Under the pieces are notes generated by a model, which worked only from the letters and a program-made list of their open reading frames with translations, was not told where the DNA came from and did not search any database. This document shows, one piece after another, positions 1 to 64,000 of a DNA stretch of 64,000 nucleotides; position 1 is the stretch's first letter, and every line of letters begins with the position of its first letter. The stretch comes from Verrucomicrobiales bacterium (GTDB lineage: Bacteria; Verrucomicrobiota; Verrucomicrobiia; Limisphaerales; UBA1100). Position numbers and translations under genes: made by a program. The stretch is taken from the NCBI GenBank assembly GCA_005809105.1, contig SYLI01000027.1:1-64000 (forward strand). The letters are read 5' to 3'.

Positions 1-2036
1 CGCCGCACAATCTGGGCGAGGTGATTGACGCTGTCTGCGCGCAAATCGACGATCCGGACATCACCATCAAGGCGCTCATGAAGCGTCTCAAGGGGCCGGA
101 TTTTCCCACGGGTTGCACCGTGTGCGGACTGGCGCCCATCCAGCAATACTTCGAGACGGGCAGGGGATCGATCAAGGTCCGCGGCCGAGTGGGGGTTGAA
201 CAAGTCAAGGGCGGGCGCGAACAGCTCGTCATCACGGAGATCCCCTACAACGTCAACCGCGCTGTGTTGGTCGAGCGGATCGCTGACTTGGCCAATGAGA
301 AAGTGCTCCCCGAAGTCTCAGCCGTGCGGGATGAATCCGACGAGAACACCCGCGTGGTGGTGGAGCTCAAACGCGACGCCATCCCGAAGGTCGTCATCAA
401 CAATCTTTACAAGCACACCTCGCTGGAAACCAGCTTCAGCGTCAACATGCTGGCGATCGACCGCGGCCGGCCAAAGACCCTCGGGATCAAGGACCTCATC
501 AACCTCTACATCGAGCACCGGCGCGATGTGGTGATGCGCCGCACCCGGTTCGAGCTCAGGCGCGCCGAGGAGAGGGCCGAAGTGCTCGAGGGCTATCTCA
601 TCGCGCTCAGCCGGCTTGATGAATTTATCCGCATCATCCGCCAGTCCGCCAACCGCGACGAGGCGAGGGTAAAGCTCCTGGCCTTCGAATTCACCCGTGC
701 GCAGGTGGAGAAGCTCGGCATTCTCATCCGCAGCGACGCCCGCCTGAAGAATGGTCGCTACGAATTCAGCGAAGTCCAGGCCAACGCCATCCTCGACTTG
801 CGCCTCTATCAACTGACGGGGCTGGAGCAGGACAAGGTGCGAACGGAATACGGCGAGCTGGTCGCCCGCATCAAGGATCTGTTGGACATTCTGGCCCGTG
901 AAAAGCGCGTGCTGCAAATTATCAAGGATGAGCTGCAGGCCCTGAAAGCCAAGCACGCCACGGCGCGCCTCACCGAGCTGGCACCGGAGGAGGGCGAAAT
1001 GTCCATCGAGGACCTGATCGCCAACGAGGCGGTCATCATCACGCTGACCCACAGTGGCCTCATCAAGCGAACCAACCTCAACGCCTACCGGGCGCAGCGC
1101 CGCGGGGGCAAGGGCGTGCTTGGCATGGGCACGCGCAAAGCCCAGACCGAGACGGACCAGAATGATTTCATCGAGCACCTTTTCACCGCCAGCACCCACG
1201 ACTACCTGATGTTTTTCACCAACTCCGGCCGCGTCTATGTCGAGCGCGTGCACGAGGTGCCGGACATGGGGCGCGCCTCCCGTGGCCGGAGCATCGCAAA
1301 CCTGCTGGAGCTCAAGCATGGCGAGAAGATTGCCGCGCTCATCCGCGTGCAGTCGGTCACGGGCCCGAACAAGGAAGACCAGACTTGGGTGGCGCAGCAG
1401 TACATTTTCTTTGCCACGCGCGAGGGCACGGTGAAAAAGACGGCGCTCTCGGACTTTGCCAATGTGCGCCGGGGAGGCATCATCGCGATCAGCATCGATC
1501 CGGGCGACACGCTCATCGACGCAAAGCTGACGAGCGGACAGAATGATGTGGTGATCATCACCGGCACGGGGATGAGCATCCGCTTTCGAGAGGAGGACGT
1601 GCGCGACATGGGCCGCCCCGCCGCAGGCGTGCGCGGCATTCGTCTGGAGAAGGAGGATCACGTCGTCGCGCTGGCGGTGGCGGACAAGGACGCCACGCTC
1701 CTGGTTGCCGGGGAAAACGGCGTCGGCAAGCGCACGGGCTTTGAGGAGTATCGCGTGCAATCGCGCGGCGGCAAGGGCATCATCACGATGAAGACCACGG
1801 CCAAGACCGGCCGGGTGATTGGTGCGCTCACCGTCCATGACCAGGATGAGATCATGCTCATCACCGTGGGTGGACAAATGGTGCGGACGAAGGTCTCTGG
1901 AATCCGTGAGACGGGCCGCAACACGCAGGGCGTTCGGCTGGTCAATCTGGACGAGGGCGACCGGCTGCAGGACATCGCCCCGGTGATCTCCGAGCAAGAA
2001 GAGGAAGATTCAGGAGAGGCCGCGCCAGAGGCGTGA
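1..2036 (+). CDS. gyrA: DNA gyrase subunit A, 3' part (5' end outside window)
   Basis: The reading frame is open from base 3 and enters within the conserved PHNLGEV segment, so roughly the first quarter of GyrA, including the catalytic tyrosine region, lies upstream. What remains is the rest of the breakage-reunion domain, the long coiled-coil arm and the C-terminal beta-pinwheel that wraps DNA. A GyrA box (QRRGGKG) is encoded at 1095-1115, and a related QSRGGKG repeat follows later. The GyrA box separates gyrase from topoisomerase IV ParC. The tail is acidic (EQEEEDSGE), as in many GyrA proteins. GyrA works with GyrB in the cytoplasm to introduce negative supercoils. The stop codon at 2034-2036 abuts the stop of the convergent gene. 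Confidence 0.97.
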   Translation, partial: PHNLGEVIDAVCAQIDDPDITIKALMKRLKGPDFPTGCTVCGLAPIQQYFETGRGSIKVRGRVGVEQVKGGREQLVITEIPYNVNRAVLVERIADLANEKVLPEVSAVRDESDENTRVVVELKRDAIPKVVINNLYKHTSLETSFSVNMLAIDRGRPKTLGIKDLINLYIEHRRDVVMRRTRFELRRAEERAEVLEGYLIALSRLDEFIRIIRQSANRDEARVKLLAFEFTRAQVEKLGILIRSDARLKNGRYEFSEVQANAILDLRLYQLTGLEQDKVRTEYGELVARIKDLLDILAREKRVLQIIKDELQALKAKHATARLTELAPEEGEMSIEDLIANEAVIITLTHSGLIKRTNLNAYRAQRRGGKGVLGMGTRKAQTETDQNDFIEHLFTASTHDYLMFFTNSGRVYVERVHEVPDMGRASRGRSIANLLELKHGEKIAALIRVQSVTGPNKEDQTWVAQQYIFFATREGTVKKTALSDFANVRRGGIIAISIDPGDTLIDAKLTSGQNDVVIITGTGMSIRFREEDVRDMGRPAAGVRGIRLEKEDHVVALAVADKDATLLVAGENGVGKRTGFEEYRVQSRGGKGIITMKTTAKTGRVIGALTVHDQDEIMLITVGGQMVRTKVSGIRETGRNTQGVRLVNLDEGDRLQDIAPVISEQEEEDSGEAAPEA

Positions 2037-2957
2037 TCAGCAGCGGCCGTTGCAGCAACCGCTGGAAGCGGAAGTTTCCTGTATCGAGAGGGCGCTCTTC
2101 GTAGCCGGAATCGGCAGACTCGCGTTGGGTGGCTTGATGGCCTCGACCGTCACGGACCTAAATTCAATGTCTTTCACGATGCGCCAAGGCTCCTCCTTGC
2201 GACTCAGCAGGCGAACCGGTGAAAAGCCCGCCATGGTGAAGGCATTGAGAAACTCGTCCTCGCGGAAGGCGCCCGCAATGCAGCCGCTCCACAGTTCTGC
2301 GTCCTGCTGCAGTTCAGACGGAACCTCCTGGCTGCACACAATGTCAGAGATGACGGCGCGACCGCCGGGTTTGAGCACGCGGAAAAGTTCCCCAAACACC
2401 TGTCGTTTGGCGAGGGGATCCACGAGGTTGAGCACGCAATTGGAAACCACGACATCCACCGAGTCATTGCCAATCATGGGTTGCCGTGCGCGCAGTTGCG
2501 CCGCAATTTCCTCGGCGCGCAAATAGCCGGCCAGCCCGAGCAGGGGGTCACCCGACAGCGCGGCATCCAACGCCTCCAGGTCGAGCGCCAGATCTTGAAT
2601 CCGGCCTTTGCGAAAGCCGGTGTTGGCGTAGCCGATGTTTCGGGCAACTTGTGGGGCGTTGCGCCGCGCCAGAGCCAGCATGTCGTCGGACATGTCCACG
2701 CCGATGACACGCCCATGAGGGCCCACGATCTGGGAGGCGATGAAACACGCCTTTCCTGCGCCACTGCCAAGATCCAGAACGGCTTCTCCGGATTTGAGGT
2801 GCCGGCTGGGGTCGCCGCAACCGTAGTCGCGGTCGATCACCTCCTGCGGAATTGCCGCAAGCAGGCGTGGGGGATAATCCACCGCGCAGCAAAGCCCAGC
2901 ATCGGGGACTTGGGCGGCCTGTGCATAACGGGCCAGGACGGCCGATTCCATGCTCAT
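2037..2957 (-). CDS. arsM: ArsM-type SAM-dependent arsenite methyltransferase
   Basis: A 306-residue class I SAM methyltransferase. The SAM motif is VLDLGSGAGK, followed by the acidic GVDMSDDML. Cysteines match the three arsenite-binding cysteines known in ArsM: YGCGDP before the SAM motif, SNCVLNL in the middle, and SGCIAGA further on. There is also an N-terminal CC pair and a C-terminal cluster, SGCCNGRC. The likely role is stepwise methylation of As(III) for detoxification, inferred from the family and the cysteine placement. The ATG overlaps the stop of the upstream gene as ATGA, so translation is probably coupled. No arsR, arsenite pump or arsenate reductase gene is visible nearby, so an unrelated thiol or metalloid substrate cannot be excluded. 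Confidence 0.8.
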   Translation of the reverse strand: MSMESAVLARYAQAAQVPDAGLCCAVDYPPRLLAAIPQEVIDRDYGCGDPSRHLKSGEAVLDLGSGAGKACFIASQIVGPHGRVIGVDMSDDMLALARRNAPQVARNIGYANTGFRKGRIQDLALDLEALDAALSGDPLLGLAGYLRAEEIAAQLRARQPMIGNDSVDVVVSNCVLNLVDPLAKRQVFGELFRVLKPGGRAVISDIVCSQEVPSELQQDAELWSGCIAGAFREDEFLNAFTMAGFSPVRLLSRKEEPWRIVKDIEFRSVTVEAIKPPNASLPIPATKSALSIQETSASSGCCNGRC

Positions 2958-4111
2958 CGACCAATGCCCTTGCCGCGGTGAACGTAGCCTAAGGCGATGA
3001 TGCTATACGCGGTCGTCAGCGGCTTTTCCTTCTCCATCCAGCGGGGGTTTTCATTCTGCCATGAACCATCATCCTTCTGGAGCTTAAGAAGCTGCATCGC
3101 CAGATCGCGCCGCCAGTTGATTTTCTTGCCGGCCGCCGTCACGAGTTCGTCAACCCCCTGCACGCTCAGGGCCTTGGCCATGAGATAATAATAGTAGTAA
3201 AGCCCTTGGGCGCCGACGCCGGGGTTTTCCTCCAGAGTGTAGTTGTCGCCGAGCCACTTGCTGACGGCCTGGATGCGCGGATCGTCCTTCTTGAGTTGGG
3301 CGTAGGAGTAACTCAGCAACCCGGCGTAGCTGATCGAGCCGTAGCTGCGCAGCGACTTGCGGCCCGTCTTGGAATCCACAACCTCGCCCGCCATGCTGTG
3401 GCCCGGGAAATAAATGAAGCCGCCCTTCTGTTTGGGGTCCTCACTGGCCCACGGCTGCTTGTTGTGGCTGGGAAGGTTTTGGCAGTTCTGGATGAACTGG
3501 ATTGCCGCAGCCCAGTTCAGGTCTTTGACATCGGGCGAGTCGGCAACCAGGTGGCGTGAGTAATAGATCGCTTCCAGCGCCGTGAGCGTATTGTTCAGGT
3601 CTGAGTGCGGGTAGGTCTTGCCGTAGCCAATGCCGCCGTCGAGCGGATTGTCCGTCTCGCCTTTTTTGTCCAAGTCCCACTGTTCCTTGACCAGATAGGC
3701 GCGGGCACCCTTCACGGCCGCATGATACTGCGGGTCGTTGGCCGCCAGGAGTGCCATCATGGCGATGGCGGTGTTGTAGTTGGCCAGACCCTTTCCCGAA
3801 TGAATGCTGCCATCCTTCTGGACCTGCTTTAATAGAAAAGCGTAACCCGCCTTCACCCACGCGGGCTGCGCCTTCGGTGCACCGGGGTTGCTTTGGTGGG
3901 CCAGCAATGCAAGGGCCGTGACGGCGGGAAGGTCGGCGTTCATCCAGAAACCGCCCGCGTCCTGATTCTTCTCCAGCCAAGTCAGCCCCTTGTTGATGGC
4001 GCGCTGGATTTCGTTTTGGTAGGAGAGATCCGCGTCGCCCGCATTCTGCGCAACGGCGCCGGTGGCGCCCAGCCATGCGGCTAGTGTGAGGGTCAATGTG
4101 ATGGATTTCAT
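2954..4111 (-). CDS. Secreted prenyltransferase/squalene-oxidase-repeat protein (terpene-cyclase fold)
   Basis: About 385 residues from the ATG at 4111. This start gives a clean signal peptide (MKSITLTLTLAAWLGATGAVAQ); the frame is open further upstream, but that part lacks signal character. The body consists of alpha/alpha-barrel repeats such as GLTWLEKNQDAGGFW, LLKQVQKDGSIHSG and LLKLQKDDGSW, as in squalene-hopene cyclase and prenyltransferase repeats. The acidic DxDD motif that protonates squalene is not visible; the comparable place reads SDLNNTLTALEAI. Export plus loss of that motif argues against a true cyclase. Such secreted repeat proteins are frequent in Verrucomicrobiota and Planctomycetes, with unknown function. 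It is the middle gene of a three-gene minus-strand operon. Confidence 0.75.
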   Translation of the reverse strand: MKSITLTLTLAAWLGATGAVAQNAGDADLSYQNEIQRAINKGLTWLEKNQDAGGFWMNADLPAVTALALLAHQSNPGAPKAQPAWVKAGYAFLLKQVQKDGSIHSGKGLANYNTAIAMMALLAANDPQYHAAVKGARAYLVKEQWDLDKKGETDNPLDGGIGYGKTYPHSDLNNTLTALEAIYYSRHLVADSPDVKDLNWAAAIQFIQNCQNLPSHNKQPWASEDPKQKGGFIYFPGHSMAGEVVDSKTGRKSLRSYGSISYAGLLSYSYAQLKKDDPRIQAVSKWLGDNYTLEENPGVGAQGLYYYYYLMAKALSVQGVDELVTAAGKKINWRRDLAMQLLKLQKDDGSWQNENPRWMEKEKPLTTAYSIIALGYVHRGKGIGR

Positions 4112-4134
4112 ATGCTCTTGGGTTGGAGGATAGG

Positions 4135-4875
4135 CTATTTCCCATCCCCGGGTTTCTTCACAGGGGTCAAAGGCTTGTTTGGCAGAAGGCGAATGGAAAG
4201 CGTGGCCGGACTGTCCAGCGCGGGCAGGCCGGCCTTGATGGGGGACCAATTCTCATCATCCACGCGGCCCGGCCTTGGATTGTTGATGAGTGCGGCAGGG
4301 TCGGTGATGAGCGAGACGATGCTGCCGTCGCGTGCAGCCAGGAACTGGCCCTCAAAGATCATCGAGCCGTTGTACACGAAGGGCCCCGCCTCCATGGCCT
4401 TCTTGGCGCGGCCGTCGCGCACAAACTGCTCAATGGGCGCGCTCTGCGTCTTGCCGCCGGCCACCCACTGCAGGCGGATTTCAACCTGCTCGCCAGCGAT
4501 GGTCTCGCGGGGGTCTTCCGGAACGGGCTTGCCTTGGGCGCCCTTGGCGTTGAGCAGCAAAAGAGCCACTTGGATGTGCAGCGGATCGGCATCGGTGCGC
4601 AGCAGGCTTTCATGGGCTTTACCCTTGGGAGTCACCACGATGTATTCCATCGGGCCTGCGTGCATGTTGATAAAAACGGGAAAGGAGATGGCCCGCTCAT
4701 TCTTGAGAATGGTCACCTTGCCCGCTTGCAGCACGCCCGGGCGAATCTCCTTTATCTCTGGCGGCGCGGCCGACGTCGCACCGCCCAGGCCGGCTTTGTC
4801 CTGTGCGCCGGAAACCATCGCCAAGAGCACTGCCAGCGTTCCCCATGCGCGTCTTTGGCTCGCCCGTGGCTTCAT
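4135..4875 (-). CDS. Secreted YdjY-domain protein
   Basis: About 246 residues from the ATG at 4875; an in-frame TTG lies two codons upstream. The N-terminus looks like a signal peptide (RRAWGTLAVLLAMVSGAQ). The body has features I associate with YdjY-domain proteins: an opening beta segment ISFPVFINMHAGPMEYIVV, then KGKAHESLLRTDADP and HIQVALLLL. The function of the family is not established. It is the first gene of a minus-strand operon, 23 bases ahead of the terpene-cyclase-fold gene. It is divergent from the alpha-glucan phosphorylase gene across about 90 bases, which must hold both promoters. Confidence 0.7.
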   Translation of the reverse strand: MKPRASQRRAWGTLAVLLAMVSGAQDKAGLGGATSAAPPEIKEIRPGVLQAGKVTILKNERAISFPVFINMHAGPMEYIVVTPKGKAHESLLRTDADPLHIQVALLLLNAKGAQGKPVPEDPRETIAGEQVEIRLQWVAGGKTQSAPIEQFVRDGRAKKAMEAGPFVYNGSMIFEGQFLAARDGSIVSLITDPAALINNPRPGRVDDENWSPIKAGLPALDSPATLSIRLLPNKPLTPVKKPGDGK

Positions 4876-4964
4876 CACCAAGACAGGATAATCAGCCCGC
4901 GCAAAAAATCCACTTGGATTTTGACCGGTTCACCCCTAGTTTCCGGCGCATTCCCCGGCTTTGC

Positions 4965-7130
4965 ATGCACACGCACCCGTCTGAAACAGTGGAGATGATC
5001 AAGGGGCTGCGGGCCCTGGCGCAAAACATCTGGTGGACATGGAACCAGTCGGCGCACGACATCTTTGCCGACCTCGCCCCCCGCACGTGGCACCTGCACC
5101 ATCACAACCCGGTCGCGGTGCTCAACGAGATGAGCGACGCGGAGCTTCGCGTGCGCCTCTTCGAGCCCGACTTGGCGCGATCGGTGCGCGCCGTGCTGGC
5201 AGAGTTTAACGCCTACATCAATGCTCCCTCCACTTGGGTGTCGCGTCACATGCCCGCGCTGGCCCAATCGGAGATTGCCTACTTCTCGGCAGAATTTGGC
5301 CTGCATGAAATCCTTCCCATCGCCGCCGGCGGGCTGGGCGTGCTGGCGGGCGACCACGCCAAGGCGGCCAGCGATCTTGGGCTCAAGTTCATCGGCATCT
5401 CCCTGTTCTACCGCGAGGGCTATTTCCACCAGTCCATCAATCACGACAATTGGCAGGCCGAGTCCTACACTCCCCTCAAGCCCCAGAACCTGCCGATGGA
5501 TCTGGTGCTCGATCCGCTGGGCAAGCCCGTCATCTGCTCCATCGAGCTGCCCATCGGCACCGTTCATTTCTGCGCGTGGCGCGTCAATGTCGGGCGTTGC
5601 CCCATTTATCTGCTGGACGCGGACCTGGTGGACATTCCCGGTGCCCCGCAAAACCCGCCACAGGCCCGCGACCTGACCTTGCGTGTTTACGGAGGCGATA
5701 CCACCACGCGCATCATGCAGGAAATCGTGCTGGGCATTGGCGGGGTGCGCCTGCTGCGAAAGCTCGGGCATGTGCCCGAAGTCTTCCACATGAACGAAGG
5801 TCATGCGGCCTTTCTGACGCTGGAGTTGACGCGCGAAAAGATGGCGGAGGGGATGCGCATGGCTGACGCGCTGGCGGCCACGCGATCGGAGTGCATCTTC
5901 ACCACGCACACGCCGGTGCCTGCGGGCCACGACCGTTTTGCCAGCGAGCTCATCAGCTACGCTCTGGGCCGGATGGAGAAGGATCTTAAAATCTCTCACG
6001 CCGAGATGATGGCGCTGGGGCAGGAAGACCGGACTCAACCCGACAGCCCGTTTTGCATGACGGTCCTTGCACTCAACGCCTCGCGCTCGGCCAATGGTGT
6101 CAGCGAGCTGCACGGCAAGGTGAGTCGGCAAATGTGGCAGAAGCTTTATCCGGGCAGGAGCGAGAACGACGTGCCCATTGGCCACATCACGAATGGCATT
6201 CATTTGCTGGGTTGGATGAAAGCCTCGGCGCGCCAGTTCTGGGTGGGGCACTTGGGCAAGGTGGCCGGCGAACTTTCCAACGGCGACCAGTTTTATGAGC
6301 GCATCAATCACCCGGACTTCTGGAAGCGCATCGAGGACGAGCACTTTGTGTCTGACGAAGAGCTCTGGGCCATGCGCTACCGGTTGCGGCGCGAGCTCAT
6401 CGAATTTGCGCGCGTGCGCATGGTTCATGCTTCGGTCAATCCCGTGGACGCAGCGCACTATGACAAGGTGCTCAGCGTGGACGCGCTGACCATCGGTTTT
6501 GCGCGCCGGTTTGCCACCTACAAGCGCGCCCCGCTGATCTTTGACCGGTTTGACGACATCGTGCGGCTGGCCAAGAACACCGAGCGCCCCGTGCAGTTCA
6601 TCTTTGCGGGCAAGGCGCATCCCGCCGACAACGAAGGCAAGAAATTCATCCAGAAAATCATCCACCTAAGCGAGCACTCCTACCTTCACGGCAGCCTTGT
6701 CTTTGTTGAGAACTACGACATCCATGTCGCCCGCCATCTGGTGGCTGGCTGCGATGTGTGGCTCAACAACCCGCGCCGCCCCTTGGAGGCCAGCGGCACC
6801 AGCGGCATGAAAGCGCTTTGCCACGGATGCCTCAACTTCTCCATCCTCGACGGCTGGTGGCGCGAAGGCTTTGACGGCGAGAACGGATTTGGCATTGGTG
6901 ACGATTCCCACCCCGACGATGTGGCTGAACAAGACCGTCGCGACAGTGACAATCTCTACCGCGCCCTTTCCGAGGAGATCATTCCCGCGTTCTACAACCG
7001 CGACGCACAGGGTATCCCCCGCCAATGGCTGCGCCGTGTGCGCCGCTCCATCGCCTCGATGACGGCCCAGTACTCCACCTGGCGCATGGTGCAGGACTAC
7101 GCCCGCAAGTATTACCTGCCGCCGGCCTAG
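4965..7130 (+). CDS. glgP: Alpha-glucan phosphorylase (DUF3417-containing GlgP type)
   Basis: A 721-residue cytosolic enzyme releasing glucose-1-phosphate from glycogen-like alpha-1,4-glucans. The ATG at 4965 is chosen because the N-terminal DUF3417 region (ALAQNIWWTWNQSAHDIF) follows directly; the open frame further upstream runs antisense through the YdjY gene. The active-site stretch EASGTSGMKA carries the PLP-binding lysine, about residue 616. It corresponds to EASGTGNMK in classical glycogen phosphorylase, and the divergent SGMK form is typical of this branch. Other conserved parts are EFGLHEILPIAAGGLGVLAG and FHMNEGHAAF. It is probably the first gene of a unit continuing into rlmN. No other glycogen genes are nearby. 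Confidence 0.93.
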   Translation: MHTHPSETVEMIKGLRALAQNIWWTWNQSAHDIFADLAPRTWHLHHHNPVAVLNEMSDAELRVRLFEPDLARSVRAVLAEFNAYINAPSTWVSRHMPALAQSEIAYFSAEFGLHEILPIAAGGLGVLAGDHAKAASDLGLKFIGISLFYREGYFHQSINHDNWQAESYTPLKPQNLPMDLVLDPLGKPVICSIELPIGTVHFCAWRVNVGRCPIYLLDADLVDIPGAPQNPPQARDLTLRVYGGDTTTRIMQEIVLGIGGVRLLRKLGHVPEVFHMNEGHAAFLTLELTREKMAEGMRMADALAATRSECIFTTHTPVPAGHDRFASELISYALGRMEKDLKISHAEMMALGQEDRTQPDSPFCMTVLALNASRSANGVSELHGKVSRQMWQKLYPGRSENDVPIGHITNGIHLLGWMKASARQFWVGHLGKVAGELSNGDQFYERINHPDFWKRIEDEHFVSDEELWAMRYRLRRELIEFARVRMVHASVNPVDAAHYDKVLSVDALTIGFARRFATYKRAPLIFDRFDDIVRLAKNTERPVQFIFAGKAHPADNEGKKFIQKIIHLSEHSYLHGSLVFVENYDIHVARHLVAGCDVWLNNPRRPLEASGTSGMKALCHGCLNFSILDGWWREGFDGENGFGIGDDSHPDDVAEQDRRDSDNLYRALSEEIIPAFYNRDAQGIPRQWLRRVRRSIASMTAQYSTWRMVQDYARKYYLPPA

Positions 7131-7171
7131 CAGCACTTTCCAGATTTCCGCAATTGGGCTATCCTCCCGGT

Positions 7172-8269
7172 ATGCGACTAGTGCCACTTGCTGGCCAGAC
7201 CCGCGCTTTGCTGCGCGAGTGGATGGCGGCCCAAAACCAGCCCGCCTTCCGTGCCGACCAAGTGTTGGCAGGATTGCACACCCGTCATGAGGCCGGCTGG
7301 GAGGGTCTGCGCGAACTTCCTGCCGTCCTGCGCGATCTCATGCGGCAACACTTTGCATTCTCCACGCTGAGTCTGGCGCGCCAGCAGGGAAGCCAGGACT
7401 CCACGCGCAAATTTCTCTGGAGGATGGCCGATGGGGCGCTCATCGAAAGCGTGCTTATTCCCGCAAGCCCCGCCCTCTATGGTGAGGGCAGCGACCGGCA
7501 CACGCTCTGCGTCTCCACTCAGGTGGGCTGCGCGTATGGATGTCGGTTTTGTGCGAGCGGGCTTGAAGGCTGGAAGCGCCATCTGGAGCCTTCGGAGATT
7601 GTGGAGCAGGTGCTGGCGGTGGAACGGCTGCACCGCTCCGAGCATCCCCGTTCAGAGCGGCGCCTCATCAACAACCTGGTCATCATGGGCATGGGCGAGC
7701 CTCTCGCCAATTACGTGAACCTGATGGCCGCGTTGGAGGTGCTCAACGCTGCTTGGGGTGGCAACATCGGCGCGCGAAAGATCACCATCTCCACCAGCGG
7801 ATTGGTGCCTCAGATTCGCATGCTGGCCGATCAGCCCTGGCAGTTCCGGCTGGCGCTTTCGTTGCATGGCGCCACCGACGTGGTGCGTAGTCGCATCATG
7901 CCCATCAATCGCAAGTATCCGCTGGCGGAACTGGTGGAGGCCGCGGCCTATTACCAGACTCGCAAGAAGGGCATGATCACTCTGGAGTACATCCTGATGG
8001 CGGGCGTCAACGACATGCCCGATCAGGTGGCGCCGCTGGCCAGGATCGCCCAGCGGCTCCGTGCCAAGGTGAATCTCATTCCATACAACACCGTGGAGGG
8101 GCTGACATGGCAGCGCCCTGCTCCCGATATTTCGCGGCGCTTCCACCAGCTCCTGCTCAAAGAGGGGGTGGCCGCCACGTTGCGCCACGAGAAGGGGCAC
8201 GACATCGACGCCGCCTGCGGCCAGCTGCGTCTGCGAGCCGAAAAGGAAATTGCGGCCGCCCTGTCCTGA
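7172..8269 (+). CDS. rlmN: 23S rRNA (adenine-2503-C2) / tRNA(adenine-37) methyltransferase RlmN
   Basis: A 365-residue radical SAM enzyme that methylates A2503 of 23S rRNA and, in some bacteria, A37 of certain tRNAs. The Fe-S motif CxxxCxxC is seen as CAYGCRFC (first Cys about residue 120), just after LCVSTQVG. A C-terminal cysteine in DIDAACGQL matches the methyl-carrying catalytic cysteine of the family. NNLVIMGMGEPLANY and the SLHGATD segment are also diagnostic. The ATG at 7172 is preferred because upstream in-frame codons overlap the phosphorylase gene in another frame and do not look like RlmN. hisH follows after 15 bases. Confidence 0.95.
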   Translation: MRLVPLAGQTRALLREWMAAQNQPAFRADQVLAGLHTRHEAGWEGLRELPAVLRDLMRQHFAFSTLSLARQQGSQDSTRKFLWRMADGALIESVLIPASPALYGEGSDRHTLCVSTQVGCAYGCRFCASGLEGWKRHLEPSEIVEQVLAVERLHRSEHPRSERRLINNLVIMGMGEPLANYVNLMAALEVLNAAWGGNIGARKITISTSGLVPQIRMLADQPWQFRLALSLHGATDVVRSRIMPINRKYPLAELVEAAAYYQTRKKGMITLEYILMAGVNDMPDQVAPLARIAQRLRAKVNLIPYNTVEGLTWQRPAPDISRRFHQLLLKEGVAATLRHEKGHDIDAACGQLRLRAEKEIAAALS

Positions 8270-8284
8270 TCCTACGCTCGCGCG

Positions 8285-8902
8285 GTGATTGCGCTTTTGG
8301 ATTACGGCGCGGGCAACATCCGCAGCGTTCAGAAGGCGCTGGAGCGAGCCGGCGCCCAAGTGCAGTTGGTCCGCGACCCCGGCCAGTTGCGCGGTGCAGC
8401 GGCGGCGGTGTTGCCCGGCGTCGGCGCCTTTGACGATTGCATCCACTCGATGCAGCGGCAGGAGCTCTTCCATGCCGCGCTGCAATTTATCCAGACCGGG
8501 AAACCCTTCCTGGGGATCTGCGTGGGCTATCAGGCGCTCTTTGAACGCAGCGAAGAGTTCAACAGTTGCGCCGCCGGGCTTGGGCTTTTCACCGGGCGCG
8601 TGGTTCGATTTGCCGGTGGCCACCTCAAGGTGCCGCACATTGGATGGAACCAGGTGGAGGTGCTGCGGCCGGGTTGCCCGGTGTTAAAGGGCATTGAGTC
8701 GGGAGCCTATTTCTACTTCGTCCACAGCTATTTCCCGCAGCCGCAAGACCCCACGCTGGCCCTGACGCGCACCACCTACGGCGCGACTTTTGCCTCCGCC
8801 ATCTGGAAGGATAACGTGTTTGCGACGCAGTTCCATCCCGAGAAGAGCCAGCAAACCGGACTGCGTCTTCTGGAGAACTTTGTCGCGCTCAGCCGCGGGT
8901 GA
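8285..8902 (+). CDS. hisH: Imidazole glycerol phosphate synthase, glutaminase subunit
   Basis: A 205-residue class I glutamine amidotransferase. It supplies ammonia to HisF in the fifth step of histidine synthesis. Visible features are the N-terminal [10 protein letters not shown], the nucleophile cysteine in [12 protein letters not shown], and the catalytic His/Glu in TQFHPEKSQ near the C-terminus. The start is GTG, 15 bases after the rlmN stop. The partner hisF is not in the window; hisG lies 6.6 kb away, so the histidine genes are dispersed here. Confidence 0.94.
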
Positions 8903-8969
8903 CATCCCTCATCGGGCTTGTGTGCCCCCAAGTCCATTGGTATCGTCGCGCCCCAACGCAACACTCGTT

Positions 8970-9599
<630 letters not shown>

Positions 9600-9615
9600 G
9601 CGCCCGCTTTGCGGA

Positions 9616-10575
9616 TTAAACGTACCGACGGGGCAGTTCTGCGCCTGCCACAAAGCTAAGCTTGGCCACGTCACACATCTGATAGACGTGGATGCGGAAG
9701 TCCGGGCAGGTGCTGACGAGACAGTACGCATCGGTCGCACTAAAGCCGTGCTCGTCAATCAGCCACGCCATCAAATGTTGCGTGGCGCCGTGCACGGCGG
9801 TTTCCAGTGGGCGGGCTGAGTGGACAGCGATCAAGGCGTCGGCCTTTTCGATGCGTAGGCACGCCTGCCGCTTTTTGCGAATCACCTCCAGCTTGAGGCG
9901 CACGGTGGCGCAGGTTTCCGCCGCGGTTCCAGTGTACTCCGTGTCACCCTGGCTGGCGTGGACATCGCCCAGATACAGAAGGGCGCCGGGGTGAAACACG
10001 GGCATCAGGATGCGATTGCCCGGCGCAATGTCGCGCACGTCCAGATTGCCGCCCCATGCGCCCTGGCCGTCAATGCTGGTCAGCACTTCACGGTCGGGCG
10101 CAACGCCCAATGTGCCGATGAAGGGTGTGATGGGCCAGCGGATGCGCTCGTTAAAAGCCATCGTTCCGTCGCGCATCGTACCACTGGGACCTGGAGTGTG
10201 CCGCAGGATACGCGTCGTGTAATCCGCCGACAATTCGGGCCAGCGCGTGGATTCGCCCAGCGGGCCGCGTCGCGGGCCAATGGCGATCCATGAGTAGTCG
10301 GCCACCTCGATGTGCTCGATGAGCACCACTAGCACGTCACCGCGCTCAACGCCCTCGACATAAATGGGGCCGGCGATGGGGTTGGCCATCGGCGGGCTGC
10401 GGTCAAAGCCCGGACGTTTCCCTGGAATGGCCTTGTCATTCTCCGTCTTAAAATACCCGGTGCTCGCGTCCCATGTTTCCACTTCAAACACCTCGCCGGG
10501 TTTGACCCTGAGCAGGGGTTCATCACGCCAGTCAAATGCGTACTTTCGGGCCAGGTCTCGGGGGATGCGTTGCAT
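9616..10575 (-). CDS. Acetamidase/formamidase family protein
   Basis: A 319-residue protein with the FmdA/AmdA pattern: GEVFEVETWDAS near the N-terminus, GPIYVEGVERGDVLVV, then GNLDVRDIAPGNRILMPVFHPGALLYLGDVHASQGD. The last stretch contains the conserved acidic and histidine residues of the zinc-type formamidase fold. The likely reaction is hydrolysis of formamide or a short amide to ammonia and carboxylate; the true substrate is unknown. It is the last gene of a minus-strand operon, starting 8 bases after the amidohydrolase-like gene. The context suggests use of exported or scavenged amides. Confidence 0.85.
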   Translation of the reverse strand: MQRIPRDLARKYAFDWRDEPLLRVKPGEVFEVETWDASTGYFKTENDKAIPGKRPGFDRSPPMANPIAGPIYVEGVERGDVLVVLIEHIEVADYSWIAIGPRRGPLGESTRWPELSADYTTRILRHTPGPSGTMRDGTMAFNERIRWPITPFIGTLGVAPDREVLTSIDGQGAWGGNLDVRDIAPGNRILMPVFHPGALLYLGDVHASQGDTEYTGTAAETCATVRLKLEVIRKKRQACLRIEKADALIAVHSARPLETAVHGATQHLMAWLIDEHGFSATDAYCLVSTCPDFRIHVYQMCDVAKLSFVAGAELPRRYV

Positions 10576-10583
10576 TAGTTGAG

Positions 10584-11876
10584 TCAGGGGCGGGGGCGGT
10601 TTTTATAGCGGTCGTAGAGGCGCGTGTGGCGGCTCTCCAGCGACACTTCAACGCCGGCAATCCACATGCGCCGGACTTGGGCGCGAATGTCAAGGAGGTC
10701 GCCTTCCACTGCGATGAACGTGGCCTCTTTGCCAGCCTCGAGCGACCCTCGCCGCGTCGCATCCCCCATGAACTGGGCCGGTCGCAGCGTGATGGACTTT
10801 AGAGCCTCGGCGCGAGGCAGGCCATTAGCTGCTGCTTGCGCTGCAAGGTAGGGCAGGTTTCTGAGTTCTGAAGCCGCCCATCCCCCCATCGGCAGGCATA
10901 ACGCCATGGGCACGCCGGCGCGGTGCAGCACGCCGGGTGTGCGAAAGTGGAGATCCGCCGCGTGCTCGTCGTGGTGCGGCAATTCGAAGAGGGCATCAAA
11001 CACGACAGGCACCTTGTGCTCGGCCAGCAGTGGCGCCAGACTTCCAGCATCGCGCGCGCCGACGAGAATCATCGAGTAGCCGCGGCGCTTGGCCCAAGCG
11101 AGGGCGGCGGTAATCTGCCGGGCTTCCTGCGCGTGGACCATGATGGGCTGGCCACCTTTGAGGAACGGCAACACGCTCTCCCATGCGGGCACACGCCGGA
11201 AGTCTTTCAAGCCGGCAACGCGGGCCTTTTGATAGGCTTGCGCATCGTCAAAGAACCGATCCAGCGCACGTAGCCGCTCGGCTCGGTCATTGGCTTGTTC
11301 TTTTAATGATTTAACCTTGGGACCTGCGGGATCCTTTACCGACTTGGGTGCCGCGCTTAGCTCCATGGATGGCCAGTAGAGGTGCAGCGCGATGGGTTTT
11401 TTCGCCGTCATGGACTCCACGCCCCAGCCACTCAGTTGCATGAGGCCTGACTGGCCGGAAATCCGCCCCCCCATGGGCGCTACCAGAGCGTGGGTGATGC
11501 CATTGGCGCGCGCAACGGCGATGAGTTCAGAATCCGGATTGACCGAACCCCACGCCTCAACTTCCGGAAGAAATTCCCCGGCCTCCGTGGTGTCCAGCGT
11601 GGCGCGCACACCACTGATTTCCACAAGCCCCAACGATGTGGGCATTGCGATGAGGCCCGGATAGAGGTGCAGGCCCGGCAAATCTACCACACGCGCACCC
11701 GCAGGGCGCGCAACCGACTTGCCGACGGCGATGAGCTTGCCGCCTTCAACGAGTAACTCGGCCGGAGTAATGGGCTCGCCCACCATCGGGTGTGCGCTGG
11801 CGGCGCGGTAAACCACCGGCGCAGCCCACACGCAAAGCGCGTGCATCCACGCTAGGATGAGAAGAGCCGTGCGCAT
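10584..11876 (-). CDS. Secreted amidohydrolase-like protein lacking the HxH metal motif
   Basis: About 430 residues. The ATG at 11876 overlaps the preceding stop (TGATG) and is followed by a signal peptide (MRTALLILAWMHALCVWA). Amidohydrolase-superfamily features are the N-terminal composite beta domain (LLVEGGKLIAVGKSV), the strand LPGLHLYPGLIAMP, and the C-terminal ALKSITLRPAQFMGD / GSLEAGKEATFIAVEGDLLD. Where active enzymes have DxHxH after the PGLID strand, this protein reads AMPTSLGLV, so the first metal-binding motif is gone. It may be a non-catalytic partner of the neighbouring double-domain protein. That role is inference. Confidence 0.75.
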   Translation of the reverse strand: MRTALLILAWMHALCVWAAPVVYRAASAHPMVGEPITPAELLVEGGKLIAVGKSVARPAGARVVDLPGLHLYPGLIAMPTSLGLVEISGVRATLDTTEAGEFLPEVEAWGSVNPDSELIAVARANGITHALVAPMGGRISGQSGLMQLSGWGVESMTAKKPIALHLYWPSMELSAAPKSVKDPAGPKVKSLKEQANDRAERLRALDRFFDDAQAYQKARVAGLKDFRRVPAWESVLPFLKGGQPIMVHAQEARQITAALAWAKRRGYSMILVGARDAGSLAPLLAEHKVPVVFDALFELPHHDEHAADLHFRTPGVLHRAGVPMALCLPMGGWAASELRNLPYLAAQAAANGLPRAEALKSITLRPAQFMGDATRRGSLEAGKEATFIAVEGDLLDIRAQVRRMWIAGVEVSLESRHTRLYDRYKNRPRP

Positions 11877-14683
11877 CAGTCGTTCCTCCGGCATTCGTAA
11901 CAGCGGCCGGTGTCGTGGGCCGATTCGAGTGCGCGCCTGAAGAACGCGCCACGCGCCTTGTCGCCCGGCGAGGATTCGCCCGCAGGCGCCTGCGCCTGGG
12001 CTTTGGAGAGTAGCCTTTCGCGCTCTGCATGAAGACGGACAAACCGCTCGGGTGCACGGTCGCGGTCGTAGTAGAGCTTCCCGTCAATCCACGTTTGCCG
12101 GCAGAGAGCGGCGGTGGAAAGAGGGGCGTCGCTCCAGAGCGCGAGATCGGCGTGTTTGCCCACCTCAATGGAGCCCACCCAGCGGTCGATGCGCAACTGG
12201 CGCGCAGGGTTGATTGTGACAAACTTGAGCGCCTCAGCTTCGGGCACGCCGCCATACTTCACAGCCTTGGCCGCCTCCAGATTCAGCCGGCGCGCGAGAT
12301 CGGAAGAATCGGAATTAAAGCTCACCACCGCCCCGCGCTGGTGCATCAAGGCGCCCGCATGGGGGATGGCGTCGTAAACCTCAAACTTGTAAGCCCACCA
12401 GTCGGAGAAGGCCGACGCGCCCGCGCCGTGCTTGGCGATCTCATCGGCCACCTTGTAGCCTTCGAGCACGTGCTGCAGCGTGGCCACCTTGATGCCAAAC
12501 TGCTCCATGGTCCGCAGGAACACCAGAATCTCGTCCTGACGATAGGAGTGGCAGTGAATCCACCGCCGGCCCTCAAGGATTTCCACCAGCGCTTCCAATT
12601 CCAGATTGGGGCGCACGGGCGGGCCATCGGCGGCCTGTGCTGCGCGGTATTGCTGCGCAGCGGTGAAACGGTTGACGAAAAAGGCCCGCACTCCCATGCG
12701 CGTCTGCGGAAAACGCGTGGTGTGTTTTTCGCCCCAGTTGGACTGTTTTACGTTTTCTCCCAGCGCGAACTTGATCCCCGCGGGAGCCTCGGCAAACTTC
12801 AATCCCTCGGGCGGCTCGCCGTGGCGCAACTTGATCACCGCGTTCTGGCCGCCAATGGGATTGGCCGATCCGTGCAGGACATTGGCGGTGGTGAGCCCGC
12901 CGGCCAGCTGCCGGAAAATATTTTCCGTCTCGGAATTGATCACGTCGCCGATGCGCACCATGGCTGTGGAGGGCAGCGTGCCTTCATTGACACCGCCCAG
13001 GATCATGCTGTGGCTGTGGCAGTCGATAAGTCCGGGCGTGAGATGAAACCCCTGCGCGTCCACTTCCAGTTCCACTTTTCCTTCAAAGGGCAGGGGAGAC
13101 TTGCCGATGGCTTTTATGAGGCCGTTTTCAACCAGCACATCGGCGCGGGGCAGGACGCCATGGGGGCCGCACGTCCACACGGTGGCATTGCGAATGAGCA
13201 GGCGCCGGGGCGTCGCCAGCGGGCCGCGATAGTCTGCAGGCGAGGCCGCCACGCGAGCCTCAGACCCGGACTTTGGCGTGGACTTTGCCGAGGGCTTGGC
13301 CGATGGGGCCGGCGGCTCGGGAAAATGCGGCCGGCCTTCGATCCACACGCCCACCACCGTCGCATTGAGGTCAAAGTAACTCTTTCCCTCAACGATGGTG
13401 AGGTTGGCCAGCTTGCCCTTCTCGATGGTGCCCATCTGCGATTCAACCCCGCAGAGGGTGGCCGGCACCGTGGTCAGCGCCCCCAGCGCGTCGTCCTCGG
13501 ACAATCCGCGATCCAGCGCGCGCCTTAGGTTGGAGCGAAAGGCCTCGCGCTCGGGAAGGGCGTAGGTGGTCAGCGCCACGGTGAGCCCCTGCCGGCGCAG
13601 GAGCGCGGGAATTTCCGGCGCCCAATCCCAGTCCCGCAATTCGTTGAGCGAGACTTGCTGCCAGTCGGTTTTTTCCGGGAACGCCGGCAGCTCGGGCTGG
13701 TGGAGGGGCACGATGAAGGGCGCCTTGGACGCCTTCGCCAATTCGGGCCGGCGCCATTCCTGTCCGCTGGCAACAAGGATGGGGGAGAGCTCCTGTTCGT
13801 CGGAGAGCAATCGTGCGCGGTGATTCATGAGCGCGCTGCCCGGCTCAAACACCGTGGGCAGCACCGGCCGCGGGCCCATCGCCGGGCGCAATGCGTCAAG
13901 TGCAGGGTTGAAATCCGGACGCGAACTCTGCGGGTGGGCGGTGAAATAGACGCGTGCGGCCACTTGGTGCCGCGCATCCAGAAACGCCTGACGCACGGTG
14001 GCAATCACCCCCATGAGCGATCCCGGATACCCTTCGTCGCGGTCGCCGGGCGTCTCGAAGGCGACATGTTGAAACACGTCGGGCTTCACGATGACTCGAT
14101 TGGGATCAGCCTCGGTCAGGAGGACGAAGGCACTGGTGCCGCGGATGATGCCGGCCGAGGGCACCACATTGGCGGCCGTGAAACCAAGGGCGCGAAGCGT
14201 CTGGTTTTCCTTCTCCCTCGGGGCATATTTATCGGCAACGCGATAAGCAGGGGTGATGCGCGCCACCTCATAGCCCGGGCCAGTGGCGCCCATGTCCTGC
14301 CGTGTCTGGGGCACTCCCGGAAATGCGATTCCAGAAGTCGCCCCGATGGGTGTCGTTGCGCGATTGGAGATGGGTGCTGCTGCCGTGGTCTCGGGAAGGT
14401 AGGGGTCAATAAATCCAGCGTAGATAACTTTACCCGACATGTCCCACACGCGCGCGTCCGTGGGAAGCGCCTCTCCCGCTTTGAGAATGGCGTCAATCCG
14501 CCCATGGCGCACGATGACCGTGGCGTTGGCCCCCGCATCACCGGGCCGCGTGACAACCCTTGCGCCAACCAGTGCGTGGACACCGGGGGGTTCGGGGCGT
14601 TGTCCGGCGGGAGAAAGTTCGCCGGGGGCAGCCACCAGTCGCAGCAGAAAGCAAAACATGGCCGGCCACCACAACAAGAACAT
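11876..14683 (-). CDS. Secreted tandem amidohydrolase-domain protein
   Basis: About 935 residues with two amidohydrolase-type domains. The ATG at 14683 is followed by a hydrophobic signal segment (MFLLWWPAMFCFLLRLVA); longer frames run antisense into purN. Domain 1 (about residues 30-450) has GKVIYAGFIDPYLPETT, so it lacks HxH. Domain 2 (about residues 480-900) keeps GLIDCHSHSM (near residue 553), a later WIHCHSYR, LQHVLEGYK and SFNSDSSD, which would supply the usual metal and catalytic ligands. The C-terminus (TGRCYECRRND) holds an unexplained Cys pair. Similar long proteins occur in Planctomycetes and Verrucomicrobiota. Substrate unknown; imidazolonepropionase-like chemistry is possible for domain 2. 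Confidence 0.8.
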   Translation of the reverse strand: MFLLWWPAMFCFLLRLVAAPGELSPAGQRPEPPGVHALVGARVVTRPGDAGANATVIVRHGRIDAILKAGEALPTDARVWDMSGKVIYAGFIDPYLPETTAAAPISNRATTPIGATSGIAFPGVPQTRQDMGATGPGYEVARITPAYRVADKYAPREKENQTLRALGFTAANVVPSAGIIRGTSAFVLLTEADPNRVIVKPDVFQHVAFETPGDRDEGYPGSLMGVIATVRQAFLDARHQVAARVYFTAHPQSSRPDFNPALDALRPAMGPRPVLPTVFEPGSALMNHRARLLSDEQELSPILVASGQEWRRPELAKASKAPFIVPLHQPELPAFPEKTDWQQVSLNELRDWDWAPEIPALLRRQGLTVALTTYALPEREAFRSNLRRALDRGLSEDDALGALTTVPATLCGVESQMGTIEKGKLANLTIVEGKSYFDLNATVVGVWIEGRPHFPEPPAPSAKPSAKSTPKSGSEARVAASPADYRGPLATPRRLLIRNATVWTCGPHGVLPRADVLVENGLIKAIGKSPLPFEGKVELEVDAQGFHLTPGLIDCHSHSMILGGVNEGTLPSTAMVRIGDVINSETENIFRQLAGGLTTANVLHGSANPIGGQNAVIKLRHGEPPEGLKFAEAPAGIKFALGENVKQSNWGEKHTTRFPQTRMGVRAFFVNRFTAAQQYRAAQAADGPPVRPNLELEALVEILEGRRWIHCHSYRQDEILVFLRTMEQFGIKVATLQHVLEGYKVADEIAKHGAGASAFSDWWAYKFEVYDAIPHAGALMHQRGAVVSFNSDSSDLARRLNLEAAKAVKYGGVPEAEALKFVTINPARQLRIDRWVGSIEVGKHADLALWSDAPLSTAALCRQTWIDGKLYYDRDRAPERFVRLHAERERLLSKAQAQAPAGESSPGDKARGAFFRRALESAHDTGRCYECRRND

Positions 14684-14797
14684 GGGCCAAAGACTAAGTG
14701 TCAATCCGACCACGGCAAAGATTTTTCTGCGTCGGCATCCAAGCGGGCGAGGATTGCGTTGCGAAGCCACAAGAGCCCTGTGTACCGTGGCGCGGCG

Positions 14798-15427
14798 ATG
14801 AGCCTTTCTGCAAAGTTCCGACTGGGTGTGCTGGGTTCGGGTGCCGGCTCCAACATGGTGGCCATCGCCCATGCCGCGTCGGCGCCGGATTATCCGGCGA
14901 AGATTGCGCTCGTCCTGAGCGACGTCGCCAACGCCGGAATCCTCAACCAAGCTGCGTCGCTGGGACTGCCGCACCGGCATATTGCGCCCGGGCAGTTTCG
15001 CACGAAGCTCGATGATGCCGCCGAGGCTGCCTACATCCACGCGCTGCGAGAGGCGCAGGTGGATCTGGTGGTGCTCGCGGGATTCATGAGGGTGCTCAAG
15101 GGCCAGTTCCTTCGGGCCTTTGAAGGGCGTGTCGTCAATGTGCATCCGTCCTTACTGCCTGCCTTTCCCGGGCTGGATGCCTGGAAGCAGGCGCTGGAGC
15201 ACGGCGTCAAGATCACCGGCTGCACCGTCCATTTTGTAGATCAGGGATTGGATACCGGCGCCATCATCGCGCAGGAAGGCACGCCGGTGCTGGACAGCGA
15301 CACAGCCGAGACTCTTCACGCGCGCATTCATGAAGCCGAGCACCGCGTGTATCCGGCAGCGATCGCCGCCCTCGCGCTGGGGCGTGTGGCGTTGCAGGGG
15401 CGGCGCACGCACTTGCGAGCGCCATGA
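14798..15427 (+). CDS. purN: Phosphoribosylglycinamide formyltransferase
   Basis: A 209-residue enzyme that transfers a formyl group from 10-formyl-THF to GAR in purine synthesis. Visible are the N-terminal LGVLGSGAGSNM, the catalytic Asn/His of VVNVHPSLLPAFPG, and CTVHFVDQGLDTGAIIAQ with the catalytic Asp. The start ATG at 14798 precedes MSLSAKFRLGVL; a much longer open frame upstream is only antisense to the amidohydrolase gene. It is divergent from that gene with 114 bases between starts. Confidence 0.95.
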   Translation: MSLSAKFRLGVLGSGAGSNMVAIAHAASAPDYPAKIALVLSDVANAGILNQAASLGLPHRHIAPGQFRTKLDDAAEAAYIHALREAQVDLVVLAGFMRVLKGQFLRAFEGRVVNVHPSLLPAFPGLDAWKQALEHGVKITGCTVHFVDQGLDTGAIIAQEGTPVLDSDTAETLHARIHEAEHRVYPAAIAALALGRVALQGRRTHLRAP

Positions 15428-15526
15428 TTCCGCCAAAAAAGGGCAAGAAAAAGATGGCGTTCTCGTGCGGTCGCTGGCAAATCAACCCGGTCAAACGCGT
15501 GCAGGGTTCTGCGCGCGGGTTTTTCC

Positions 15527-16447
15527 GTGCCAATTCAACGCAAGCGTAGCGCGCCCCGCGCGGTGAGTGAGTCGAAGCAGCAGCTTCGATTTGGACTGCC
15601 CAAGGGCAGCCTGCAAGAGGCCACGGTGGAGAAGCTGGCCAAGGCCGGTTGGCACGTGCAGGTGAGCAGCCGCTCATACATCCCCTACGTTGATGACCCG
15701 GAAATGGAGATTCGCCTCATCCGCGCACAGGAGATGAGCGTGTATGTGGAGCGCGGCTATCTGGACTGTGGCATCACAGGCAAAGATTGGATTGAGGAGA
15801 ACAATTCCAGCGTGCACGAGGTAGGCGAGTTTCTTTTCAGCAAGGCCACGCGCAGACCAGCGCGCTGGGTGCTGGCTGTTCCAGAGCATTCGCCCATCAA
15901 GTCGGTGAAGGATTTGCAGGGAAAACGCATCGCCACCGAGGTGGTGAGCATGACCCAGCGCTGGCTCAAACGCCATGGCGTCAAGGCGCACGTGGAGTTT
16001 TCATGGGGCGCGACGGAAGTGAAGGCGCACGAGTTGGTGGACGCAATCGTCGAGGTCACGGAAACGGGATCGAGCCTGCGTGCCAACAATCTGCGCATTG
16101 TTGAAGAGCTCATGGCCTCCACGCCGCGGCTCATTGCCAATCACGCCGCATGGGACCAAGCCTGGAAGCGGCAGAAAATCGAGACGCTGGCGTTGATGCT
16201 GCGCGGAGCCCTCGAGGCGGAGACCAAGGTCGGCCTCAAGCTCAACATCGCGCAAGCCAATCTGGACCGGCTGCTCTCGCGCCTTCCGGCACTTCGCAAT
16301 CCCACCATCTCGCAGCTCAGCCAGCCCGGCTGGGTGGCGGTGGAGACGATTATTGACGAGTCGGTCGTGCGCCGGATGATTCCCGAACTGAAGGCCGCCG
16401 GTGCGGAAGGAATCATTGAATACCCCCTCAACAAGGTAGTATACTAG
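15527..16447 (+). CDS. hisG: ATP phosphoribosyltransferase, long form
   Basis: A protein of up to 306 residues catalysing the first step of histidine synthesis. The catalytic domain begins at [14 protein letters not shown], and the phosphate loop is [13 protein letters not shown]. The C-terminal about 75 residues ([17 protein letters not shown] to [13 protein letters not shown]) form the regulatory HisG_C domain, so this is the long, homohexameric form that does not need HisZ. The start is uncertain: GTG at 15527, or GTG at 15563, which would remove a basic 12-residue extension. Neither has a clear Shine-Dalgarno sequence. A 33-residue basic protein gene follows after 15 bases. Confidence 0.94.
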
Positions 16448-16462
16448 CCAAGAGAAAACCGT

Positions 16463-16564
16463 ATGGGTTCCATCAAGAAGCGCCGCAAGGCTAAGATCAA
16501 CAAGCACAAGCGCCGTAAGAAGTCGCGCGCCAATCGCCACAAGAAGCGTACGTGGCAGCAGTAG
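16463..16564 (+). CDS. 33-residue basic AURKAIP1/COX24-type ribosomal protein (bS22-like)
   Basis: A very small gene encoding MGSIKKRRKAKINKHKRRKK followed by 13 more residues ending RTWQQ. The start MGS-I-KKRRK and the extremely basic composition match the AURKAIP1/COX24-domain proteins. In mycobacteria a 33-residue member (MGSVIKKRRK...) is known as a small-subunit ribosomal protein near the decoding site. Same length and same N-terminal pattern support the same role here. It lies 15 bases after hisG and ends directly before a perfect 9-bp inverted repeat, so it probably closes that transcription unit. Confidence 0.88.
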   Translation: MGSIKKRRKAKINKHKRRKKSRANRHKKRTWQQ

Positions 16565-16585
16565 GCTTTAGGCTGCGCCTAAAGC
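16565..16585 (+). terminator. Perfect hairpin after the bS22-like gene
   Basis: GCTTTAGGC (16565-16573) and GCCTAAAGC (16577-16585) are perfect reverse complements around a 3-base loop, placed immediately after the stop codon. No run of T follows (next bases are TCCTGCGC), so it is not a textbook intrinsic terminator. It could be a transcript 3'-end stabiliser or part of a Rho-dependent or bidirectional end signal. Confidence 0.5.
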
Positions 16586-16621
16586 TCCTGCGCGCCCACG
16601 CCGCTTAGAAGGCTAAGCGTG

Positions 16622-18331
16622 ATGAGTCCTCCAATCGACACTTGCAAGCTGCCGCTGTTGCTGGCGGCGGTGCTTGCTGGCGGGTGTGCGGGCGTCGCGC
16701 AGGGACCACCAGCCATCACGCCCCCTTCGCTGGAAGGTGGGACCATCGTCGATACTCGGCCGCAGGACGATCCGGCGGCGATGGAGCGGCGCATCAAGGC
16801 CGTCGCGCATTTTTCCGCAGGCGTCAGCCATGAGGCTCGACAACGACGCGCCGACGCGCTGGACGAGTTCCACAAAGCGGCGATGGCCGATCCTGCCGAC
16901 GAGGAACTGGCGCTGCGTGTCGCACGGCGACTGTTGGAGGCGAGGGATGCAGCGCGTGCGGTGCAAGTGCTGCTCTTGGCCACGGAAAAGTCGCCGCGGT
17001 CCGCCGCTTTGGATGCCTTCTTGAGCATTGCCTACGCGCAGGAGGGCAAGCTCGATTTTGCCATCCGCGCCGCCAACACCTCCATCGCCAAGGCGCCCGG
17101 CGCCATCCAGGGGTACAAAAACCTGTGCGCCATTTACGGCGATCGCGACCGTCAAAAGGATTGCCTTGCCGTACTGCATCGCGCCGCGGCCCAGAAAGAG
17201 GTGGATGCGGAGTTCCTCATCGAGCTGGCGATGATGCACCGGGTGTATGCGATCAAGTGGCCTGCTGAGTCGCAGGGAGTGGCCTCTCGCGTGCGCGAAT
17301 TCCTCGCCAAGGCTCGCGGTTTAAAGTCGCAAAATCCACTTCATCTTCGCACTCTGGCAGAAGCATTCCGCATCACGGGGGACTATGAGCAGTCGGCGGC
17401 GGTGTTTGAGGAATTGCTGGCCCGTGTGCCCGATGAGCCCGCGCTGCAGGAACAGGCGGTGGAAATCTTCCTGGCTGCGGACAAGCTGGCCTTGGCAGCC
17501 CAGTGGATCAACACGCTTTTGTCAGATGACCCTGAGAGCCCACAGGCAAATCGGCTGATGGGATTGTTGTGCATCGAGCAGCGCAACCACGCCAAAGCCA
17601 GCCTCTTCTTTGCGAAGGTTCTTGAGTTTAACCCCGCATTCGAGCCGGGCTACTTTGAACTGGCCGAATCGCTCTTGATGGAGAAAAAGCCCAAGGAGGC
17701 CATGGTGGTGCTGGAGAGGGCGCGCCGTGGTTTTAAGCCCAGTTTCCTGCTGGAGTACATGACCTCCTCGGTGCAGATGCAACTCAAGGACCATCCGGCG
17801 GCGGTCAAGCACATCCTCCTCGCAGAACAATTGGCAACGAGCACGGCGCCCGAAAGCCTCTCGCCGGGCTTTTACTTTCAACTGGGCGCGACGCAGGAAC
17901 GCAACCGGAACTATCGGGAAGCGGAAGCGGCCTTTCGCAAGGCCATCGGCATGAAGGCCGACTTCGCCCCGGCCCTCAACTATCTGGGCTTCATGTTTGC
18001 CGAGCGCGGGGAGAATCTCAAGGAAGCCAAGACCTTGATCGAACGCGCGCTGGCGGTGGAGCCCAACTCGACCGCCTATCTGGACAGCATGGCGTGGGTG
18101 ATCTTTCAACTGGGCGATCCCAAGGCGGCGCTTGGCTGGCAGTTGCGCGCGCTCAAGGGAATGGAGGCCGAGAAGGATTCTGACGCCGTGCTCTACGAGC
18201 ATCTGGGGGACATTTACCGCGCGCTCAAGGACGATCCGAAGGCGCGCGAGTTCTGGAAAAAGTCGCTCGCGGTGGAACCCAACCCCAAGGTTTTGGAGCG
18301 GCTCAATCAACTCCCTCCGGAGAAACCTTGA
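16622..18331 (+). CDS. TPR-repeat lipoprotein
   Basis: About 569 residues beginning with a signal peptide and a probable lipobox, LAGGC (Cys about residue 22). The rest is built of tetratricopeptide-type helical repeats. The clearest are near the C-terminus: LGATQERNRNYREAEAAFRKAIGM, then ALNYLGFMFAERG and ALAVEPNSTAYLDSMAWVIFQLGDP. This pattern is common in cell-envelope scaffold proteins. The start may be GTG at 16619 or ATG at 16622. It is followed 4 bases after its stop by the DUF2203 gene. Exact function is unknown. Confidence 0.85.
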   Translation: MSPPIDTCKLPLLLAAVLAGGCAGVAQGPPAITPPSLEGGTIVDTRPQDDPAAMERRIKAVAHFSAGVSHEARQRRADALDEFHKAAMADPADEELALRVARRLLEARDAARAVQVLLLATEKSPRSAALDAFLSIAYAQEGKLDFAIRAANTSIAKAPGAIQGYKNLCAIYGDRDRQKDCLAVLHRAAAQKEVDAEFLIELAMMHRVYAIKWPAESQGVASRVREFLAKARGLKSQNPLHLRTLAEAFRITGDYEQSAAVFEELLARVPDEPALQEQAVEIFLAADKLALAAQWINTLLSDDPESPQANRLMGLLCIEQRNHAKASLFFAKVLEFNPAFEPGYFELAESLLMEKKPKEAMVVLERARRGFKPSFLLEYMTSSVQMQLKDHPAAVKHILLAEQLATSTAPESLSPGFYFQLGATQERNRNYREAEAAFRKAIGMKADFAPALNYLGFMFAERGENLKEAKTLIERALAVEPNSTAYLDSMAWVIFQLGDPKAALGWQLRALKGMEAEKDSDAVLYEHLGDIYRALKDDPKAREFWKKSLAVEPNPKVLERLNQLPPEKP

Positions 18332-18335
18332 GTTC

Positions 18336-18725
18336 ATGGCGGATCGATTCAAGGTCCACTACACGCCCGCGCAGGCCCGGCGGCTCTTGCCGCGGCTGCG
18401 CCAGTGGCTGGAGGAAATGGAAGTGCTGGCATCCGAGCTGGTGACGCTGGACAAGTACATTAGCGGATTGCTGGAGCAGGGGCGCGACGCCGGAGGTTCT
18501 GAGGTTGGCAGGCGCATCCGCTCGATCACGCGCCTTAACCGCATCCTTGCGGAATTCTCCCAGCGCGAAATCCAGATCAAGGACCTCCATCGCGGCCTTC
18601 TGGACATCCCCTCAAGGATCAACGGGCAGGAGGCATTTCTCTGCTGGGAAAAGAGCGAGGCCGACTTGAGCCACTGGCATCCACTGGAGGCGGGATACGC
18701 TGGCCGCCAGCCGCTTCCCGAGTGA
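18336..18725 (+). CDS. DUF2203 family protein
   Basis: A 129-residue soluble protein. It starts MADRFKVHYTPAQARRLLPRLRQWL, a typical opening of the DUF2203 family, and ends with an AFLCWEKSEADLSHWHPLE segment that is highly characteristic of the family. The middle is helical and charged. Family function is not known. It is only 4 bases after the TPR lipoprotein gene, so the two are co-transcribed. Confidence 0.85.
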   Translation: MADRFKVHYTPAQARRLLPRLRQWLEEMEVLASELVTLDKYISGLLEQGRDAGGSEVGRRIRSITRLNRILAEFSQREIQIKDLHRGLLDIPSRINGQEAFLCWEKSEADLSHWHPLEAGYAGRQPLPE

Positions 18726-18742
18726 TTTATTAAGGCGATTCC

Positions 18743-18748
18743 TTGACA
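18743..18748 (+). promoter_or_regulatory. Possible -35 element upstream of the Gld-type ABC locus
   Basis: A perfect TTGACA sits in a locally AT-rich patch, about 70 bases before the ABC ATPase start, in the 94-base gap after the DUF2203 gene. No good -10 hexamer is found at the usual 16-18 base spacing (the region reads CCATGCAT), so this is only a candidate promoter for the 18.8-28.5 kb operon. Confidence 0.25.
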
Positions 18749-18819
18749 CATGTAGTAAAACCTTTCCATGCATTTGCCCCTCTTGGGCATGCCTTGGCAA
18801 TGACGCAACCAGACGGACG

Positions 18820-19566
18820 ATGAAGGACAACTCGCAGGTGACGAACGGGGCGGGTCCCGTGATGATCGAAGCGGCGGGCCTGTGCAAGTACTACGGCCGC
18901 TTCAAGGCGGTGGAGAACCTGAGCTTCGCCGTCCATCAGGGCGAGGTGGTCGCCTTCCTGGGGCCCAACGGGGCAGGCAAGAGCACCACCATGAAGCTTT
19001 TGACCGGCTATCTGGCTCCCTCAGGCGGGGCGGCGCGCATCTGCGGGCATGACGTGACGGAGTCCCGTCTGGCCGTCGCGCACCGGCTGGGATACCTGCC
19101 GGAGAATGGCCCGCTCTATCTGGAAATGACGCCCATGGCGCTGCTCAGGTTTTTTGCCGACGCCCGCGGGATGTCGCCGGCGCGGCGCCACGAGCGGATC
19201 GATTATGTAGTGACGATCTGCGCTTTGGGTGAGGTGCTTCAAAAACCCATCGGCAAGCTCTCCCGCGGCTACCGCCAGCGCGTGGGCATGGCCAACGCGC
19301 TTCTTCACGACCCCGACGTGCTCATCATGGACGAGCCCACCGCGGGGCTGGACCCAAACCAGATTCTCGAGGTTCGCAAGACCATCCGCAGCCTGGGCAA
19401 AACCATCCTGCTGTCCACGCACATCCTTCAGGAGGTGCGGGAAGTGGCCGACCGCGTGCTGCTCATCAACGAGGGCCAGCAGGTGTTTTACGGGCCGTCC
19501 TCGACACTGAAGAACGAGCCCTCGCTGGACGGGTGGTTCCACCAGCAAACGCTCTCAAGCAAATGA
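18820..19566 (+). CDS. ABC transporter ATP-binding protein, GldA-like
   Basis: A 248-residue ATPase. Walker A is GPNGAGKST, Walker B is VLIMDEPTAGLDP, and the signature motif is LSRGYRQRVG; a switch histidine is in LLSTHIL. The opening YYGRFKAVENLSF and the segment AVAHRLGYLPENGPLYLEMT resemble GldA/NosF/YhbF-type ABC-2 export ATPases. Its stop overlaps the start of the next gene (ATGA), which encodes the permease, so the two form one transporter at the inner membrane. Substrate unknown. It opens a long envelope locus. Confidence 0.92.
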   Translation: MKDNSQVTNGAGPVMIEAAGLCKYYGRFKAVENLSFAVHQGEVVAFLGPNGAGKSTTMKLLTGYLAPSGGAARICGHDVTESRLAVAHRLGYLPENGPLYLEMTPMALLRFFADARGMSPARRHERIDYVVTICALGEVLQKPIGKLSRGYRQRVGMANALLHDPDVLIMDEPTAGLDPNQILEVRKTIRSLGKTILLSTHILQEVREVADRVLLINEGQQVFYGPSSTLKNEPSLDGWFHQQTLSSK

Positions 19567-22500
19567 ACGCCCACGCCGTCCTCGCTGTTTTCAAGCGCAA
19601 CCTCTCCGCCTACTTCGGCAGCCCGACGGGCTACGTCTTTATCTGCGCCTTCGTGCTGTCCACGGGATTGGCGGCATTCTGGCCGCAGGAGTTTTTCAAC
19701 TCCAACCTGGCGAACCTGGACCAGCTCAACAAGTACATCCACCTCATCCTGCTGGCGTTCGTGCCGGCCATCACGATGAGCATCTGGGCCGAGGAACGCC
19801 GGCAGGGCACCGACGAGCTGCTGCTCACGCTCCCGGTGAGCGACATGGAGGTGGTGAGCGGCAAATATCTGGCGGCCGTCGCCATCTTCACGGCCTCGCT
19901 CTTCTTCTCCTTTTCCAACGTGCTCGTCTTGAGCCTGCTGGGCGACCCCGATCCGGGGCTCATGTGCGCCACCTACTTTGGCTACTGGTGCATGGGGCTG
20001 ACGATGCTGGCCGTGGGCATGGCGGCCTCCTTCCTCACCCTCAATCTCACCGTGGCCTTCGTGCTCGCCATCGCGTTTAACGCGCCCTTGGTGCTCTCCA
20101 GTTCCACGGCCATCAGCAGCGTGCTGGCGGGCCTTTTGGAAAAGGTCGCGCTGCTGAGTCCCCAGTCGGTGCAGGACTGGAATCTCACCGGGCTGCTTCG
20201 CGATTGGAGCGCGCACTCCAAGTTCCACGACTTTTCCCGCGGCGTCGTCAGCCTCTCCAGCGTGGTGTACTTCCTCACCTGGGCGGGCCTGATGCTCTAT
20301 CTCTGCGCCATCCTCATCGGCCGCCGGCACTGGGCCACGGGCGGCGCGGGCCACGTGGCGGGCTGGCATTATGCCCTGCGTGCCTGCTCGGTCGCGGTGG
20401 CCGGCATCTCGCTGAGCCTTCTCGGGCGTGATCACGACGTGCGCGCCGACTTGAGCACCGAGCGGCTCAGCTCGCTCTCCCCCCAGAGCATCCGGCTGCT
20501 CGGCGAACTGGGAGCCAAGCGCGCCATGCGCATCGAGGCTTTCGTCAGCCCCGAGCACGATGTGCCCGAGGGTTACATCCAGACGCGGCTTAATCTGCTC
20601 ACCATGCTCGACGAGCTGCGCAAGGGAAGCGGCGGACGCATCAGCGTCGTCCTGCATGAGACCGAGAGTTTCAAGCCCGAGGCCACCGTGGCCGAGCGCC
20701 GCTATGGCATCACGGCGCAGCAGGTCTTCACGCGCGACCGCGGCCGTTTCAAGGAGAGCCGTATTTACATGGGAGTGGCGGTGGTCAGCGGCACCGACAA
20801 GGTCGTGATCCCCTTTGTGGATCGGGGCGTGCCGGTGGAGTACGAGCTGGTGCGTTCGCTGGTGTCGCTGGGGCAGGATCAGCCGCGCAAACTTCTGGGC
20901 ATCGTCAAGACCGACGCCGACCTCATGGGCGATCAGGATCCACGTTCGTTCCAGCGCGACAGCCACCCCCTGGTGGACGAATTGCGCAAGCAGTACGAAT
21001 TGCGCGAAGTGGACATGGATCAGCCGCTGGAACTGTTGGGCCGCCGCCTCGACGCCCTCCTGGTGGCCCAGCCTTCGAGCCTCTCGCCCGAGGGAATGAC
21101 CAACCTTCTTGCCGCCATCCGCTCGGGCATCCCCACCGCGCTCTTTGAGGATCCCGAGTCGTTCGTCAACGGACGGATTCCGGGCACGCGCGAGCCGCGC
21201 CGGCCCCAACAGCGGCAGCAGATGCCCTTTGGCCAGCCGCCGCCCATGCTGCCCAAGGGCGACGTGCATCAGCTCTGGAAGTTGCTCGGCATCACCTCGC
21301 TGACGGCGGACGACCGGCGGGTGCTTGATGTGACGGAGACGGAAACGGAGCTCTGGCAAATGGCGACCTTGAACCTGCCCAGCGACGAGCCGCGCCGCGA
21401 GGTTCTGGCCCTGCTGGGGCGTGGGTTTGAGGATTACATGACCAGCGAGCGCCAGCGCATGGTGCCTCCGTCGGATGATCCGGCGAAGGACATCCGCGAA
21501 GAGCGCGAGGTGTTGGAGCAGGAGGCCGAAAACGAAGTGCTGCGCGGCCTTGTGGCGCAGCTCCCCAAGAACAACCCCAACCGGCCGCTGTTGCAGCGCC
21601 TGCTGGAGGCCAACCAGTCGCTGATGGTGCGCAAGCGGATTGAAGCCATGGCTGCGCGCGTTCGGCGGCAGGGCACCGACTTGCAGGATCGGGCCCAAAA
21701 AACCCGCACCACCCACGTCGTCTGGCATCGCTACAATCCCTTCCCCAAGACGGAGGAGTTGCCGGTGTTTACCGACGAGTTTGTCTTTGTCGGCCGCGAC
21801 GCCACCGGCGCCAAGCAGGCGTTTAACCCCGGGCATGAAATCTCCTCGGGCCTCCAGCACATTCTCATGCCTCACGCCGGCGCGCTGCACTGGGACGCCG
21901 CCTCGGGACTCAAGCACGTGCCTCTGGTTCAAACCGGCACCACGAGCGGGCTTACCGACTTGAACGAACTCTATACCGACACGCCCTTTGGCCGCGTTCC
22001 CAACACGGCGCTGAACCGAACGACGACCGGCGAGCAATTTGTCCTGGCGGCCCACATCACCGGCAAGGCCGGCGTGGCGGGCGCGCCGCCAGAGCGGCTT
22101 AAACTGGCCAAGGATCTGATTTCGCGCATCCCCAGGAAGGATCAGAACAACACCTTTGCCGCCGACTTGGCCAAGGTAAACGCCGAGGCCGGCCGTGCCT
22201 TCGAGGACTGGGCCAAAACCGCCTATACTCCGGATCGCCTCGTGCAGAGCCTCACCAACGAGACCAAGCTCAGAGCCGAGATTCAGGAACTCAAGGCGAC
22301 GGCCAAGGCCCTCTCGGACATGATTGACCGTCATGGCCCCGCTCTGACTAGGGCCTTGGGAGACGAGGCGCCGGCCGCAAAGCCGGTGGCGGAAATCAAT
22401 GTCGTGCTGACCACCGACGTGGACCTCTTCTCCACTCCCTTCTTTCGCATCCGCAGCGCCGGAGGGCTTGACCCCAACATGGAGCTGGATTTGGACGTGG

Positions 22501-23048
22501 ACAATGTCTCCTTCCTGCTCAACACGGTGGATCATCTGGCCGGAGACAAGCGATTCCTCGAGATTCGCAAGAAGCGCAGGCTGCACCGGACCCTGGCGGA
22601 GTTTGACAAGGAAGTGCAGGCCTCGCGCACCAAGTCGCGGGAAGCGCGCGCCAAGTACGAGCGGGAGTACAAGCAGACCATCGCCGAGGCTCAGAAGGAG
22701 CTGCGCGCGCGCATGCAGGCCATCATCCCACGTGATTTGGGCGGCAATCCCGACCAGCCCTTCCTCATCCTCACCCAGCAGCAGCAGAACCAACTGCGGG
22801 CAGCCGAGGATCAGGTCAATGCGGCCTTGGATGTGCAGCGCAAGCGGATGGAGAAGCGGCGCGATGCGCTCATCAAGGAAGCCGAAAGCGACCTGGAGCA
22901 GGATATCCGCCGCAAACAGGATGGAATCAAGAGAATGGCCGTGGTGCTGCCCCCCATCCTGCCGCTGGGAATTGGGCTGGTGATCTTCCTCACGCGCCGG
23001 TCCAGAGAACTGGCCGGTGCCAACGTCCGCCGGCTGCGCGCCCAGTAG
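19563..23048 (+). CDS. Fused ABC-2 permease and GldG-type auxiliary protein
   Basis: 1161 residues. The first about 270 residues are an ABC-2/GldF-like permease with about six membrane segments, starting LAVFKRNLSAYFGSPTGYVFI and including WAEERRQGTDELLLTLPVSDMEVVSGKYL. A GldG-like extracytoplasmic region follows (DHDVRADLSTERLSSLSPQS; later KLLGIVKTDADL). The end is a charged coiled coil (about 1010-1120) and a final membrane helix (VLPPILPLGIGLVIFL). GldF-GldG fusions are known outside Bacteroidota, where GldA/F/G are needed for gliding; the substrate is unresolved. Translation is coupled to the ATPase gene. The insert RPQQRQQMPFGQPPPMLPKG is a proline/glutamine-rich linker. Confidence 0.88.
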   Translation: MNAHAVLAVFKRNLSAYFGSPTGYVFICAFVLSTGLAAFWPQEFFNSNLANLDQLNKYIHLILLAFVPAITMSIWAEERRQGTDELLLTLPVSDMEVVSGKYLAAVAIFTASLFFSFSNVLVLSLLGDPDPGLMCATYFGYWCMGLTMLAVGMAASFLTLNLTVAFVLAIAFNAPLVLSSSTAISSVLAGLLEKVALLSPQSVQDWNLTGLLRDWSAHSKFHDFSRGVVSLSSVVYFLTWAGLMLYLCAILIGRRHWATGGAGHVAGWHYALRACSVAVAGISLSLLGRDHDVRADLSTERLSSLSPQSIRLLGELGAKRAMRIEAFVSPEHDVPEGYIQTRLNLLTMLDELRKGSGGRISVVLHETESFKPEATVAERRYGITAQQVFTRDRGRFKESRIYMGVAVVSGTDKVVIPFVDRGVPVEYELVRSLVSLGQDQPRKLLGIVKTDADLMGDQDPRSFQRDSHPLVDELRKQYELREVDMDQPLELLGRRLDALLVAQPSSLSPEGMTNLLAAIRSGIPTALFEDPESFVNGRIPGTREPRRPQQRQQMPFGQPPPMLPKGDVHQLWKLLGITSLTADDRRVLDVTETETELWQMATLNLPSDEPRREVLALLGRGFEDYMTSERQRMVPPSDDPAKDIREEREVLEQEAENEVLRGLVAQLPKNNPNRPLLQRLLEANQSLMVRKRIEAMAARVRRQGTDLQDRAQKTRTTHVVWHRYNPFPKTEELPVFTDEFVFVGRDATGAKQAFNPGHEISSGLQHILMPHAGALHWDAASGLKHVPLVQTGTTSGLTDLNELYTDTPFGRVPNTALNRTTTGEQFVLAAHITGKAGVAGAPPERLKLAKDLISRIPRKDQNNTFAADLAKVNAEAGRAFEDWAKTAYTPDRLVQSLTNETKLRAEIQELKATAKALSDMIDRHGPALTRALGDEAPAAKPVAEINVVLTTDVDLFSTPFFRIRSAGGLDPNMELDLDVDNVSFLLNTVDHLAGDKRFLEIRKKRRLHRTLAEFDKEVQASRTKSREARAKYEREYKQTIAEAQKELRARMQAIIPRDLGGNPDQPFLILTQQQQNQLRAAEDQVNAALDVQRKRMEKRRDALIKEAESDLEQDIRRKQDGIKRMAVVLPPILPLGIGLVIFLTRRSRELAGANVRRLRAQ

Positions 23049-23052
23049 ATTT

Positions 23053-23072
23053 CTGTTTTTTAAAAAAATCAG
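23053..23072. repeat. AT-rich near-palindrome between permease and DUF4340 genes
   Basis: CTGTTTTTTAAAAAAATCAG reads almost the same on both strands and fills most of the 26-base gap before the DUF4340 gene. It contrasts with the GC-rich surroundings. It might act as a local regulatory or unwinding element, or simply leave the ribosome site unstructured. Confidence 0.35.
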
Positions 23073-23074
23073 CC

Positions 23075-24856
23075 ATGAAAGAAAACGCCAAGTCCGCAAC
23101 GTTTTTCGCCGCAGCCGCCGTGCTGCTGCTGCTGGCGCTGGTGACACGGCCCACGGTGAAGACCCCTGCGGCACGCAATCTGGGAGGCGCCATTCACCCC
23201 GGATTCACCGATCCGCTGGCGGTTTCCAAGGTGGAGATTCTGGAGTACGACACGCGTCAGGGTGAGGCCATCGGCATCACCGCGGCCAAGAAATCCGGAG
23301 GCTGGGTCATCCAATCGCACCGCGACTATCCTGCCGACGCGCAGCACCAGCTCCAAAAGGCCGCAACGCTCTTGATTGGCCTTGAGAAGCTGGGTGTGGA
23401 ATCAAGCGACGCCTCCGACCACGCCAAGTTTGGCGTCGCGGATCCTCAAAAAGCCAAGCCGGGGGACGAAGGCGTGGGCAAGCTGGTGCGATTTTCAGAC
23501 GATGCGGGCGCGGTGCTCGCCGAGTTGATCGTCGGCAGGGAGCTTCCGGCCGACCCAGGCGCCGAGGCCCAGCCGGCCAAGCTGCATTACGTGAGAATCC
23601 CCGGCGAGGATGGCGTGTTCACCACGCGACTGGGAAACACGAGCGCGCTCACCACGAAGTTTGAGGACTGGGTGGAGCGTGACTTGCTGAGCTTCAAGGG
23701 CGGCTACCAATTCAACTCCGCCGCCGTGAAACGCATCGTGATGGACCTGCACCGGGTGGAGGATGTCGGCCTTGGCGTGCGGCCCATCAAGGGGCCCGTC
23801 CTCCAATTCCTGCACCAATCCTCCGGTGCTCCTGAATGGGTGGACGCGAATGGAAGTGACTTTAAGCCAGCCCGCCATGAGCAGCTCAACTCTGCGGCGT
23901 TGGGAGACTTTCGCACGGCGCTCTCGGAGCTCAAAATCACCGACGCAGAACTCAAGCCTGCGGTTCTGGCTACCAATCTGCTGGCCGGGAGCGAATTCGC
24001 CGGCGAACTGGACGTCGAGGGGGTTCGCTCGCTCCGCAAGAAGGGCTATTGGCCGGCCCGAATGACTGACGACAACAAGACGGCGCCGGTCATCCTTTCC
24101 AATCAGGGCGAGACACGGGTGGGGATGGACGACGGAGTGGAATACGTTCTGCGATTTGGAGAGGCGGCCGCAAAGCCCGGCCAAACCGACAAGAATGCCA
24201 CGGCCGAGGGCCGGTACATCTACATTCTGGCCCGGTTCAGCGATTCGCTCTTGGAAAAGCCCATCCTTGTTCTGCCCGAGGTGAACGCCACCGGTGCCGT
24301 TGATGCCAACGCCACCAACCTGGACAAACTGCGCGAAGCCAATCGAACCCTGGCCACCCAAGAACACCAGAAAAAGTTGAAGGACTTCAACGACAAGGCC
24401 GACACCGCGCAGCGCCGCGTGCGCGAGCTCAATCAGAAATATGCGCGGTGGTATTACGTCATCGGCGAGGACGTTTACAAGAAGCTGCACCTTGAGCGCG
24501 CCACCTTGGTGCAGGAGACCAGCATTCAGGCCTTGCACCTATTGGTGGCTTACAAGGGTGCGCGCGGCGCAGATGAAAAGCTGGCCCGCACCGAGGATGA
24601 GGCGCGCAAGCTGGCGGTGGAACTGCACAAGCAGGCGAACGCCAAGGATGCCGACTTTGGCAAGCTGGCTCGCGAGAATTCCGACGATCCGGGCAGCAAG
24701 CTAAGCAGTGGCGCTTTGGGAGACTTCACCTACACGGGCATCACCAAGGAAATTGGCGATAGCTTTGCCAAGGCGGCGTTTGCGCTGGAGGTCAACGGCA
24801 CTTCCCCGGTGGTTCAATCGCCTGCGGGCTTCCACATCATACGCCGCAGCAAGTAG
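23075..24856 (+). CDS. DUF4340 protein fused to a PpiC-type peptidyl-prolyl isomerase domain
   Basis: A 593-residue protein. It has one N-terminal membrane helix (FFAAAAVLLLLALV), then a DUF4340 region (LAVSKVEILEYDT, TKFEDWVERDLLSF, VKRIVMDL) that normally accompanies GldG-type proteins. A charged coiled coil follows (about 430-470). The last about 105 residues look like a parvulin/PpiC rotamase: QALHLLVAYKGARGADEKLA, FGKLARENSDDPGSKLSSGALGDF, and ending SPAGFHIIRRSK. The protein is anchored in the inner membrane with its bulk outside the cytoplasm. Residues 70-430 probably read out an envelope partner while the isomerase helps folding of exported proteins; this is inference. Confidence 0.82.
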   Translation: MKENAKSATFFAAAAVLLLLALVTRPTVKTPAARNLGGAIHPGFTDPLAVSKVEILEYDTRQGEAIGITAAKKSGGWVIQSHRDYPADAQHQLQKAATLLIGLEKLGVESSDASDHAKFGVADPQKAKPGDEGVGKLVRFSDDAGAVLAELIVGRELPADPGAEAQPAKLHYVRIPGEDGVFTTRLGNTSALTTKFEDWVERDLLSFKGGYQFNSAAVKRIVMDLHRVEDVGLGVRPIKGPVLQFLHQSSGAPEWVDANGSDFKPARHEQLNSAALGDFRTALSELKITDAELKPAVLATNLLAGSEFAGELDVEGVRSLRKKGYWPARMTDDNKTAPVILSNQGETRVGMDDGVEYVLRFGEAAAKPGQTDKNATAEGRYIYILARFSDSLLEKPILVLPEVNATGAVDANATNLDKLREANRTLATQEHQKKLKDFNDKADTAQRRVRELNQKYARWYYVIGEDVYKKLHLERATLVQETSIQALHLLVAYKGARGADEKLARTEDEARKLAVELHKQANAKDADFGKLARENSDDPGSKLSSGALGDFTYTGITKEIGDSFAKAAFALEVNGTSPVVQSPAGFHIIRRSK

Positions 24857-24915
24857 CGGGATTTGACAGCTTGCTTGGATAGTGCTTTCTTGCTACAGGA
24901 AAGCGGAGGGTCTCT

Positions 24916-25683
24916 ATGGGCATTGTCACGAAAGTCATGCTGGTTCTCATCATCCTTGCGGGTGGAGCGGGGATTTTCTTTGGCGTCGCCGTGGCCCCCG
25001 CCAAGATCAGCGCCCTTCAGGAAAAAGCAGGCAATGCCAAGACGGCGCAGGAACAAGTAGGAGCCAAGCAGAAGGAAATCGACAGGCTGGGAGCCGACTT
25101 CAATCTGGCCAAGGGCAATCTGGACAACAAGCTTCAGGAGGTGACCAACCTGATGGCGAAGGTGGTGGGCGCAGAAAAAACTGCCCAAGACAAGGTGACC
25201 GAGGCCGCCAAGGCGGTCGCCGACTTGGCTCAAAAAACGGCGGAGCACGACGCGCTCAATCAGAAATACACCGCCGACCAGCTTAAGCTCAATGATCTCC
25301 CCAAGCTGCAAAGCGACCTGGCCGCTTTCGGATCCCTGAAATTCGATGGGCAGATCGTGGCTGACCCCAACAAGATTCAAGACTATCTCAAGGAGCTTGA
25401 GACGCTGAAGAAAAAGGCGCCCACTCCGGTTGGCCCAGTCAAGCCTGCCGTCAAGACCGCGGGGCGGGTGACCAACGTGGACCCCAAATTTGGTTTCATC
25501 CAAATTGACTTCAGCGGCCAAGAAACTGCGGTGGGAGCTCTCTTCAAGGTGAAACGCGGCGGCAACTTTGTCGGCCAAATCAAAGTGGTGCGTGTTCAGG
25601 GCGCATCTTCGTACTGTCAGGTTGACAAGGCCAACACGCCTGGCCAGATCGTGGCTGGCGACACAGTTGAGAAGTCCAACTGA
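24916..25683 (+). CDS. Membrane-anchored coiled-coil protein 1 with shared C-terminal beta domain
   Basis: A 255-residue protein of unrecognised family. Residues 1-30 are one membrane helix (MLVLIILAGGAGIFFGVAVA). About 30-120 is a heptad-rich coiled coil (KQKEIDRLGADFNLAKGNL). The last about 75 residues (GRVTNVDPKFGFIQIDF to IVAGDTVE) form a small beta-rich domain shared with the next two genes. A good Shine-Dalgarno sequence (GGAGGG) lies 5 bases before the ATG. It follows the DUF4340 gene by 59 bases, and co-occurrence with the transporter suggests an envelope structural or tethering role. Confidence 0.8.
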   Translation: MGIVTKVMLVLIILAGGAGIFFGVAVAPAKISALQEKAGNAKTAQEQVGAKQKEIDRLGADFNLAKGNLDNKLQEVTNLMAKVVGAEKTAQDKVTEAAKAVADLAQKTAEHDALNQKYTADQLKLNDLPKLQSDLAAFGSLKFDGQIVADPNKIQDYLKELETLKKKAPTPVGPVKPAVKTAGRVTNVDPKFGFIQIDFSGQETAVGALFKVKRGGNFVGQIKVVRVQGASSYCQVDKANTPGQIVAGDTVEKSN

Positions 25684-25715
25684 CCGGCCAGCGGCCATCT
25701 CCTTAGCTCTGCGAG

Positions 25716-25734
25716 GGTGAATAATTTATTCACC
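25716..25734. promoter_or_regulatory. Perfect 19-base palindrome (operator-like)
   Basis: GGTGAATAA (25716-25724), one central T, then TTATTCACC (25726-25734): an exact dyad in the 119-base gap between coiled-coil genes 1 and 2. It is AT-rich in a GC-rich region. As RNA it could form an 8-bp stem with a 3-base loop followed by TTT, so a weak terminator or processing site is the alternative to a protein-binding operator. Confidence 0.5.
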
Positions 25735-25802
25735 TTTGGCATCGACGTGGGCCCTTCCATCGCGTAAAACACGCTGCAGGAGGAGGTCAGCCAAGGAATT
25801 TC

Positions 25803-26705
25803 ATGAAGCAAGGCACCACGCTCTTTGGGTTGGTTTCACTCATCATGCTCGCCGTTTTTGGCGCAGCGGGCTACTTCGTAAAAGCGGCCTTCGACGCCGA
25901 AAAGGGCAAGGCGCAGATGCAAGTGGTGTTGTCGGAAACAAGGGACGCCGTGGCCGACTTACGCGACAAGGTGGCCGAGATTGAGAAGGAGCGGCTTGCC
26001 GCACTCGACGCCGTGGCAAGCGCCAACATGCAGGCCGATCAGCTTGCCGCTCGCCTGCGCGAATACGAGGCCAACCTCCATGCTTCGCAGGCGGATTTGC
26101 GCCGGGCAACCAACCAGCTTGCGATTGAATCCACCATCCAGCAGTCGCTCAATCAGAAGATCAAGGAGATGGACAGCGCCCGGCGTGCCGCCGAGCAGCA
26201 GATGGTTGACTATCGGCAGAAGCTCGAGGCCCTTTCCAAACAAGTTCCCATCGGTGCCACCAATGCCGTGAAGGAGAACCCCTTCATCGGTGCTTATCTT
26301 GCGTTGAACTTAAGCCCCGATGAAATCCGCCAGAGGCTGGAGGAACTGGACCGGCTTCGCACCAGCTCAACGCCGGCCAAGCCCCAGATTCCCGGTGCGG
26401 GCACGGTGGCGTCGTCGCCCACGCCGGCACCCCCTGCCGTGGCTGCCACAGCCAAAGGCGGTGCCGCCGGCCAGATTCGCGCCGTCAACGCGGAGTTTTC
26501 ATTTGTCATTCTCGACGTGGGGGCGCCGCACGGCGTCAAAGTCGATGACGAATTTGCGGTGCTTCGCGGAAACGAGACCATCGGCCGCATCAAAGTGAAG
26601 CGGCTCTATCAGGGCCTCTCGGTGTGCGACCTTCTCAACGAGCAATCCGCCGCGGCCTTCCGAATCGGCGATCGGGTCGAGCAGATCAAGCCGCAAGCGC
26701 CATGA
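25803..26705 (+). CDS. Membrane-anchored coiled-coil protein 2 with shared C-terminal beta domain
   Basis: A 300-residue paralog of the preceding gene product. It has an N-terminal membrane helix (LFGLVSLIMLAVFGAAGYFV), a long coiled coil to about residue 150 (DLRDKVAEIEKERLAALDAV), and a Pro/Ala/Thr linker (SSTPAKPQIPGAGTVASSPT). The C-terminal beta domain reads GQIRAVNAEFSFVILDVG ... DEFAVLRGNETIGRIKVKRL ... FRIGDRVEQ. AAGGAA lies 5 bases ahead of the ATG. Its stop overlaps the next start (ATGA). Family and function are not recognised. Confidence 0.8.
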   Translation: MKQGTTLFGLVSLIMLAVFGAAGYFVKAAFDAEKGKAQMQVVLSETRDAVADLRDKVAEIEKERLAALDAVASANMQADQLAARLREYEANLHASQADLRRATNQLAIESTIQQSLNQKIKEMDSARRAAEQQMVDYRQKLEALSKQVPIGATNAVKENPFIGAYLALNLSPDEIRQRLEELDRLRTSSTPAKPQIPGAGTVASSPTPAPPAVAATAKGGAAGQIRAVNAEFSFVILDVGAPHGVKVDDEFAVLRGNETIGRIKVKRLYQGLSVCDLLNEQSAAAFRIGDRVEQIKPQAP

Positions 26706-27637
26706 AGCCCAACCCAGCCATCGCCATCAGCGTGCTGGCTGCCTTGTTGATGGGATTGGCCTGCGTGATGGTCTATCTGGTGTCTTCGGAGTTTGCTGCC
26801 GAAAAACGGCTTTCGGACGTGCGGGTTTCCCTCGGGGCGATTCGCCACCAGTACCAGCTGGCTGCCTTGGATCTCTCCAACAGACTCACTGAGCTGGCCG
26901 ACGCGCGCAAACAGTTGCAAACGGCCACCGGGGACCGAACGGCGGCCCAGACCGATCAGGGGCAGCAAGCTGAGTCGCTACGGACGCAACTGGCCACGCG
27001 GGACGCGGAGATTGCCGCCATACGGAAGCGTCTGGACAGCGCGACCAATGAGCTGAACCATGTTCTCACGCAGTTTCGTTCAGTAGAAACAGAGCTTCAA
27101 CAGAAGCTCAACGCCGCGTTGGCCAAGGCGCCCCCCACGGACGGCGGCATCAAATCCACAACGGCCCTGGCCCAGCAGCTCCAAGCCGAGCGGCATCGCG
27201 CCGAGGAGGCCACGGCGCGCGCGACAACCCTTCAAAAGTCTTTGGATGCCGCAATTCAAGAGCTGGCGCTCTTGCGCACGAAGCCAGCCCAGAGTCCAAA
27301 CCAAGTATCATCCACTGTGCCCGGCACCGCAGTCGAAAAAGTGGTGCGCCCAGCGCCTGCCACGCCCGCACCCAATGCGCAGCCGTTGCCCGCCGCAGGC
27401 GGGGCGTTTGGTGTCGTGCTTAACGTAGACTCCGACTTTGGGTTCATCACCGCCAGTCTCAACCCCACGCAAGGCCTGCCGACGGGGGCTACTTTGAAGG
27501 TGACACGGGCCGGGTTGTCTGTTGGCATGTTGAAGGTGTCGCGCATCCAGCGCGAGGGTTTGGTTTTTGCAGACATCCTGCAGGTTGCCGCGGGCCAATC
27601 CATCGCAGTGGGTGACCGCGTTGATTTGCAGCGATGA
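26702..27637 (+). CDS. Membrane-anchored coiled-coil protein 3 with shared C-terminal beta domain
   Basis: A 311-residue paralog. The ATG at 26702 overlaps the previous stop and is followed by a membrane helix (AISVLAALLMGLACVMVYLV). The coiled coil spans about 35-195 (LQTATGDRTAAQ, RDAEIAAIRKRLDSATNEL). A proline-rich linker (RPAPATPAPNAQPLPAAGG) precedes the same beta domain: GVVLNVDSDFGFITASL ... ATLKVTRAGLSVGMLKVSRI ... IAVGDRVDLQR. Order and domain layout match genes 1 and 2, so this array arose by tandem duplication. Its stop overlaps the next start. Confidence 0.8.
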   Translation: MKPNPAIAISVLAALLMGLACVMVYLVSSEFAAEKRLSDVRVSLGAIRHQYQLAALDLSNRLTELADARKQLQTATGDRTAAQTDQGQQAESLRTQLATRDAEIAAIRKRLDSATNELNHVLTQFRSVETELQQKLNAALAKAPPTDGGIKSTTALAQQLQAERHRAEEATARATTLQKSLDAAIQELALLRTKPAQSPNQVSSTVPGTAVEKVVRPAPATPAPNAQPLPAAGGAFGVVLNVDSDFGFITASLNPTQGLPTGATLKVTRAGLSVGMLKVSRIQREGLVFADILQVAAGQSIAVGDRVDLQR

Positions 27638-28362
27638 AAAAACTAGGACTGGCAGTATTGTTCCTCCTGCTCGCGGGCACCACGGGCATTTCGGTGCGGC
27701 TTCTGCTAAAGTCCGACAGCTTGGCCGACAAAGAGCGCACCCTGCGCATGGACCTCAACAGCGCCAAGTCGCTGCTCAAGGAACAGGCCGATCAGATTGC
27801 CGTGCTACAATCCGCCAAGGATCGGCTTTTGGTCACCGAAGCCAACGCCACCACCACCCTCTCCAATACGAGCAAGGCACTGAAAACTGCGCAGGACGAG
27901 TTGACGCAGTCGCTCAAGCTCAGGTCGGAAGCGGAGGCCGCCTTCGCTGCGCTCAAGACAGCCAAGGCTGGCGCTGAATCGGATCTGGCGGCCGCCAAGG
28001 CCAGCCTTGCCAGTTCTCAGAAGGACAAGACTGATCTCACGGCAGCCGCCAAGCGGGTGCAGGAGTTGCAGAAGGAAATCGAGAACGTCAACGGCAAGAT
28101 CGAATCACAGAAGCTGATCCTAGCCGATTTGAAGGTCCAGATTGACGAGTACAACAAGGTGGGACTCTCGCCCTCGCAGGTTCGCAAGCTTCAGGACGAA
28201 CACGCCAAACTCAAGGCTGGAGCGGCGCCGGCAGTCTCCACGCTTCCGGGAAACGCGACCGCGCCAAACGCACTCCTGCCGCCGGCTTCATTGCCGCCAG
28301 CCATCGCGCCCCTGACAGGCCGCAAGACCCCGAAGAAGAATCCAACTCCACCCCTGCCATGA
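27634..28362 (+). CDS. Membrane-anchored coiled-coil protein 4 (no beta domain)
   Basis: A 242-residue protein with an N-terminal membrane segment (LGLAVLFLLLAGTTGISVRLL) and an almost unbroken coiled coil to about residue 195, rich in Ala, Lys, Asp and Leu (VQELQKEIENVNGKIESQKL). The C-terminus is Pro-rich and basic (LTGRKTPKKNPTPPLP). The beta domain of the three preceding proteins is absent. Translation is coupled on both sides by ATGA overlaps, so it is made together with its neighbours. Function unknown; it may interdigitate with the other coiled coils. Confidence 0.78.
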   Translation: MKKLGLAVLFLLLAGTTGISVRLLLKSDSLADKERTLRMDLNSAKSLLKEQADQIAVLQSAKDRLLVTEANATTTLSNTSKALKTAQDELTQSLKLRSEAEAAFAALKTAKAGAESDLAAAKASLASSQKDKTDLTAAAKRVQELQKEIENVNGKIESQKLILADLKVQIDEYNKVGLSPSQVRKLQDEHAKLKAGAAPAVSTLPGNATAPNALLPPASLPPAIAPLTGRKTPKKNPTPPLP

Positions 28363-28535
28363 ACTCACGCCTGCTACCCCTCTTGCTGCTCTCGGCACTC
28401 TGTGCCGCATTCTTGGCGCAAGTGACCGGTTGCGCCGGATTGGATGCTGACAACCGAAGCGCTCGTTCTTGGAACGAGCCCCGTGGGATGGATCAGAATC
28501 AGGGCTTTCGGGATCCCACCCGCGCGCGCTACTAA
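28359..28535 (+). CDS. 58-residue predicted lipoprotein closing the operon
   Basis: A short gene starting with an ATGA overlap. It encodes a signal peptide (LLPLLLLSALCAAFLAQ), a lipobox VTGC with Cys about residue 25, and a short mature part rich in Asn, Arg and Asp (RSARSWNEPRGMDQNQGF, then RDPTRARY). This resembles the tiny tail lipoproteins that close envelope operons. Its TAA overlaps the stop of the convergent cyclo-ligase gene (bases 28532-28535). The coupling, signal and lipobox make a real gene likely, though no family is recognised. Confidence 0.75.
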   Translation: MNSRLLPLLLLSALCAAFLAQVTGCAGLDADNRSARSWNEPRGMDQNQGFRDPTRARY

Positions 28536-29119
28536 GACCGGCAGTCGAGCAGCCTTGTCGGCATGGCCACCCAATCCACGCGCTCATCGTGCGGCTCGGT
28601 TGGGATTTTTTCCAGAAGTTGCTCTTCAAACGCGGTTCCCATCTTGGTTGCCTTGATGGCGCCTCGGAGGAGGCCATCGAAATGCCCCTTGCCGCGGCCC
28701 AAGCGTTCGCCGTATGGAGAGAACGCCAAACCTGGCACGAGTGCCAGGTCGATGTTCACCGGCTCGACGACCTGGCATCGGGCAAGTGGTTCTGCGATTC
28801 CAAATTGGCCGGGCTCCAGATCCTCAGACCGACATCGGACTTGTGCGACGTCGTAGCGCGCTTGGGCCTCGTTCCAGCGCGGCAGTAAGAGCGACTTGCC
28901 ACTGTCCAGCGCGAGTTGAAGCAGGGGCATGATGTCGGGTTCGTCCTCGCGATGAACAAAGGCCAGCACGCTGCGCGCACTTTCCCAAAGCGCCGATTGC
29001 ATGATGATCTGGCAAAGTGCGGTAGAAGCGGCGGCGTGGTTGCTGCCATGAACCTGCTGGCGCCGGGAGCGAAGCTGCTGGCGCAAGAGCGATTTGGCCT
29101 CACGGGGACTTGGGTTCAT
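28532..29119 (-). CDS. 5-formyltetrahydrofolate cyclo-ligase
   Basis: About 195 residues. This enzyme (MTHFS, FAU1/YgfA family) converts 5-formyl-THF with ATP to 5,10-methenyl-THF. Recognisable parts are the N-terminal REAKSLLRQQLRSRRQQ, the middle DLALVPGLAFSPYGERLGRGKGHFDGLL (nucleotide and folate site) and the C-terminal HDERVDWVAMPTRLL. The ATG at 29119 is chosen; it lies inside the end of rarA, overlapping it by 20 bases. The two are therefore co-transcribed on the minus strand. The stop overlaps that of the convergent small lipoprotein gene. Confidence 0.92.
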   Translation of the reverse strand: MNPSPREAKSLLRQQLRSRRQQVHGSNHAAASTALCQIIMQSALWESARSVLAFVHREDEPDIMPLLQLALDSGKSLLLPRWNEAQARYDVAQVRCRSEDLEPGQFGIAEPLARCQVVEPVNIDLALVPGLAFSPYGERLGRGKGHFDGLLRGAIKATKMGTAFEEQLLEKIPTEPHDERVDWVAMPTRLLDCRS

Positions 29120-30470
29120 TGCTGGATTGGGCCGCTTGCAATTCGCGCCACTGCCGCAGGCGTTCCTGGATTTTCTTCTCAACCCCCTGATCGGTGGGTT
29201 CGTAAAACCGCCGGGCAGCTCCCATGTAGTCTTGTGCCACAAAATGCCCGGCGTGGTCGTGGGCATATTGATAGCCCTCGCCGCTGCCTAACCGCTTTGC
29301 GCCGCGATAGGAGGCGTCGCGCAGATGTTTGGGGACGGGAAGGGTGCGTCCACTGCGCACCTCTTCCAGCGCGGCGTCGATGGCTTTGTAGGCACTGTTG
29401 CTTTTGTGTGCGGTGGCGATGTAGATGGTGGCTTGCGCGATGGGAATGCGCGCCTCGGGCCAGCCGACAAACTCCGCGGCCTGATGAGCCGCGGCGGCGA
29501 GCACCAACGCCATGGGGTCGGCCAGCCCGACATCCTCGGCGGCACAAATCAGGATGCGCCGCGTGATAAACCGCGGGTCTTCGCCGGCATGGATCATCTT
29601 GGCCAGCCAGTAAAGCGCGGCATCCGGATCGCTTCCACGCATGGACTTGATGAAAGCCGAGATGGTGTCGTAGTGCGCGTCGCCATCGCCGTCGTAGACC
29701 ACGGCCTTTTTTTGGATGCACGCTTCGGCTGCCGCCAGGTCGATGGGAATGACTCCATCGGCGCGTCGCTCGGAGGTGAGGGCGGCCAGCTCCAGTGAGT
29801 TGAGCGCCTTTCGCGCATCGCCATCAGCTCTTCTAGCAATATGCGCCAGCGCCTCTTGGGACACCTCCAGTTTAAGGTGGCCAAGTCCGCGCACGGGGTC
29901 GCCCAACGCCCGCTGCAGCAGCACGAGGATGTCCGAGTCGCAGAGCGGCTGCAGCTCGAAGATTTGGGAGCGCGACACCAGGGGGGAGTTGACGAAAAAG
30001 AAGGGGTTGTGCGTCGTCGCGCCAATGAGCCTCACGACACCGGCTTCGACATCCGGCAGCAAAACGTCCTGCTGAGACTTGTTAAAACGGTGGATCTCAT
30101 CAATGAAGAGCAGGGTGGGGCGTCCGCGATTCTCCAGCCGGTTGGCTGCGCCTGAGAGAACCCGGCGCATGTCGGCGACATTGGATTCCACACCGCTCAG
30201 TCGCTCAAAATGGCTTTGGGTGCGCAGGGCGATGATTTGCGCCAAGGTGGTCTTGCCCGTGCCCGGCGGGCCGTAGAAAATCAGCGACTGAATACGGTCG
30301 GCCTCGATGGCGCGGCGCAGCAGCATTCCCGGATGAAGGATGTGCGACTGCCCTGCAAACTCCTCCAGCGTGCGCGGGCGCATGCGCGCGGCCAGCGGCA
30401 CTGGAGTCGGCAGCGGCAGTCCGTCCACTCCGGCAGCCGGCGTGGGGGCGAAGAGGTCTTCCTGCGGCAC
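29100..30470 (-). CDS. rarA: Replication-associated recombination protein A (AAA+ ATPase)
   Basis: About 456 residues of the RarA/MgsA/WRNIP1 family, a cytosolic clamp-loader-like ATPase acting at stalled forks. Walker A is GPPGTGKTT, Walker B is LLFIDEIHRF, and sensor-type GATTHNPFF follows. The C-terminal part (YKAIDAALEEVRSGRTLPVPKHLRDASY) is the diagnostic tetramerisation region. The start is uncertain: GTG at 30470 puts EDLFAP and PLAARMRPRTLEEFAGQ at the usual distance from the N-terminus, while the frame stays open to 30590. Co-transcribed with the cyclo-ligase gene. Confidence 0.93.
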   Translation of the reverse strand: MPQEDLFAPTPAAGVDGLPLPTPVPLAARMRPRTLEEFAGQSHILHPGMLLRRAIEADRIQSLIFYGPPGTGKTTLAQIIALRTQSHFERLSGVESNVADMRRVLSGAANRLENRGRPTLLFIDEIHRFNKSQQDVLLPDVEAGVVRLIGATTHNPFFFVNSPLVSRSQIFELQPLCDSDILVLLQRALGDPVRGLGHLKLEVSQEALAHIARRADGDARKALNSLELAALTSERRADGVIPIDLAAAEACIQKKAVVYDGDGDAHYDTISAFIKSMRGSDPDAALYWLAKMIHAGEDPRFITRRILICAAEDVGLADPMALVLAAAAHQAAEFVGWPEARIPIAQATIYIATAHKSNSAYKAIDAALEEVRSGRTLPVPKHLRDASYRGAKRLGSGEGYQYAHDHAGHFVAQDYMGAARRFYEPTDQGVEKKIQERLRQWRELQAAQSSNEPKSP

Positions 30471-30756
30471 AGGCGGGAGACTATCGCAAAACAAATTCCC
30501 GACAAAGAAATACCCCGCCAGGAACCGCGTGAACTTGCCCGTGGAAGTGGTATTCCAGGTGGGGCCCAATCGATGCTTTGGGACTTCCAATCAAGGCCTG
30601 TCGGCCAGCACCGGAGTCAAGGCCCCTTCTTTATTGGTTAGCTTCCGGGGCTGTTAAACCAGCGTCCCGGCGGGGTGATCATTTCGGCCATTTCTGGCAA
30701 AGAACTTTTGCGCTCGCGCGCGTGAAAGCAACGTACAGGCGGGGACCCAATTGCTC

Positions 30757-30784
30757 AAGCGGCCTTTTCATGGGCCGGCCGCTT
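30757..30784 (-). terminator. Inverted repeat at the end of metG
   Basis: AAGCGGCC (30757-30764) and GGCCGCTT (30777-30784) are perfect complements around a 12-base loop that contains the metG stop. No T run follows on the minus strand, so it is a weak terminator candidate. The rest of the nearly 300-base interval between rarA and metG (30471-30767) shows no gene, RNA or clear promoter to me. Confidence 0.35.
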
Positions 30785-32297
30785 TCGGGGGGCGGTCACG
30801 TCGCGGAAAGAGCGGCGCAGGGGTACCGATGACATGGCCGCAAGGCAGTCCGCCCCATCCCAATTGCGAGAGCCCTGCCTCGGGCGCACTAAAGTTGAGT
30901 TGTTCCAGAATGCGCCGGCTGGTGCCAGGAAGCATCGGCGCAAGCCAGCAGGCGATGATGCGGCAACTCTCGACAAGGTTGTAGAGCACTTCGTCGAGCC
31001 GCTGGGCCTGTGCCGGGTCTTTGGCCAGCTTGAATGGTTGGGTTTGATCCACGTACTGGTTGGCGCGGGTGATGTAAGCCCAGATGGAAATAAGTGCCGC
31101 CTGCAGTTCATGGGCGTGAAGCTGCTGCAAAATGGCGTCGTGCGCGCGCTGGGCATCGGCCTGCAATTCATCGTGCCGGGCGGGGAGGATGCCGCCCCGA
31201 TACCGCGAGAGCATGGAGAGGGAGCGATTGACCAGATTGCCCAGGCCATTGGCAAGCTCGGCCGTGTAGCGCGCCTCAAATCCTTCCTGAGTCCAGTTGC
31301 CATCCGGCCCGATGGCCAGTTCGCGCAGCACGTAGTAACGGAAGGCATCGACGCCCCAGTCGCCGATGACCTGCATCGGGTCCACCACGTTGCCGGTGCT
31401 CTTGCTCATCTTCTGGCCGTCTTTCTGCCACCAGCCATGCACCAGCACCTGCCGTGGCAGGGGCCGCCCGGCCGCCCGCAGCATGATGGGCCAGTACACG
31501 GCGTGGAATTTAAGGATGTCCTTGCCGATGACGTGGATGTCGGCGGGCCACAGCCCGGCCTCCTCATCCCGGGCGATGGGCACGCTTAGGTAGTTCACCA
31601 GCGCGTCAAACCAGACGTAGGTGACGTAATCGTCATCAAAGGGCAGGGGAATGCCCCAGGCAAGCCGGCTGCGAGGACGGCTGATGCACAGGTCTTCGAG
31701 CTCGTGATTGCGCAAAAAGCCCAGCACCTCGTTGCGACGATAGAGCGGCACGACGAACTCCGGATGCGCCTCCAGATGTTCGATGAGCCACTGCTGATGG
31801 TGCCGCAGTTTGAAGTAGTAGTTTTCCTCGCGCAGCTCGATGACCTCGCCATAGAGCGGGTCGAATGACCCATCGGGATTGCGATCACGCTCGGTGAGAA
31901 AACTCTCCTGTTTGGGCGAATAGTAGCCGACGTATTCCCCCTTGTAGAACTCGCCCTGCGCATGGAGTTGGGCGAGCAGCGCCTGCACCACTTGCTGATG
32001 GCGCGGCTGCGTGGTGCGCACGAAGTCGTTGTTGGAGATGTCCAGTGCGGCCACGAACGCCTGCCAGCGTTCTGCCAGCCCGTCACAGTAGTCCTGCGCG
32101 GGCTTGCCATCGGCCGCGGCAGCCTGCTGCACCTTCTGGCCGTGCTCGTCCAAGCCCGTCAGCAAGAACGCCGGCTCACCCCATGCGCGATGGCTTCGGG
32201 CGATCGTGTCGGCCACGATTTTCTCATACGCATGCCCAAGGTGCGGATCGCCGTTGACGTAGTCGATGGCGGTGGTGATGTAAAAGCGTTTGCTCAC
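30768..32297 (-). CDS. metG: Methionyl-tRNA synthetase (zinc-free type)
   Basis: About 509 residues. Class I signatures are visible: the HIGH-like HLGH in GDPHLGHAYEKIVAD and the KMSKS in KDGQKMSKSTGN. The usual insertion with CxxC zinc knuckles is replaced by GYYSPKQESFLTERDRNPDG, with no cysteines, so this is a zinc-free form. The anticodon-binding helical domain follows (ELANGLGNLVNRSL). The C-terminal tRNA-binding EMAP-like domain of longer MetRS is absent. The start is probably GTG at 32297 (VSKRFYITTAIDYVNG); a TTG at 32321 would add eight residues. Confidence 0.94.
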   Translation of the reverse strand: MSKRFYITTAIDYVNGDPHLGHAYEKIVADTIARSHRAWGEPAFLLTGLDEHGQKVQQAAAADGKPAQDYCDGLAERWQAFVAALDISNNDFVRTTQPRHQQVVQALLAQLHAQGEFYKGEYVGYYSPKQESFLTERDRNPDGSFDPLYGEVIELREENYYFKLRHHQQWLIEHLEAHPEFVVPLYRRNEVLGFLRNHELEDLCISRPRSRLAWGIPLPFDDDYVTYVWFDALVNYLSVPIARDEEAGLWPADIHVIGKDILKFHAVYWPIMLRAAGRPLPRQVLVHGWWQKDGQKMSKSTGNVVDPMQVIGDWGVDAFRYYVLRELAIGPDGNWTQEGFEARYTAELANGLGNLVNRSLSMLSRYRGGILPARHDELQADAQRAHDAILQQLHAHELQAALISIWAYITRANQYVDQTQPFKLAKDPAQAQRLDEVLYNLVESCRIIACWLAPMLPGTSRRILEQLNFSAPEAGLSQLGWGGLPCGHVIGTPAPLFPRRDRPPKAAGP

Positions 32298-32389
32298 GGG
32301 AGGGGCGTTGTACCGCAGCAACCCGGCCGCGGCAAGCGGGCGCCGTTTTTTGTCGCCAATGCGCCCTCAAATTGTCATTGATGACATGA

Positions 32390-34684
32390 ATGAGGCTTTC
32401 GCGAATTTGGGGCGCACTGGCCTGCGGCGTCGCGTTGACGGCCGCGTCCGCCCCTCCGGCGCACACCCGCTGGGAGCAGATGGACGTGGGCCCCTTTTTT
32501 TCCTATGGCGTCGAGGTGCGTTCAAAGGGCGCGCTGTGGCGTCCGGCGCTCAAGGGTGTCACCATCAAGCTGGGCAACAATTCCACGGCAGCCGTCTGTT
32601 TCGACACAGAACGATTGCGACTGGCGGCAGGCTGGAGCGGCGGATTCCTCAAGCTTCCCACCGCGCGCGAAGGACTGGAAGGCGTCCCCCAGCCAGTCGG
32701 CGAAATTCAGTTTCGCGCCCCCATGATGCCGGGCTGGGCGGGCCCCTCGGGCGAATGGCAGGAACCCATGCCGCCCAAATCCAAGGGGAATGACCTGTAC
32801 TCTTTCGGCCCCCTGCCGCGGGGCTGGGCCAAGTGGCGCGGCCTCTATGTGCATGGGCAGCGCACCATCTTGAGCTACACCGTGGGAACGGCACAGATGT
32901 TGGAGACCCACGATCTGGACGCCGCCACCGGCTCTTTTGTGCGAACGCTGGAAGTTGCACGCGAAGCCAACGCCACGGCGCTTGTGACCCTGCTTTGTCA
33001 GCTTCCTGGCGCCACCATCGAGGCCTCGCCCGCACTCGCGTGGCTGCGAGAGCCCGACGGCAATGCCACGGCCGTGGCCCTCACTGGCGCGCAGCTTAAA
33101 CAAGACGCACAGGGAAACCTCTTGGGCGTGATCGACGCCAAGTCTTCCCAGGTGCGCGTCGCCTTGTGGCGTGGTCCACAGGCCCGGCTGCCTGAGTTTC
33201 GCCGCTTTGCTGCGACGTTGCCGCCCGCCAACGCGCTGGCTCCATTAACACGCGGTGGCCCCGCCCGCTGGGGCGCTCCGATTTCGACCAAGGGCCAGTT
33301 GGGTGCTGGCACGGGGGCATACGCGGTCGACACCCTCACGCTGCCTGAAAACCACTCGTCGCGTTCATGGATTCGGTGCAGCGATCTGGACTTCTTTAAG
33401 GATGGAACGCGTGCGGCGATGTGTTCAGCAACAGGCGACGTGTGGGTGGTAAGCGGCATTGATGAGTCCCTTCAGAAGCTCACTTGGAGGCGATTTGCCA
33501 CGGGACTGTTCCAGCCGCTGGGACTGAGGATCGTGGATGAACAGATCCACGTGCTGGGCCGCGACCAGATCACGCGGCTGCACGATCTCAACAATGACGG
33601 CGAGGCGGATTTTTACGAGAACCTCAATAATGACGTGGCCATCACCAGCCACTATCACGAGTACTGTCTGGGCTTGGAGACGGACTCTGCCGGGAACTTC
33701 TACTTCAACAAGGGCGGCAACCTGGGCGCCGCGACGATTCCGCATCACGGCTGTCTGCTTCGCGTGTCTAAGGACGGCGCCCGACTCGACGTCGTTGCGA
33801 CGGGGCATCGCGCCCCCAATGGTCTGAGCGTGGGTCCCGGTGATGAGCTCACCACTAGCGACAATGAAGGCAATTGGATTCCCACCTCGCGCATCAACTG
33901 GGTAAAGCCTGGCGGCTTCTACGGGCACGTCTTCACCGCGCATCGCGATCCCGCGCCGGCCGATTACGACAAGCCGCTTTGCTGGCTGCCCCATCAGGTG
34001 GACAATTCCAGCGGCAGCCAAATCTGGGTGACGAGCGACAAGTGGGGCCCGTACAAGGGCGAACTGCTGCACACCTCCTACGGCCGCTGCAAGCTCTTCC
34101 ACGTGCTGCGCGAGGAGGTGGACGGGCAGATTCAGGGCGGCGTGGTGGAATTCCCGCTCTCCTTCGACACCGGGGTCATGCGCGGCACTTTCAACCCTCG
34201 TGATGGCCAGCTCTATCTTTGCGGACTGCGGGTGTGGCAATCCTCGGGCGCTCGCACGGGCGCGATCCACCGCGTGCGCTACACGGGGCGCACAGTGAAC
34301 CGGCCCGTGTCGCTGCATGTGCGCAGTGATGGGCTTGAAGTCGGGTTTACAAGTCCACTGGACGCTGCCAGCGCCGTCGATGATCAGAATTACGCGGTGG
34401 ACCAGTGGAACTATCAATGGACGGGCGCCTACGGCTCCAAGCTGTACTCGACGCGCGATCCCTCGCGTGTGGTGGGCCAGAAAGCGCAGGGTACGTTTGG
34501 CGGCGACGAGGTGGCCGTCAAATCCGTCAGCTTGTCTGCCGACAAGAAGGTGGTGCTCATCAAGACCGCCGAGGTGAAACCCGTCATGCAATCGCGCATT
34601 CGATTGAATCTGAAGTCGGCCGATGGCACCCCGATCCAGCACACGATTTACCACACCATTAACCGGGTTCCCAAATCGCCATGA
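32390..34684 (+). CDS. Secreted six-bladed propeller protein (DUF6797-like N-terminus)
   Basis: A 764-residue exported protein. The signal peptide is RLSRIWGALACGVALTAASA. The N-terminal region (WEQMDVGPFFSYGVEV ... DTERLRLAAGWSGGFL) resembles the DUF6797 domain. A beta-propeller follows, with segments such as DLNNDGEADFYENLNND, SAGNFYFNKGGNLGA and ATGHRAPNGLSVGPGDELTT, like the 'putative membrane-bound dehydrogenase' propellers of Planctomycetes and Verrucomicrobiota. There is no CxxCH heme motif in it. Enzymatic activity is unproven; carbohydrate oxidation is one idea. Its stop overlaps the next start (ATGA), so it is made with the M6 protease lipoprotein. A paralog lies at 56217-58571. Confidence 0.8.
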   Translation: MRLSRIWGALACGVALTAASAPPAHTRWEQMDVGPFFSYGVEVRSKGALWRPALKGVTIKLGNNSTAAVCFDTERLRLAAGWSGGFLKLPTAREGLEGVPQPVGEIQFRAPMMPGWAGPSGEWQEPMPPKSKGNDLYSFGPLPRGWAKWRGLYVHGQRTILSYTVGTAQMLETHDLDAATGSFVRTLEVAREANATALVTLLCQLPGATIEASPALAWLREPDGNATAVALTGAQLKQDAQGNLLGVIDAKSSQVRVALWRGPQARLPEFRRFAATLPPANALAPLTRGGPARWGAPISTKGQLGAGTGAYAVDTLTLPENHSSRSWIRCSDLDFFKDGTRAAMCSATGDVWVVSGIDESLQKLTWRRFATGLFQPLGLRIVDEQIHVLGRDQITRLHDLNNDGEADFYENLNNDVAITSHYHEYCLGLETDSAGNFYFNKGGNLGAATIPHHGCLLRVSKDGARLDVVATGHRAPNGLSVGPGDELTTSDNEGNWIPTSRINWVKPGGFYGHVFTAHRDPAPADYDKPLCWLPHQVDNSSGSQIWVTSDKWGPYKGELLHTSYGRCKLFHVLREEVDGQIQGGVVEFPLSFDTGVMRGTFNPRDGQLYLCGLRVWQSSGARTGAIHRVRYTGRTVNRPVSLHVRSDGLEVGFTSPLDAASAVDDQNYAVDQWNYQWTGAYGSKLYSTRDPSRVVGQKAQGTFGGDEVAVKSVSLSADKKVVLIKTAEVKPVMQSRIRLNLKSADGTPIQHTIYHTINRVPKSP

Positions 34685-36516
34685 ACTTCTCCCGGTGGCA
34701 CCTGGCTTGCAGCACACTTCTGACAGCGTGCGCGGCACCCACGCTTCTGCCTCCACTTTCGCCCGCGACCACCGACGACCCCGCGCAATATCGGACGGTG
34801 AGCACGGCGCTCCGGGCACAGCCCAATGCCACCACCAATGCCCTTGCGTCCTTACCCTACTTTGGTTTCGCGGCGCAAATGGTGGATGGGACAAAGCTGG
34901 GCGTTACCGCCATCGCGCCCGATTCGCCGGCAGCAAAGGCTGGAATGGCGGTGGGCGATCTACTGATGGCGTTGGAAGGCAGGCCGGTGGCTTCCATGGA
35001 AGCCTTGCGACAGGCGCTCGCCGAAATGGTGCCAGGTCGTGTCGTGCGGATCACCGTGTCACGCGCGGGACATTCCCTTCAACACATCGTGACGCCTCAG
35101 CCCCTCTCCAGCCCCATGCCACCGCCCACGCCTCGCGCGGTGACCGGGGTTCAGATGGCGCTGGAGGCCGATCGTGTGGTTTTAAGACAAGTCGTGGCGG
35201 GTTCGCCGGCAGAGCGTGCGGGGCTCAAGCCCGGCGACGTCATTCTCAAGCTGGGCGAACGCGACATCCATGCGCCCGATGAATATCAGGCTTACATTTC
35301 CGAAAAAAAGCCCGGCGACCAGGTCGCCGCCTTGATCCGGAGGGGATCGGCCGAGATGACGGTGCCCATCACCCTGGGTGGTGACACCGCGCAGGACTTT
35401 TCCGCATCCCCCTTCGCAACGCGCACGTTTTGGAAAAAGGAATCTTACCGACTGGCGGTGGTGCCGATTGATTTTTCGGACATGCGTCATGACCGCCAGA
35501 TTCCGACATCGGCATGGAAGGAGGCGCTCTTTAGCACCAACACCCACACCAAGACCAATGCCACCGGCGCGAAGGCGTTCGGCAGCATGCGCGACTATTA
35601 TGAGGAGATTTCCGCCGGCGCCTTCAAGCTTCAAGGCGCTGTGTTCGAACCCGTCGAGCTTTCGCAGAAGCGCGCAGACTCGGCCACTGCGACGACGGGG
35701 CAGGCGCGCAGCGCGTTTTTCACCGTGGTGCTGGACCGGCTCCACCAACGCGATGGGCCCGATGCGCTCAAGGGCTTTGATGGGCTGGCGTTCATCTACG
35801 CGGGGGAACGGCTTCCCACCGCGAACCGCGCCAGCCTCTTCTGGCCACACCGCGACACGCTGACGTACAAGGCGCAGCGCATGCCTTATTTCATTTGCCC
35901 CGAAGGCGGCCGACAGATGGAGTCCATCAGCGTGTTCTGCCACGAGTTTGGCCACATGCTGGGGTTGCCCGATCTGTATGCGCGACCGGAAAACCCAGGA
36001 TCCGAGGGCATGGGGAATTGGTGCGCCATGTCCAACGTGCTGCGCGGTGGGCGCCCTCAGCATTTTTCCGCATGGTGCAAGGCCGAACTGGGCTGGTTGA
36101 CGCCCGCCAGCATCGATCCGCGTGTTCCGCAGAAACTGATTCTCTCGCCCGTGGAAGGTTCAGGGAGGGAATGTTTCAAGGTGCTTCTCCGTGAGGATGG
36201 ATCGGAGTTTCTGCTGCTGGAAAACCGGGCGCGAAAGGGATTTGACGCGGGCCTTCCGGGAGAGGGATTGCTGATCTGGCGCGTGGTGGGTGGCCGGCCG
36301 ATGCTGGAAGAATCGCATGGCGTGCAAGGGCCGGCTGGGCCACGGGCACACTTGGCAGCCGTGCCTTATCCCAGTGCGGCCAATGAGCGGTTCACGCCCT
36401 TTACCATGCCCTCAAGCCGGCCCCAGCTGGGTGGCGGCTGGCCCGCTCACATCACCAACATCCGCCGGCTGCCTGACGGGCGAGTAAGCTTCCACATCGG
36501 CTACGAGTACCACTAG
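34681..36516 (+). CDS. PDZ-PDZ-M6 metalloprotease lipoprotein
   Basis: A 611-residue protein with a lipobox LLTAC (Cys17). Two PDZ domains follow: about 55-135 (GVTAIAPDSPAAKAGMAVGD) and about 150-230 (VVAGSPAERAGLKPGDVILK). The rest is an M6-type (immune inhibitor A-like) metalloprotease with FCHEFGHMLGLPDLY; His421, Glu422 and His425 are the zinc and catalytic residues. It is probably anchored in the outer membrane and cuts extracellular or periplasmic proteins. The PDZ domains would select C-termini or exposed peptides. Translational coupling to the propeller gene suggests that they work together. Confident for the protease, less so for cell location. Confidence 0.87.
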   Translation: MNFSRWHLACSTLLTACAAPTLLPPLSPATTDDPAQYRTVSTALRAQPNATTNALASLPYFGFAAQMVDGTKLGVTAIAPDSPAAKAGMAVGDLLMALEGRPVASMEALRQALAEMVPGRVVRITVSRAGHSLQHIVTPQPLSSPMPPPTPRAVTGVQMALEADRVVLRQVVAGSPAERAGLKPGDVILKLGERDIHAPDEYQAYISEKKPGDQVAALIRRGSAEMTVPITLGGDTAQDFSASPFATRTFWKKESYRLAVVPIDFSDMRHDRQIPTSAWKEALFSTNTHTKTNATGAKAFGSMRDYYEEISAGAFKLQGAVFEPVELSQKRADSATATTGQARSAFFTVVLDRLHQRDGPDALKGFDGLAFIYAGERLPTANRASLFWPHRDTLTYKAQRMPYFICPEGGRQMESISVFCHEFGHMLGLPDLYARPENPGSEGMGNWCAMSNVLRGGRPQHFSAWCKAELGWLTPASIDPRVPQKLILSPVEGSGRECFKVLLREDGSEFLLLENRARKGFDAGLPGEGLLIWRVVGGRPMLEESHGVQGPAGPRAHLAAVPYPSAANERFTPFTMPSSRPQLGGGWPAHITNIRRLPDGRVSFHIGYEYH

Positions 36517-36576
36517 AACGGGCTGGAACTGAGTCGGGGGTTCCGCGTAGGCTTCGTTTTTTAGAACAAGGACATG

Positions 36577-39264
36577 ATGACCAGCGCACAGATACGCCAG
36601 TCGTTCCTCGACTTCTTCAAATCCAAGGGGCACACCATCGTGCCCAGCGCATCGCTGATGCCCGACAGCCCGAACCTGCTCTTCACCAACGCCGGCATGA
36701 ACCAGTTCGTGCCCATCTTCCTTGGTGAGGCGCGCTGCCCCTATCATCCGGGAAGGGCTGCCGACACACAAAAGTGCATCCGCGCCGGCGGCAAGCACAA
36801 CGACTTGGATGACGTGGGCATGGACACCTACCACCACACGTTCTTCGAGATGCTCGGCAACTGGAGCTTCGGCGATTACTTCAAGAAAGAGTCCATCGAA
36901 TGGGGCTGGGAACTCATCACTCAAGTTTGGAAGTTCCCGCCGCAGCGCCTCTACGCCACGGTCTATTCGCCCGACAAGTCGAAGGGCGACCCGAGCGACT
37001 TCGACCAGGAAGCCTACGACCTCTGGGGGCGACTCTTCCGCGAAGCCGGGCTCGACCCCGCCGTCCACATCGTCAACGGCGGCAAGAAAGATAACTTCTG
37101 GATGATGGGAGAGACGGGTCCCTGCGGGCCTTGTTCTGAAATCCACGTGGACCTGACGGCGCAAGGCGACACGCGCGGCCTTCTGGTGAACCAGGGTGAT
37201 CCCCGCTGCATCGAGATCTGGAATCACGTGTTCATCCAGTTTAATGCCAACCCCGACGGCACCTTCTCGCCGCTTCCTGCGAAACACGTGGACACCGGCA
37301 TGGGCTTTGAGCGAGTGGCCAGCATCATCCAAGGCACGAAGGGCTTTACCGACTTTGCCGGCGCGAAGATTTCCAACTACGAGACCGACATCTTCCGGCC
37401 GATTTTCGACGAGCTGGAAAAGATGAGCGGCAAGAAATACGGTTCCACCCTGCCCAAGTCCGGCAGCACCGGAGACACTGATCAGGAGAAGGTGGACGTC
37501 GCCTTCCGCGTCATCGGCGACCACATCCGCACGCTGAGCTTCGCCATTGCGGATGGCATCCAGCCGGGCAACACCGACCGCCACTACGTCCTGCGCCGCA
37601 TCCTGCGCCGCGCGGTGCGCTACGGCCGCACGCTGGGTTTTAAGGAGCCCTTCCTGTGCCGGCTGGTTCCCGTGCTGGCCGACACAATGAGTGGGGCGTT
37701 TTCAGAACTGCGCAACAGGCAAGGGCACATCATGGAAGTCCTCAAGACAGAGGAGGAGGCATTCAATCGGACGCTTGACAAGGGCCTCTCGCTTTTTCAA
37801 GAGGCGGCCTCACATGGCCACATCACTGGCGCGTTCGCCTTTCGACTCTACGACGAGCAGGGGTTTCCGCTGGACCTCACGGAGCTCATGGCGCGCGAGC
37901 GCGGGCTGAGTGTGGATGCGGCGGGGTTTGCCGGGCTCATGGAGCAGCAAAAGAGCCGTGCGCGAGCCGCGCAGAAGAAACAGGTCATTGAACTTTCGAA
38001 AGTGGACTCGGCCATCCCCACCCATTTTTGCGGGTACGAACTTCTGGAGACACAGGCGCAGGTGCTGCAGGTGGTGCCTCTAAAAAACGCGACGGCCGTG
38101 GCGCTAGACACTTCCACCTGCTTTCCCGAAATGGGCGGCCAGGTGGGCGACACGGGCGATCTGCACGGCTCCGCTGGGTGCTGGCGCATCCAGAACACAC
38201 AGAAGTCCGGCGACACATGGTTGCACCTGCTTGAGCCAGGAAGCGCGCCTCAACCAGGTGAGCGCGTGACGCTGCGGGTTGACGCTGCCCGCCGCGCCGC
38301 CATCCAGCGCCATCACACCGCCACGCATCTGCTTCACTGGGCACTGCACGAGGTGGCCGGCCACGATGCCTCCCAGAAGGGTTCTTACGTGGGGGCGGAA
38401 AAGTTGACGTTCGACTTCAACAGCGCGCCCCTGTCGTCCGCGCAATGCGCCGACATCGAGCGGCTGGTCAACGAGCGCATCGTCGAGAACGCCGGCGTCT
38501 CGTGGACCGAAGTCCCGCACGCCGACGTAAAATCGCGCAGCGATGTGATGCAGTTTTTTGGCGACAAGTACGGCGAAAGGGTGCGCGTGGTTCAAATCGG
38601 CGGGCATGAGTGCCGATTGGATGGTTACTCGATGGAACTCTGCGGAGGCACCCACGCACGCGCGACGGGGGAGATCGGCCTCTTTCGCATCGTCGGCGAG
38701 AACGCGATTGCCGCCGGCGTGCGGCGCATCGAGGCTCTCGCGGGGTTGCCCGCCCTGGACGCGATGAGAGCCGACCGTGACTTGCTGGGTACAATCGCAG
38801 GCAGAGTTTCATCCCCCCTCCACGAGCTGGACAGGAAACTAGAGGCGATGCTCGCCCATCAGAAGGAACTGGAGAAGGCTCTCAAGGCCGGCGCACAGCG
38901 CGAGGCTTCCGGACGCGCCAAGGAGCTGCTCCTGAACGCCGAGCCACTCAATGGCATCCCAGCCATCGTGGCGAAATGGGATGCCGAGGGCGACACCCTG
39001 CAGGCAATCGCCGACGCCATCCGGGCCTCGGGTTTTTCAGGAGCGGTTGTGCTGGGCGGCTCGGTGAATGGCGCCGTCTCGCTGGTTGCCACCGTCTCGC
39101 CCGAATTTACCGGCAGGATTCAGGCCGGCAAAATCATCCAGCTTGTGGCACCCCTGGTTGGAGGCAAGGGGGGCGGCAAGCCTGATCACGCCCGCGGTGG
39201 AGGCAAGGATTCAGGCAAACTTTCCGACGCGCTCGCGGCGGCGCGGGCCCACATTTTACAGTGA
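36577..39264 (+). CDS. alaS: Alanyl-tRNA synthetase
   Basis: About 895 residues, full length for the family. The start ATG at 36577 sits 4 bases after AAGGA; an ATG three bases earlier (36574) is an alternative. The class II core begins IRQSFLDFFKSKGHTIVPS and includes FTNAGMNQF and DVGMDTYHHTFFEMLGNWSFG. The editing domain has HHTATHLLHWAL and the zinc motif CGGTHARATG. The C-terminal DHHA1/C-Ala region ends VGGKGGGKPDHARGGG, the usual glycine-rich tail. Cytoplasmic and essential. It begins 60 bases after the M6 protease gene; ribBA follows after 7 bases. Confidence 0.97.
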   Translation: MTSAQIRQSFLDFFKSKGHTIVPSASLMPDSPNLLFTNAGMNQFVPIFLGEARCPYHPGRAADTQKCIRAGGKHNDLDDVGMDTYHHTFFEMLGNWSFGDYFKKESIEWGWELITQVWKFPPQRLYATVYSPDKSKGDPSDFDQEAYDLWGRLFREAGLDPAVHIVNGGKKDNFWMMGETGPCGPCSEIHVDLTAQGDTRGLLVNQGDPRCIEIWNHVFIQFNANPDGTFSPLPAKHVDTGMGFERVASIIQGTKGFTDFAGAKISNYETDIFRPIFDELEKMSGKKYGSTLPKSGSTGDTDQEKVDVAFRVIGDHIRTLSFAIADGIQPGNTDRHYVLRRILRRAVRYGRTLGFKEPFLCRLVPVLADTMSGAFSELRNRQGHIMEVLKTEEEAFNRTLDKGLSLFQEAASHGHITGAFAFRLYDEQGFPLDLTELMARERGLSVDAAGFAGLMEQQKSRARAAQKKQVIELSKVDSAIPTHFCGYELLETQAQVLQVVPLKNATAVALDTSTCFPEMGGQVGDTGDLHGSAGCWRIQNTQKSGDTWLHLLEPGSAPQPGERVTLRVDAARRAAIQRHHTATHLLHWALHEVAGHDASQKGSYVGAEKLTFDFNSAPLSSAQCADIERLVNERIVENAGVSWTEVPHADVKSRSDVMQFFGDKYGERVRVVQIGGHECRLDGYSMELCGGTHARATGEIGLFRIVGENAIAAGVRRIEALAGLPALDAMRADRDLLGTIAGRVSSPLHELDRKLEAMLAHQKELEKALKAGAQREASGRAKELLLNAEPLNGIPAIVAKWDAEGDTLQAIADAIRASGFSGAVVLGGSVNGAVSLVATVSPEFTGRIQAGKIIQLVAPLVGGKGGGKPDHARGGGKDSGKLSDALAAARAHILQ

Positions 39265-39271
39265 CACTCCC

Positions 39272-40483
39272 ATGGCCCGAGCCTCCAAAAAACAATTTGA
39301 CCCCATCGAGAAGGTGCTTCCCGAAATCCGCCGGGGCCGGATGGTGGTGGTGGTGGACGACGCCGACCGCGAAAATGAAGGCGATCTGGTGATGGCCGCC
39401 GAGCACGCAACGGCCGCGAGTGTCAACTTCATGGCCAAACATGGCCGGGGACTCATCTGCGCGCCAACGACGCCCGAGCGCCTCAAGCAATTGGGCATTG
39501 AACGGATGGTGCTGCAAAATCAAGAGAGCTTTAAAACGGATTTCCAGGTGAGTGTGGACGCCGCCAAGGGTATCACCACGGGCATCAGCGCCGCCGACCG
39601 GGCGCGCACCATCGGCGTGCTGGCCAAGCCCGACGCATTGCCAGAAGACCTCACCCAGCCCGGCCACGTCTTTCCGCTCCGCGCCAAAGCCGGCGGAGTG
39701 TTGCAGCGCGCCGGTCACACGGAGGCGGCGGTGGATTTGGCGCGGCTTGCTGGCTGCCGCCCCATCGGTGTCATCTGCGAAATCATGAACGACGATGGCA
39801 GTATGGCGCGGCTTCCGGAGTTGATGCGGTTTGCCCGCCGGCACCGGCTGCGCATCTGCTCGGTGGAGGAACTCATCAAATACAGGCGGGGGAGAGAGCG
39901 ATTGGTGGAGCGCACCGAGGTGGTAAACCTCCCCACCGACTTTGGCCTCTTTAAACTGCACCTCTATCGCTCCACTCTGGAGGATCAACATCATTTGGCG
40001 CTGGTCTATGGCGACGTGGCTCGCCGAAAACCAGTGTTGGTGCGAGTGCACAGCGAGTGCCTGACTGGCGACGTCTTCGGCTCTTTGCGTTGCGACTGCG
40101 GCTCGCAGCTTCAACAGGCAATGAAGCAAATCGCGCAGGAAGGTGCAGGCGTTCTAGTGTATATGCGGCAGGAAGGGCGAGGGATTGGTCTCGCGCCCAA
40201 GATTCATGCCTACAGACTGCAGGAGATGGGACTGGACACGGTGGAGGCGAACAAGTCGCTGGGTTACCCGATGGACCTTCGCGAGTACGGTTTGGGCGCC
40301 CAGATTTTGGTGGACTTGGGCATTCACCACATCCGGCTCTTAACCAACAATCCCAAGAAGGTCGTGGGCCTGGAGGGCTATGGACTGAAGATTGTTGAAC
40401 AGGTGCCCATCCGCGTGGCTCCCAATGCCCACAACCGTCGCTACTTGAAAACCAAACGCGACAAGATGGGCCACCGGATTTAG
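39272..40483 (+). CDS. ribBA: Bifunctional 3,4-DHBP synthase / GTP cyclohydrolase II
   Basis: 403 residues with two enzymes of riboflavin synthesis. The N-terminal half (about 8-205) is RibB, with DDADRENEGDLVMAAEHAT and AGHTEAAVDLARLAGC. The C-terminal half (about 210-403) is RibA, with the zinc motif RVHSECLTGDVFGSLRCDCG and RQEGRGIGL. The long upstream open frame overlaps alaS, so the ATG at 39272 (MARASKKQFDPIEKVLPEI) is the real start. It is followed 17 bases later by ribH, giving a riboflavin pair. No FMN riboswitch is recognisable upstream, since alaS ends just before it. Confidence 0.96.
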   Translation: MARASKKQFDPIEKVLPEIRRGRMVVVVDDADRENEGDLVMAAEHATAASVNFMAKHGRGLICAPTTPERLKQLGIERMVLQNQESFKTDFQVSVDAAKGITTGISAADRARTIGVLAKPDALPEDLTQPGHVFPLRAKAGGVLQRAGHTEAAVDLARLAGCRPIGVICEIMNDDGSMARLPELMRFARRHRLRICSVEELIKYRRGRERLVERTEVVNLPTDFGLFKLHLYRSTLEDQHHLALVYGDVARRKPVLVRVHSECLTGDVFGSLRCDCGSQLQQAMKQIAQEGAGVLVYMRQEGRGIGLAPKIHAYRLQEMGLDTVEANKSLGYPMDLREYGLGAQILVDLGIHHIRLLTNNPKKVVGLEGYGLKIVEQVPIRVAPNAHNRRYLKTKRDKMGHRI

Positions 40484-40500
40484 CACAACTAAAGTGAACC

Positions 40501-40995
40501 ATGTTGCGTCGTCCCACGCGTACTCTGCAGAAGACCAAGGCCACCATCGGCATCGTGGCGTCGCGTTACAACGGACGCTACGTCGATGGCATGTTGCGAC
40601 ACGCACGCGCGGCATTAAAGCAGGCCGGTGCGCGAGTCGAAATTCTGCGCGTTCCGGGAGCCTTTGAGATTCCTCTAATTGCTTCGCGCTGGGCCAGCGG
40701 CGGGAAAGTTTCAGCCATCATTTGTCTGGGCGTCATTATTCGCGGCGAAACGGCCCATGCCGATCATGTCGGCCGGAGCGTCAGCCAACTCCTAGGCCAG
40801 ATCGCCGTGGAAACCGGGCTGCCCATTGTGCACGAAGTGCTGCTGCTCAATGACGCCGCTCAAGCAAAAGTCCGCTGCCTTGAGAGCACCTGCAATCGCG
40901 GGACGGAGGCGGCTGCCACGGCGCTTGAGATGGTGGCCATCTGCAGGGATCAGCGATTAGGCAGCCCAAGCCAAAGGGATAAGCGCGCCTTGTGA
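40501..40995 (+). CDS. ribH: 6,7-dimethyl-8-ribityllumazine synthase
   Basis: A 164-residue enzyme condensing the two precursors of riboflavin into lumazine; homologs form icosahedral or pentameric assemblies. Visible are the N-terminal ATIGIVASRYN, VPGAFEIPLIA, and LGVIIRGETAHADHV, where a histidine serves as the catalytic base in the family. The C-terminus (RCLESTCNRGTEAAATALEM) is also conserved. It sits next to ribBA. Riboflavin synthase (ribE) is not in the window. Confidence 0.95.
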   Translation: MLRRPTRTLQKTKATIGIVASRYNGRYVDGMLRHARAALKQAGARVEILRVPGAFEIPLIASRWASGGKVSAIICLGVIIRGETAHADHVGRSVSQLLGQIAVETGLPIVHEVLLLNDAAQAKVRCLESTCNRGTEAAATALEMVAICRDQRLGSPSQRDKRAL

Positions 40996-41061
40996 AAGTT
41001 TTCACAACTGGCTTGCAGCGTGCCGGGCACGATGCTAGCTTTCACCAAAAGAATGGACGCA

Positions 41062-41781
41062 ATGAAAGACACACCCATCAAAATCGCCCCGTGGCTTGGG
41101 GTTTTGCTCGCGAGTTTTGCGCCCGCAGTCATGGGCGCGGACATCTCCGGAGTGATCACCCTCAAAGGCTTGCCAGCGCCCGAGCAATTTCTTCCACTGG
41201 ATCCGCTATGCGTCAAGTTGCACGGGGATAAAAAACCCTCCACGCGCTTCTGGGTGACGGGAAAGAACAATGGACTGGCGGACGTGTTCATCCACATCAA
41301 GAGCGGACTCAAAGCGTCCGACATTCCCGCGCCCAGCAAGCAGCCCGTGGTGCTCGACCAGTCCAAGTGCGAGTATCTGCCTTATGTGCTGGGAGTCCAA
41401 ACCGGCCAGACGCTGGAGGTTCGCAATTCCGATCCCGTGCTGCACAACATTCATCCCACGCCCAACGTGGAAGGGAACAAGGAGCAAAACCTGGCACAGT
41501 TGCCGATGGGCCCGCCCGTCAAGTTCGTGTTTGAAAAGCCGGAGATTCTGCTGCGCATCAAGTGCGACATCCACCCCTGGATGTTTGCCTACGTCGGCGT
41601 GGTGGAGCATCCGTTTTTTGCCGTATCCAACAAGGATGGCGCCTTCGCCATTAAGAACGTCCCTCCCGGCGAGTACGTGCTCGAGGTGTTTCACCGCAAG
41701 GGCGGCAAGCAGGAACGCAAAATCGTGGTGGGCAAGGATGGCGTCAAGGGAGTGGGCTTCACCGTTGAGGTTCCCAAGTAG
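41062..41781 (+). CDS. Secreted cupredoxin-like protein with regulatory-like C-terminal domain
   Basis: About 239 residues. A signal peptide runs to about residue 24 (LGVLLASFAPAVMGA). The core looks like a blue-copper (cupredoxin) fold: LHNIHPTPN provides histidines (about 128 and 131), and CDIHPWM (168-174) supplies the Cys, His and Met spacing expected of a type 1 copper site. The last about 60 residues (FAVSNKDGAFAIKNVPPGEYVLEVFH) resemble a carboxypeptidase regulatory-like beta domain. The start could also be ATG at 41053. It lies between ribH and ctaA, so a role in copper or electron delivery to the oxidase is a reasonable inference. Confidence 0.7.
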   Translation: MKDTPIKIAPWLGVLLASFAPAVMGADISGVITLKGLPAPEQFLPLDPLCVKLHGDKKPSTRFWVTGKNNGLADVFIHIKSGLKASDIPAPSKQPVVLDQSKCEYLPYVLGVQTGQTLEVRNSDPVLHNIHPTPNVEGNKEQNLAQLPMGPPVKFVFEKPEILLRIKCDIHPWMFAYVGVVEHPFFAVSNKDGAFAIKNVPPGEYVLEVFHRKGGKQERKIVVGKDGVKGVGFTVEVPK

Positions 41782-41841
41782 AAACGCCAGCCGGATGGCT
41801 CGCAGTCAATACGCGGGCGGATTTCTGCAAAGGAGAATTTT

Positions 41842-42909
41842 TTGACCGGTCAACAGCACCATCGTGGCTTGCACATTTACGCATGTGTCACGGCGTTTCT
41901 GACGCTGTGTCTCATCGGTTTGGGAGGCTTGGTCACCAGTCGCGAGGCGGGGATGGCCGTTCCTGACTGGCCGCGCACCTACGGCCACAACATGTTTCTT
42001 TTCCCCATTTCCCTTTGGACTGGCAACGTATTCTACGAGCACACCCACCGGCTGCTTGCCTCCTGTGTAGGCCTGTTGACCCTCATCCAAGCAGTCTTGA
42101 TTTGGCGCATCGACGCCCGCGCGTGGCTCCGTTGGCTGGGAGTGGCGGCGAGTCTCATGGTGATTCTACAGGGCATCTTGGGTGGCTTGCGCGTGACAGA
42201 GAAGAACCCCGACTTGGGAATCCTTCATGCCGCATTGGGTCAGCTCTTCTTTCTCACCATGGCGTCCACCGCATTGTTTCTAAGCCGATTCTGGATGAAC
42301 GCCCCTGAGCCTGCTCGTTGTTGCGAGCCCGCATTAAGGCTGCGCCGGATTTATCTTGTTGCCACCGCCCTCATTCTGGCGCAACTCGTGATGGGTGCCA
42401 CCATGCGCCATCAGCATGCTGGCATCGCGGTGCCGGATTTTCCGCTCGCCTACGGACAGATCTGGCCTTCGACGGATGGTGCCTCGATTGCACAGTACAA
42501 TGAGTGGCGAAACCGTCTCGCCGACTGGCGCGACCCATTGCCTGTCACGGCTTTTCAAGTGCAAGTCCACATGATCCATCGCCTCCTCGCCATCGCCATC
42601 CTGGCGGCCGCCGCCTTTGCCTTCTGGCGCACGCGACGCCTCACGATTCCTGGAAATCGCCTGCGATGGATCTCGGGCGCATGGCTCGGGCTCATCATCA
42701 CCCAGGCAGCTTTGGGCATCTTCACGGTGCTGCGCAACAAACCCGTGGACATCGCCACGCTGCATGTCGTAGCAGGCGCGCTCTCGCTGGGATGTGGAAC
42801 ACTGCTCGTTCTCTTGGCGGGCCAATTGCCCGAGTGGGGTCTGGCCAGGACGTTGACATCGCCGGCGGTTTCGTCCTGCCTGAGTGCTCAACCCGCGCCC
42901 ATTCGATGA
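41842..42909 (+). CDS. ctaA: Heme A synthase
   Basis: A 355-residue integral membrane protein converting heme O to heme A. The start is TTG, supported by a strong AGGAG at 41831-41835. The COX15/CtaA pattern shows GLGGLVTSREAGMAVPDWPRTYG, then EHTHRLLAS, a second half with RHQHAGIAVPDFPLAYGQIWP, and VHMIHRLLAI and LHVVAGAL giving heme-liganding histidines. About eight membrane segments are visible. Its stop overlaps the ctaB start (ATGA). Confidence 0.94.
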   Translation: MTGQQHHRGLHIYACVTAFLTLCLIGLGGLVTSREAGMAVPDWPRTYGHNMFLFPISLWTGNVFYEHTHRLLASCVGLLTLIQAVLIWRIDARAWLRWLGVAASLMVILQGILGGLRVTEKNPDLGILHAALGQLFFLTMASTALFLSRFWMNAPEPARCCEPALRLRRIYLVATALILAQLVMGATMRHQHAGIAVPDFPLAYGQIWPSTDGASIAQYNEWRNRLADWRDPLPVTAFQVQVHMIHRLLAIAILAAAAFAFWRTRRLTIPGNRLRWISGAWLGLIITQAALGIFTVLRNKPVDIATLHVVAGALSLGCGTLLVLLAGQLPEWGLARTLTSPAVSSCLSAQPAPIR

Positions 42910-43817
42910 GCACCTCCAATCCCGCAATCACTCAGACTGCGCCCGCCACGTCGGGCCGCCTTGGTGTTTTTGCCGAACTGGTCAAGCTGCGCCTGACGCT
43001 CCTGGTGCTGCTGACCACTGCCGTTGGTTTTTATATGAACCCGCAGGGGCAGGGGGGGCTCGCCATTCTCGTGCACGCGCTGATTGGCACGGCGCTGGTG
43101 GCCAGCGGCGCGCAGGCGTTGAATCAGTTTCTGGAAATGGAATACGACGCCCGCATGACACGCACGGCCGGGCGTCCGCTGCCCTCGGGGCGGCTCAAGC
43201 CGGAGCTGGCGTTGTTATACGGAGGCGCAGCTAGCGTGATTGGCCTAGTCTATCTGGCCCTTCGGGTGAATCTCATCACGAGCGTGCTGGGTGCATTGAC
43301 TCTCGTGAGCTACGTGCTCGTGTACACGCCGCTTAAGCGCGTCACGCCGCTCAACACCTCCATCGGCGCCGTGCCGGGAGCGTTGCCGCCGCTCATGGGC
43401 TGGACGGCGGCCGGGGGCGACCTCACGCACATCTCGCTTCAAGGCTGGTCGCTTGTCGCCATCCTTTACTTCTGGCAACTGCCGCATTTTCTGGCCATCG
43501 CGTGGCTCTATCGCGACGATTATGCGCAGGCCGGATTTGCGATGCTGCCACTGGGCGATGACACCGGGGCCCGCACCAGCCATCACGCGCTTTGCTTTAC
43601 TCTGGGCCTTCTGCCGGTGTCGCTCGCACCCACGGTGCTGGGGCTGACAGGCGCCATTTATGCAGCCGGAGCGCTCGTGCTGGGGCTGGCGTTTCTGGCC
43701 TGTGCGTTTGCCTTTATGCGCCAGCGGACTCACGCGGCGGCCCGGCGTCTGTTTCACGCCTCGCTCATTTATCTGCCGCTTTTGCTGGGCTTGATGATTT
43801 TCGACCGGCGAGGATAA
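42906..43817 (+). CDS. ctaB: Protoheme IX farnesyltransferase (heme O synthase)
   Basis: A 303-residue UbiA-superfamily membrane enzyme that adds a farnesyl group to heme B. The allylic diphosphate motif is NQFLEMEYDARMTRTAGRPL, matching the family pattern with conserved Asn/Asp and the second Asp/Arg. LYFWQLPHFLAIAWLYRDDY is the second diagnostic segment. The ATG at 42906 lies in the ctaA stop; earlier in-frame codons run through ctaA. Works with CtaA to feed heme A to the oxidase encoded next. Confidence 0.95.
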   Translation: MSTSNPAITQTAPATSGRLGVFAELVKLRLTLLVLLTTAVGFYMNPQGQGGLAILVHALIGTALVASGAQALNQFLEMEYDARMTRTAGRPLPSGRLKPELALLYGGAASVIGLVYLALRVNLITSVLGALTLVSYVLVYTPLKRVTPLNTSIGAVPGALPPLMGWTAAGGDLTHISLQGWSLVAILYFWQLPHFLAIAWLYRDDYAQAGFAMLPLGDDTGARTSHHALCFTLGLLPVSLAPTVLGLTGAIYAAGALVLGLAFLACAFAFMRQRTHAAARRLFHASLIYLPLLLGLMIFDRRG

Positions 43818-43847
43818 TACCGCCGCTCTTTTGGCGCCGACCAAACC

Positions 43848-45686
43848 ATGGAACCAACCAAGACTCATGTCAGCCACGACGCAACGCATGATGCGCACCA
43901 CGAGGCCTCGTTCCTGACCAAGTACATCTTCTCCTCGGACCACAAGGTCATCGGCATCCAGTATGCGATGTGCGGCCTTTTGTTCCTGCTCTTTGGATTT
44001 GGGCTCATCATGGCGATGCGCTGGCAGATCGCCAAGCCGGGCGAGTCCATTCCCATCATCGGCAGCCTGCTGCAGTCGCTCTTGGGCAGCGAGGTGGCCA
44101 AGGGTGGGGTGATGTCGCCCGCACTCTACAACACCTTTGGTGCGATGCACGGAACCATCATGGTGTTCATGGGAATCGTGCCGCTGGCATTTGCGGGGTT
44201 TGGCAATTACGTGGTGCCACTGCAGATTGGCGCGCCGGATATGGCTTTCCCAAGGCTCAACATGGCCAGCTTCTGGGTGTTCTTCCTTGGAGCGGTGGTG
44301 ATGTTTGCCAGCTTTTTCATTCCCGGCGGTGCCGCGCAGGCAGGCTGGACGTCCTACTCGCCGCTGGCCTCCGTGGTTCCCACCGACGGCCAGGTGTACT
44401 GGCTTGTGGGCATGGTGATGCTCATCACCTCCTCGCTGCTGGGTGCGGTGAACTTCATCGCCACCATCATCCAGCTTCGTGCGCCGGGCATGACGTGGAT
44501 GAAGCTCCCGTTCTTTGTTTGGGCACAGTTCGTCACGGCCTTCCTGTTGTTGCTCGCATTCCCACCGCTGGAAGCCGCCGGAGTGATGCAGCTCATGGAC
44601 AAGCTGGCTGGGACCAGTTTCTTCCTGCCCACGGGCCTGTTCGTGGCCGGCCAGCCCACCGACATCAGCGGCGGCGGCAGCCCGCTGCTCTGGCAGCACC
44701 TCTTCTGGTTCCTGGGCCACCCGGAGGTCTACGTGCTCATCCTCCCGGCCATCGGCATCGTGACAGAGGTCACAGCCAATGCCACGCGCCGTCCCATCTG
44801 GGGCTACAAGGTGATGGTGGGGGCGTTGTTCGTTCTGGGCTTTCTCTCGTTTATCGTCTGGGCGCATCACATGTACCTCACGGGAATGGGCACGAAAGTC
44901 GCCACGTTCTTTCAGACCACGACGATGATCATTTCAATCCCGTCGGTGGTGCTGCTGACATGCCTTTTCATGTCGCTTTGGCGCGGCTCCATCCGCTTCA
45001 CGGCCGCCTCGCTCTTTGCGCTGTCGTTCCTGCCCATGTTTGGCATCGGCGGGCTCACCGGATTGCCGTTGGGCTTTAACTTCACCGACATCCACCTGCA
45101 CGACACCTATTATGTCATCGCGCATTTCCACTACGTGATTGCGCCAGGAACAATCTTCGGCCTGTTTGCCGGCATCTACTACTGGTACCCGAAAATGACC
45201 GGGCGCAAGATGAGCGAGTTTTGGGGGCGCGTGCATTTCTGGTGTTCGCTCGTCTTTATGAATCTCGTCTTCTTCCCCATGTTCAAGCAGGGGATGGACG
45301 GCCTTAGCCGGCGCATGTCCGACGGCGGCGCCACTTATGCCGGGCAGGACGGCGTGCTGGGACTGGCCCCCTCCACGCTGGCAACCAATCTGGACATCGC
45401 CTACGCCGCATGGGGACTGGCTCTGGCGCAAGTGCCCTTCATCATCAATTTCTTCTGGAGCATCCGCCATGGCGAGAAGGTGACTTCGGACAATCCGTGG
45501 AATTCGACCACGCTGGAGTGGCAGACGCCGACCCCGCCGCCGCATGGAAACTTTGTGGGCGAGCTGCATGTCAACCATGGCCCCTACGAATACAGTCACC
45601 CCGACCATCCGCAGACGGACTACCTGCCACAAAATGCGCCCGCACACCCGGCGCCGGACGTGACTCGCCAGCCCCACAAAGTTTGA
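43848..45686 (+). CDS. ctaD: Cytochrome c oxidase subunit I (aa3/caa3 type)
   Basis: A 612-residue subunit holding heme a and the heme a3/CuB centre. Key features: the heme a ligand in GAMHGTIM, LGHPEVYVLILP with the His-Tyr cross-link residues, the CuB pair in WAHHMYLTGM, and HDTYYVIAHFHYVIAPG with the a3 and a histidines. The PEVY glutamate and tyrosine place it in the A-family oxidases. About twelve membrane segments plus a His/Pro-rich C-terminal tail (PTPPPHGNFVGELHVNHGPY). Subunit III follows after 2 bases. Confidence 0.97.
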   Translation: MEPTKTHVSHDATHDAHHEASFLTKYIFSSDHKVIGIQYAMCGLLFLLFGFGLIMAMRWQIAKPGESIPIIGSLLQSLLGSEVAKGGVMSPALYNTFGAMHGTIMVFMGIVPLAFAGFGNYVVPLQIGAPDMAFPRLNMASFWVFFLGAVVMFASFFIPGGAAQAGWTSYSPLASVVPTDGQVYWLVGMVMLITSSLLGAVNFIATIIQLRAPGMTWMKLPFFVWAQFVTAFLLLLAFPPLEAAGVMQLMDKLAGTSFFLPTGLFVAGQPTDISGGGSPLLWQHLFWFLGHPEVYVLILPAIGIVTEVTANATRRPIWGYKVMVGALFVLGFLSFIVWAHHMYLTGMGTKVATFFQTTTMIISIPSVVLLTCLFMSLWRGSIRFTAASLFALSFLPMFGIGGLTGLPLGFNFTDIHLHDTYYVIAHFHYVIAPGTIFGLFAGIYYWYPKMTGRKMSEFWGRVHFWCSLVFMNLVFFPMFKQGMDGLSRRMSDGGATYAGQDGVLGLAPSTLATNLDIAYAAWGLALAQVPFIINFFWSIRHGEKVTSDNPWNSTTLEWQTPTPPPHGNFVGELHVNHGPYEYSHPDHPQTDYLPQNAPAHPAPDVTRQPHKV

Positions 45687-45688
45687 CC

Positions 45689-46738
45689 ATGGAGATTCCC
45701 TACACATCGAAGGATCGCCCCGACACCGGCCTCTACAACGGCAAGGTGGGCATCTGGCTCTTTCTGGCCTCGGAGGTGATGCTCTTTGGAGCCCTCTTTT
45801 CCGCCTATGTTCTCCTGCGCGTGGGCTCCGATCCTGGCACTTGGTCACTGGGCCTCATGAACAAGTGGGTCGGCGCCTTCAACACGCTGATCCTCATCGC
45901 GTCTAGCGTCACCATTGTGCTGGCATGGGTTTCGCTCAAGTTGAAGGACTTTGCCAAGTACCGCTTCTGGCAATGGACGACGATCGTCTTCGCCGCAATG
46001 TTCCTCGTCGTAAAATGGTCCTACGAATGGCCGGCCAAGTTCACGCACTATGACGTGACCTTCAAATCCAACGAAGCCGCCGAGCGCGCCTTCTCCGGCG
46101 CCGCCAGGGTTGCGGGGATCACCAACTTCACCGACACGCTCAAATCGTCGTGGCAGAATCGGTTTGATCCGCGCAAGCAGGACTTCGACAAAGTCGAACT
46201 CAAGGACAAGCCGCTTGACGGGCACATCGTGGGATACATTGACGAGGCCGGACACGAGCATTCGGTGGGCGCGGTGCTGAACATCCCCTTCTGGAGTCAC
46301 GCCTTCATCTGGCGCACCACGACCCTGGCGAAGAAGAAAGTGAAGTCGCTCATCCTCGCCCCCTCGCACGACATCTGGCATGCGCCGCATGCCGCCGCCC
46401 CGGGCGTCGTGCGCGTCGCCGAAGCCCATCCTTCGGCTCATGGCGCCAGCCATCCCGCCCACACCGTCACCATTCCCCGCGAAGACATCCAGCGCCTCTC
46501 CTCGTTTGAGCCCAAGCACAGCACCTTCTTTGCGACCTACTACACGCTCACGGGCCTGCATGCGCTGCACGTCTTGGGTGGCATCATCGTCATGCTCTAC
46601 CATCTGCTGCCCTGCAACCACCGGCTGTGGCTGCGCGATCCAGACCGCTTCGCCGGGCGCATCGAGGCGACCGGGCTGTTTTGGCACTTCGTCGATCTCG
46701 TTTGGATCTTCCTGTTCCCGATCCTCTATCTGCTCTAG
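45689..46738 (+). CDS. ctaE: Cytochrome c oxidase subunit III with large hydrophilic insertion
   Basis: 349 residues, far longer than the roughly 200 of bacterial caa3-type subunit III. The core is conventional: GLYNGKVGIWLFLASEVMLFGALFSAYVLLR at the start (three helices to about 112) and HALHVLGGIIVML ... EATGLFWHFVDLVWIFLFPILYL at the end. Between helices 3 and 4, about residues 115-275 form a charged insertion. It holds a histidine-rich patch near 227-258 (HDIWHAPHAAAP, HPSAHGASHPAH). The ATG at 45689 follows ctaD by 2 bases. The insertion is unlike any subunit III I know; possible roles are metal binding or contact with a partner. Confidence 0.9.
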   Translation: MEIPYTSKDRPDTGLYNGKVGIWLFLASEVMLFGALFSAYVLLRVGSDPGTWSLGLMNKWVGAFNTLILIASSVTIVLAWVSLKLKDFAKYRFWQWTTIVFAAMFLVVKWSYEWPAKFTHYDVTFKSNEAAERAFSGAARVAGITNFTDTLKSSWQNRFDPRKQDFDKVELKDKPLDGHIVGYIDEAGHEHSVGAVLNIPFWSHAFIWRTTTLAKKKVKSLILAPSHDIWHAPHAAAPGVVRVAEAHPSAHGASHPAHTVTIPREDIQRLSSFEPKHSTFFATYYTLTGLHALHVLGGIIVMLYHLLPCNHRLWLRDPDRFAGRIEATGLFWHFVDLVWIFLFPILYLL

Positions 46739-46741
46739 CCC

Positions 46742-47140
46742 ATGTCTGACGACCATTCCACGCCGGAGTACTTCGAAAAACAGTTCAAGCCCCTCATCTG
46801 GATTGTGGGCACCGTGCTCATCGCCGGCACCGCCATCAGTTTTGCGGCCGACCTCTTCAAGGTGAGCGAGAAGCTCGGCGCCTTCCGATGGGCCATCGTG
46901 ATTGGTCTTTTGGTCGCCACCATCAAGGCCTCGGCTGTGGTGGCGGTGTTCATGCACCTTTACTGGGACGCCAAGTGGAAGACGATCAGCCTGACATTGA
47001 TCTCCACGGTGCTGTTCTTCATCGGGCTCATTTACCTCACCAACGTGAGTGAGGTCGTTGACAAGCCCGGCAACACCACCCCGGGCAATCAACACGCGTT
47101 TGACGCCGTGACCGGCATGCCATTGCCGTCGGAGAAATGA
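46742..47140 (+). CDS. ctaF: Cytochrome c oxidase subunit IV (CtaF-type)
   Basis: A 132-residue small oxidase subunit with three predicted membrane segments: KPLIWIVGTVLIAGTAISFA, AIVIGLLVATIKASAVVAVFMHLYW, and ISLTLISTVLFFIGLIYLTN. The ATIKASAVVAVFMHL stretch is typical of the COX4/prokaryotic subunit IV family. It begins 3 bases after ctaE and its stop overlaps the next gene (ATGA). Probably stabilises the CuB site or assembly, as known for bacterial subunit IV. Confidence 0.87.
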   Translation: MSDDHSTPEYFEKQFKPLIWIVGTVLIAGTAISFAADLFKVSEKLGAFRWAIVIGLLVATIKASAVVAVFMHLYWDAKWKTISLTLISTVLFFIGLIYLTNVSEVVDKPGNTTPGNQHAFDAVTGMPLPSEK

Positions 47141-47349
47141 CGATGTCGCTCAAGGCGTTCCATATCTTCTTCATCTTCGCCTCCATTTTCCTGGGCTTGG
47201 GAGTGGGAGGATGGGGCATCCTGCAGTTTGCCCGCGGGCAGGGCGCTGGGTGGCTGCTCTTTGGTCTTTGCTTTATGGCGACGGGCGTCGGCCTCATCCT
47301 TTATAGCCGCAGCATTCTTAAGAAGATGAAGGACATCAGCTACCTCTAG
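47137..47349 (+). CDS. Small two-helix membrane protein in the oxidase operon
   Basis: 70 residues with two membrane helices (FHIFFIFASIFLGLGVGGWGIL and GWLLFGLCFMATGVGLILYS) and a basic tail (SILKKMKDISYL). No known family is recognised. The ATG overlaps the ctaF stop; a second ATG two codons later is possible. Tight coupling inside the cox operon suggests an accessory or assembly subunit. Confidence 0.75.
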   Translation: MTMSLKAFHIFFIFASIFLGLGVGGWGILQFARGQGAGWLLFGLCFMATGVGLILYSRSILKKMKDISYL

Positions 47350-47357
47350 TCCCCCTC

Positions 47358-47645
47358 ATGCGCCCTGCCCACCAACTGATTGCCGTCGTCCTTGCAGGAC
47401 TGCTTCCTGGCGATGCACGGGCGTGTGCAGCCTGTTTTAGCCAGGCGGATTCGCCGCTTGCCGATGGGATGAACGCCGGGATTTTCACCCTGCTCGCCGT
47501 GGTCACCATGGTGCTCTTGGCCATCGGAGTCTTCTGCCTGCACCTCGCCCGACGGGCTGCTGCCGCAGAGGTTCTGGCGGCCGCTTCTGCCTCGCCAGGG
47601 ATGACGATGCCCACTTCTGAGCTGGAGACTCCCGGTCTAAAATAA
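47358..47645 (+). CDS. Small exported membrane protein with CxxC in the oxidase operon
   Basis: 95 residues: a signal-like N-terminus (HQLIAVVLAGLLPGDARA), then CAACFSQADSPLADGMN, one membrane helix (GIFTLLAVVTMVLLAIGVFCL) and an Ala-rich tail. The CAACF motif directly after the cleavage-like site could bind copper or undergo thiol exchange. Position between ctaF and ctaC fits a copper-insertion or assembly role, which is inference. Similar small ACAxCF proteins accompany cox genes in Verrucomicrobiota, as far as I recall. Confidence 0.7.
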   Translation: MRPAHQLIAVVLAGLLPGDARACAACFSQADSPLADGMNAGIFTLLAVVTMVLLAIGVFCLHLARRAAAAEVLAAASASPGMTMPTSELETPGLK

Positions 47646-47649
47646 GCGG

Positions 47650-49014
47650 ATGAAAAACAAAGTACTTAACTTAATCCTCTTCAGCGCGGTTCTGGGAGTT
47701 TTGGCCACCGTGGCCATTGCCTCCCTTGGCACCGAACGGTTGAATTCGGCGCTTGATCCCATCAACCGACTCGTGCGGCCCATGCTCGGCTTCCCTGAAC
47801 AGGCGCCCCTCACCAAGGACGGGCACATGATCGACTCGATGATCGTGTATGTGCATGCCCTCATGCTGGTGCTTTTTGTCGGGTGGCTCGGATACTTCCT
47901 GTTCACCATGATCTTTTTCCGCGCGTCAGCCCATCCCAAGGCCGACTATCACGGTTTCAAGTCCAAGATTCCGACGACTCTCGCCGAAATTGGCGTAGTG
48001 TTTGTCGAGGTGGTGTTGATCGTTTGCTTCGCCGTGCCGCTCTGGGCCAGTGTGATGGACAGCAAGCAATTCCCCCAGGCTCAGCCCGAGACTCGGGGCG
48101 TCCTGAAATTCTCCGGTGCGGAACTGGATCCGCAAGCCACGCCCGCGTTGAAGGGCAAGAGCTTTACGTTCCAGACCGGCGGCGACCCCACGGAATCGCT
48201 CCACGCCTTCACAATCCTCTCGACGCGTCCGGTGGCAATCCAGGTTCGCGAGTCGGCATCCGGAAAGGTGGTCTTTGCCGGCGACAACCATCAGAACATC
48301 GAATTGCTCTACAGCAATTATCGGACGAACCGCGCAGCCCTGGTTGCCGAGGGAAAGGCCCGCTTGAAATGGACGGGTCTGGCGGCATTGCAGCCCTCGT
48401 CTTCCTACTTGGTCGCACTCGTTAGCGAACGCAGCGACGACTCCCGTGTGATCTTTTCGCAGTCCGAAGAAGTGGCCCGCATGCTGGGAGAAGGCGGCGC
48501 GCCTTTTCGCACTTGCGAAATCAGCGCGGCTTCCCGGCCCACGCTCGTGGTGCGCGTGGTGGCCGAACAGTTCAGCTGGAACACCCTGTACCCGGGACTG
48601 GATGGCAACTTTGGACGGCAGGACATGCGTCAGGCAAGCCCCGCCAATCCATTCGGGCGCCTGCCCGGCGATGGCAATGGCTTGGATGACCTGGACATCA
48701 AGGGCATGAAGGTGCCCGCCCATGCACGGGTCATTGCGCACATCGCCTCCAAGGACGTCATCCACTGCTTCAAGGTGGTTCCCATGCGGCTTTGCCAGGA
48801 TGCCATTCCGGGCCTTCGGATCCCGCTGCACTTCCAGTCCACCACCCCCGGCCGGATGAGCATCACCTGCGCGCAGCTTTGCGGCGATGGCCACGCGACC
48901 ATGCGCGGCGACTTTGAAGTGCTTTCTCAAGACGAGTACGCGAACTGGTGGAACAAGACCGCGGGCTGGTGGGCGCGCGAAAAACCCGTGATCGCGGCCG
49001 CCTCCTTCGAATAG
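47650..49014 (+). CDS. ctaC: Cytochrome c oxidase subunit II with inserted beta domain
   Basis: A 454-residue CuA subunit. An N-terminal helix is followed by two membrane helices (about 62-90, 112-133). The CuA site is clear: His372 in SKDVIHCFKV, then CAQLCGDGHATM (Cys407, Cys411, His415, Met418). Q409 replaces the usual Glu, whose ligand is a backbone carbonyl. Between helix 2 and the CuA domain, about 142-297 is extra sequence. It has beta-rich character and a fibronectin-III-like piece (WTGLAALQPSSSYLVALVSE). No C-terminal cytochrome c domain is present, so this is aa3-like rather than classical caa3. Confidence 0.92.
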   Translation: MKNKVLNLILFSAVLGVLATVAIASLGTERLNSALDPINRLVRPMLGFPEQAPLTKDGHMIDSMIVYVHALMLVLFVGWLGYFLFTMIFFRASAHPKADYHGFKSKIPTTLAEIGVVFVEVVLIVCFAVPLWASVMDSKQFPQAQPETRGVLKFSGAELDPQATPALKGKSFTFQTGGDPTESLHAFTILSTRPVAIQVRESASGKVVFAGDNHQNIELLYSNYRTNRAALVAEGKARLKWTGLAALQPSSSYLVALVSERSDDSRVIFSQSEEVARMLGEGGAPFRTCEISAASRPTLVVRVVAEQFSWNTLYPGLDGNFGRQDMRQASPANPFGRLPGDGNGLDDLDIKGMKVPAHARVIAHIASKDVIHCFKVVPMRLCQDAIPGLRIPLHFQSTTPGRMSITCAQLCGDGHATMRGDFEVLSQDEYANWWNKTAGWWAREKPVIAAASFE

Positions 49015-49066
49015 GATTTCCCCCGTCAACGCCCTTGCGGGATGAGGCGCCCGCGCCGTTTCTGAC

Positions 49067-49813
49067 ATGAGCACCCGCCCCTCAAGCTTGTCCCTGGTGG
49101 TCGGGGTCGTTCTGGGGTTGGTGGTCATTGGCATTGTTGGTGTATTCCTCTCCGTCGAAAGCCGCCGCACGGCCGCCTCCCGCCAAGCCCAGATGGCGCT
49201 TGAGGATGAACTCACCAGGTTGAAGCGCGAGAACACCCAACTGCGCGAGCGCTTGGGAGAGGCCGGCGACACCCGGTCTGCCCGCCAGGGCATCTTGCCG
49301 GTTTACAGCCAGGTCGGCCCCTTTCAACTGACCAACCAGCACGGCAAGAGGGTCACCCTTGAGGATTTGAAAGGTCGCGTCTGGCTGGCCAACATCGTGT
49401 TTACCCGCTGCCCCGGGCCCTGTCCGATGATGTCCCGTGGAGTGGCAGACTTGATGTCTTCGCTCAAGAGTCATCCGGCGGTGAAATTCGTGACGCTCAC
49501 CACGGATCCCGACCACGACACTCCCGCGCGAATGCTGGAATTTGCCAAGCCGTACAATCCAGACTTCGATCGTTGGATCTGGCTCACCGGCAGCAAGCCC
49601 GAGCTGGCAAAGCTCGCTGTGGAGGGACTCAAACTGACCGGCGTTGAGAAGGCGCCGGAAGCCCGGACCAATCCCGCAGACCTCTTCATCCACAGCACGA
49701 TTCTGGTTCTGGTGGATGCCCTGGGCCAGGTGCGTGGCACATTTGAATTCACGGACGAGGATTTGTCCGGCAAAGTCCAGAGAGCACTCGAAAAACTCGC
49801 GACGCCCCGCTGA
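49067..49813 (+). CDS. SCO1/SenC copper chaperone
   Basis: A 248-residue protein with an N-terminal membrane helix (LSLVVGVVLGLVVIGIVGVF), a short coiled coil, and a thioredoxin-like SCO domain. The copper site is FTRCPGPCPMM (CxxxC) plus a distant histidine in DLFIHSTILVLVD. SCO proteins deliver copper to, or reduce, the CuA site of subunit II, fitting its place right after ctaC. Its stop overlaps the next start (TGATG). Confidence 0.94.
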   Translation: MSTRPSSLSLVVGVVLGLVVIGIVGVFLSVESRRTAASRQAQMALEDELTRLKRENTQLRERLGEAGDTRSARQGILPVYSQVGPFQLTNQHGKRVTLEDLKGRVWLANIVFTRCPGPCPMMSRGVADLMSSLKSHPAVKFVTLTTDPDHDTPARMLEFAKPYNPDFDRWIWLTGSKPELAKLAVEGLKLTGVEKAPEARTNPADLFIHSTILVLVDALGQVRGTFEFTDEDLSGKVQRALEKLATPR

Positions 49814-50256
49814 TGTCCATCCAAGACCTTCCCCTCATCAATGCCAGCCTCAATGCGCTGAGCACGGTTTTCCTCGTGCTGGGCTACCGCGCCGTTCGTG
49901 CCGGCAACACCCTCGCGCATCGCCGCTGCATGACGGCAGCGCTCATCACCTCCACCATCTTTCTAGCGTGCTACCTCGTTTACCACTACTTCGCTTCGGT
50001 CACCCGGTTCACCCAGCCGGCATGGTTCAAGCCTTTCTATCTCGTGCTGCTCATCAGCCACGTGATCCTGGCCGCGGTGATCGTCCCGCTCATCTTTATC
50101 GCGCTCAACCATGCATTGCGCGGCCGCTTTGAGGCGCACAAAAGAATCACCCGCTGGGCCTGGCCGATGTGGATGTATGTGTCGATCACTGGCGTGCTGG
50201 TCTACCTCATCCTCTACAGAATTTTCCCACAGCCCCCGCCGGTGCCAGCGCCATGA
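49813..50256 (+). CDS. DUF420 membrane protein (CtaM-like)
   Basis: 147 residues with four membrane helices. LINASLNALSTVFLVLGY and HRRCMTAALITSTIFLACYLVYHY are hallmarks of DUF420, as is HVILAAVIVPLIFIAL. Members such as CtaM in Staphylococcus are needed for heme-copper oxidase maturation, and the gene is embedded in the oxidase operon here. Conserved histidines may bind heme or copper. Translation is coupled to both neighbours. Confidence 0.88.
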   Translation: MSIQDLPLINASLNALSTVFLVLGYRAVRAGNTLAHRRCMTAALITSTIFLACYLVYHYFASVTRFTQPAWFKPFYLVLLISHVILAAVIVPLIFIALNHALRGRFEAHKRITRWAWPMWMYVSITGVLVYLILYRIFPQPPPVPAP

Positions 50257-51236
50257 GCGCACCGGTCGAGGTTCTCGTCCACCCCAGTTGTTTTCCCGAC
50301 GCAGACCACGCGCTCTGGCAGCGCTCCTTCGCCCAACGACAGATTGCCGGCCGGCTGCATTACAGCAGCCACGAGCAATGCCGGCTGTGGCGGGCCGTTC
50401 ACGATGCCTACGCGCCATCCCGCACCGATCTTGGCTATGGAGAAATGCTGGAGAGCCTGCACCGCACGGCGATGAGCTTCGCTCCAAGCGCGCCCTTCGC
50501 GTTAATCGGGCTGGGTTGCGGCTCCGGTGAAAAGGAGGCTCATCTACTGCGTGTCATGGAAGGCGAGCGTCGAGCTGCACAACACTACGTCCCGTTGGAT
50601 GCCGGTTTGCCGCTGCTGCTCCTCGCCGTCCAACAGTGCCGCACCGCCAGTCCCAAAACTCTTGTCCGCCCCGTGTTGGCAGACCTGACTGCATTGGCTG
50701 AATTGTTGCCGACGTTGTCATCTCTTGCCGACGCGAGCCAGCCTCGCCTCTATACGCTCTTTGGAGTGCTGCCCAATTGGGAGGCCGGCGACCTGTTTCA
50801 GACTCTCGCTTCCGTCATGCGTCCGCAGGACCAACTGCTTGCGAGTGCCAACCTGCTGCCGGAGGATGCTCCCCGAGGTCTGGATCGTGTGCTGCCGCAA
50901 TATGACAATCCGGCAACCCACCTGTGGCTGCAACGGCTGCTGGTGGACGCGGGCATGAACCAGGATGACGGCCGCATCGAATTTGGATACGAGACTCCGG
51001 ATCAAACAGGTGTCCTTCGCATCGTCGCAGATTTTATTTTTGAAAGACCACGCCGTCTTGCTGTCGCGGCGGCCCATCTGGATTGCCTGCCTGGAGAACG
51101 ACTGCGGCTCTTTTTCTCCAAGCGCCCCACGCGCAAGCAGGTTCAGGATTCTGCGCAAGCTGCCGGGCTCAACGTTCTGGCAAGCGTTCTTCTCGATTCC
51201 AAAGAGGAGATGCTCATCCTCTGCCGCAAAGGCTAA
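50253..51236 (+). CDS. EgtD-like histidine-type SAM methyltransferase
   Basis: 327 residues from the ATG at 50253, which overlaps the DUF420 stop. The SAM site reads ALIGLGCGSGEKEAHLL, as in the Methyltransf_33 family that includes EgtD (L-histidine Nalpha-trimethyltransferase of ergothioneine synthesis). Length matches EgtD. No EgtB or EgtC gene is nearby, so histidine trimethylation is not assured; another amine substrate is possible. Its place as the last gene of the cox operon is unexplained. Stops overlap with the convergent dihydropteroate-synthase-family gene. Confidence 0.7.
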   Translation: MSAPVEVLVHPSCFPDADHALWQRSFAQRQIAGRLHYSSHEQCRLWRAVHDAYAPSRTDLGYGEMLESLHRTAMSFAPSAPFALIGLGCGSGEKEAHLLRVMEGERRAAQHYVPLDAGLPLLLLAVQQCRTASPKTLVRPVLADLTALAELLPTLSSLADASQPRLYTLFGVLPNWEAGDLFQTLASVMRPQDQLLASANLLPEDAPRGLDRVLPQYDNPATHLWLQRLLVDAGMNQDDGRIEFGYETPDQTGVLRIVADFIFERPRRLAVAAAHLDCLPGERLRLFFSKRPTRKQVQDSAQAAGLNVLASVLLDSKEEMLILCRKG

Positions 51237-52141
51237 ACCTTATTGCAGGCGCAAAGGGTGTCCAACACCGCCCGGATTTGTGGCACTTCATGGGTGCGCA
51301 GCAGATCCGTTCTTCCCAGCAACGCGAGCACCGCAAAGAACGCCTCGGCGCTGCGAACCTCCTCGCGAAAGTACTCGAAGGCGTGGGGCAGGGCGTGGCA
51401 CACCGGCCAGCCCAGCTCGCGAAGGCGAAAGCTGTTGAGAAACACCTGCACCTGGCGGCGGACGCGCTGCGCGCCATCCTGCAGGTTGCTGTAGTAGAAA
51501 CCCAGTCCCGGATCCAGGATCAGTCTGTTCAGCCCCTCACGCTGTGCGATGGCAATCTCGCGCTCAAAGTAGGCCATCATGCGAGGGATGGGATCATCTG
51601 CGAGGGCCAGCGCGCCCGCCTCGCGCGGATTGGCACCCTCGACGTAGCAGAGAATCACCGCAGCTTCGTGCTCCGCCGCCAGAGCGTACACCTGCTTGCT
51701 CTGAGCCATGCCGGTGAGATTGATGACGGCCGCGCCTGCCTTTAGCGCGCCGTGCGCAACCTCAGGCAAGTAGGTCTCCACCGACACGGGAATCCCCAAC
51801 GGACAAATCCGGTGAAGGATGGGTTCCAAAACCGAACACTGGGCGGCGGCGTCCATCCGGTCGGTGTGGGCCAGAGTGGACTCCGCGCCCAAGTCAACCA
51901 TGTCAGCACCCTGCGCCCGGAGCACCTGAGCGCGCTGCACGGCGGCGTCCGCGTCAAGGCAGACGCTCTCACGGTACCAAGACCCGGCGGAGAGGTTCAC
52001 CACGCCCATGACTTGCGCGCGCGCGTTGAATGGAACATGGCGGCCCGCGATGGAGAATTCGGCCACTCGCGCCGACAGGGCCGGGGCATGCTGATGGGCC
52101 AGCTCCGCCAGTTGTTCCAAATGAAGCATGCCGCGGAGCAT
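51233..52141 (-). CDS. Atypical dihydropteroate synthase family protein
   Basis: 302 residues with a DHPS-type TIM barrel. VMGVVNLSAGSWYRES replaces the canonical GxLNxTPDSFSDGG, ADMVDLGAEST resembles the second signature, and PVSVETYLPEVAHGALKAGA and LILDPGLGFYY are present. The basic SRKxF loop and the MHM segment are missing. It may act on a pterin or related ligand without being the folate enzyme FolP, or be a divergent FolP. A Shine-Dalgarno-like GAAGGG lies 9 bases ahead of the ATG at 52141. It lies just downstream of tRNA-Arg on the same strand. Confidence 0.72.
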   Translation of the reverse strand: MLRGMLHLEQLAELAHQHAPALSARVAEFSIAGRHVPFNARAQVMGVVNLSAGSWYRESVCLDADAAVQRAQVLRAQGADMVDLGAESTLAHTDRMDAAAQCSVLEPILHRICPLGIPVSVETYLPEVAHGALKAGAAVINLTGMAQSKQVYALAAEHEAAVILCYVEGANPREAGALALADDPIPRMMAYFEREIAIAQREGLNRLILDPGLGFYYSNLQDGAQRVRRQVQVFLNSFRLRELGWPVCHALPHAFEYFREEVRSAEAFFAVLALLGRTDLLRTHEVPQIRAVLDTLCACNKV

Positions 52142-52178
52142 GCGCCATGACCCTTCCCGTGGAAAAGCAGAGAATGCA

Positions 52179-52255
52179 TGGCGCGCCCGGTTGGACTCGA
52201 ACCAACGACCTGCGGTTTAGAAGACCGCTGCTCTATCCAGCTGAGCTACGGGCGC
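52179..52255 (-). tRNA. tRNA-Arg (anticodon UCU)
   Basis: A complete cloverleaf of 77 bases with the CCA end encoded. The acceptor stem GCGCCCG pairs with CGGGCGC. The D arm is GCTC-AGCTGGATA-GAGC. The anticodon arm is GCGGT-CTTCTAA-ACCGC, giving UCU, which reads AGA/AGG arginine codons. The T arm is GTTGG-TTCGAGT-CCAAC. All stems are perfect. Confidence 0.97.
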
Positions 52256-52351
52256 CTCTCGCCTTAGCTTTCCCCCAAATGATGCGCCGCGGCAAGCAGA
52301 GACCCGGGAGCCTTGCATCGGCGGACGAATCGGGCAGTATGCCAAAAATTG

Positions 52352-52543
52352 ATGAAGGCGATCTACCGCGACATGCGACTGGAGGAGCTGGTGCGACTGG
52401 AACTGCAGCTTCGCACCAAGTATCAGAAATCTAAGTCCGCTCCGGTGCAAGCGGAGTTGCGGGAAGTGGAACAGGCCGTGCGTGATAAAATCTGGAACAA
52501 GGGCGGGACTCAGAGGAAGAAGGAGCAGATGGGTGGGCTCTAG
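52352..52543 (+). CDS. 63-residue charged helical protein, unknown
   Basis: A short gene starting MKAIYRDMRLEELVRLELQL and ending QRKKEQMGGL. Almost all of it is predicted helical and rich in Glu, Lys and Arg. No family is recognised and no signal peptide is seen. Its stop lies inside the start of the next gene, an 11-base overlap, so translation may be coupled. The overlap, in-frame coding character and the RBS for the next gene inside its 3' end support it, but it could be non-coding. Confidence 0.5.
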   Translation: MKAIYRDMRLEELVRLELQLRTKYQKSKSAPVQAELREVEQAVRDKIWNKGGTQRKKEQMGGL

Positions 52544-53630
52544 TCTGCGATGGCATGTGCGGACGAACCTGGCCATTGCGCTGATCGGAGGCCTCTTAGG
52601 GTGCCTCGGTGCCGGCTGCCAATCGCTGGCCTATTACTGCCAGGCGGCGCGCGGCCAATGCGATATGCTGATCGGCCATCGCGAGGTTGCCGACATACTA
52701 GACGATCCGGCGGAATCCGATGCGCTCAAGGCCCGGCTGCGGCTGGCGATGGAGTTGCGCGAATTCGCACAAACCCAACTGGGGCTTCCGGCAGAAGGCA
52801 GTTATCTCACCTACAAGCATCTCGATCGACCCCATTCTGTGTGGGTGGTCACAGCCTCACACGAATTTTCCACGGAGCTTGAGACGTGGTGGTATCCGGT
52901 GGTTGGAAGGTTTTCCGCCCGGAGTTTTTTCAACAAGGCCGACGCCGATGCATGCGCGCAGAGGTTGCGCCAAGAACGCTTCGAGGTTCACGTCGGCGGT
53001 GCGCGGGCCTATTCCACGCTGGGTTGGTTTCGCGACCCGCTGCTCAGCACCTTCATTCACGATCCGGACACGGAACTGGCCGAGCTGCTCTTCCACGAGC
53101 TCACGCATCGTCGGCTCTTCATCGCCAATGACACCACTTTTAATGAGAGCATGGCGACTGCCGTAGGCCAGGAAGGCGTGCGGCGCTGGCTTCTCTCTCG
53201 CAAGGACGCTCCCACCCTTCAAAAATACGAGCAATCGCTGCGCCGTCAGCGCCAGTTCGTGGAGTTGATTGCGTCCACCCGGGAACAACTGCAAAGGCTC
53301 TACGTCTCCGGCTTGCGCCCGGAGGAAATGCGCACGCAAAAACAGGCCGTCCATTCGCGCATGAAGGATCGTTACGAGGAACTCAAAGTGGGGTGGGGTG
53401 GACACACCGCCTACGATCCGTGGTTTGCCCATCCTCCCACCAATCCGCGCATGGCCGGCATCGCCACCTATTATGCACACCTTCCCGCGTTCGAGGCTCT
53501 ATTGCGCCAATGCAACGGCGACCTCAACCAGTTCTTTGCCGAGGCCGAGAGCATGGGAAAGGCGCCGTCAGCCATTCGCAAATCGCGCCTCCTGGGTTTG
53601 ACGCAAAGGGCTCCTCTCTCCACAAAGTGA
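52533..53630 (+). CDS. Predicted lipoprotein aminopeptidase (PF10023 family)
   Basis: About 365 residues. The GTG at 52533 has an AGGAG 7 bases upstream. The signal peptide ends in a lipobox (LLGC or GAGC, about 24-29). The core HELTHRRLFIANDTTFNESMATAVGQEG contains HExxH (His188, His192) and the distal Glu, as in the COG4324 predicted aminopeptidase family. QSLAYYCQAARGQCDMLIG after the lipobox is typical of it. Probably a periplasmic zinc peptidase. The next gene begins 1 base after its stop, so the two may share a transcript. Confidence 0.87.
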   Translation: MGSSLRWHVRTNLAIALIGGLLGCLGAGCQSLAYYCQAARGQCDMLIGHREVADILDDPAESDALKARLRLAMELREFAQTQLGLPAEGSYLTYKHLDRPHSVWVVTASHEFSTELETWWYPVVGRFSARSFFNKADADACAQRLRQERFEVHVGGARAYSTLGWFRDPLLSTFIHDPDTELAELLFHELTHRRLFIANDTTFNESMATAVGQEGVRRWLLSRKDAPTLQKYEQSLRRQRQFVELIASTREQLQRLYVSGLRPEEMRTQKQAVHSRMKDRYEELKVGWGGHTAYDPWFAHPPTNPRMAGIATYYAHLPAFEALLRQCNGDLNQFFAEAESMGKAPSAIRKSRLLGLTQRAPLSTK

Positions 53631-53631
53631 C

Positions 53632-56214
53632 ATGAATGGCATCCAACCCATTCCTTGGGCGCCGCTCGCGGTGTGGCTGCCGGTGCTAGTGGGATTGATA
53701 ATTCTCTCCGTCCGCCTGCAATTAACCGCCACCGAGTTCGCGCTGACGTCGGCTGCCGGCGTCATGAGCTGGACTCTCTTCGAATACCTGATGCACCGCT
53801 GCCTCTTCCACTGGGAGCGCGACGATTGGGTGGGAAGGTGCGTGCAACGCATCCACGGCAAGCACCACGACTCGCCCGGCGATCTTCATCAGGCCATCGT
53901 GCCCCCGTTCAACGCCTTTGTCATTCTGCTGCCCGTGGTTGCGATGCTGTCTCTTTTGCTGCCATGGCGCCTCCTTCCAGCATTTGTGGCGGCGTTCGTC
54001 TCTGGTTATCTGGGATACGAGTACTTACACGTGGCCATCCACCGGCGCAGGCTTCATTCAAAATTGGGGCAATGGCTTCAACGCAATCACATCGCGCACC
54101 ACGGCAATGGCGAGGGCCGCTTTGGAGTCACCAGCCCCATCTGGGATTTTGTCTTGGGAACCCGCCGCGTCGCCGGTCATCACGCTGCCGAGCCCGAGAC
54201 CCGGAAAGGTGCCATTATCGCTCGATCCCAAGATGTGGCCATTCGTGTACTGATCTTCGGATGGTTTCTGGGAATGGTGCCTGCGGAGTGCGCGGAAAAG
54301 GCCCTCACTGCGCCGCCACAGGGAATCGCCATCTCTGCCGCTCAACGTTCAGCATTGATGGAGGGCCTTGAGAAACTCACCCGTGAAATTGCCGCGCTTT
54401 CAGCGCAGCCCAAGGCAGCCGCGCTCCTCCCCGACGTGCAGATTTTCCAGAACGCCGTCCAGTATGCGCTGGAGCATGAGATGTTTTACCATACCAACGA
54501 CGCATCGGCGGCTTTGAATTTACTGCGCCAGGGCATGGAGCGCGCCACGGCCTTGCGCGAGGGCAGGGCACCTTGGGCGGATGCCACAGGTCTCATCGTG
54601 CGTGGATTTGTGTCGGACATCGACCGCTCCGTCCAGCCTTACGGACTTGTCGTGCCCCCCTCCTTTTCACGCCGGATTCAAAAAGAGTGGCGGCTGGACT
54701 TTTGGCTGCACGGCCGTGACAACACCTTAAGCGAGGTGCGCTTCCTAGCCGACCGGATGAGCAAGCCCGGACCGTTTGCGCCGCCGGACACATTCGTGCT
54801 TCACCCCTACGGCCGCTATTGCAACGCCTTCAAATTCGCCGGCGAGGTTGATTGTCTGGAGGCTCAGGCTCATGTCCAACGGCACTATCCCATCGACAGC
54901 GGGCGACTCTGCATGCGCGGCTTTTCGATGGGAGGCGCTGGCGCATGGCACATGGGCGCGCACCACGCCAGTCGCTGGGCCGTCGTGGCCCCCGGTGCCG
55001 GGTTTGTCGACACCGCCATTTATCAGAATCTCAAAGCCAAGGAGCCAAAACCCCAGTGGTGGGAAGAAAAACTCTGGCACCTATACGACGTGCCTGACTA
55101 CGCCGCCAACCTTGCCAATACCACGGTGGTGGCCTACAGCGGCGAGGAGGATCCGCAAAAACAAGCCGCGCAATTGATGGAGGCGGCAATGGCGCGTGAG
55201 GGCATGAAAATGACCCATGTCGTTGGTCCGCGCACAGGCCACAAGTACGAGCCCGGCGCCAAGGCGCAGGTGGAGCGGCTGGTGGATGCGGCCGCTGCGA
55301 AGGGCCGGGACGCATCGCCAAAACAGGTGAAGTTGGTGACATGGACTTTGCGATACCCAACGATGGATTGGGTGACCCTCCAGGGATTGGAGGAGCATTG
55401 GAAAGAGGCGCGAGTGGACGCGAATCGAGAGGCACCCGGTGTTCTGGTGTTAAAGACGATCAACACGACCGCGTTAACACTCCGCCTTCCACCGGGCCCA
55501 GAGTGGAGGGAGCCCATACAGGTTCGGATTGATGGCCAAACACTTTCCGGGCGGGCAGAGCAGGGCAGCTTGCATCTTCGCAAAGTCCAGTCCAGATGGA
55601 CTATACCGCATAGAAAGGAGCAGAAACCACTCGCCAAATTGCCGGGCCTTCAGGGCCCAATCGATGACGCATTCTATTCCGCCTTCATCATGGTTCGCCC
55701 GACGGGCCCTCCGATGAATAACGCCACGGGCGCATGGGTGCAGCGCGAGATGGATCAGGCCATCGGTCAGTGGCACCGCCAGTTTCGTGGCAGGCCGCGC
55801 GTGAAGAAAGACACTGAGCTGACCGACGAGGACATCGCGGGCGCAAACCTCGTCCTGTGGGGCGACGCCTCTTCCAACCGCATTCTAAATCGCATCTCCC
55901 GCCTGTTGCCCGTGCGATGGACGCCGGAGGGTGTGCAGATCGGCGATCGTCATTGGTCTGCGGACCGTTTTGTACCCGTGTTGATTTACCCCAATCCACT
56001 CAATATGCAGCGCTATGTGGTGGTGAACAGCGGGTTCACCTTCAGTGAGTTTGGCGCGCAGAGCAATGCGCAGCAGGTTCCCAAGCTGCCCGATTATGCC
56101 GTGCTGGACATGAGCGTCCCCGCAGGACGCAGGCCAGTCAGCGGCGTCGCGCACGCCGGTTTCTTTGGGGAACACTGGGAATTGACGAGAACCGAAGGCC
56201 GTCCCGTCCGTTAA
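53632..56214 (+). CDS. Fatty acid hydroxylase-like membrane domain fused to a serine hydrolase
   Basis: 860 residues. Residues 1-200 are a sterol desaturase/fatty acid hydroxylase-type membrane domain with about four helices and all four di-iron histidine motifs: H55RCLFH60, H75GKHH79, H133VAIH137 and H153IAHH157. A further hydrophobic helix (203-219, VAIRVLIFGWFLGMVPA) then leads to an alpha/beta-hydrolase of the prolyl-oligopeptidase-like type, with GFSMGG (Ser432) and a C-terminal GHKYEP (His537); an Asp is probably in SGEEDP. A C-terminal extra domain ends the protein. A GTG at 54235 just before the internal helix could start a separate hydrolase, so the fusion is in-frame but could be two products. 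Confidence 0.82.
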   Translation: MNGIQPIPWAPLAVWLPVLVGLIILSVRLQLTATEFALTSAAGVMSWTLFEYLMHRCLFHWERDDWVGRCVQRIHGKHHDSPGDLHQAIVPPFNAFVILLPVVAMLSLLLPWRLLPAFVAAFVSGYLGYEYLHVAIHRRRLHSKLGQWLQRNHIAHHGNGEGRFGVTSPIWDFVLGTRRVAGHHAAEPETRKGAIIARSQDVAIRVLIFGWFLGMVPAECAEKALTAPPQGIAISAAQRSALMEGLEKLTREIAALSAQPKAAALLPDVQIFQNAVQYALEHEMFYHTNDASAALNLLRQGMERATALREGRAPWADATGLIVRGFVSDIDRSVQPYGLVVPPSFSRRIQKEWRLDFWLHGRDNTLSEVRFLADRMSKPGPFAPPDTFVLHPYGRYCNAFKFAGEVDCLEAQAHVQRHYPIDSGRLCMRGFSMGGAGAWHMGAHHASRWAVVAPGAGFVDTAIYQNLKAKEPKPQWWEEKLWHLYDVPDYAANLANTTVVAYSGEEDPQKQAAQLMEAAMAREGMKMTHVVGPRTGHKYEPGAKAQVERLVDAAAAKGRDASPKQVKLVTWTLRYPTMDWVTLQGLEEHWKEARVDANREAPGVLVLKTINTTALTLRLPPGPEWREPIQVRIDGQTLSGRAEQGSLHLRKVQSRWTIPHRKEQKPLAKLPGLQGPIDDAFYSAFIMVRPTGPPMNNATGAWVQREMDQAIGQWHRQFRGRPRVKKDTELTDEDIAGANLVLWGDASSNRILNRISRLLPVRWTPEGVQIGDRHWSADRFVPVLIYPNPLNMQRYVVVNSGFTFSEFGAQSNAQQVPKLPDYAVLDMSVPAGRRPVSGVAHAGFFGEHWELTRTEGRPVR

Positions 56215-56216
56215 AC

Positions 56217-58571
56217 ATGTTCTTGGGGACGATTCCAGCGCACTTGGGTTCCGCATTGGCTGGTCTCGTGGCTTGCGCCGTCGCACTCCATGCCGCGCCG
56301 ACGCCCCATTTGCCGCCTCGCCACGATCCTCCGGACCAGCCATTCCGCGTGGCGCCCATGCCGCAGAGCAGCCGCAGCATCGTCATTGCTTTGTCGGCGC
56401 AACAGCATCTGGCGTATGACACGGAACGATTCAGGGTGCACACGATGTGGAAAGGAGGGCCGCTCAACCTTTACGGCCCAGGCTACCACGGAGCCAAGGA
56501 ACCGTTCATTTGCCAGCCCAATGGCGAACGCCTTTGGGGAAACCCGCCCATTCCTGAATGGCGCTGGAAGGCGGCCGGCAGCGTCATCTCTGCGACCAAC
56601 CTGCGGCCCGCAAACTTGCGATTCGTGGCGATCAGCACCAAGCGCGAACATCCCACGTTCATCTATGAGCTTCTTGCGGGCGAAGGAGCTCCCGTGCGCA
56701 TCCATGAAACCCCCACGGCAGTGCAATGGGGGAATGTAGGAGCAGTGTCCCGAATGATTTCGGTCGGCCCCCGTTCTGGCCCCATCACGTTCCGCGCTCA
56801 TCTTGAGGCAGGGACGCTTCTGTTGGGGCGCAAAACGTTTGGAGCCATCCAGCGCACCAACGATGTCCTGGCGGTGGCTCTTCGCGCGGCAGATCCTTTG
56901 CCGGTTTGCGACATCACAGAACGCTTAGTCGCCTACTCCGAGGAAGTCTTCACCGAAGCTGGCGCCAGCAAGGGCAATCCTCGCAAGGGAGTGCGAGGCC
57001 CACACGTGGAGTTTGCGGTGCACTTGCCTGCTGCGACGGTTGCCACCCAGTTCGAAGTGCTTACGGCGGTTGTTCCTGACGAAGCGACGGCGCAAAAACT
57101 TGCCGCCATGTTGCCCCCAACTCAGGCCGCAATGCCCGATGGCGCATGGTTCGCTTCCACGCAACATTCGTTGGTTGCGCGCAAACCCTTTGTCGCCACA
57201 GCCGATGTGGCACCCCGCCGCAGCTTGGTCCGCAGCGCGCATTATAAGGTGGAGGCTTTGCCCGTCCCGAAATCATTGGAACTACTGGTGACAGGCATGG
57301 ACTGGTTGCCCAACGGCGACCTTGCCGTTTGCACTTGGCTGGGGGACATCGTGATCGTGCGCGGCGCTGCCGGCGATCCAGCAAAGGCAACGTACACCCG
57401 GGTTGCGCGCGGACTTAACGAGCCGCTCGGACTGGTGGTGGTTAATGGAAAGATTGTGGTGGCGCAAAAGAGTGAGCTCACTCGCATTTCCGACACCGAC
57501 TCGGATGGCGAGGCAGACCTCTTTGAGTGCCTCAACAACCAGTGGGATTACACGGGAGGCTACAATTCCTTCGTGTACGGGCCGGTGAGCGACGCGGCGG
57601 GTAACCTGGTGGTGGCCAACGCGGCGCACGGCGGGCGGTGGGACGCCAGGTACATGGGCTGGGCTTTGCGCATCAGTCCCGATGGCCGGAAGCTTGAGCC
57701 CATCTCAAGCGGGTTGCGCGAGCCCAACGGCATCGGTGTGTTTGGCGCCGCGCGCGACGTGTTCGTCACCGAGAACCAAGGCCAGTGGATCGGCGCCTGC
57801 AAATTAAATCACCTGCAGAAAGGCCGCTTCTTTGGTCACCCTTCTTCGTGGCCTGCGCCGCAGGCAGATTACAAGGGACGCAGCGCATTCGATCCGCCTG
57901 CCGTGTGGTTCCCTTACAAGCTGGCACGCTCCACCACTGGGCTTGTCGAAATCACAGGCGATGAGCTGGGGCCCTTCAAGGGACAGTTGCTTGTGGGTGA
58001 CTTTCAGAATGCGCTCTTGATGCGCGTGCAACTGGAGAAGGTCGGCGGACAGTGGCAGGGAGCGGTTTGGCCCTTTCTCAGCGGCTTTCTCTCCGGGGTC
58101 AACCGCCTTTCCATCGGGCCTGATGGCGCACTCTATGTGGGCGGATGCCAGCGCACATGGGTGTCGGTGGCTCCCCAATCCTACGCCTTGGAGCGCGTGA
58201 CGTTTAATGGTTCGGTGCCCTTTGAAATTCTGGAGGCTCATGCGCGGTCCGACGGGTTTGATTTGCGGCTCACCAAGCCCATTTCCAGCAAGACGACCGT
58301 CGAGGATTTCGACGTGTGGCAGTACAACTACAAATACCACGCAGGGTATGGATCGCCAGAACTTGATCACGATGGCAACCCGGATCGCCAGACGGTCATC
58401 CGAGTGAAAACGATCGCGCTCACAGCAGACGGTCGCGGTCTCCGGCTTGGGCTGGAAGGTTTGAAGGCCGGTTACGTGACGGCCGTGCGCGCTGCGGGTG
58501 TGCGAGGGGCAGGTGGTGAATCCCTGCTCCATGACACGTTCTACTACACGCTGAACCAAATCCCACGGTAG
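56217..58571 (+). CDS. Secreted six-bladed propeller protein, second paralog
   Basis: 784 residues. The N-terminus has signal-peptide character (LGSALAGLVACAVALHAAPT). An N-terminal beta domain (HLAYDTERFRVHTMWKGGPL) resembles that of the 32390-34684 protein, and the propeller part follows: LVTGMDWLPNGDLAVCTWLGD, SDTDSDGEADLFECLNN, SDAAGNLVVANAAHGG, REPNGIGVFGAARDVF. No heme CxxCH is seen. It lies 2 bases after the hydroxylase-hydrolase gene, so they are co-transcribed. Likely acts in the periplasm or on the cell surface; substrate unknown. Confidence 0.8.
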   Translation: MFLGTIPAHLGSALAGLVACAVALHAAPTPHLPPRHDPPDQPFRVAPMPQSSRSIVIALSAQQHLAYDTERFRVHTMWKGGPLNLYGPGYHGAKEPFICQPNGERLWGNPPIPEWRWKAAGSVISATNLRPANLRFVAISTKREHPTFIYELLAGEGAPVRIHETPTAVQWGNVGAVSRMISVGPRSGPITFRAHLEAGTLLLGRKTFGAIQRTNDVLAVALRAADPLPVCDITERLVAYSEEVFTEAGASKGNPRKGVRGPHVEFAVHLPAATVATQFEVLTAVVPDEATAQKLAAMLPPTQAAMPDGAWFASTQHSLVARKPFVATADVAPRRSLVRSAHYKVEALPVPKSLELLVTGMDWLPNGDLAVCTWLGDIVIVRGAAGDPAKATYTRVARGLNEPLGLVVVNGKIVVAQKSELTRISDTDSDGEADLFECLNNQWDYTGGYNSFVYGPVSDAAGNLVVANAAHGGRWDARYMGWALRISPDGRKLEPISSGLREPNGIGVFGAARDVFVTENQGQWIGACKLNHLQKGRFFGHPSSWPAPQADYKGRSAFDPPAVWFPYKLARSTTGLVEITGDELGPFKGQLLVGDFQNALLMRVQLEKVGGQWQGAVWPFLSGFLSGVNRLSIGPDGALYVGGCQRTWVSVAPQSYALERVTFNGSVPFEILEAHARSDGFDLRLTKPISSKTTVEDFDVWQYNYKYHAGYGSPELDHDGNPDRQTVIRVKTIALTADGRGLRLGLEGLKAGYVTAVRAAGVRGAGGESLLHDTFYYTLNQIPR

Positions 58572-58644
58572 ACCGTGCAGCGTCAGTGTGAGTGAGAGTG
58601 AGAGTGAATCCGCCGCTTGCCTGGGCCATCGAAGCTGCCATACT

Positions 58645-60828
58645 ATGCGCTGCATGCCAAAGGTGGTGACGTGGGCCTGCGTGATGGCGACACTGCTCGG
58701 CGCGGCCGTGGGCAGGGCAGGGGAGGCACGCCATTGGGCTTTTGTCGCACCTGTGCGGCCCGGCCTTCCCCCATCCAAAAGTCTGACTGCATCGGCCCAT
58801 CCGATTGACCGGTTCATCGCGCGGCCATTGGAAGAAGCCGGCCTTTCCCTGTCGCCGCGCGCTGATAGGGCGACCCTCGTTCGCCGGATTCATCTGGACC
58901 TCACGGGCCTGCCGCCCTCGCCAGCCGAAGTGGATGCCTTTCTCGCGGACAACAGTCCCGATGCCTACTCGCGACGCGTCGAGCGCCTACTGGCTTCGCC
59001 CCACTTTGGCGAACGCTGGGGCCGGTGGTGGCTGGATGCAGCGCGCTACGCCGACTCCAACGGCTACTCCATCGATGCACCGCGGCAAATCTGGGCCTAC
59101 CGCGACTGGGTGATTCAAGCCTTTAACAGCGACCTCCCCTTTGACCAGTTTTCCATTGAGCAGATTGCGGGAGACTTGCTGCCGCAGGCGACGATGGCTC
59201 AGAAGATCGCGACGGGGTTTCATCGCAACACCCAGATCAATCAGGAAGGCGGCATCGACCCCGAGCAGTTCCGCGTGGAGTCGATCATTGACCGCATCAA
59301 CACGACGGCCTCGGCGTGGTTGGGCCTCACCCTCGGCTGCGCGCAGTGCCACGACCACAAGTTCGACCCACTGACCCAACGCGAGTACTATCAGTTCTTC
59401 GCCTTCTTCAACCATTGCGACGAGCCCAGCCTGCCGCTCAATTCCGCCGAGGACACCCGCCGCGCCGCAGAGATTGACGCCGCCGCCGCCCGATACATCC
59501 GCGAGCTCTCCGAGAAAACCCCTGCGTTTTTTGACAAGTCCATGGAGTGGGAGCGCAGCCTCACGCCCGAGGCCAGCCAAAAGCAATCGCAGGAAGTCCG
59601 CACCATTTTTTCCCTGCCGCCGCCCACTCGCACGTTGGAACAACGACTGGTGGTTCTGGCTGCGTATATCGAGACGACGCCCGAGAACAAGGCCCACCAG
59701 GCAGCCCTCAAGAAGCTCCGCGCCTCGCGGCCAGATGTGCAGACCACGATGGTGCTGCGCGCCCGCGCCACCCCCCGGCGCAATTACCTGTTTGTGAAGG
59801 GCGACTTCACGCGCGATGGCGGCGAGATTGCCGCGGGCGTTCCCTCCGTCCTGCATCCTCTCAAAAAGCCTGCGCCCGATCGCCTCGATCTGGCCCGCTG
59901 GCTGGTGGCCACCGAAAATCCTCTGACGGCGCGCGTCATTGCCAATCGGGTCTGGCAGCAACTCTTTGGCCGAGGCATCGTGCAAACGGAGAACGACTTT
60001 GGCACGCAGGGGACCAAGCCCACCCATCCAGAGCTGCTCGACTGGCTCGCGCTGGAATTTAGCCAGCCTTCCGTTCCCGGCGCGGCACCATGGTCTTTCA
60101 AACACCTCCTGCGGCAGATTCTCTCCAGCCAAACCTACCAGCAATCCTCCCGAGTCCGCGCCGAGCCCGCATCGAAGGATGCGAACAACGACCTCCTTTC
60201 TCGCCAGAACCGGCTGCGGCTGGACGCTGAGTTGGTTCGCGACGTTGCACTGAGTGCCAGCGGCCTGCTCTCGACTCGGATTGGTGGGCCCGGAGTGCAT
60301 CCGCCCATCCCTGATGGCGTCATGTCGCTGGGCCAGGTGAGGCGCCCATGGAACGTCAGTGAAGGTGCCGACCGCTATCGCCGTGGCATGTACACTTTTT
60401 ATTTCCGCGCCACTCCCCATCCGATGTTGAACCTCTTTGATGCTCCCGATGCGTATGGCGTGTGCACACGGCGCCCGCGTTCCAACACTCCCTTGCAAGC
60501 GTTGACGCTGCTCAATGACGCGGCGTTCTCAGAAATGGCGCTGGGGCTGGCTCGACGCATCCTCAAGGAACAGCCTGCCACCACCGATGCCCTTCGGTTG
60601 GAACACGCCTTTCGGCTGTGTGTCGCCCGCAAACCGTCGGCCGGCGAGACGGACGTGCTCGCAAACCTGCTCGACCGACAGAGAGCCGCCTACCGTACCG
60701 ATGCCCCGCGAGCCGAAAAACTCGTGGGCTCGCGGGCTTCCTCGGATCCTGCGGCTGTGGAACTGGCGCCGTGGGTGATTGTCTCGCGCGTGTTGCTGAA
60801 TCTGGACGAAACCATCACCCGTGAATGA
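58645..60828 (+). CDS. DUF1549/DUF1553 secreted protein with heme-binding motif
   Basis: About 727 residues from the ATG at 58645 (or 58654), with a signal peptide (VVTWACVMATLLGAAVGRA). The longer frame from a GTG at 58588 starts in a short SESESES repeat and is not credible. The DUF1549 region has PIDRFIARPLEEAGLSLSP, TFHRNTQIN-like segments and LGCAQCHDHKFDPL, the last a CxxCH c-type heme motif. DUF1553 follows with NPLTARVIANRVWQQLFGRG and RPRSNTPLQALTLLND. The usual N-terminal PSCyt1 domain is absent. These proteins pair with DUF1501 proteins in polysaccharide gene clusters of Planctomycetes and Verrucomicrobiota; biochemical function is unproven. Confidence 0.9.
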   Translation: MRCMPKVVTWACVMATLLGAAVGRAGEARHWAFVAPVRPGLPPSKSLTASAHPIDRFIARPLEEAGLSLSPRADRATLVRRIHLDLTGLPPSPAEVDAFLADNSPDAYSRRVERLLASPHFGERWGRWWLDAARYADSNGYSIDAPRQIWAYRDWVIQAFNSDLPFDQFSIEQIAGDLLPQATMAQKIATGFHRNTQINQEGGIDPEQFRVESIIDRINTTASAWLGLTLGCAQCHDHKFDPLTQREYYQFFAFFNHCDEPSLPLNSAEDTRRAAEIDAAAARYIRELSEKTPAFFDKSMEWERSLTPEASQKQSQEVRTIFSLPPPTRTLEQRLVVLAAYIETTPENKAHQAALKKLRASRPDVQTTMVLRARATPRRNYLFVKGDFTRDGGEIAAGVPSVLHPLKKPAPDRLDLARWLVATENPLTARVIANRVWQQLFGRGIVQTENDFGTQGTKPTHPELLDWLALEFSQPSVPGAAPWSFKHLLRQILSSQTYQQSSRVRAEPASKDANNDLLSRQNRLRLDAELVRDVALSASGLLSTRIGGPGVHPPIPDGVMSLGQVRRPWNVSEGADRYRRGMYTFYFRATPHPMLNLFDAPDAYGVCTRRPRSNTPLQALTLLNDAAFSEMALGLARRILKEQPATTDALRLEHAFRLCVARKPSAGETDVLANLLDRQRAAYRTDAPRAEKLVGSRASSDPAAVELAPWVIVSRVLLNLDETITRE

Positions 60829-62263
60829 ACTAACCCCACATCTCGCCTTGCGCGACCGGACACGGCGGCACTTTTTCAAAGGATGCGCCATGGGGCTGGG
60901 ATCGCTTGCGTTGGCGGATCTCATCAACCCTCATTTGCAGGCGCAGGTCAGTCCCACCTCGCCGCGCAGACCGCACATCCCTGCCAAAGCCAAGCGGGTC
61001 ATTTATCTCTTCATGGCGGGAGGGCCGTCGCATCTGGAGCTCTTTGATTGGAAGCCCAAACTGGCGGCTCTGCACGGCCAGTCCATCCCCGACTCGTATC
61101 TGGAAGGCAAGCGGTTTGCCTTCATGGACAGTTCATTCAAGGATCGCAGCAAGCTGCTGGGCACGCGGCGCGCCTTTCGTCAGCATGGAAGGTCCGGCAC
61201 TTGGGTTTCGGATTTGCTTCCGCACATCGCGGGGATCACCGACGAGATTGCCGTGGTGAAAACGTGCCGCACCAACTTGTTTAATCACGCGCCCGCCAAG
61301 CTTTTCATGAACACCGGCACGGGGTTCTTTGGCCGTCCCAGCATGGGTGCGTGGGTGAGCTATGGCATCGGCAGCGAGTCGCAAAGCCTGCCGGCGTTCG
61401 TGGTGCTGCAATCGGGGCCGCGCGGGCCACGGGGCGGCGGGGTCAACTGGGGCAGCGGCTTTCTGCCAACGACCTATCAGGGCGTTCCGCTTTCTGGCCG
61501 CGGCGATCCCATCCTGAACCTTGCGACGCCGCAGGGCATCAGCAAGGACACGCAACGCGAGTCGATCGACGCCATCGGGCGCCTAAATCAAAGCCGCCTT
61601 GCCGAAACGGGTGATCCTGAGATTGCCACCCGCATCGCTAGTTATGAGATGGCCTTCAAGATGCAAACCAGCGCGCCCGAGCTCATTGACCTTTCGGATG
61701 AATCGAAGGCGACGATGGACCTCTACGGCGCCAAGCCCGGACAGGCCAGTTTTGCGAACAATTGTCTGCTGGCACGAAGATTGATCGAGCGCGGCACGCG
61801 GTTCGTGCAGCTCTATCACACGAGCTGGGATCACCATGGTGGACCCGGCGAAACGCTTACCAAAGATTTGGAAAATGTGACGCGTGACGTGGATCAGGCC
61901 ACTGCGGCGCTCATCCTCGACCTCAAGGCGCGCGGGCTGCTCGATGACACGCTGGTCATCTGGGGCGGCGAATTCGGGCGCACGCCCATGGGTGAGAACC
62001 GCGAGAACCCCGGTCGCAACCATCATATCGACGCGTTTACCATGTGGTTTGCGGGCGGGGGCACGCCGCGCGGTGCGGTCATCGGTGAGACCGATGAGTT
62101 CGGATTTGGTGCCGTCGAGGATGAGTGCCACGTCCATGATTTGCACGCGACCATCCTGCACCTGCTGGGCATCGACCACGAAAAGCTGACGTACCGTTTT
62201 CAAGGGCGCCAGTTCCGCCTGACCGATGTCGGTGGCCGGCTCATCCGCAAGCTGATTGCCTGA
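60821..62263 (+). CDS. DUF1501 secreted protein (Tat signal)
   Basis: 480 residues starting GTG, overlapping the preceding gene by 8 bases. The twin-arginine signal reads RTRRHFFKGCAMGLGSLALADL. DUF1501 features: YLFMAGGPSHLELFDWKP near the N-terminus, then SWDHHGG, VIWGGEFGRTPMGE and GRNHHIDAFTMW in the C-terminal half. The fold is sulfatase/alkaline-phosphatase-like, and these motifs supply its metal-type residues. Export folded through Tat suggests a bound cofactor. It is the usual partner of DUF1549/DUF1553 proteins. Confidence 0.92.
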   Translation: MNELTPHLALRDRTRRHFFKGCAMGLGSLALADLINPHLQAQVSPTSPRRPHIPAKAKRVIYLFMAGGPSHLELFDWKPKLAALHGQSIPDSYLEGKRFAFMDSSFKDRSKLLGTRRAFRQHGRSGTWVSDLLPHIAGITDEIAVVKTCRTNLFNHAPAKLFMNTGTGFFGRPSMGAWVSYGIGSESQSLPAFVVLQSGPRGPRGGGVNWGSGFLPTTYQGVPLSGRGDPILNLATPQGISKDTQRESIDAIGRLNQSRLAETGDPEIATRIASYEMAFKMQTSAPELIDLSDESKATMDLYGAKPGQASFANNCLLARRLIERGTRFVQLYHTSWDHHGGPGETLTKDLENVTRDVDQATAALILDLKARGLLDDTLVIWGGEFGRTPMGENRENPGRNHHIDAFTMWFAGGGTPRGAVIGETDEFGFGAVEDECHVHDLHATILHLLGIDHEKLTYRFQGRQFRLTDVGGRLIRKLIA

Positions 62264-62290
62264 CGGTCTCCTCTGGCTCCCGCGCGATTC

Positions 62291-63655
62291 ATGAAGGGAC
62301 TCATGGCATTGATGGCGCGTCATCCGTCCTTGGGCCGCCTGCTTCCCAATGGCCACTCCATCCTCGTCGCCACTTCGGGCGGTGTCGACTCGATGGTACT
62401 GCTGCACCTGCTCCATCATTTGGCCCGGGAGCGGAGATGGCGCCTTGCAGCCGCGTACTTTAACCATCAGCTCCGGCCGGGGGCTGATGACGCCGACCAC
62501 CGCTTGGTTGCGAAAGCGTGTGCGCGCCTGCGGATGCGGCTGATTGCCGGGAAATGGGACGCACCACGCACCTCATCCGGGATGGTCTCGAATCTGGAAA
62601 TGCGCGCCCGCCTCGCGCGCCATGACTTTCTTGCCAAAGCCGCGAGGCAGGCACGCGCTTCCAGCGTCGCCATGGCTCATCACGCCGACGACCAAATGGA
62701 GACCTTTTTCCTGCAGCTGGGCCGGGGCGCCGGCAGCTCAGGTCTTTCTGGCATTCCTGAGGAGGGCACTCTGGCCGGCCACCCGGAGAGGCGACTGGTC
62801 CGGCCGCTGCTCCACATTCGCAAGCAGGCGCTGCTGGACTTTGCCAGCACCCACAGCATCGCCTTCCGGGAGGACGCCAGTAACGCGACCGACGCGCCAC
62901 TGCGCAACCGCGTTCGCCATCGCGTGCTGCCCTTGCTGCGAGGGGTCTTCACGCCGGCGCTGGACAACCACCTGCTGCATGCGATGGAAATCCTCTCCCG
63001 GGAATCCCAATTGGTCCGCCAGCATGCGGAGGCCTGGCTGAAATCCTCGCGGCGCCCTGCCTTCGCGCGCCTCGCGCCGGCCCTGCAACGGCAAGTGGTG
63101 GTTCTTCAGCTCAGTCGCATGGGTGTCGCCCGCGACTTCGAGCGTGTAGAATGGCTCCGGGGGGGTTCCCGCGTGCCCCTGACCGTGTCACCGGGGGTGC
63201 AGATTGTCCGGCTGGATGATGGAACGGTGGAGTTCATTCCACAGCACGAGGAGCCCACTGAGTTTTCCGAACTCTCCTTCGACCCTCGCGTCGGCGCACC
63301 AGAGATCCACTACGCTGGAATTGGTGTCCGCTGTCGCATTCTCAAGGCAGCCCCAGGAAAGCTGCGGAGTATCGCCGGCCGGGAGTACCTGGATGCGGAC
63401 AAGCTGGGCGGGCGAGTCACGCTTCGGCCATGGCGCAGCGGCGACCGTTTCCAGCCACTGGGAATGCCCGCGGCCATCAAGTTGCAGGACCTCTTCACCA
63501 ACGCCAAGGTGCCGAAGGCCGAGCGGCATCGCACGCCCATCGCCACCACGCCCGAGGGGGCTATTTTTTGGGTGCACGGACTGCGCCTGGGTGAATGGGC
63601 GAAGGTTAGCCCCACGACGAAGCGCTTCTGCCGCTGGGAATGGCGGGTGCTGTAG
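62291..63655 (+). CDS. tilS: tRNA(Ile)-lysidine synthetase
   Basis: A 454-residue enzyme that adds lysine to C34 of tRNA-Ile(CAU), changing it to read AUA. The PP-loop SGGVDS is visible at about residues 29-34 in ILVATSGGVDSMVLL. Further parts: YFNHQLRPGADDADHR, SSVAMAHHADDQMETFFLQLGRGAG, and RDFERVEW. The C-terminal domain (VTLRPWRSGDRFQPLGM, LQDLFTNAKVP) is the tRNA-binding TilS_C region. The ftsH gene lies just downstream, the common tilS-ftsH arrangement. Confidence 0.95.
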   Translation: MKGLMALMARHPSLGRLLPNGHSILVATSGGVDSMVLLHLLHHLARERRWRLAAAYFNHQLRPGADDADHRLVAKACARLRMRLIAGKWDAPRTSSGMVSNLEMRARLARHDFLAKAARQARASSVAMAHHADDQMETFFLQLGRGAGSSGLSGIPEEGTLAGHPERRLVRPLLHIRKQALLDFASTHSIAFREDASNATDAPLRNRVRHRVLPLLRGVFTPALDNHLLHAMEILSRESQLVRQHAEAWLKSSRRPAFARLAPALQRQVVVLQLSRMGVARDFERVEWLRGGSRVPLTVSPGVQIVRLDDGTVEFIPQHEEPTEFSELSFDPRVGAPEIHYAGIGVRCRILKAAPGKLRSIAGREYLDADKLGGRVTLRPWRSGDRFQPLGMPAAIKLQDLFTNAKVPKAERHRTPIATTPEGAIFWVHGLRLGEWAKVSPTTKRFCRWEWRVL

Positions 63656-63707
63656 GTGTTGCCTCAGAAACCGGACCTGTGATAGGCTCCTCGCTCGGCA
63701 TTATACA

Positions 63708-64000
63708 ATGAGTGATTCTGAACCAGAACGGCGGGAGGGGCCCTCGATGCGGACTTGGCTTGTCTACGCGGGCATTCTGTTCCTCATCGTGGTGCTCTTT
63801 TCCAACTCCTCGCTGGTAAAGACGCAGGCCAAGGAGTGGAACTACGAGGAGTTCATCCGCAATGTGACCAACACGCCCAGTCGTGTCGTCAAGGGGGTCA
63901 TCCGCCCCCGTCCCAGCGGGCTTTACGAAATCACCGGACACTTTGTCAACGATCGCAACGCCAGCGACCCTCAGCCCTTCCGCATCGAGACGATCATCCC
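63708..64000 (+). CDS. ftsH: ATP-dependent zinc metalloprotease FtsH, N-terminal fragment (runs off window)
   Basis: The start codon at 63708 opens MSDSEPERREGPSMRTWLVY, followed by the first membrane helix (AGILFLIVVLFSNSS) and the beginning of the periplasmic FtsH_ext domain (WNYEEFIRNVTNTPSRVVKG). AAA+ and protease domains lie beyond the window. FtsH degrades membrane and some soluble proteins. Position directly after tilS and the N-terminal topology support this call. Its own weak promoter may lie in the 52-base gap; no -10/-35 pair is convincing. Confidence 0.88.
   Translation, partial: MSDSEPERREGPSMRTWLVYAGILFLIVVLFSNSSLVKTQAKEWNYEEFIRNVTNTPSRVVKGVIRPRPSGLYEITGHFVNDRNASDPQPFRIETII

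Follow-up and report, generated by a model that had tools for sequence, protein, structure and literature searches.

We found that a single open frame joins a fatty-acid hydroxylase to an esterase-like alpha/beta-hydrolase in the window, by which we mean the whole stretch of 64,000 nucleotides of Verrucomicrobiales contig SYLI01000027.1 that was analysed. The frame is probably a lineage-specific fusion that arose when the hydroxylase gene lost its stop codon, in an operon of closely packed genes (aminopeptidase, hydroxylase, hydrolase and GSDH-like, in this order). Because every relative examined keeps the two genes apart, an ordinary local accident is the most likely explanation, rather than a new two-in-one enzyme. 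The feature is real as written, and is either a stop-loss fusion of two ordinary enzymes, seen in one genome, or a base error; a new enzyme architecture is not demonstrated by this frame.

Two enzyme domains in one frame

The frame (53632-56214, forward strand) starts with ATG and continues for 860 codons, specifying 860 aa, with no internal stop. As the original prediction had proposed, it contains both a membrane hydroxylase and a serine hydrolase (Table 1), and the presence of these two domains in one frame is far beyond chance. In the hydroxylase part, the Pfam family PF04116 (FA_hydroxylase) matched aa 42-177 with an E value of 2.5e-17 and a score of 64 bits, against a cut-off of 31. The four histidine motifs expected of such an enzyme were confirmed as HRCLFH (H55, H60), HGKHH (H75, H78, H79), HVAIH (H133, H137) and HIAHH (H153, H156, H157), together giving the ligand pattern HxxxxH, HxxHH, HxxxH and HxxHH, and all ten histidines aligned with histidines of yeast SCS7 (4zr1, E 2e-17). 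SCS7, a ceramide very long chain fatty acid hydroxylase of the same family (PF04116; PDB 4zr0/4zr1), has these ten histidines in common with the window enzyme and a membrane core of like length; however, the window enzyme lacks the cytochrome b5 part and its C-terminus continues into the hydrolase. Acyl-chain hydroxylation is the predicted, and probably the ordinary, role of this part. Its single-sequence AlphaFold model was poor (pLDDT 49.6) and was set aside.

Table 1. Positions in the window of the parts of the fused frame and of the adjoining genes
Feature	Position	Strand	Evidence
Putative aminopeptidase (PF10023), upstream neighbour	52482..53630	+	Pfam E 2.8e-105; same order in G001
Fatty-acid hydroxylase (PF04116) part, aa 1-183, four histidine motifs	53632..54180	+	Pfam; SCS7 alignment; 58% identity to a separate 202-aa gene of G001
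18-codon join, HAAEPETRKGAIIARSQD	54181..54234	+	Not clearly matched in other hydroxylases
Former signal peptide of the hydrolase, now internal: MAIRVLIFGWFLGMVPAECA, followed by EK, if GTG 54235 is the start	54235..54294	+	Hydrophobic aa 202-221; relatives; cleavage site by eye
Alpha/beta-hydrolase (esterase-like), S432/D507/H537, with C-terminal mixed domain	54295..56214	+	Pfam; 14-sequence alignment; AlphaFold; Foldseek
DUF7133/GSDH-like protein, downstream neighbour	56217..58571	+	Starts 2 bases past the hydrolase stop; the two genes adjoin across the family

The hydrolase part, about 640 aa long, matched PF00326 (Peptidase_S9) at aa 407-544 (E 2.6e-7) and, slightly under the cut-off, PF00756 (Esterase) at aa 415-523 (E 4e-4), and the esterase-type matches of the frame in NCBIfam were weak and sub-threshold. 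The motifs GFSMGG and GHKYEP, already recognized in the original prediction, carry two members of a catalytic triad formed by S432 (GFSMGG), D507 (YSGEEDP) and H537 (TGHKYEP), and all three residues were invariant in an alignment of 14 homologues. The AlphaFold model of the hydrolase had a pLDDT of 85.7, and the closest solved structures, by profile and by fold, were mostly esterases, namely LC-Est1C, S-formylglutathione hydrolases and feruloyl esterases (PDB 3wyd, 7xrt, 1jjf, 7l0a), which have the same GxSxGG nucleophile, Asp, His and alpha/beta fold; Foldseek aligned the hydrolase with esterase structures at E values of about 1e-10 across the catalytic part. Unlike these esterases, the window hydrolase is longer, with a helical part at the N-terminus and a mixed domain at the C-terminus, and the match covers the catalytic part only. 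The original prediction described this domain as prolyl-oligopeptidase-like; prolyl oligopeptidase (S9) proper has a beta-propeller beside its catalytic domain, whereas no propeller-like run of strands was found in the AlphaFold secondary structure of the hydrolase, the N-terminal part of which is helical. Since the model lacks a propeller, the label is a loose one; S9 structures aligned over only about 270-290 columns, which correspond to the catalytic part (Foldseek).

Both halves look intact in sequence, without strong sign of decay. We rejected the idea that the hydroxylase is decaying, because the identities of the fused half to outgroups are near those of the separate hydroxylase of G001, the sole other genome of the genus compared (45.0 vs 44.2% to G013, 44.4 vs 44.8% to G011 and 40.0 vs 45.3% to G012, for the window and G001, respectively). 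For the hydrolase, identity to the outgroup G005 was 55.9% in the window and 58.7% in G001.

The join and the former signal peptide

A hydrophobic stretch at aa 202-221 separates the two domains, in agreement with the helix that had been predicted there; the stretch begins with the codon GTG 54235. Homologous hydrolases begin with a signal peptide directly ahead of the PPxGI region, at the place matching GTG 54235, and their genes are separate from the hydroxylase genes, which supports the earlier proposal that a stop was lost and the old signal peptide became internal. The signal peptide and its cleavage site, after ..AECA and before EK, were assigned by eye. Related hydroxylases end in ..LGTRLRS, or in ..NTRRNNLHSNNPPHPHITVP in the case of G001, so that their stop lies at or shortly past the GTR/GTW motif.

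An unrelated stretch of 18 codons with the base composition of the window stays open in about 59% of cases, and, as one third of junctions are in frame, an open frame is to be expected about one time in five where the two genes adjoin and the old stop is gone. In addition, for five of the 18 join codons (GAG 54190, GAG 54196, AAA 54205, CGA 54223 and CAA 54229), a single substitution would create a stop. Given this composition and these near-stop codons, the openness of the join is by itself weak evidence of selection, and a consensus error at any of the five codons could mimic a fusion. It is unlikely, but deserves some weight, that the frame is such a sequence artefact or a strain-level variant, in which a stop ends the hydroxylase and the hydrolase is made separately from GTG 54235; this would agree with the two genes of the relatives and with the complete signal peptide that GTG 54235 alone yields, but the join is a clean open frame that needs no frameshift, the flanks are syntenic with G001, and no Shine-Dalgarno-like stretch was seen just ahead of GTG 54235, although other genes here are likewise without one.

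Gene order in the window and in the sister genome

A single base separates the aminopeptidase stop from the hydroxylase ATG. The hydrolase and the GSDH/DUF7133-like gene (window 54235-58571) form an adjoining pair that is kept across the family. A tRNA-Arg (tct) gene at window 52179-52255, on the reverse strand, lies between a dihydropteroate-synthase-like gene and the aminopeptidase, and a PSCyt2/PSD1 gene was identified by Pfam in the surroundings. This gene content and the nearest named records suggest a metagenome-assembled genome of Verrucomicrobiota type. A contig chimera at the fusion was rejected, since both flanks are syntenic with G001.

In G001, the genes are ordered, on the reverse strand of L032, as aminopeptidase, hydroxylase (202 aa), ceramidase-like gene (474 aa), hydrolase and GSDH-like gene, with identities to the window of about 58% for the hydroxylase and about 70% for the hydrolase. 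The intervening gene (L032:2329-3753, reverse strand), which encodes a neutral/alkaline-ceramidase-like protein (PF04734, E 1.1e-11), is missing between hydroxylase and hydrolase in the window. Its ATG is overlapped by the hydroxylase stop, and the signal-peptide region of the hydrolase begins at the stop of this ceramidase-like gene. A match of the window protein in G001 that begins at residue 137 and contains two stops was interpreted as running on spuriously into the ceramidase-like gene; the actual hydroxylase is located about 1.3 kb further upstream. Relatives of the ceramidase-like gene are common in the order.

In the G001 hydrolase (L032:353-2296, reverse strand), the signal peptide is not preceded by an ATG, GTG or TTG. 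The ceramidase-like stop is overlapped by an ATA, and 7 bases upstream of this ATA stands a GGAGG, a sequence arrangement that suggests a near-cognate start or one changed base. The lack of a standard start, as if the start had come from upstream, together with the finding that no other genome among the 40 relatives searched has a ceramidase-like gene beside this hydrolase, could be read to mean that the fusion is ancestral in the genus and was later split in G001 by the ceramidase-like gene. We consider this quite improbable, however, because in G001 neighbouring genes are in contact over a few bases at both ends, the GGAGG before ATA resembles an ordinary coupled start in which one base has changed, and outside the genus the hydrolase is a separate gene that has a start of its own.

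Search for the fusion in relatives

The original prediction had raised the question of whether the same fusion occurs in other genomes; related genomes encode two genes in every case examined, the outcome that it had set as marking the fusion as local or artefactual. Among the 293 genomes of the order, no hydroxylase homologue was found in a frame of more than 343 aa, except that of the window (870), and the fusion was absent both from the PF04116 hits reported in 388 genomes of the phylum and, beyond the window, from 20 genomes of the family, absence at each of these levels being judged from the open-frame length for each hydroxylase hit reported. The hydrolase was matched in 172 of the 293 order genomes (E 1e-12), although a few of these matches fall in the hydroxylase part or hit distant hydrolases, and hydroxylase homologues of the window type were present in 16. 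Fifteen named genome_contigs loci match the window protein from residue 190 on only, that is, in the hydrolase part. Other genomes of the family have the hydrolase together with the GSDH-like gene, with or without the aminopeptidase, and the hydroxylase is absent from these clusters; hydroxylases, where present, are encoded by separate genes elsewhere, and the hydrolases carry their own signal peptide. The hydroxylase-hydrolase architecture was found in one genome, and in no second species.

The longest other PF04116 frames in the 388 phylum genomes carry GH3 domains, a ferredoxin-reductase-like part (assigned by eye, in two genomes) or an N-terminal rhodanese domain (L108:1683-4250; L109, minus strand, 1691-3787 in reverse-complement coordinates; L110:1060-3051; L114:763-2148). 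Like the window frame, these place PF04116 in frame with a second enzyme domain, but their partners differ from that of the window and the events are unrelated. A search of the literature on hydroxylase fusions and on this gene context returned nothing relevant.

These distributions do not support the idea, put forward with the original prediction, that lipid hydroxylation is coupled to hydrolysis, as the fusion is present in one genome and nearly all relatives have the hydrolase without a nearby hydroxylase. A working bifunctional enzyme, in which a lipid hydroxylase in the membrane holds a periplasmic esterase that serves the same lipid or pathway, would be consistent with the single open frame and its two complete active sites, with a topology that fits export of the C-terminal part, and with the sharing of one operon by both genes in two species of the genus. 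We nevertheless regard it as very unlikely, considering that it has been seen once, that the hydrolase is widespread without the hydroxylase (172 vs 16 of 293 genomes), that the two active sites would face opposite sides of the membrane and that the join has no conserved sequence. There is similarly little likelihood that the fusion serves to fix the operon products one-to-one, as a bifunctional chain joined by the former signal peptide and possibly split again by signal peptidase.

Origin and probable product of the fusion

According to the stop-loss explanation that we prefer, the hydroxylase would read straight into the signal peptide of the hydrolase once its stop was gone, and the loss of the stop was perhaps tied to the loss of the ceramidase-like gene. 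Two orders of events can be envisaged. In one, a pair of hydroxylase and ceramidase-like genes would have entered between the aminopeptidase and the hydrolase, the window lineage later losing the ceramidase-like gene and the stop; in the other, the ceramidase-like gene would have entered in G001 only. Because the 40 relatives show no other such neighbour, this gene may be an insertion in G001, rather than a loss from the window.

The product is most likely an 860-aa inner-membrane protein. In known members of the PF04116 superfamily, the hydroxylase histidines face the cytosol, and the hydroxylase part of the fusion would accordingly be expected to stay in the inner membrane with its histidines on that side. 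Judging from topology rules, the former signal peptide would insert as a further helix and carry the hydrolase across the membrane; positive residues (RKGAIIAR..R) precede it, and export of the hydrolase is therefore favoured. The hydrolase may then stay tethered or be freed by signal peptidase at the AECA site, and some free hydrolase may also arise by initiation at GTG 54235. Each half would keep its ordinary job, the one hydroxylating lipid acyl chains and the other hydrolysing esters outside the cytoplasm. From gene context, a shared pathway of the two is possible: in G001 the hydrolase shares its operon with an SCS7-like hydroxylase and a ceramidase-like protein, a combination that hints at a lipid with an amide or ester linkage.

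The frame cautions against taking one long frame with two domains, found in a single metagenome-assembled genome, as evidence for a functional two-domain enzyme. It also represents a small, clear case of gene fusion in a compact operon, in which a signal peptide turns into a helix inside the chain after loss of a stop, and export of the second protein remains possible.
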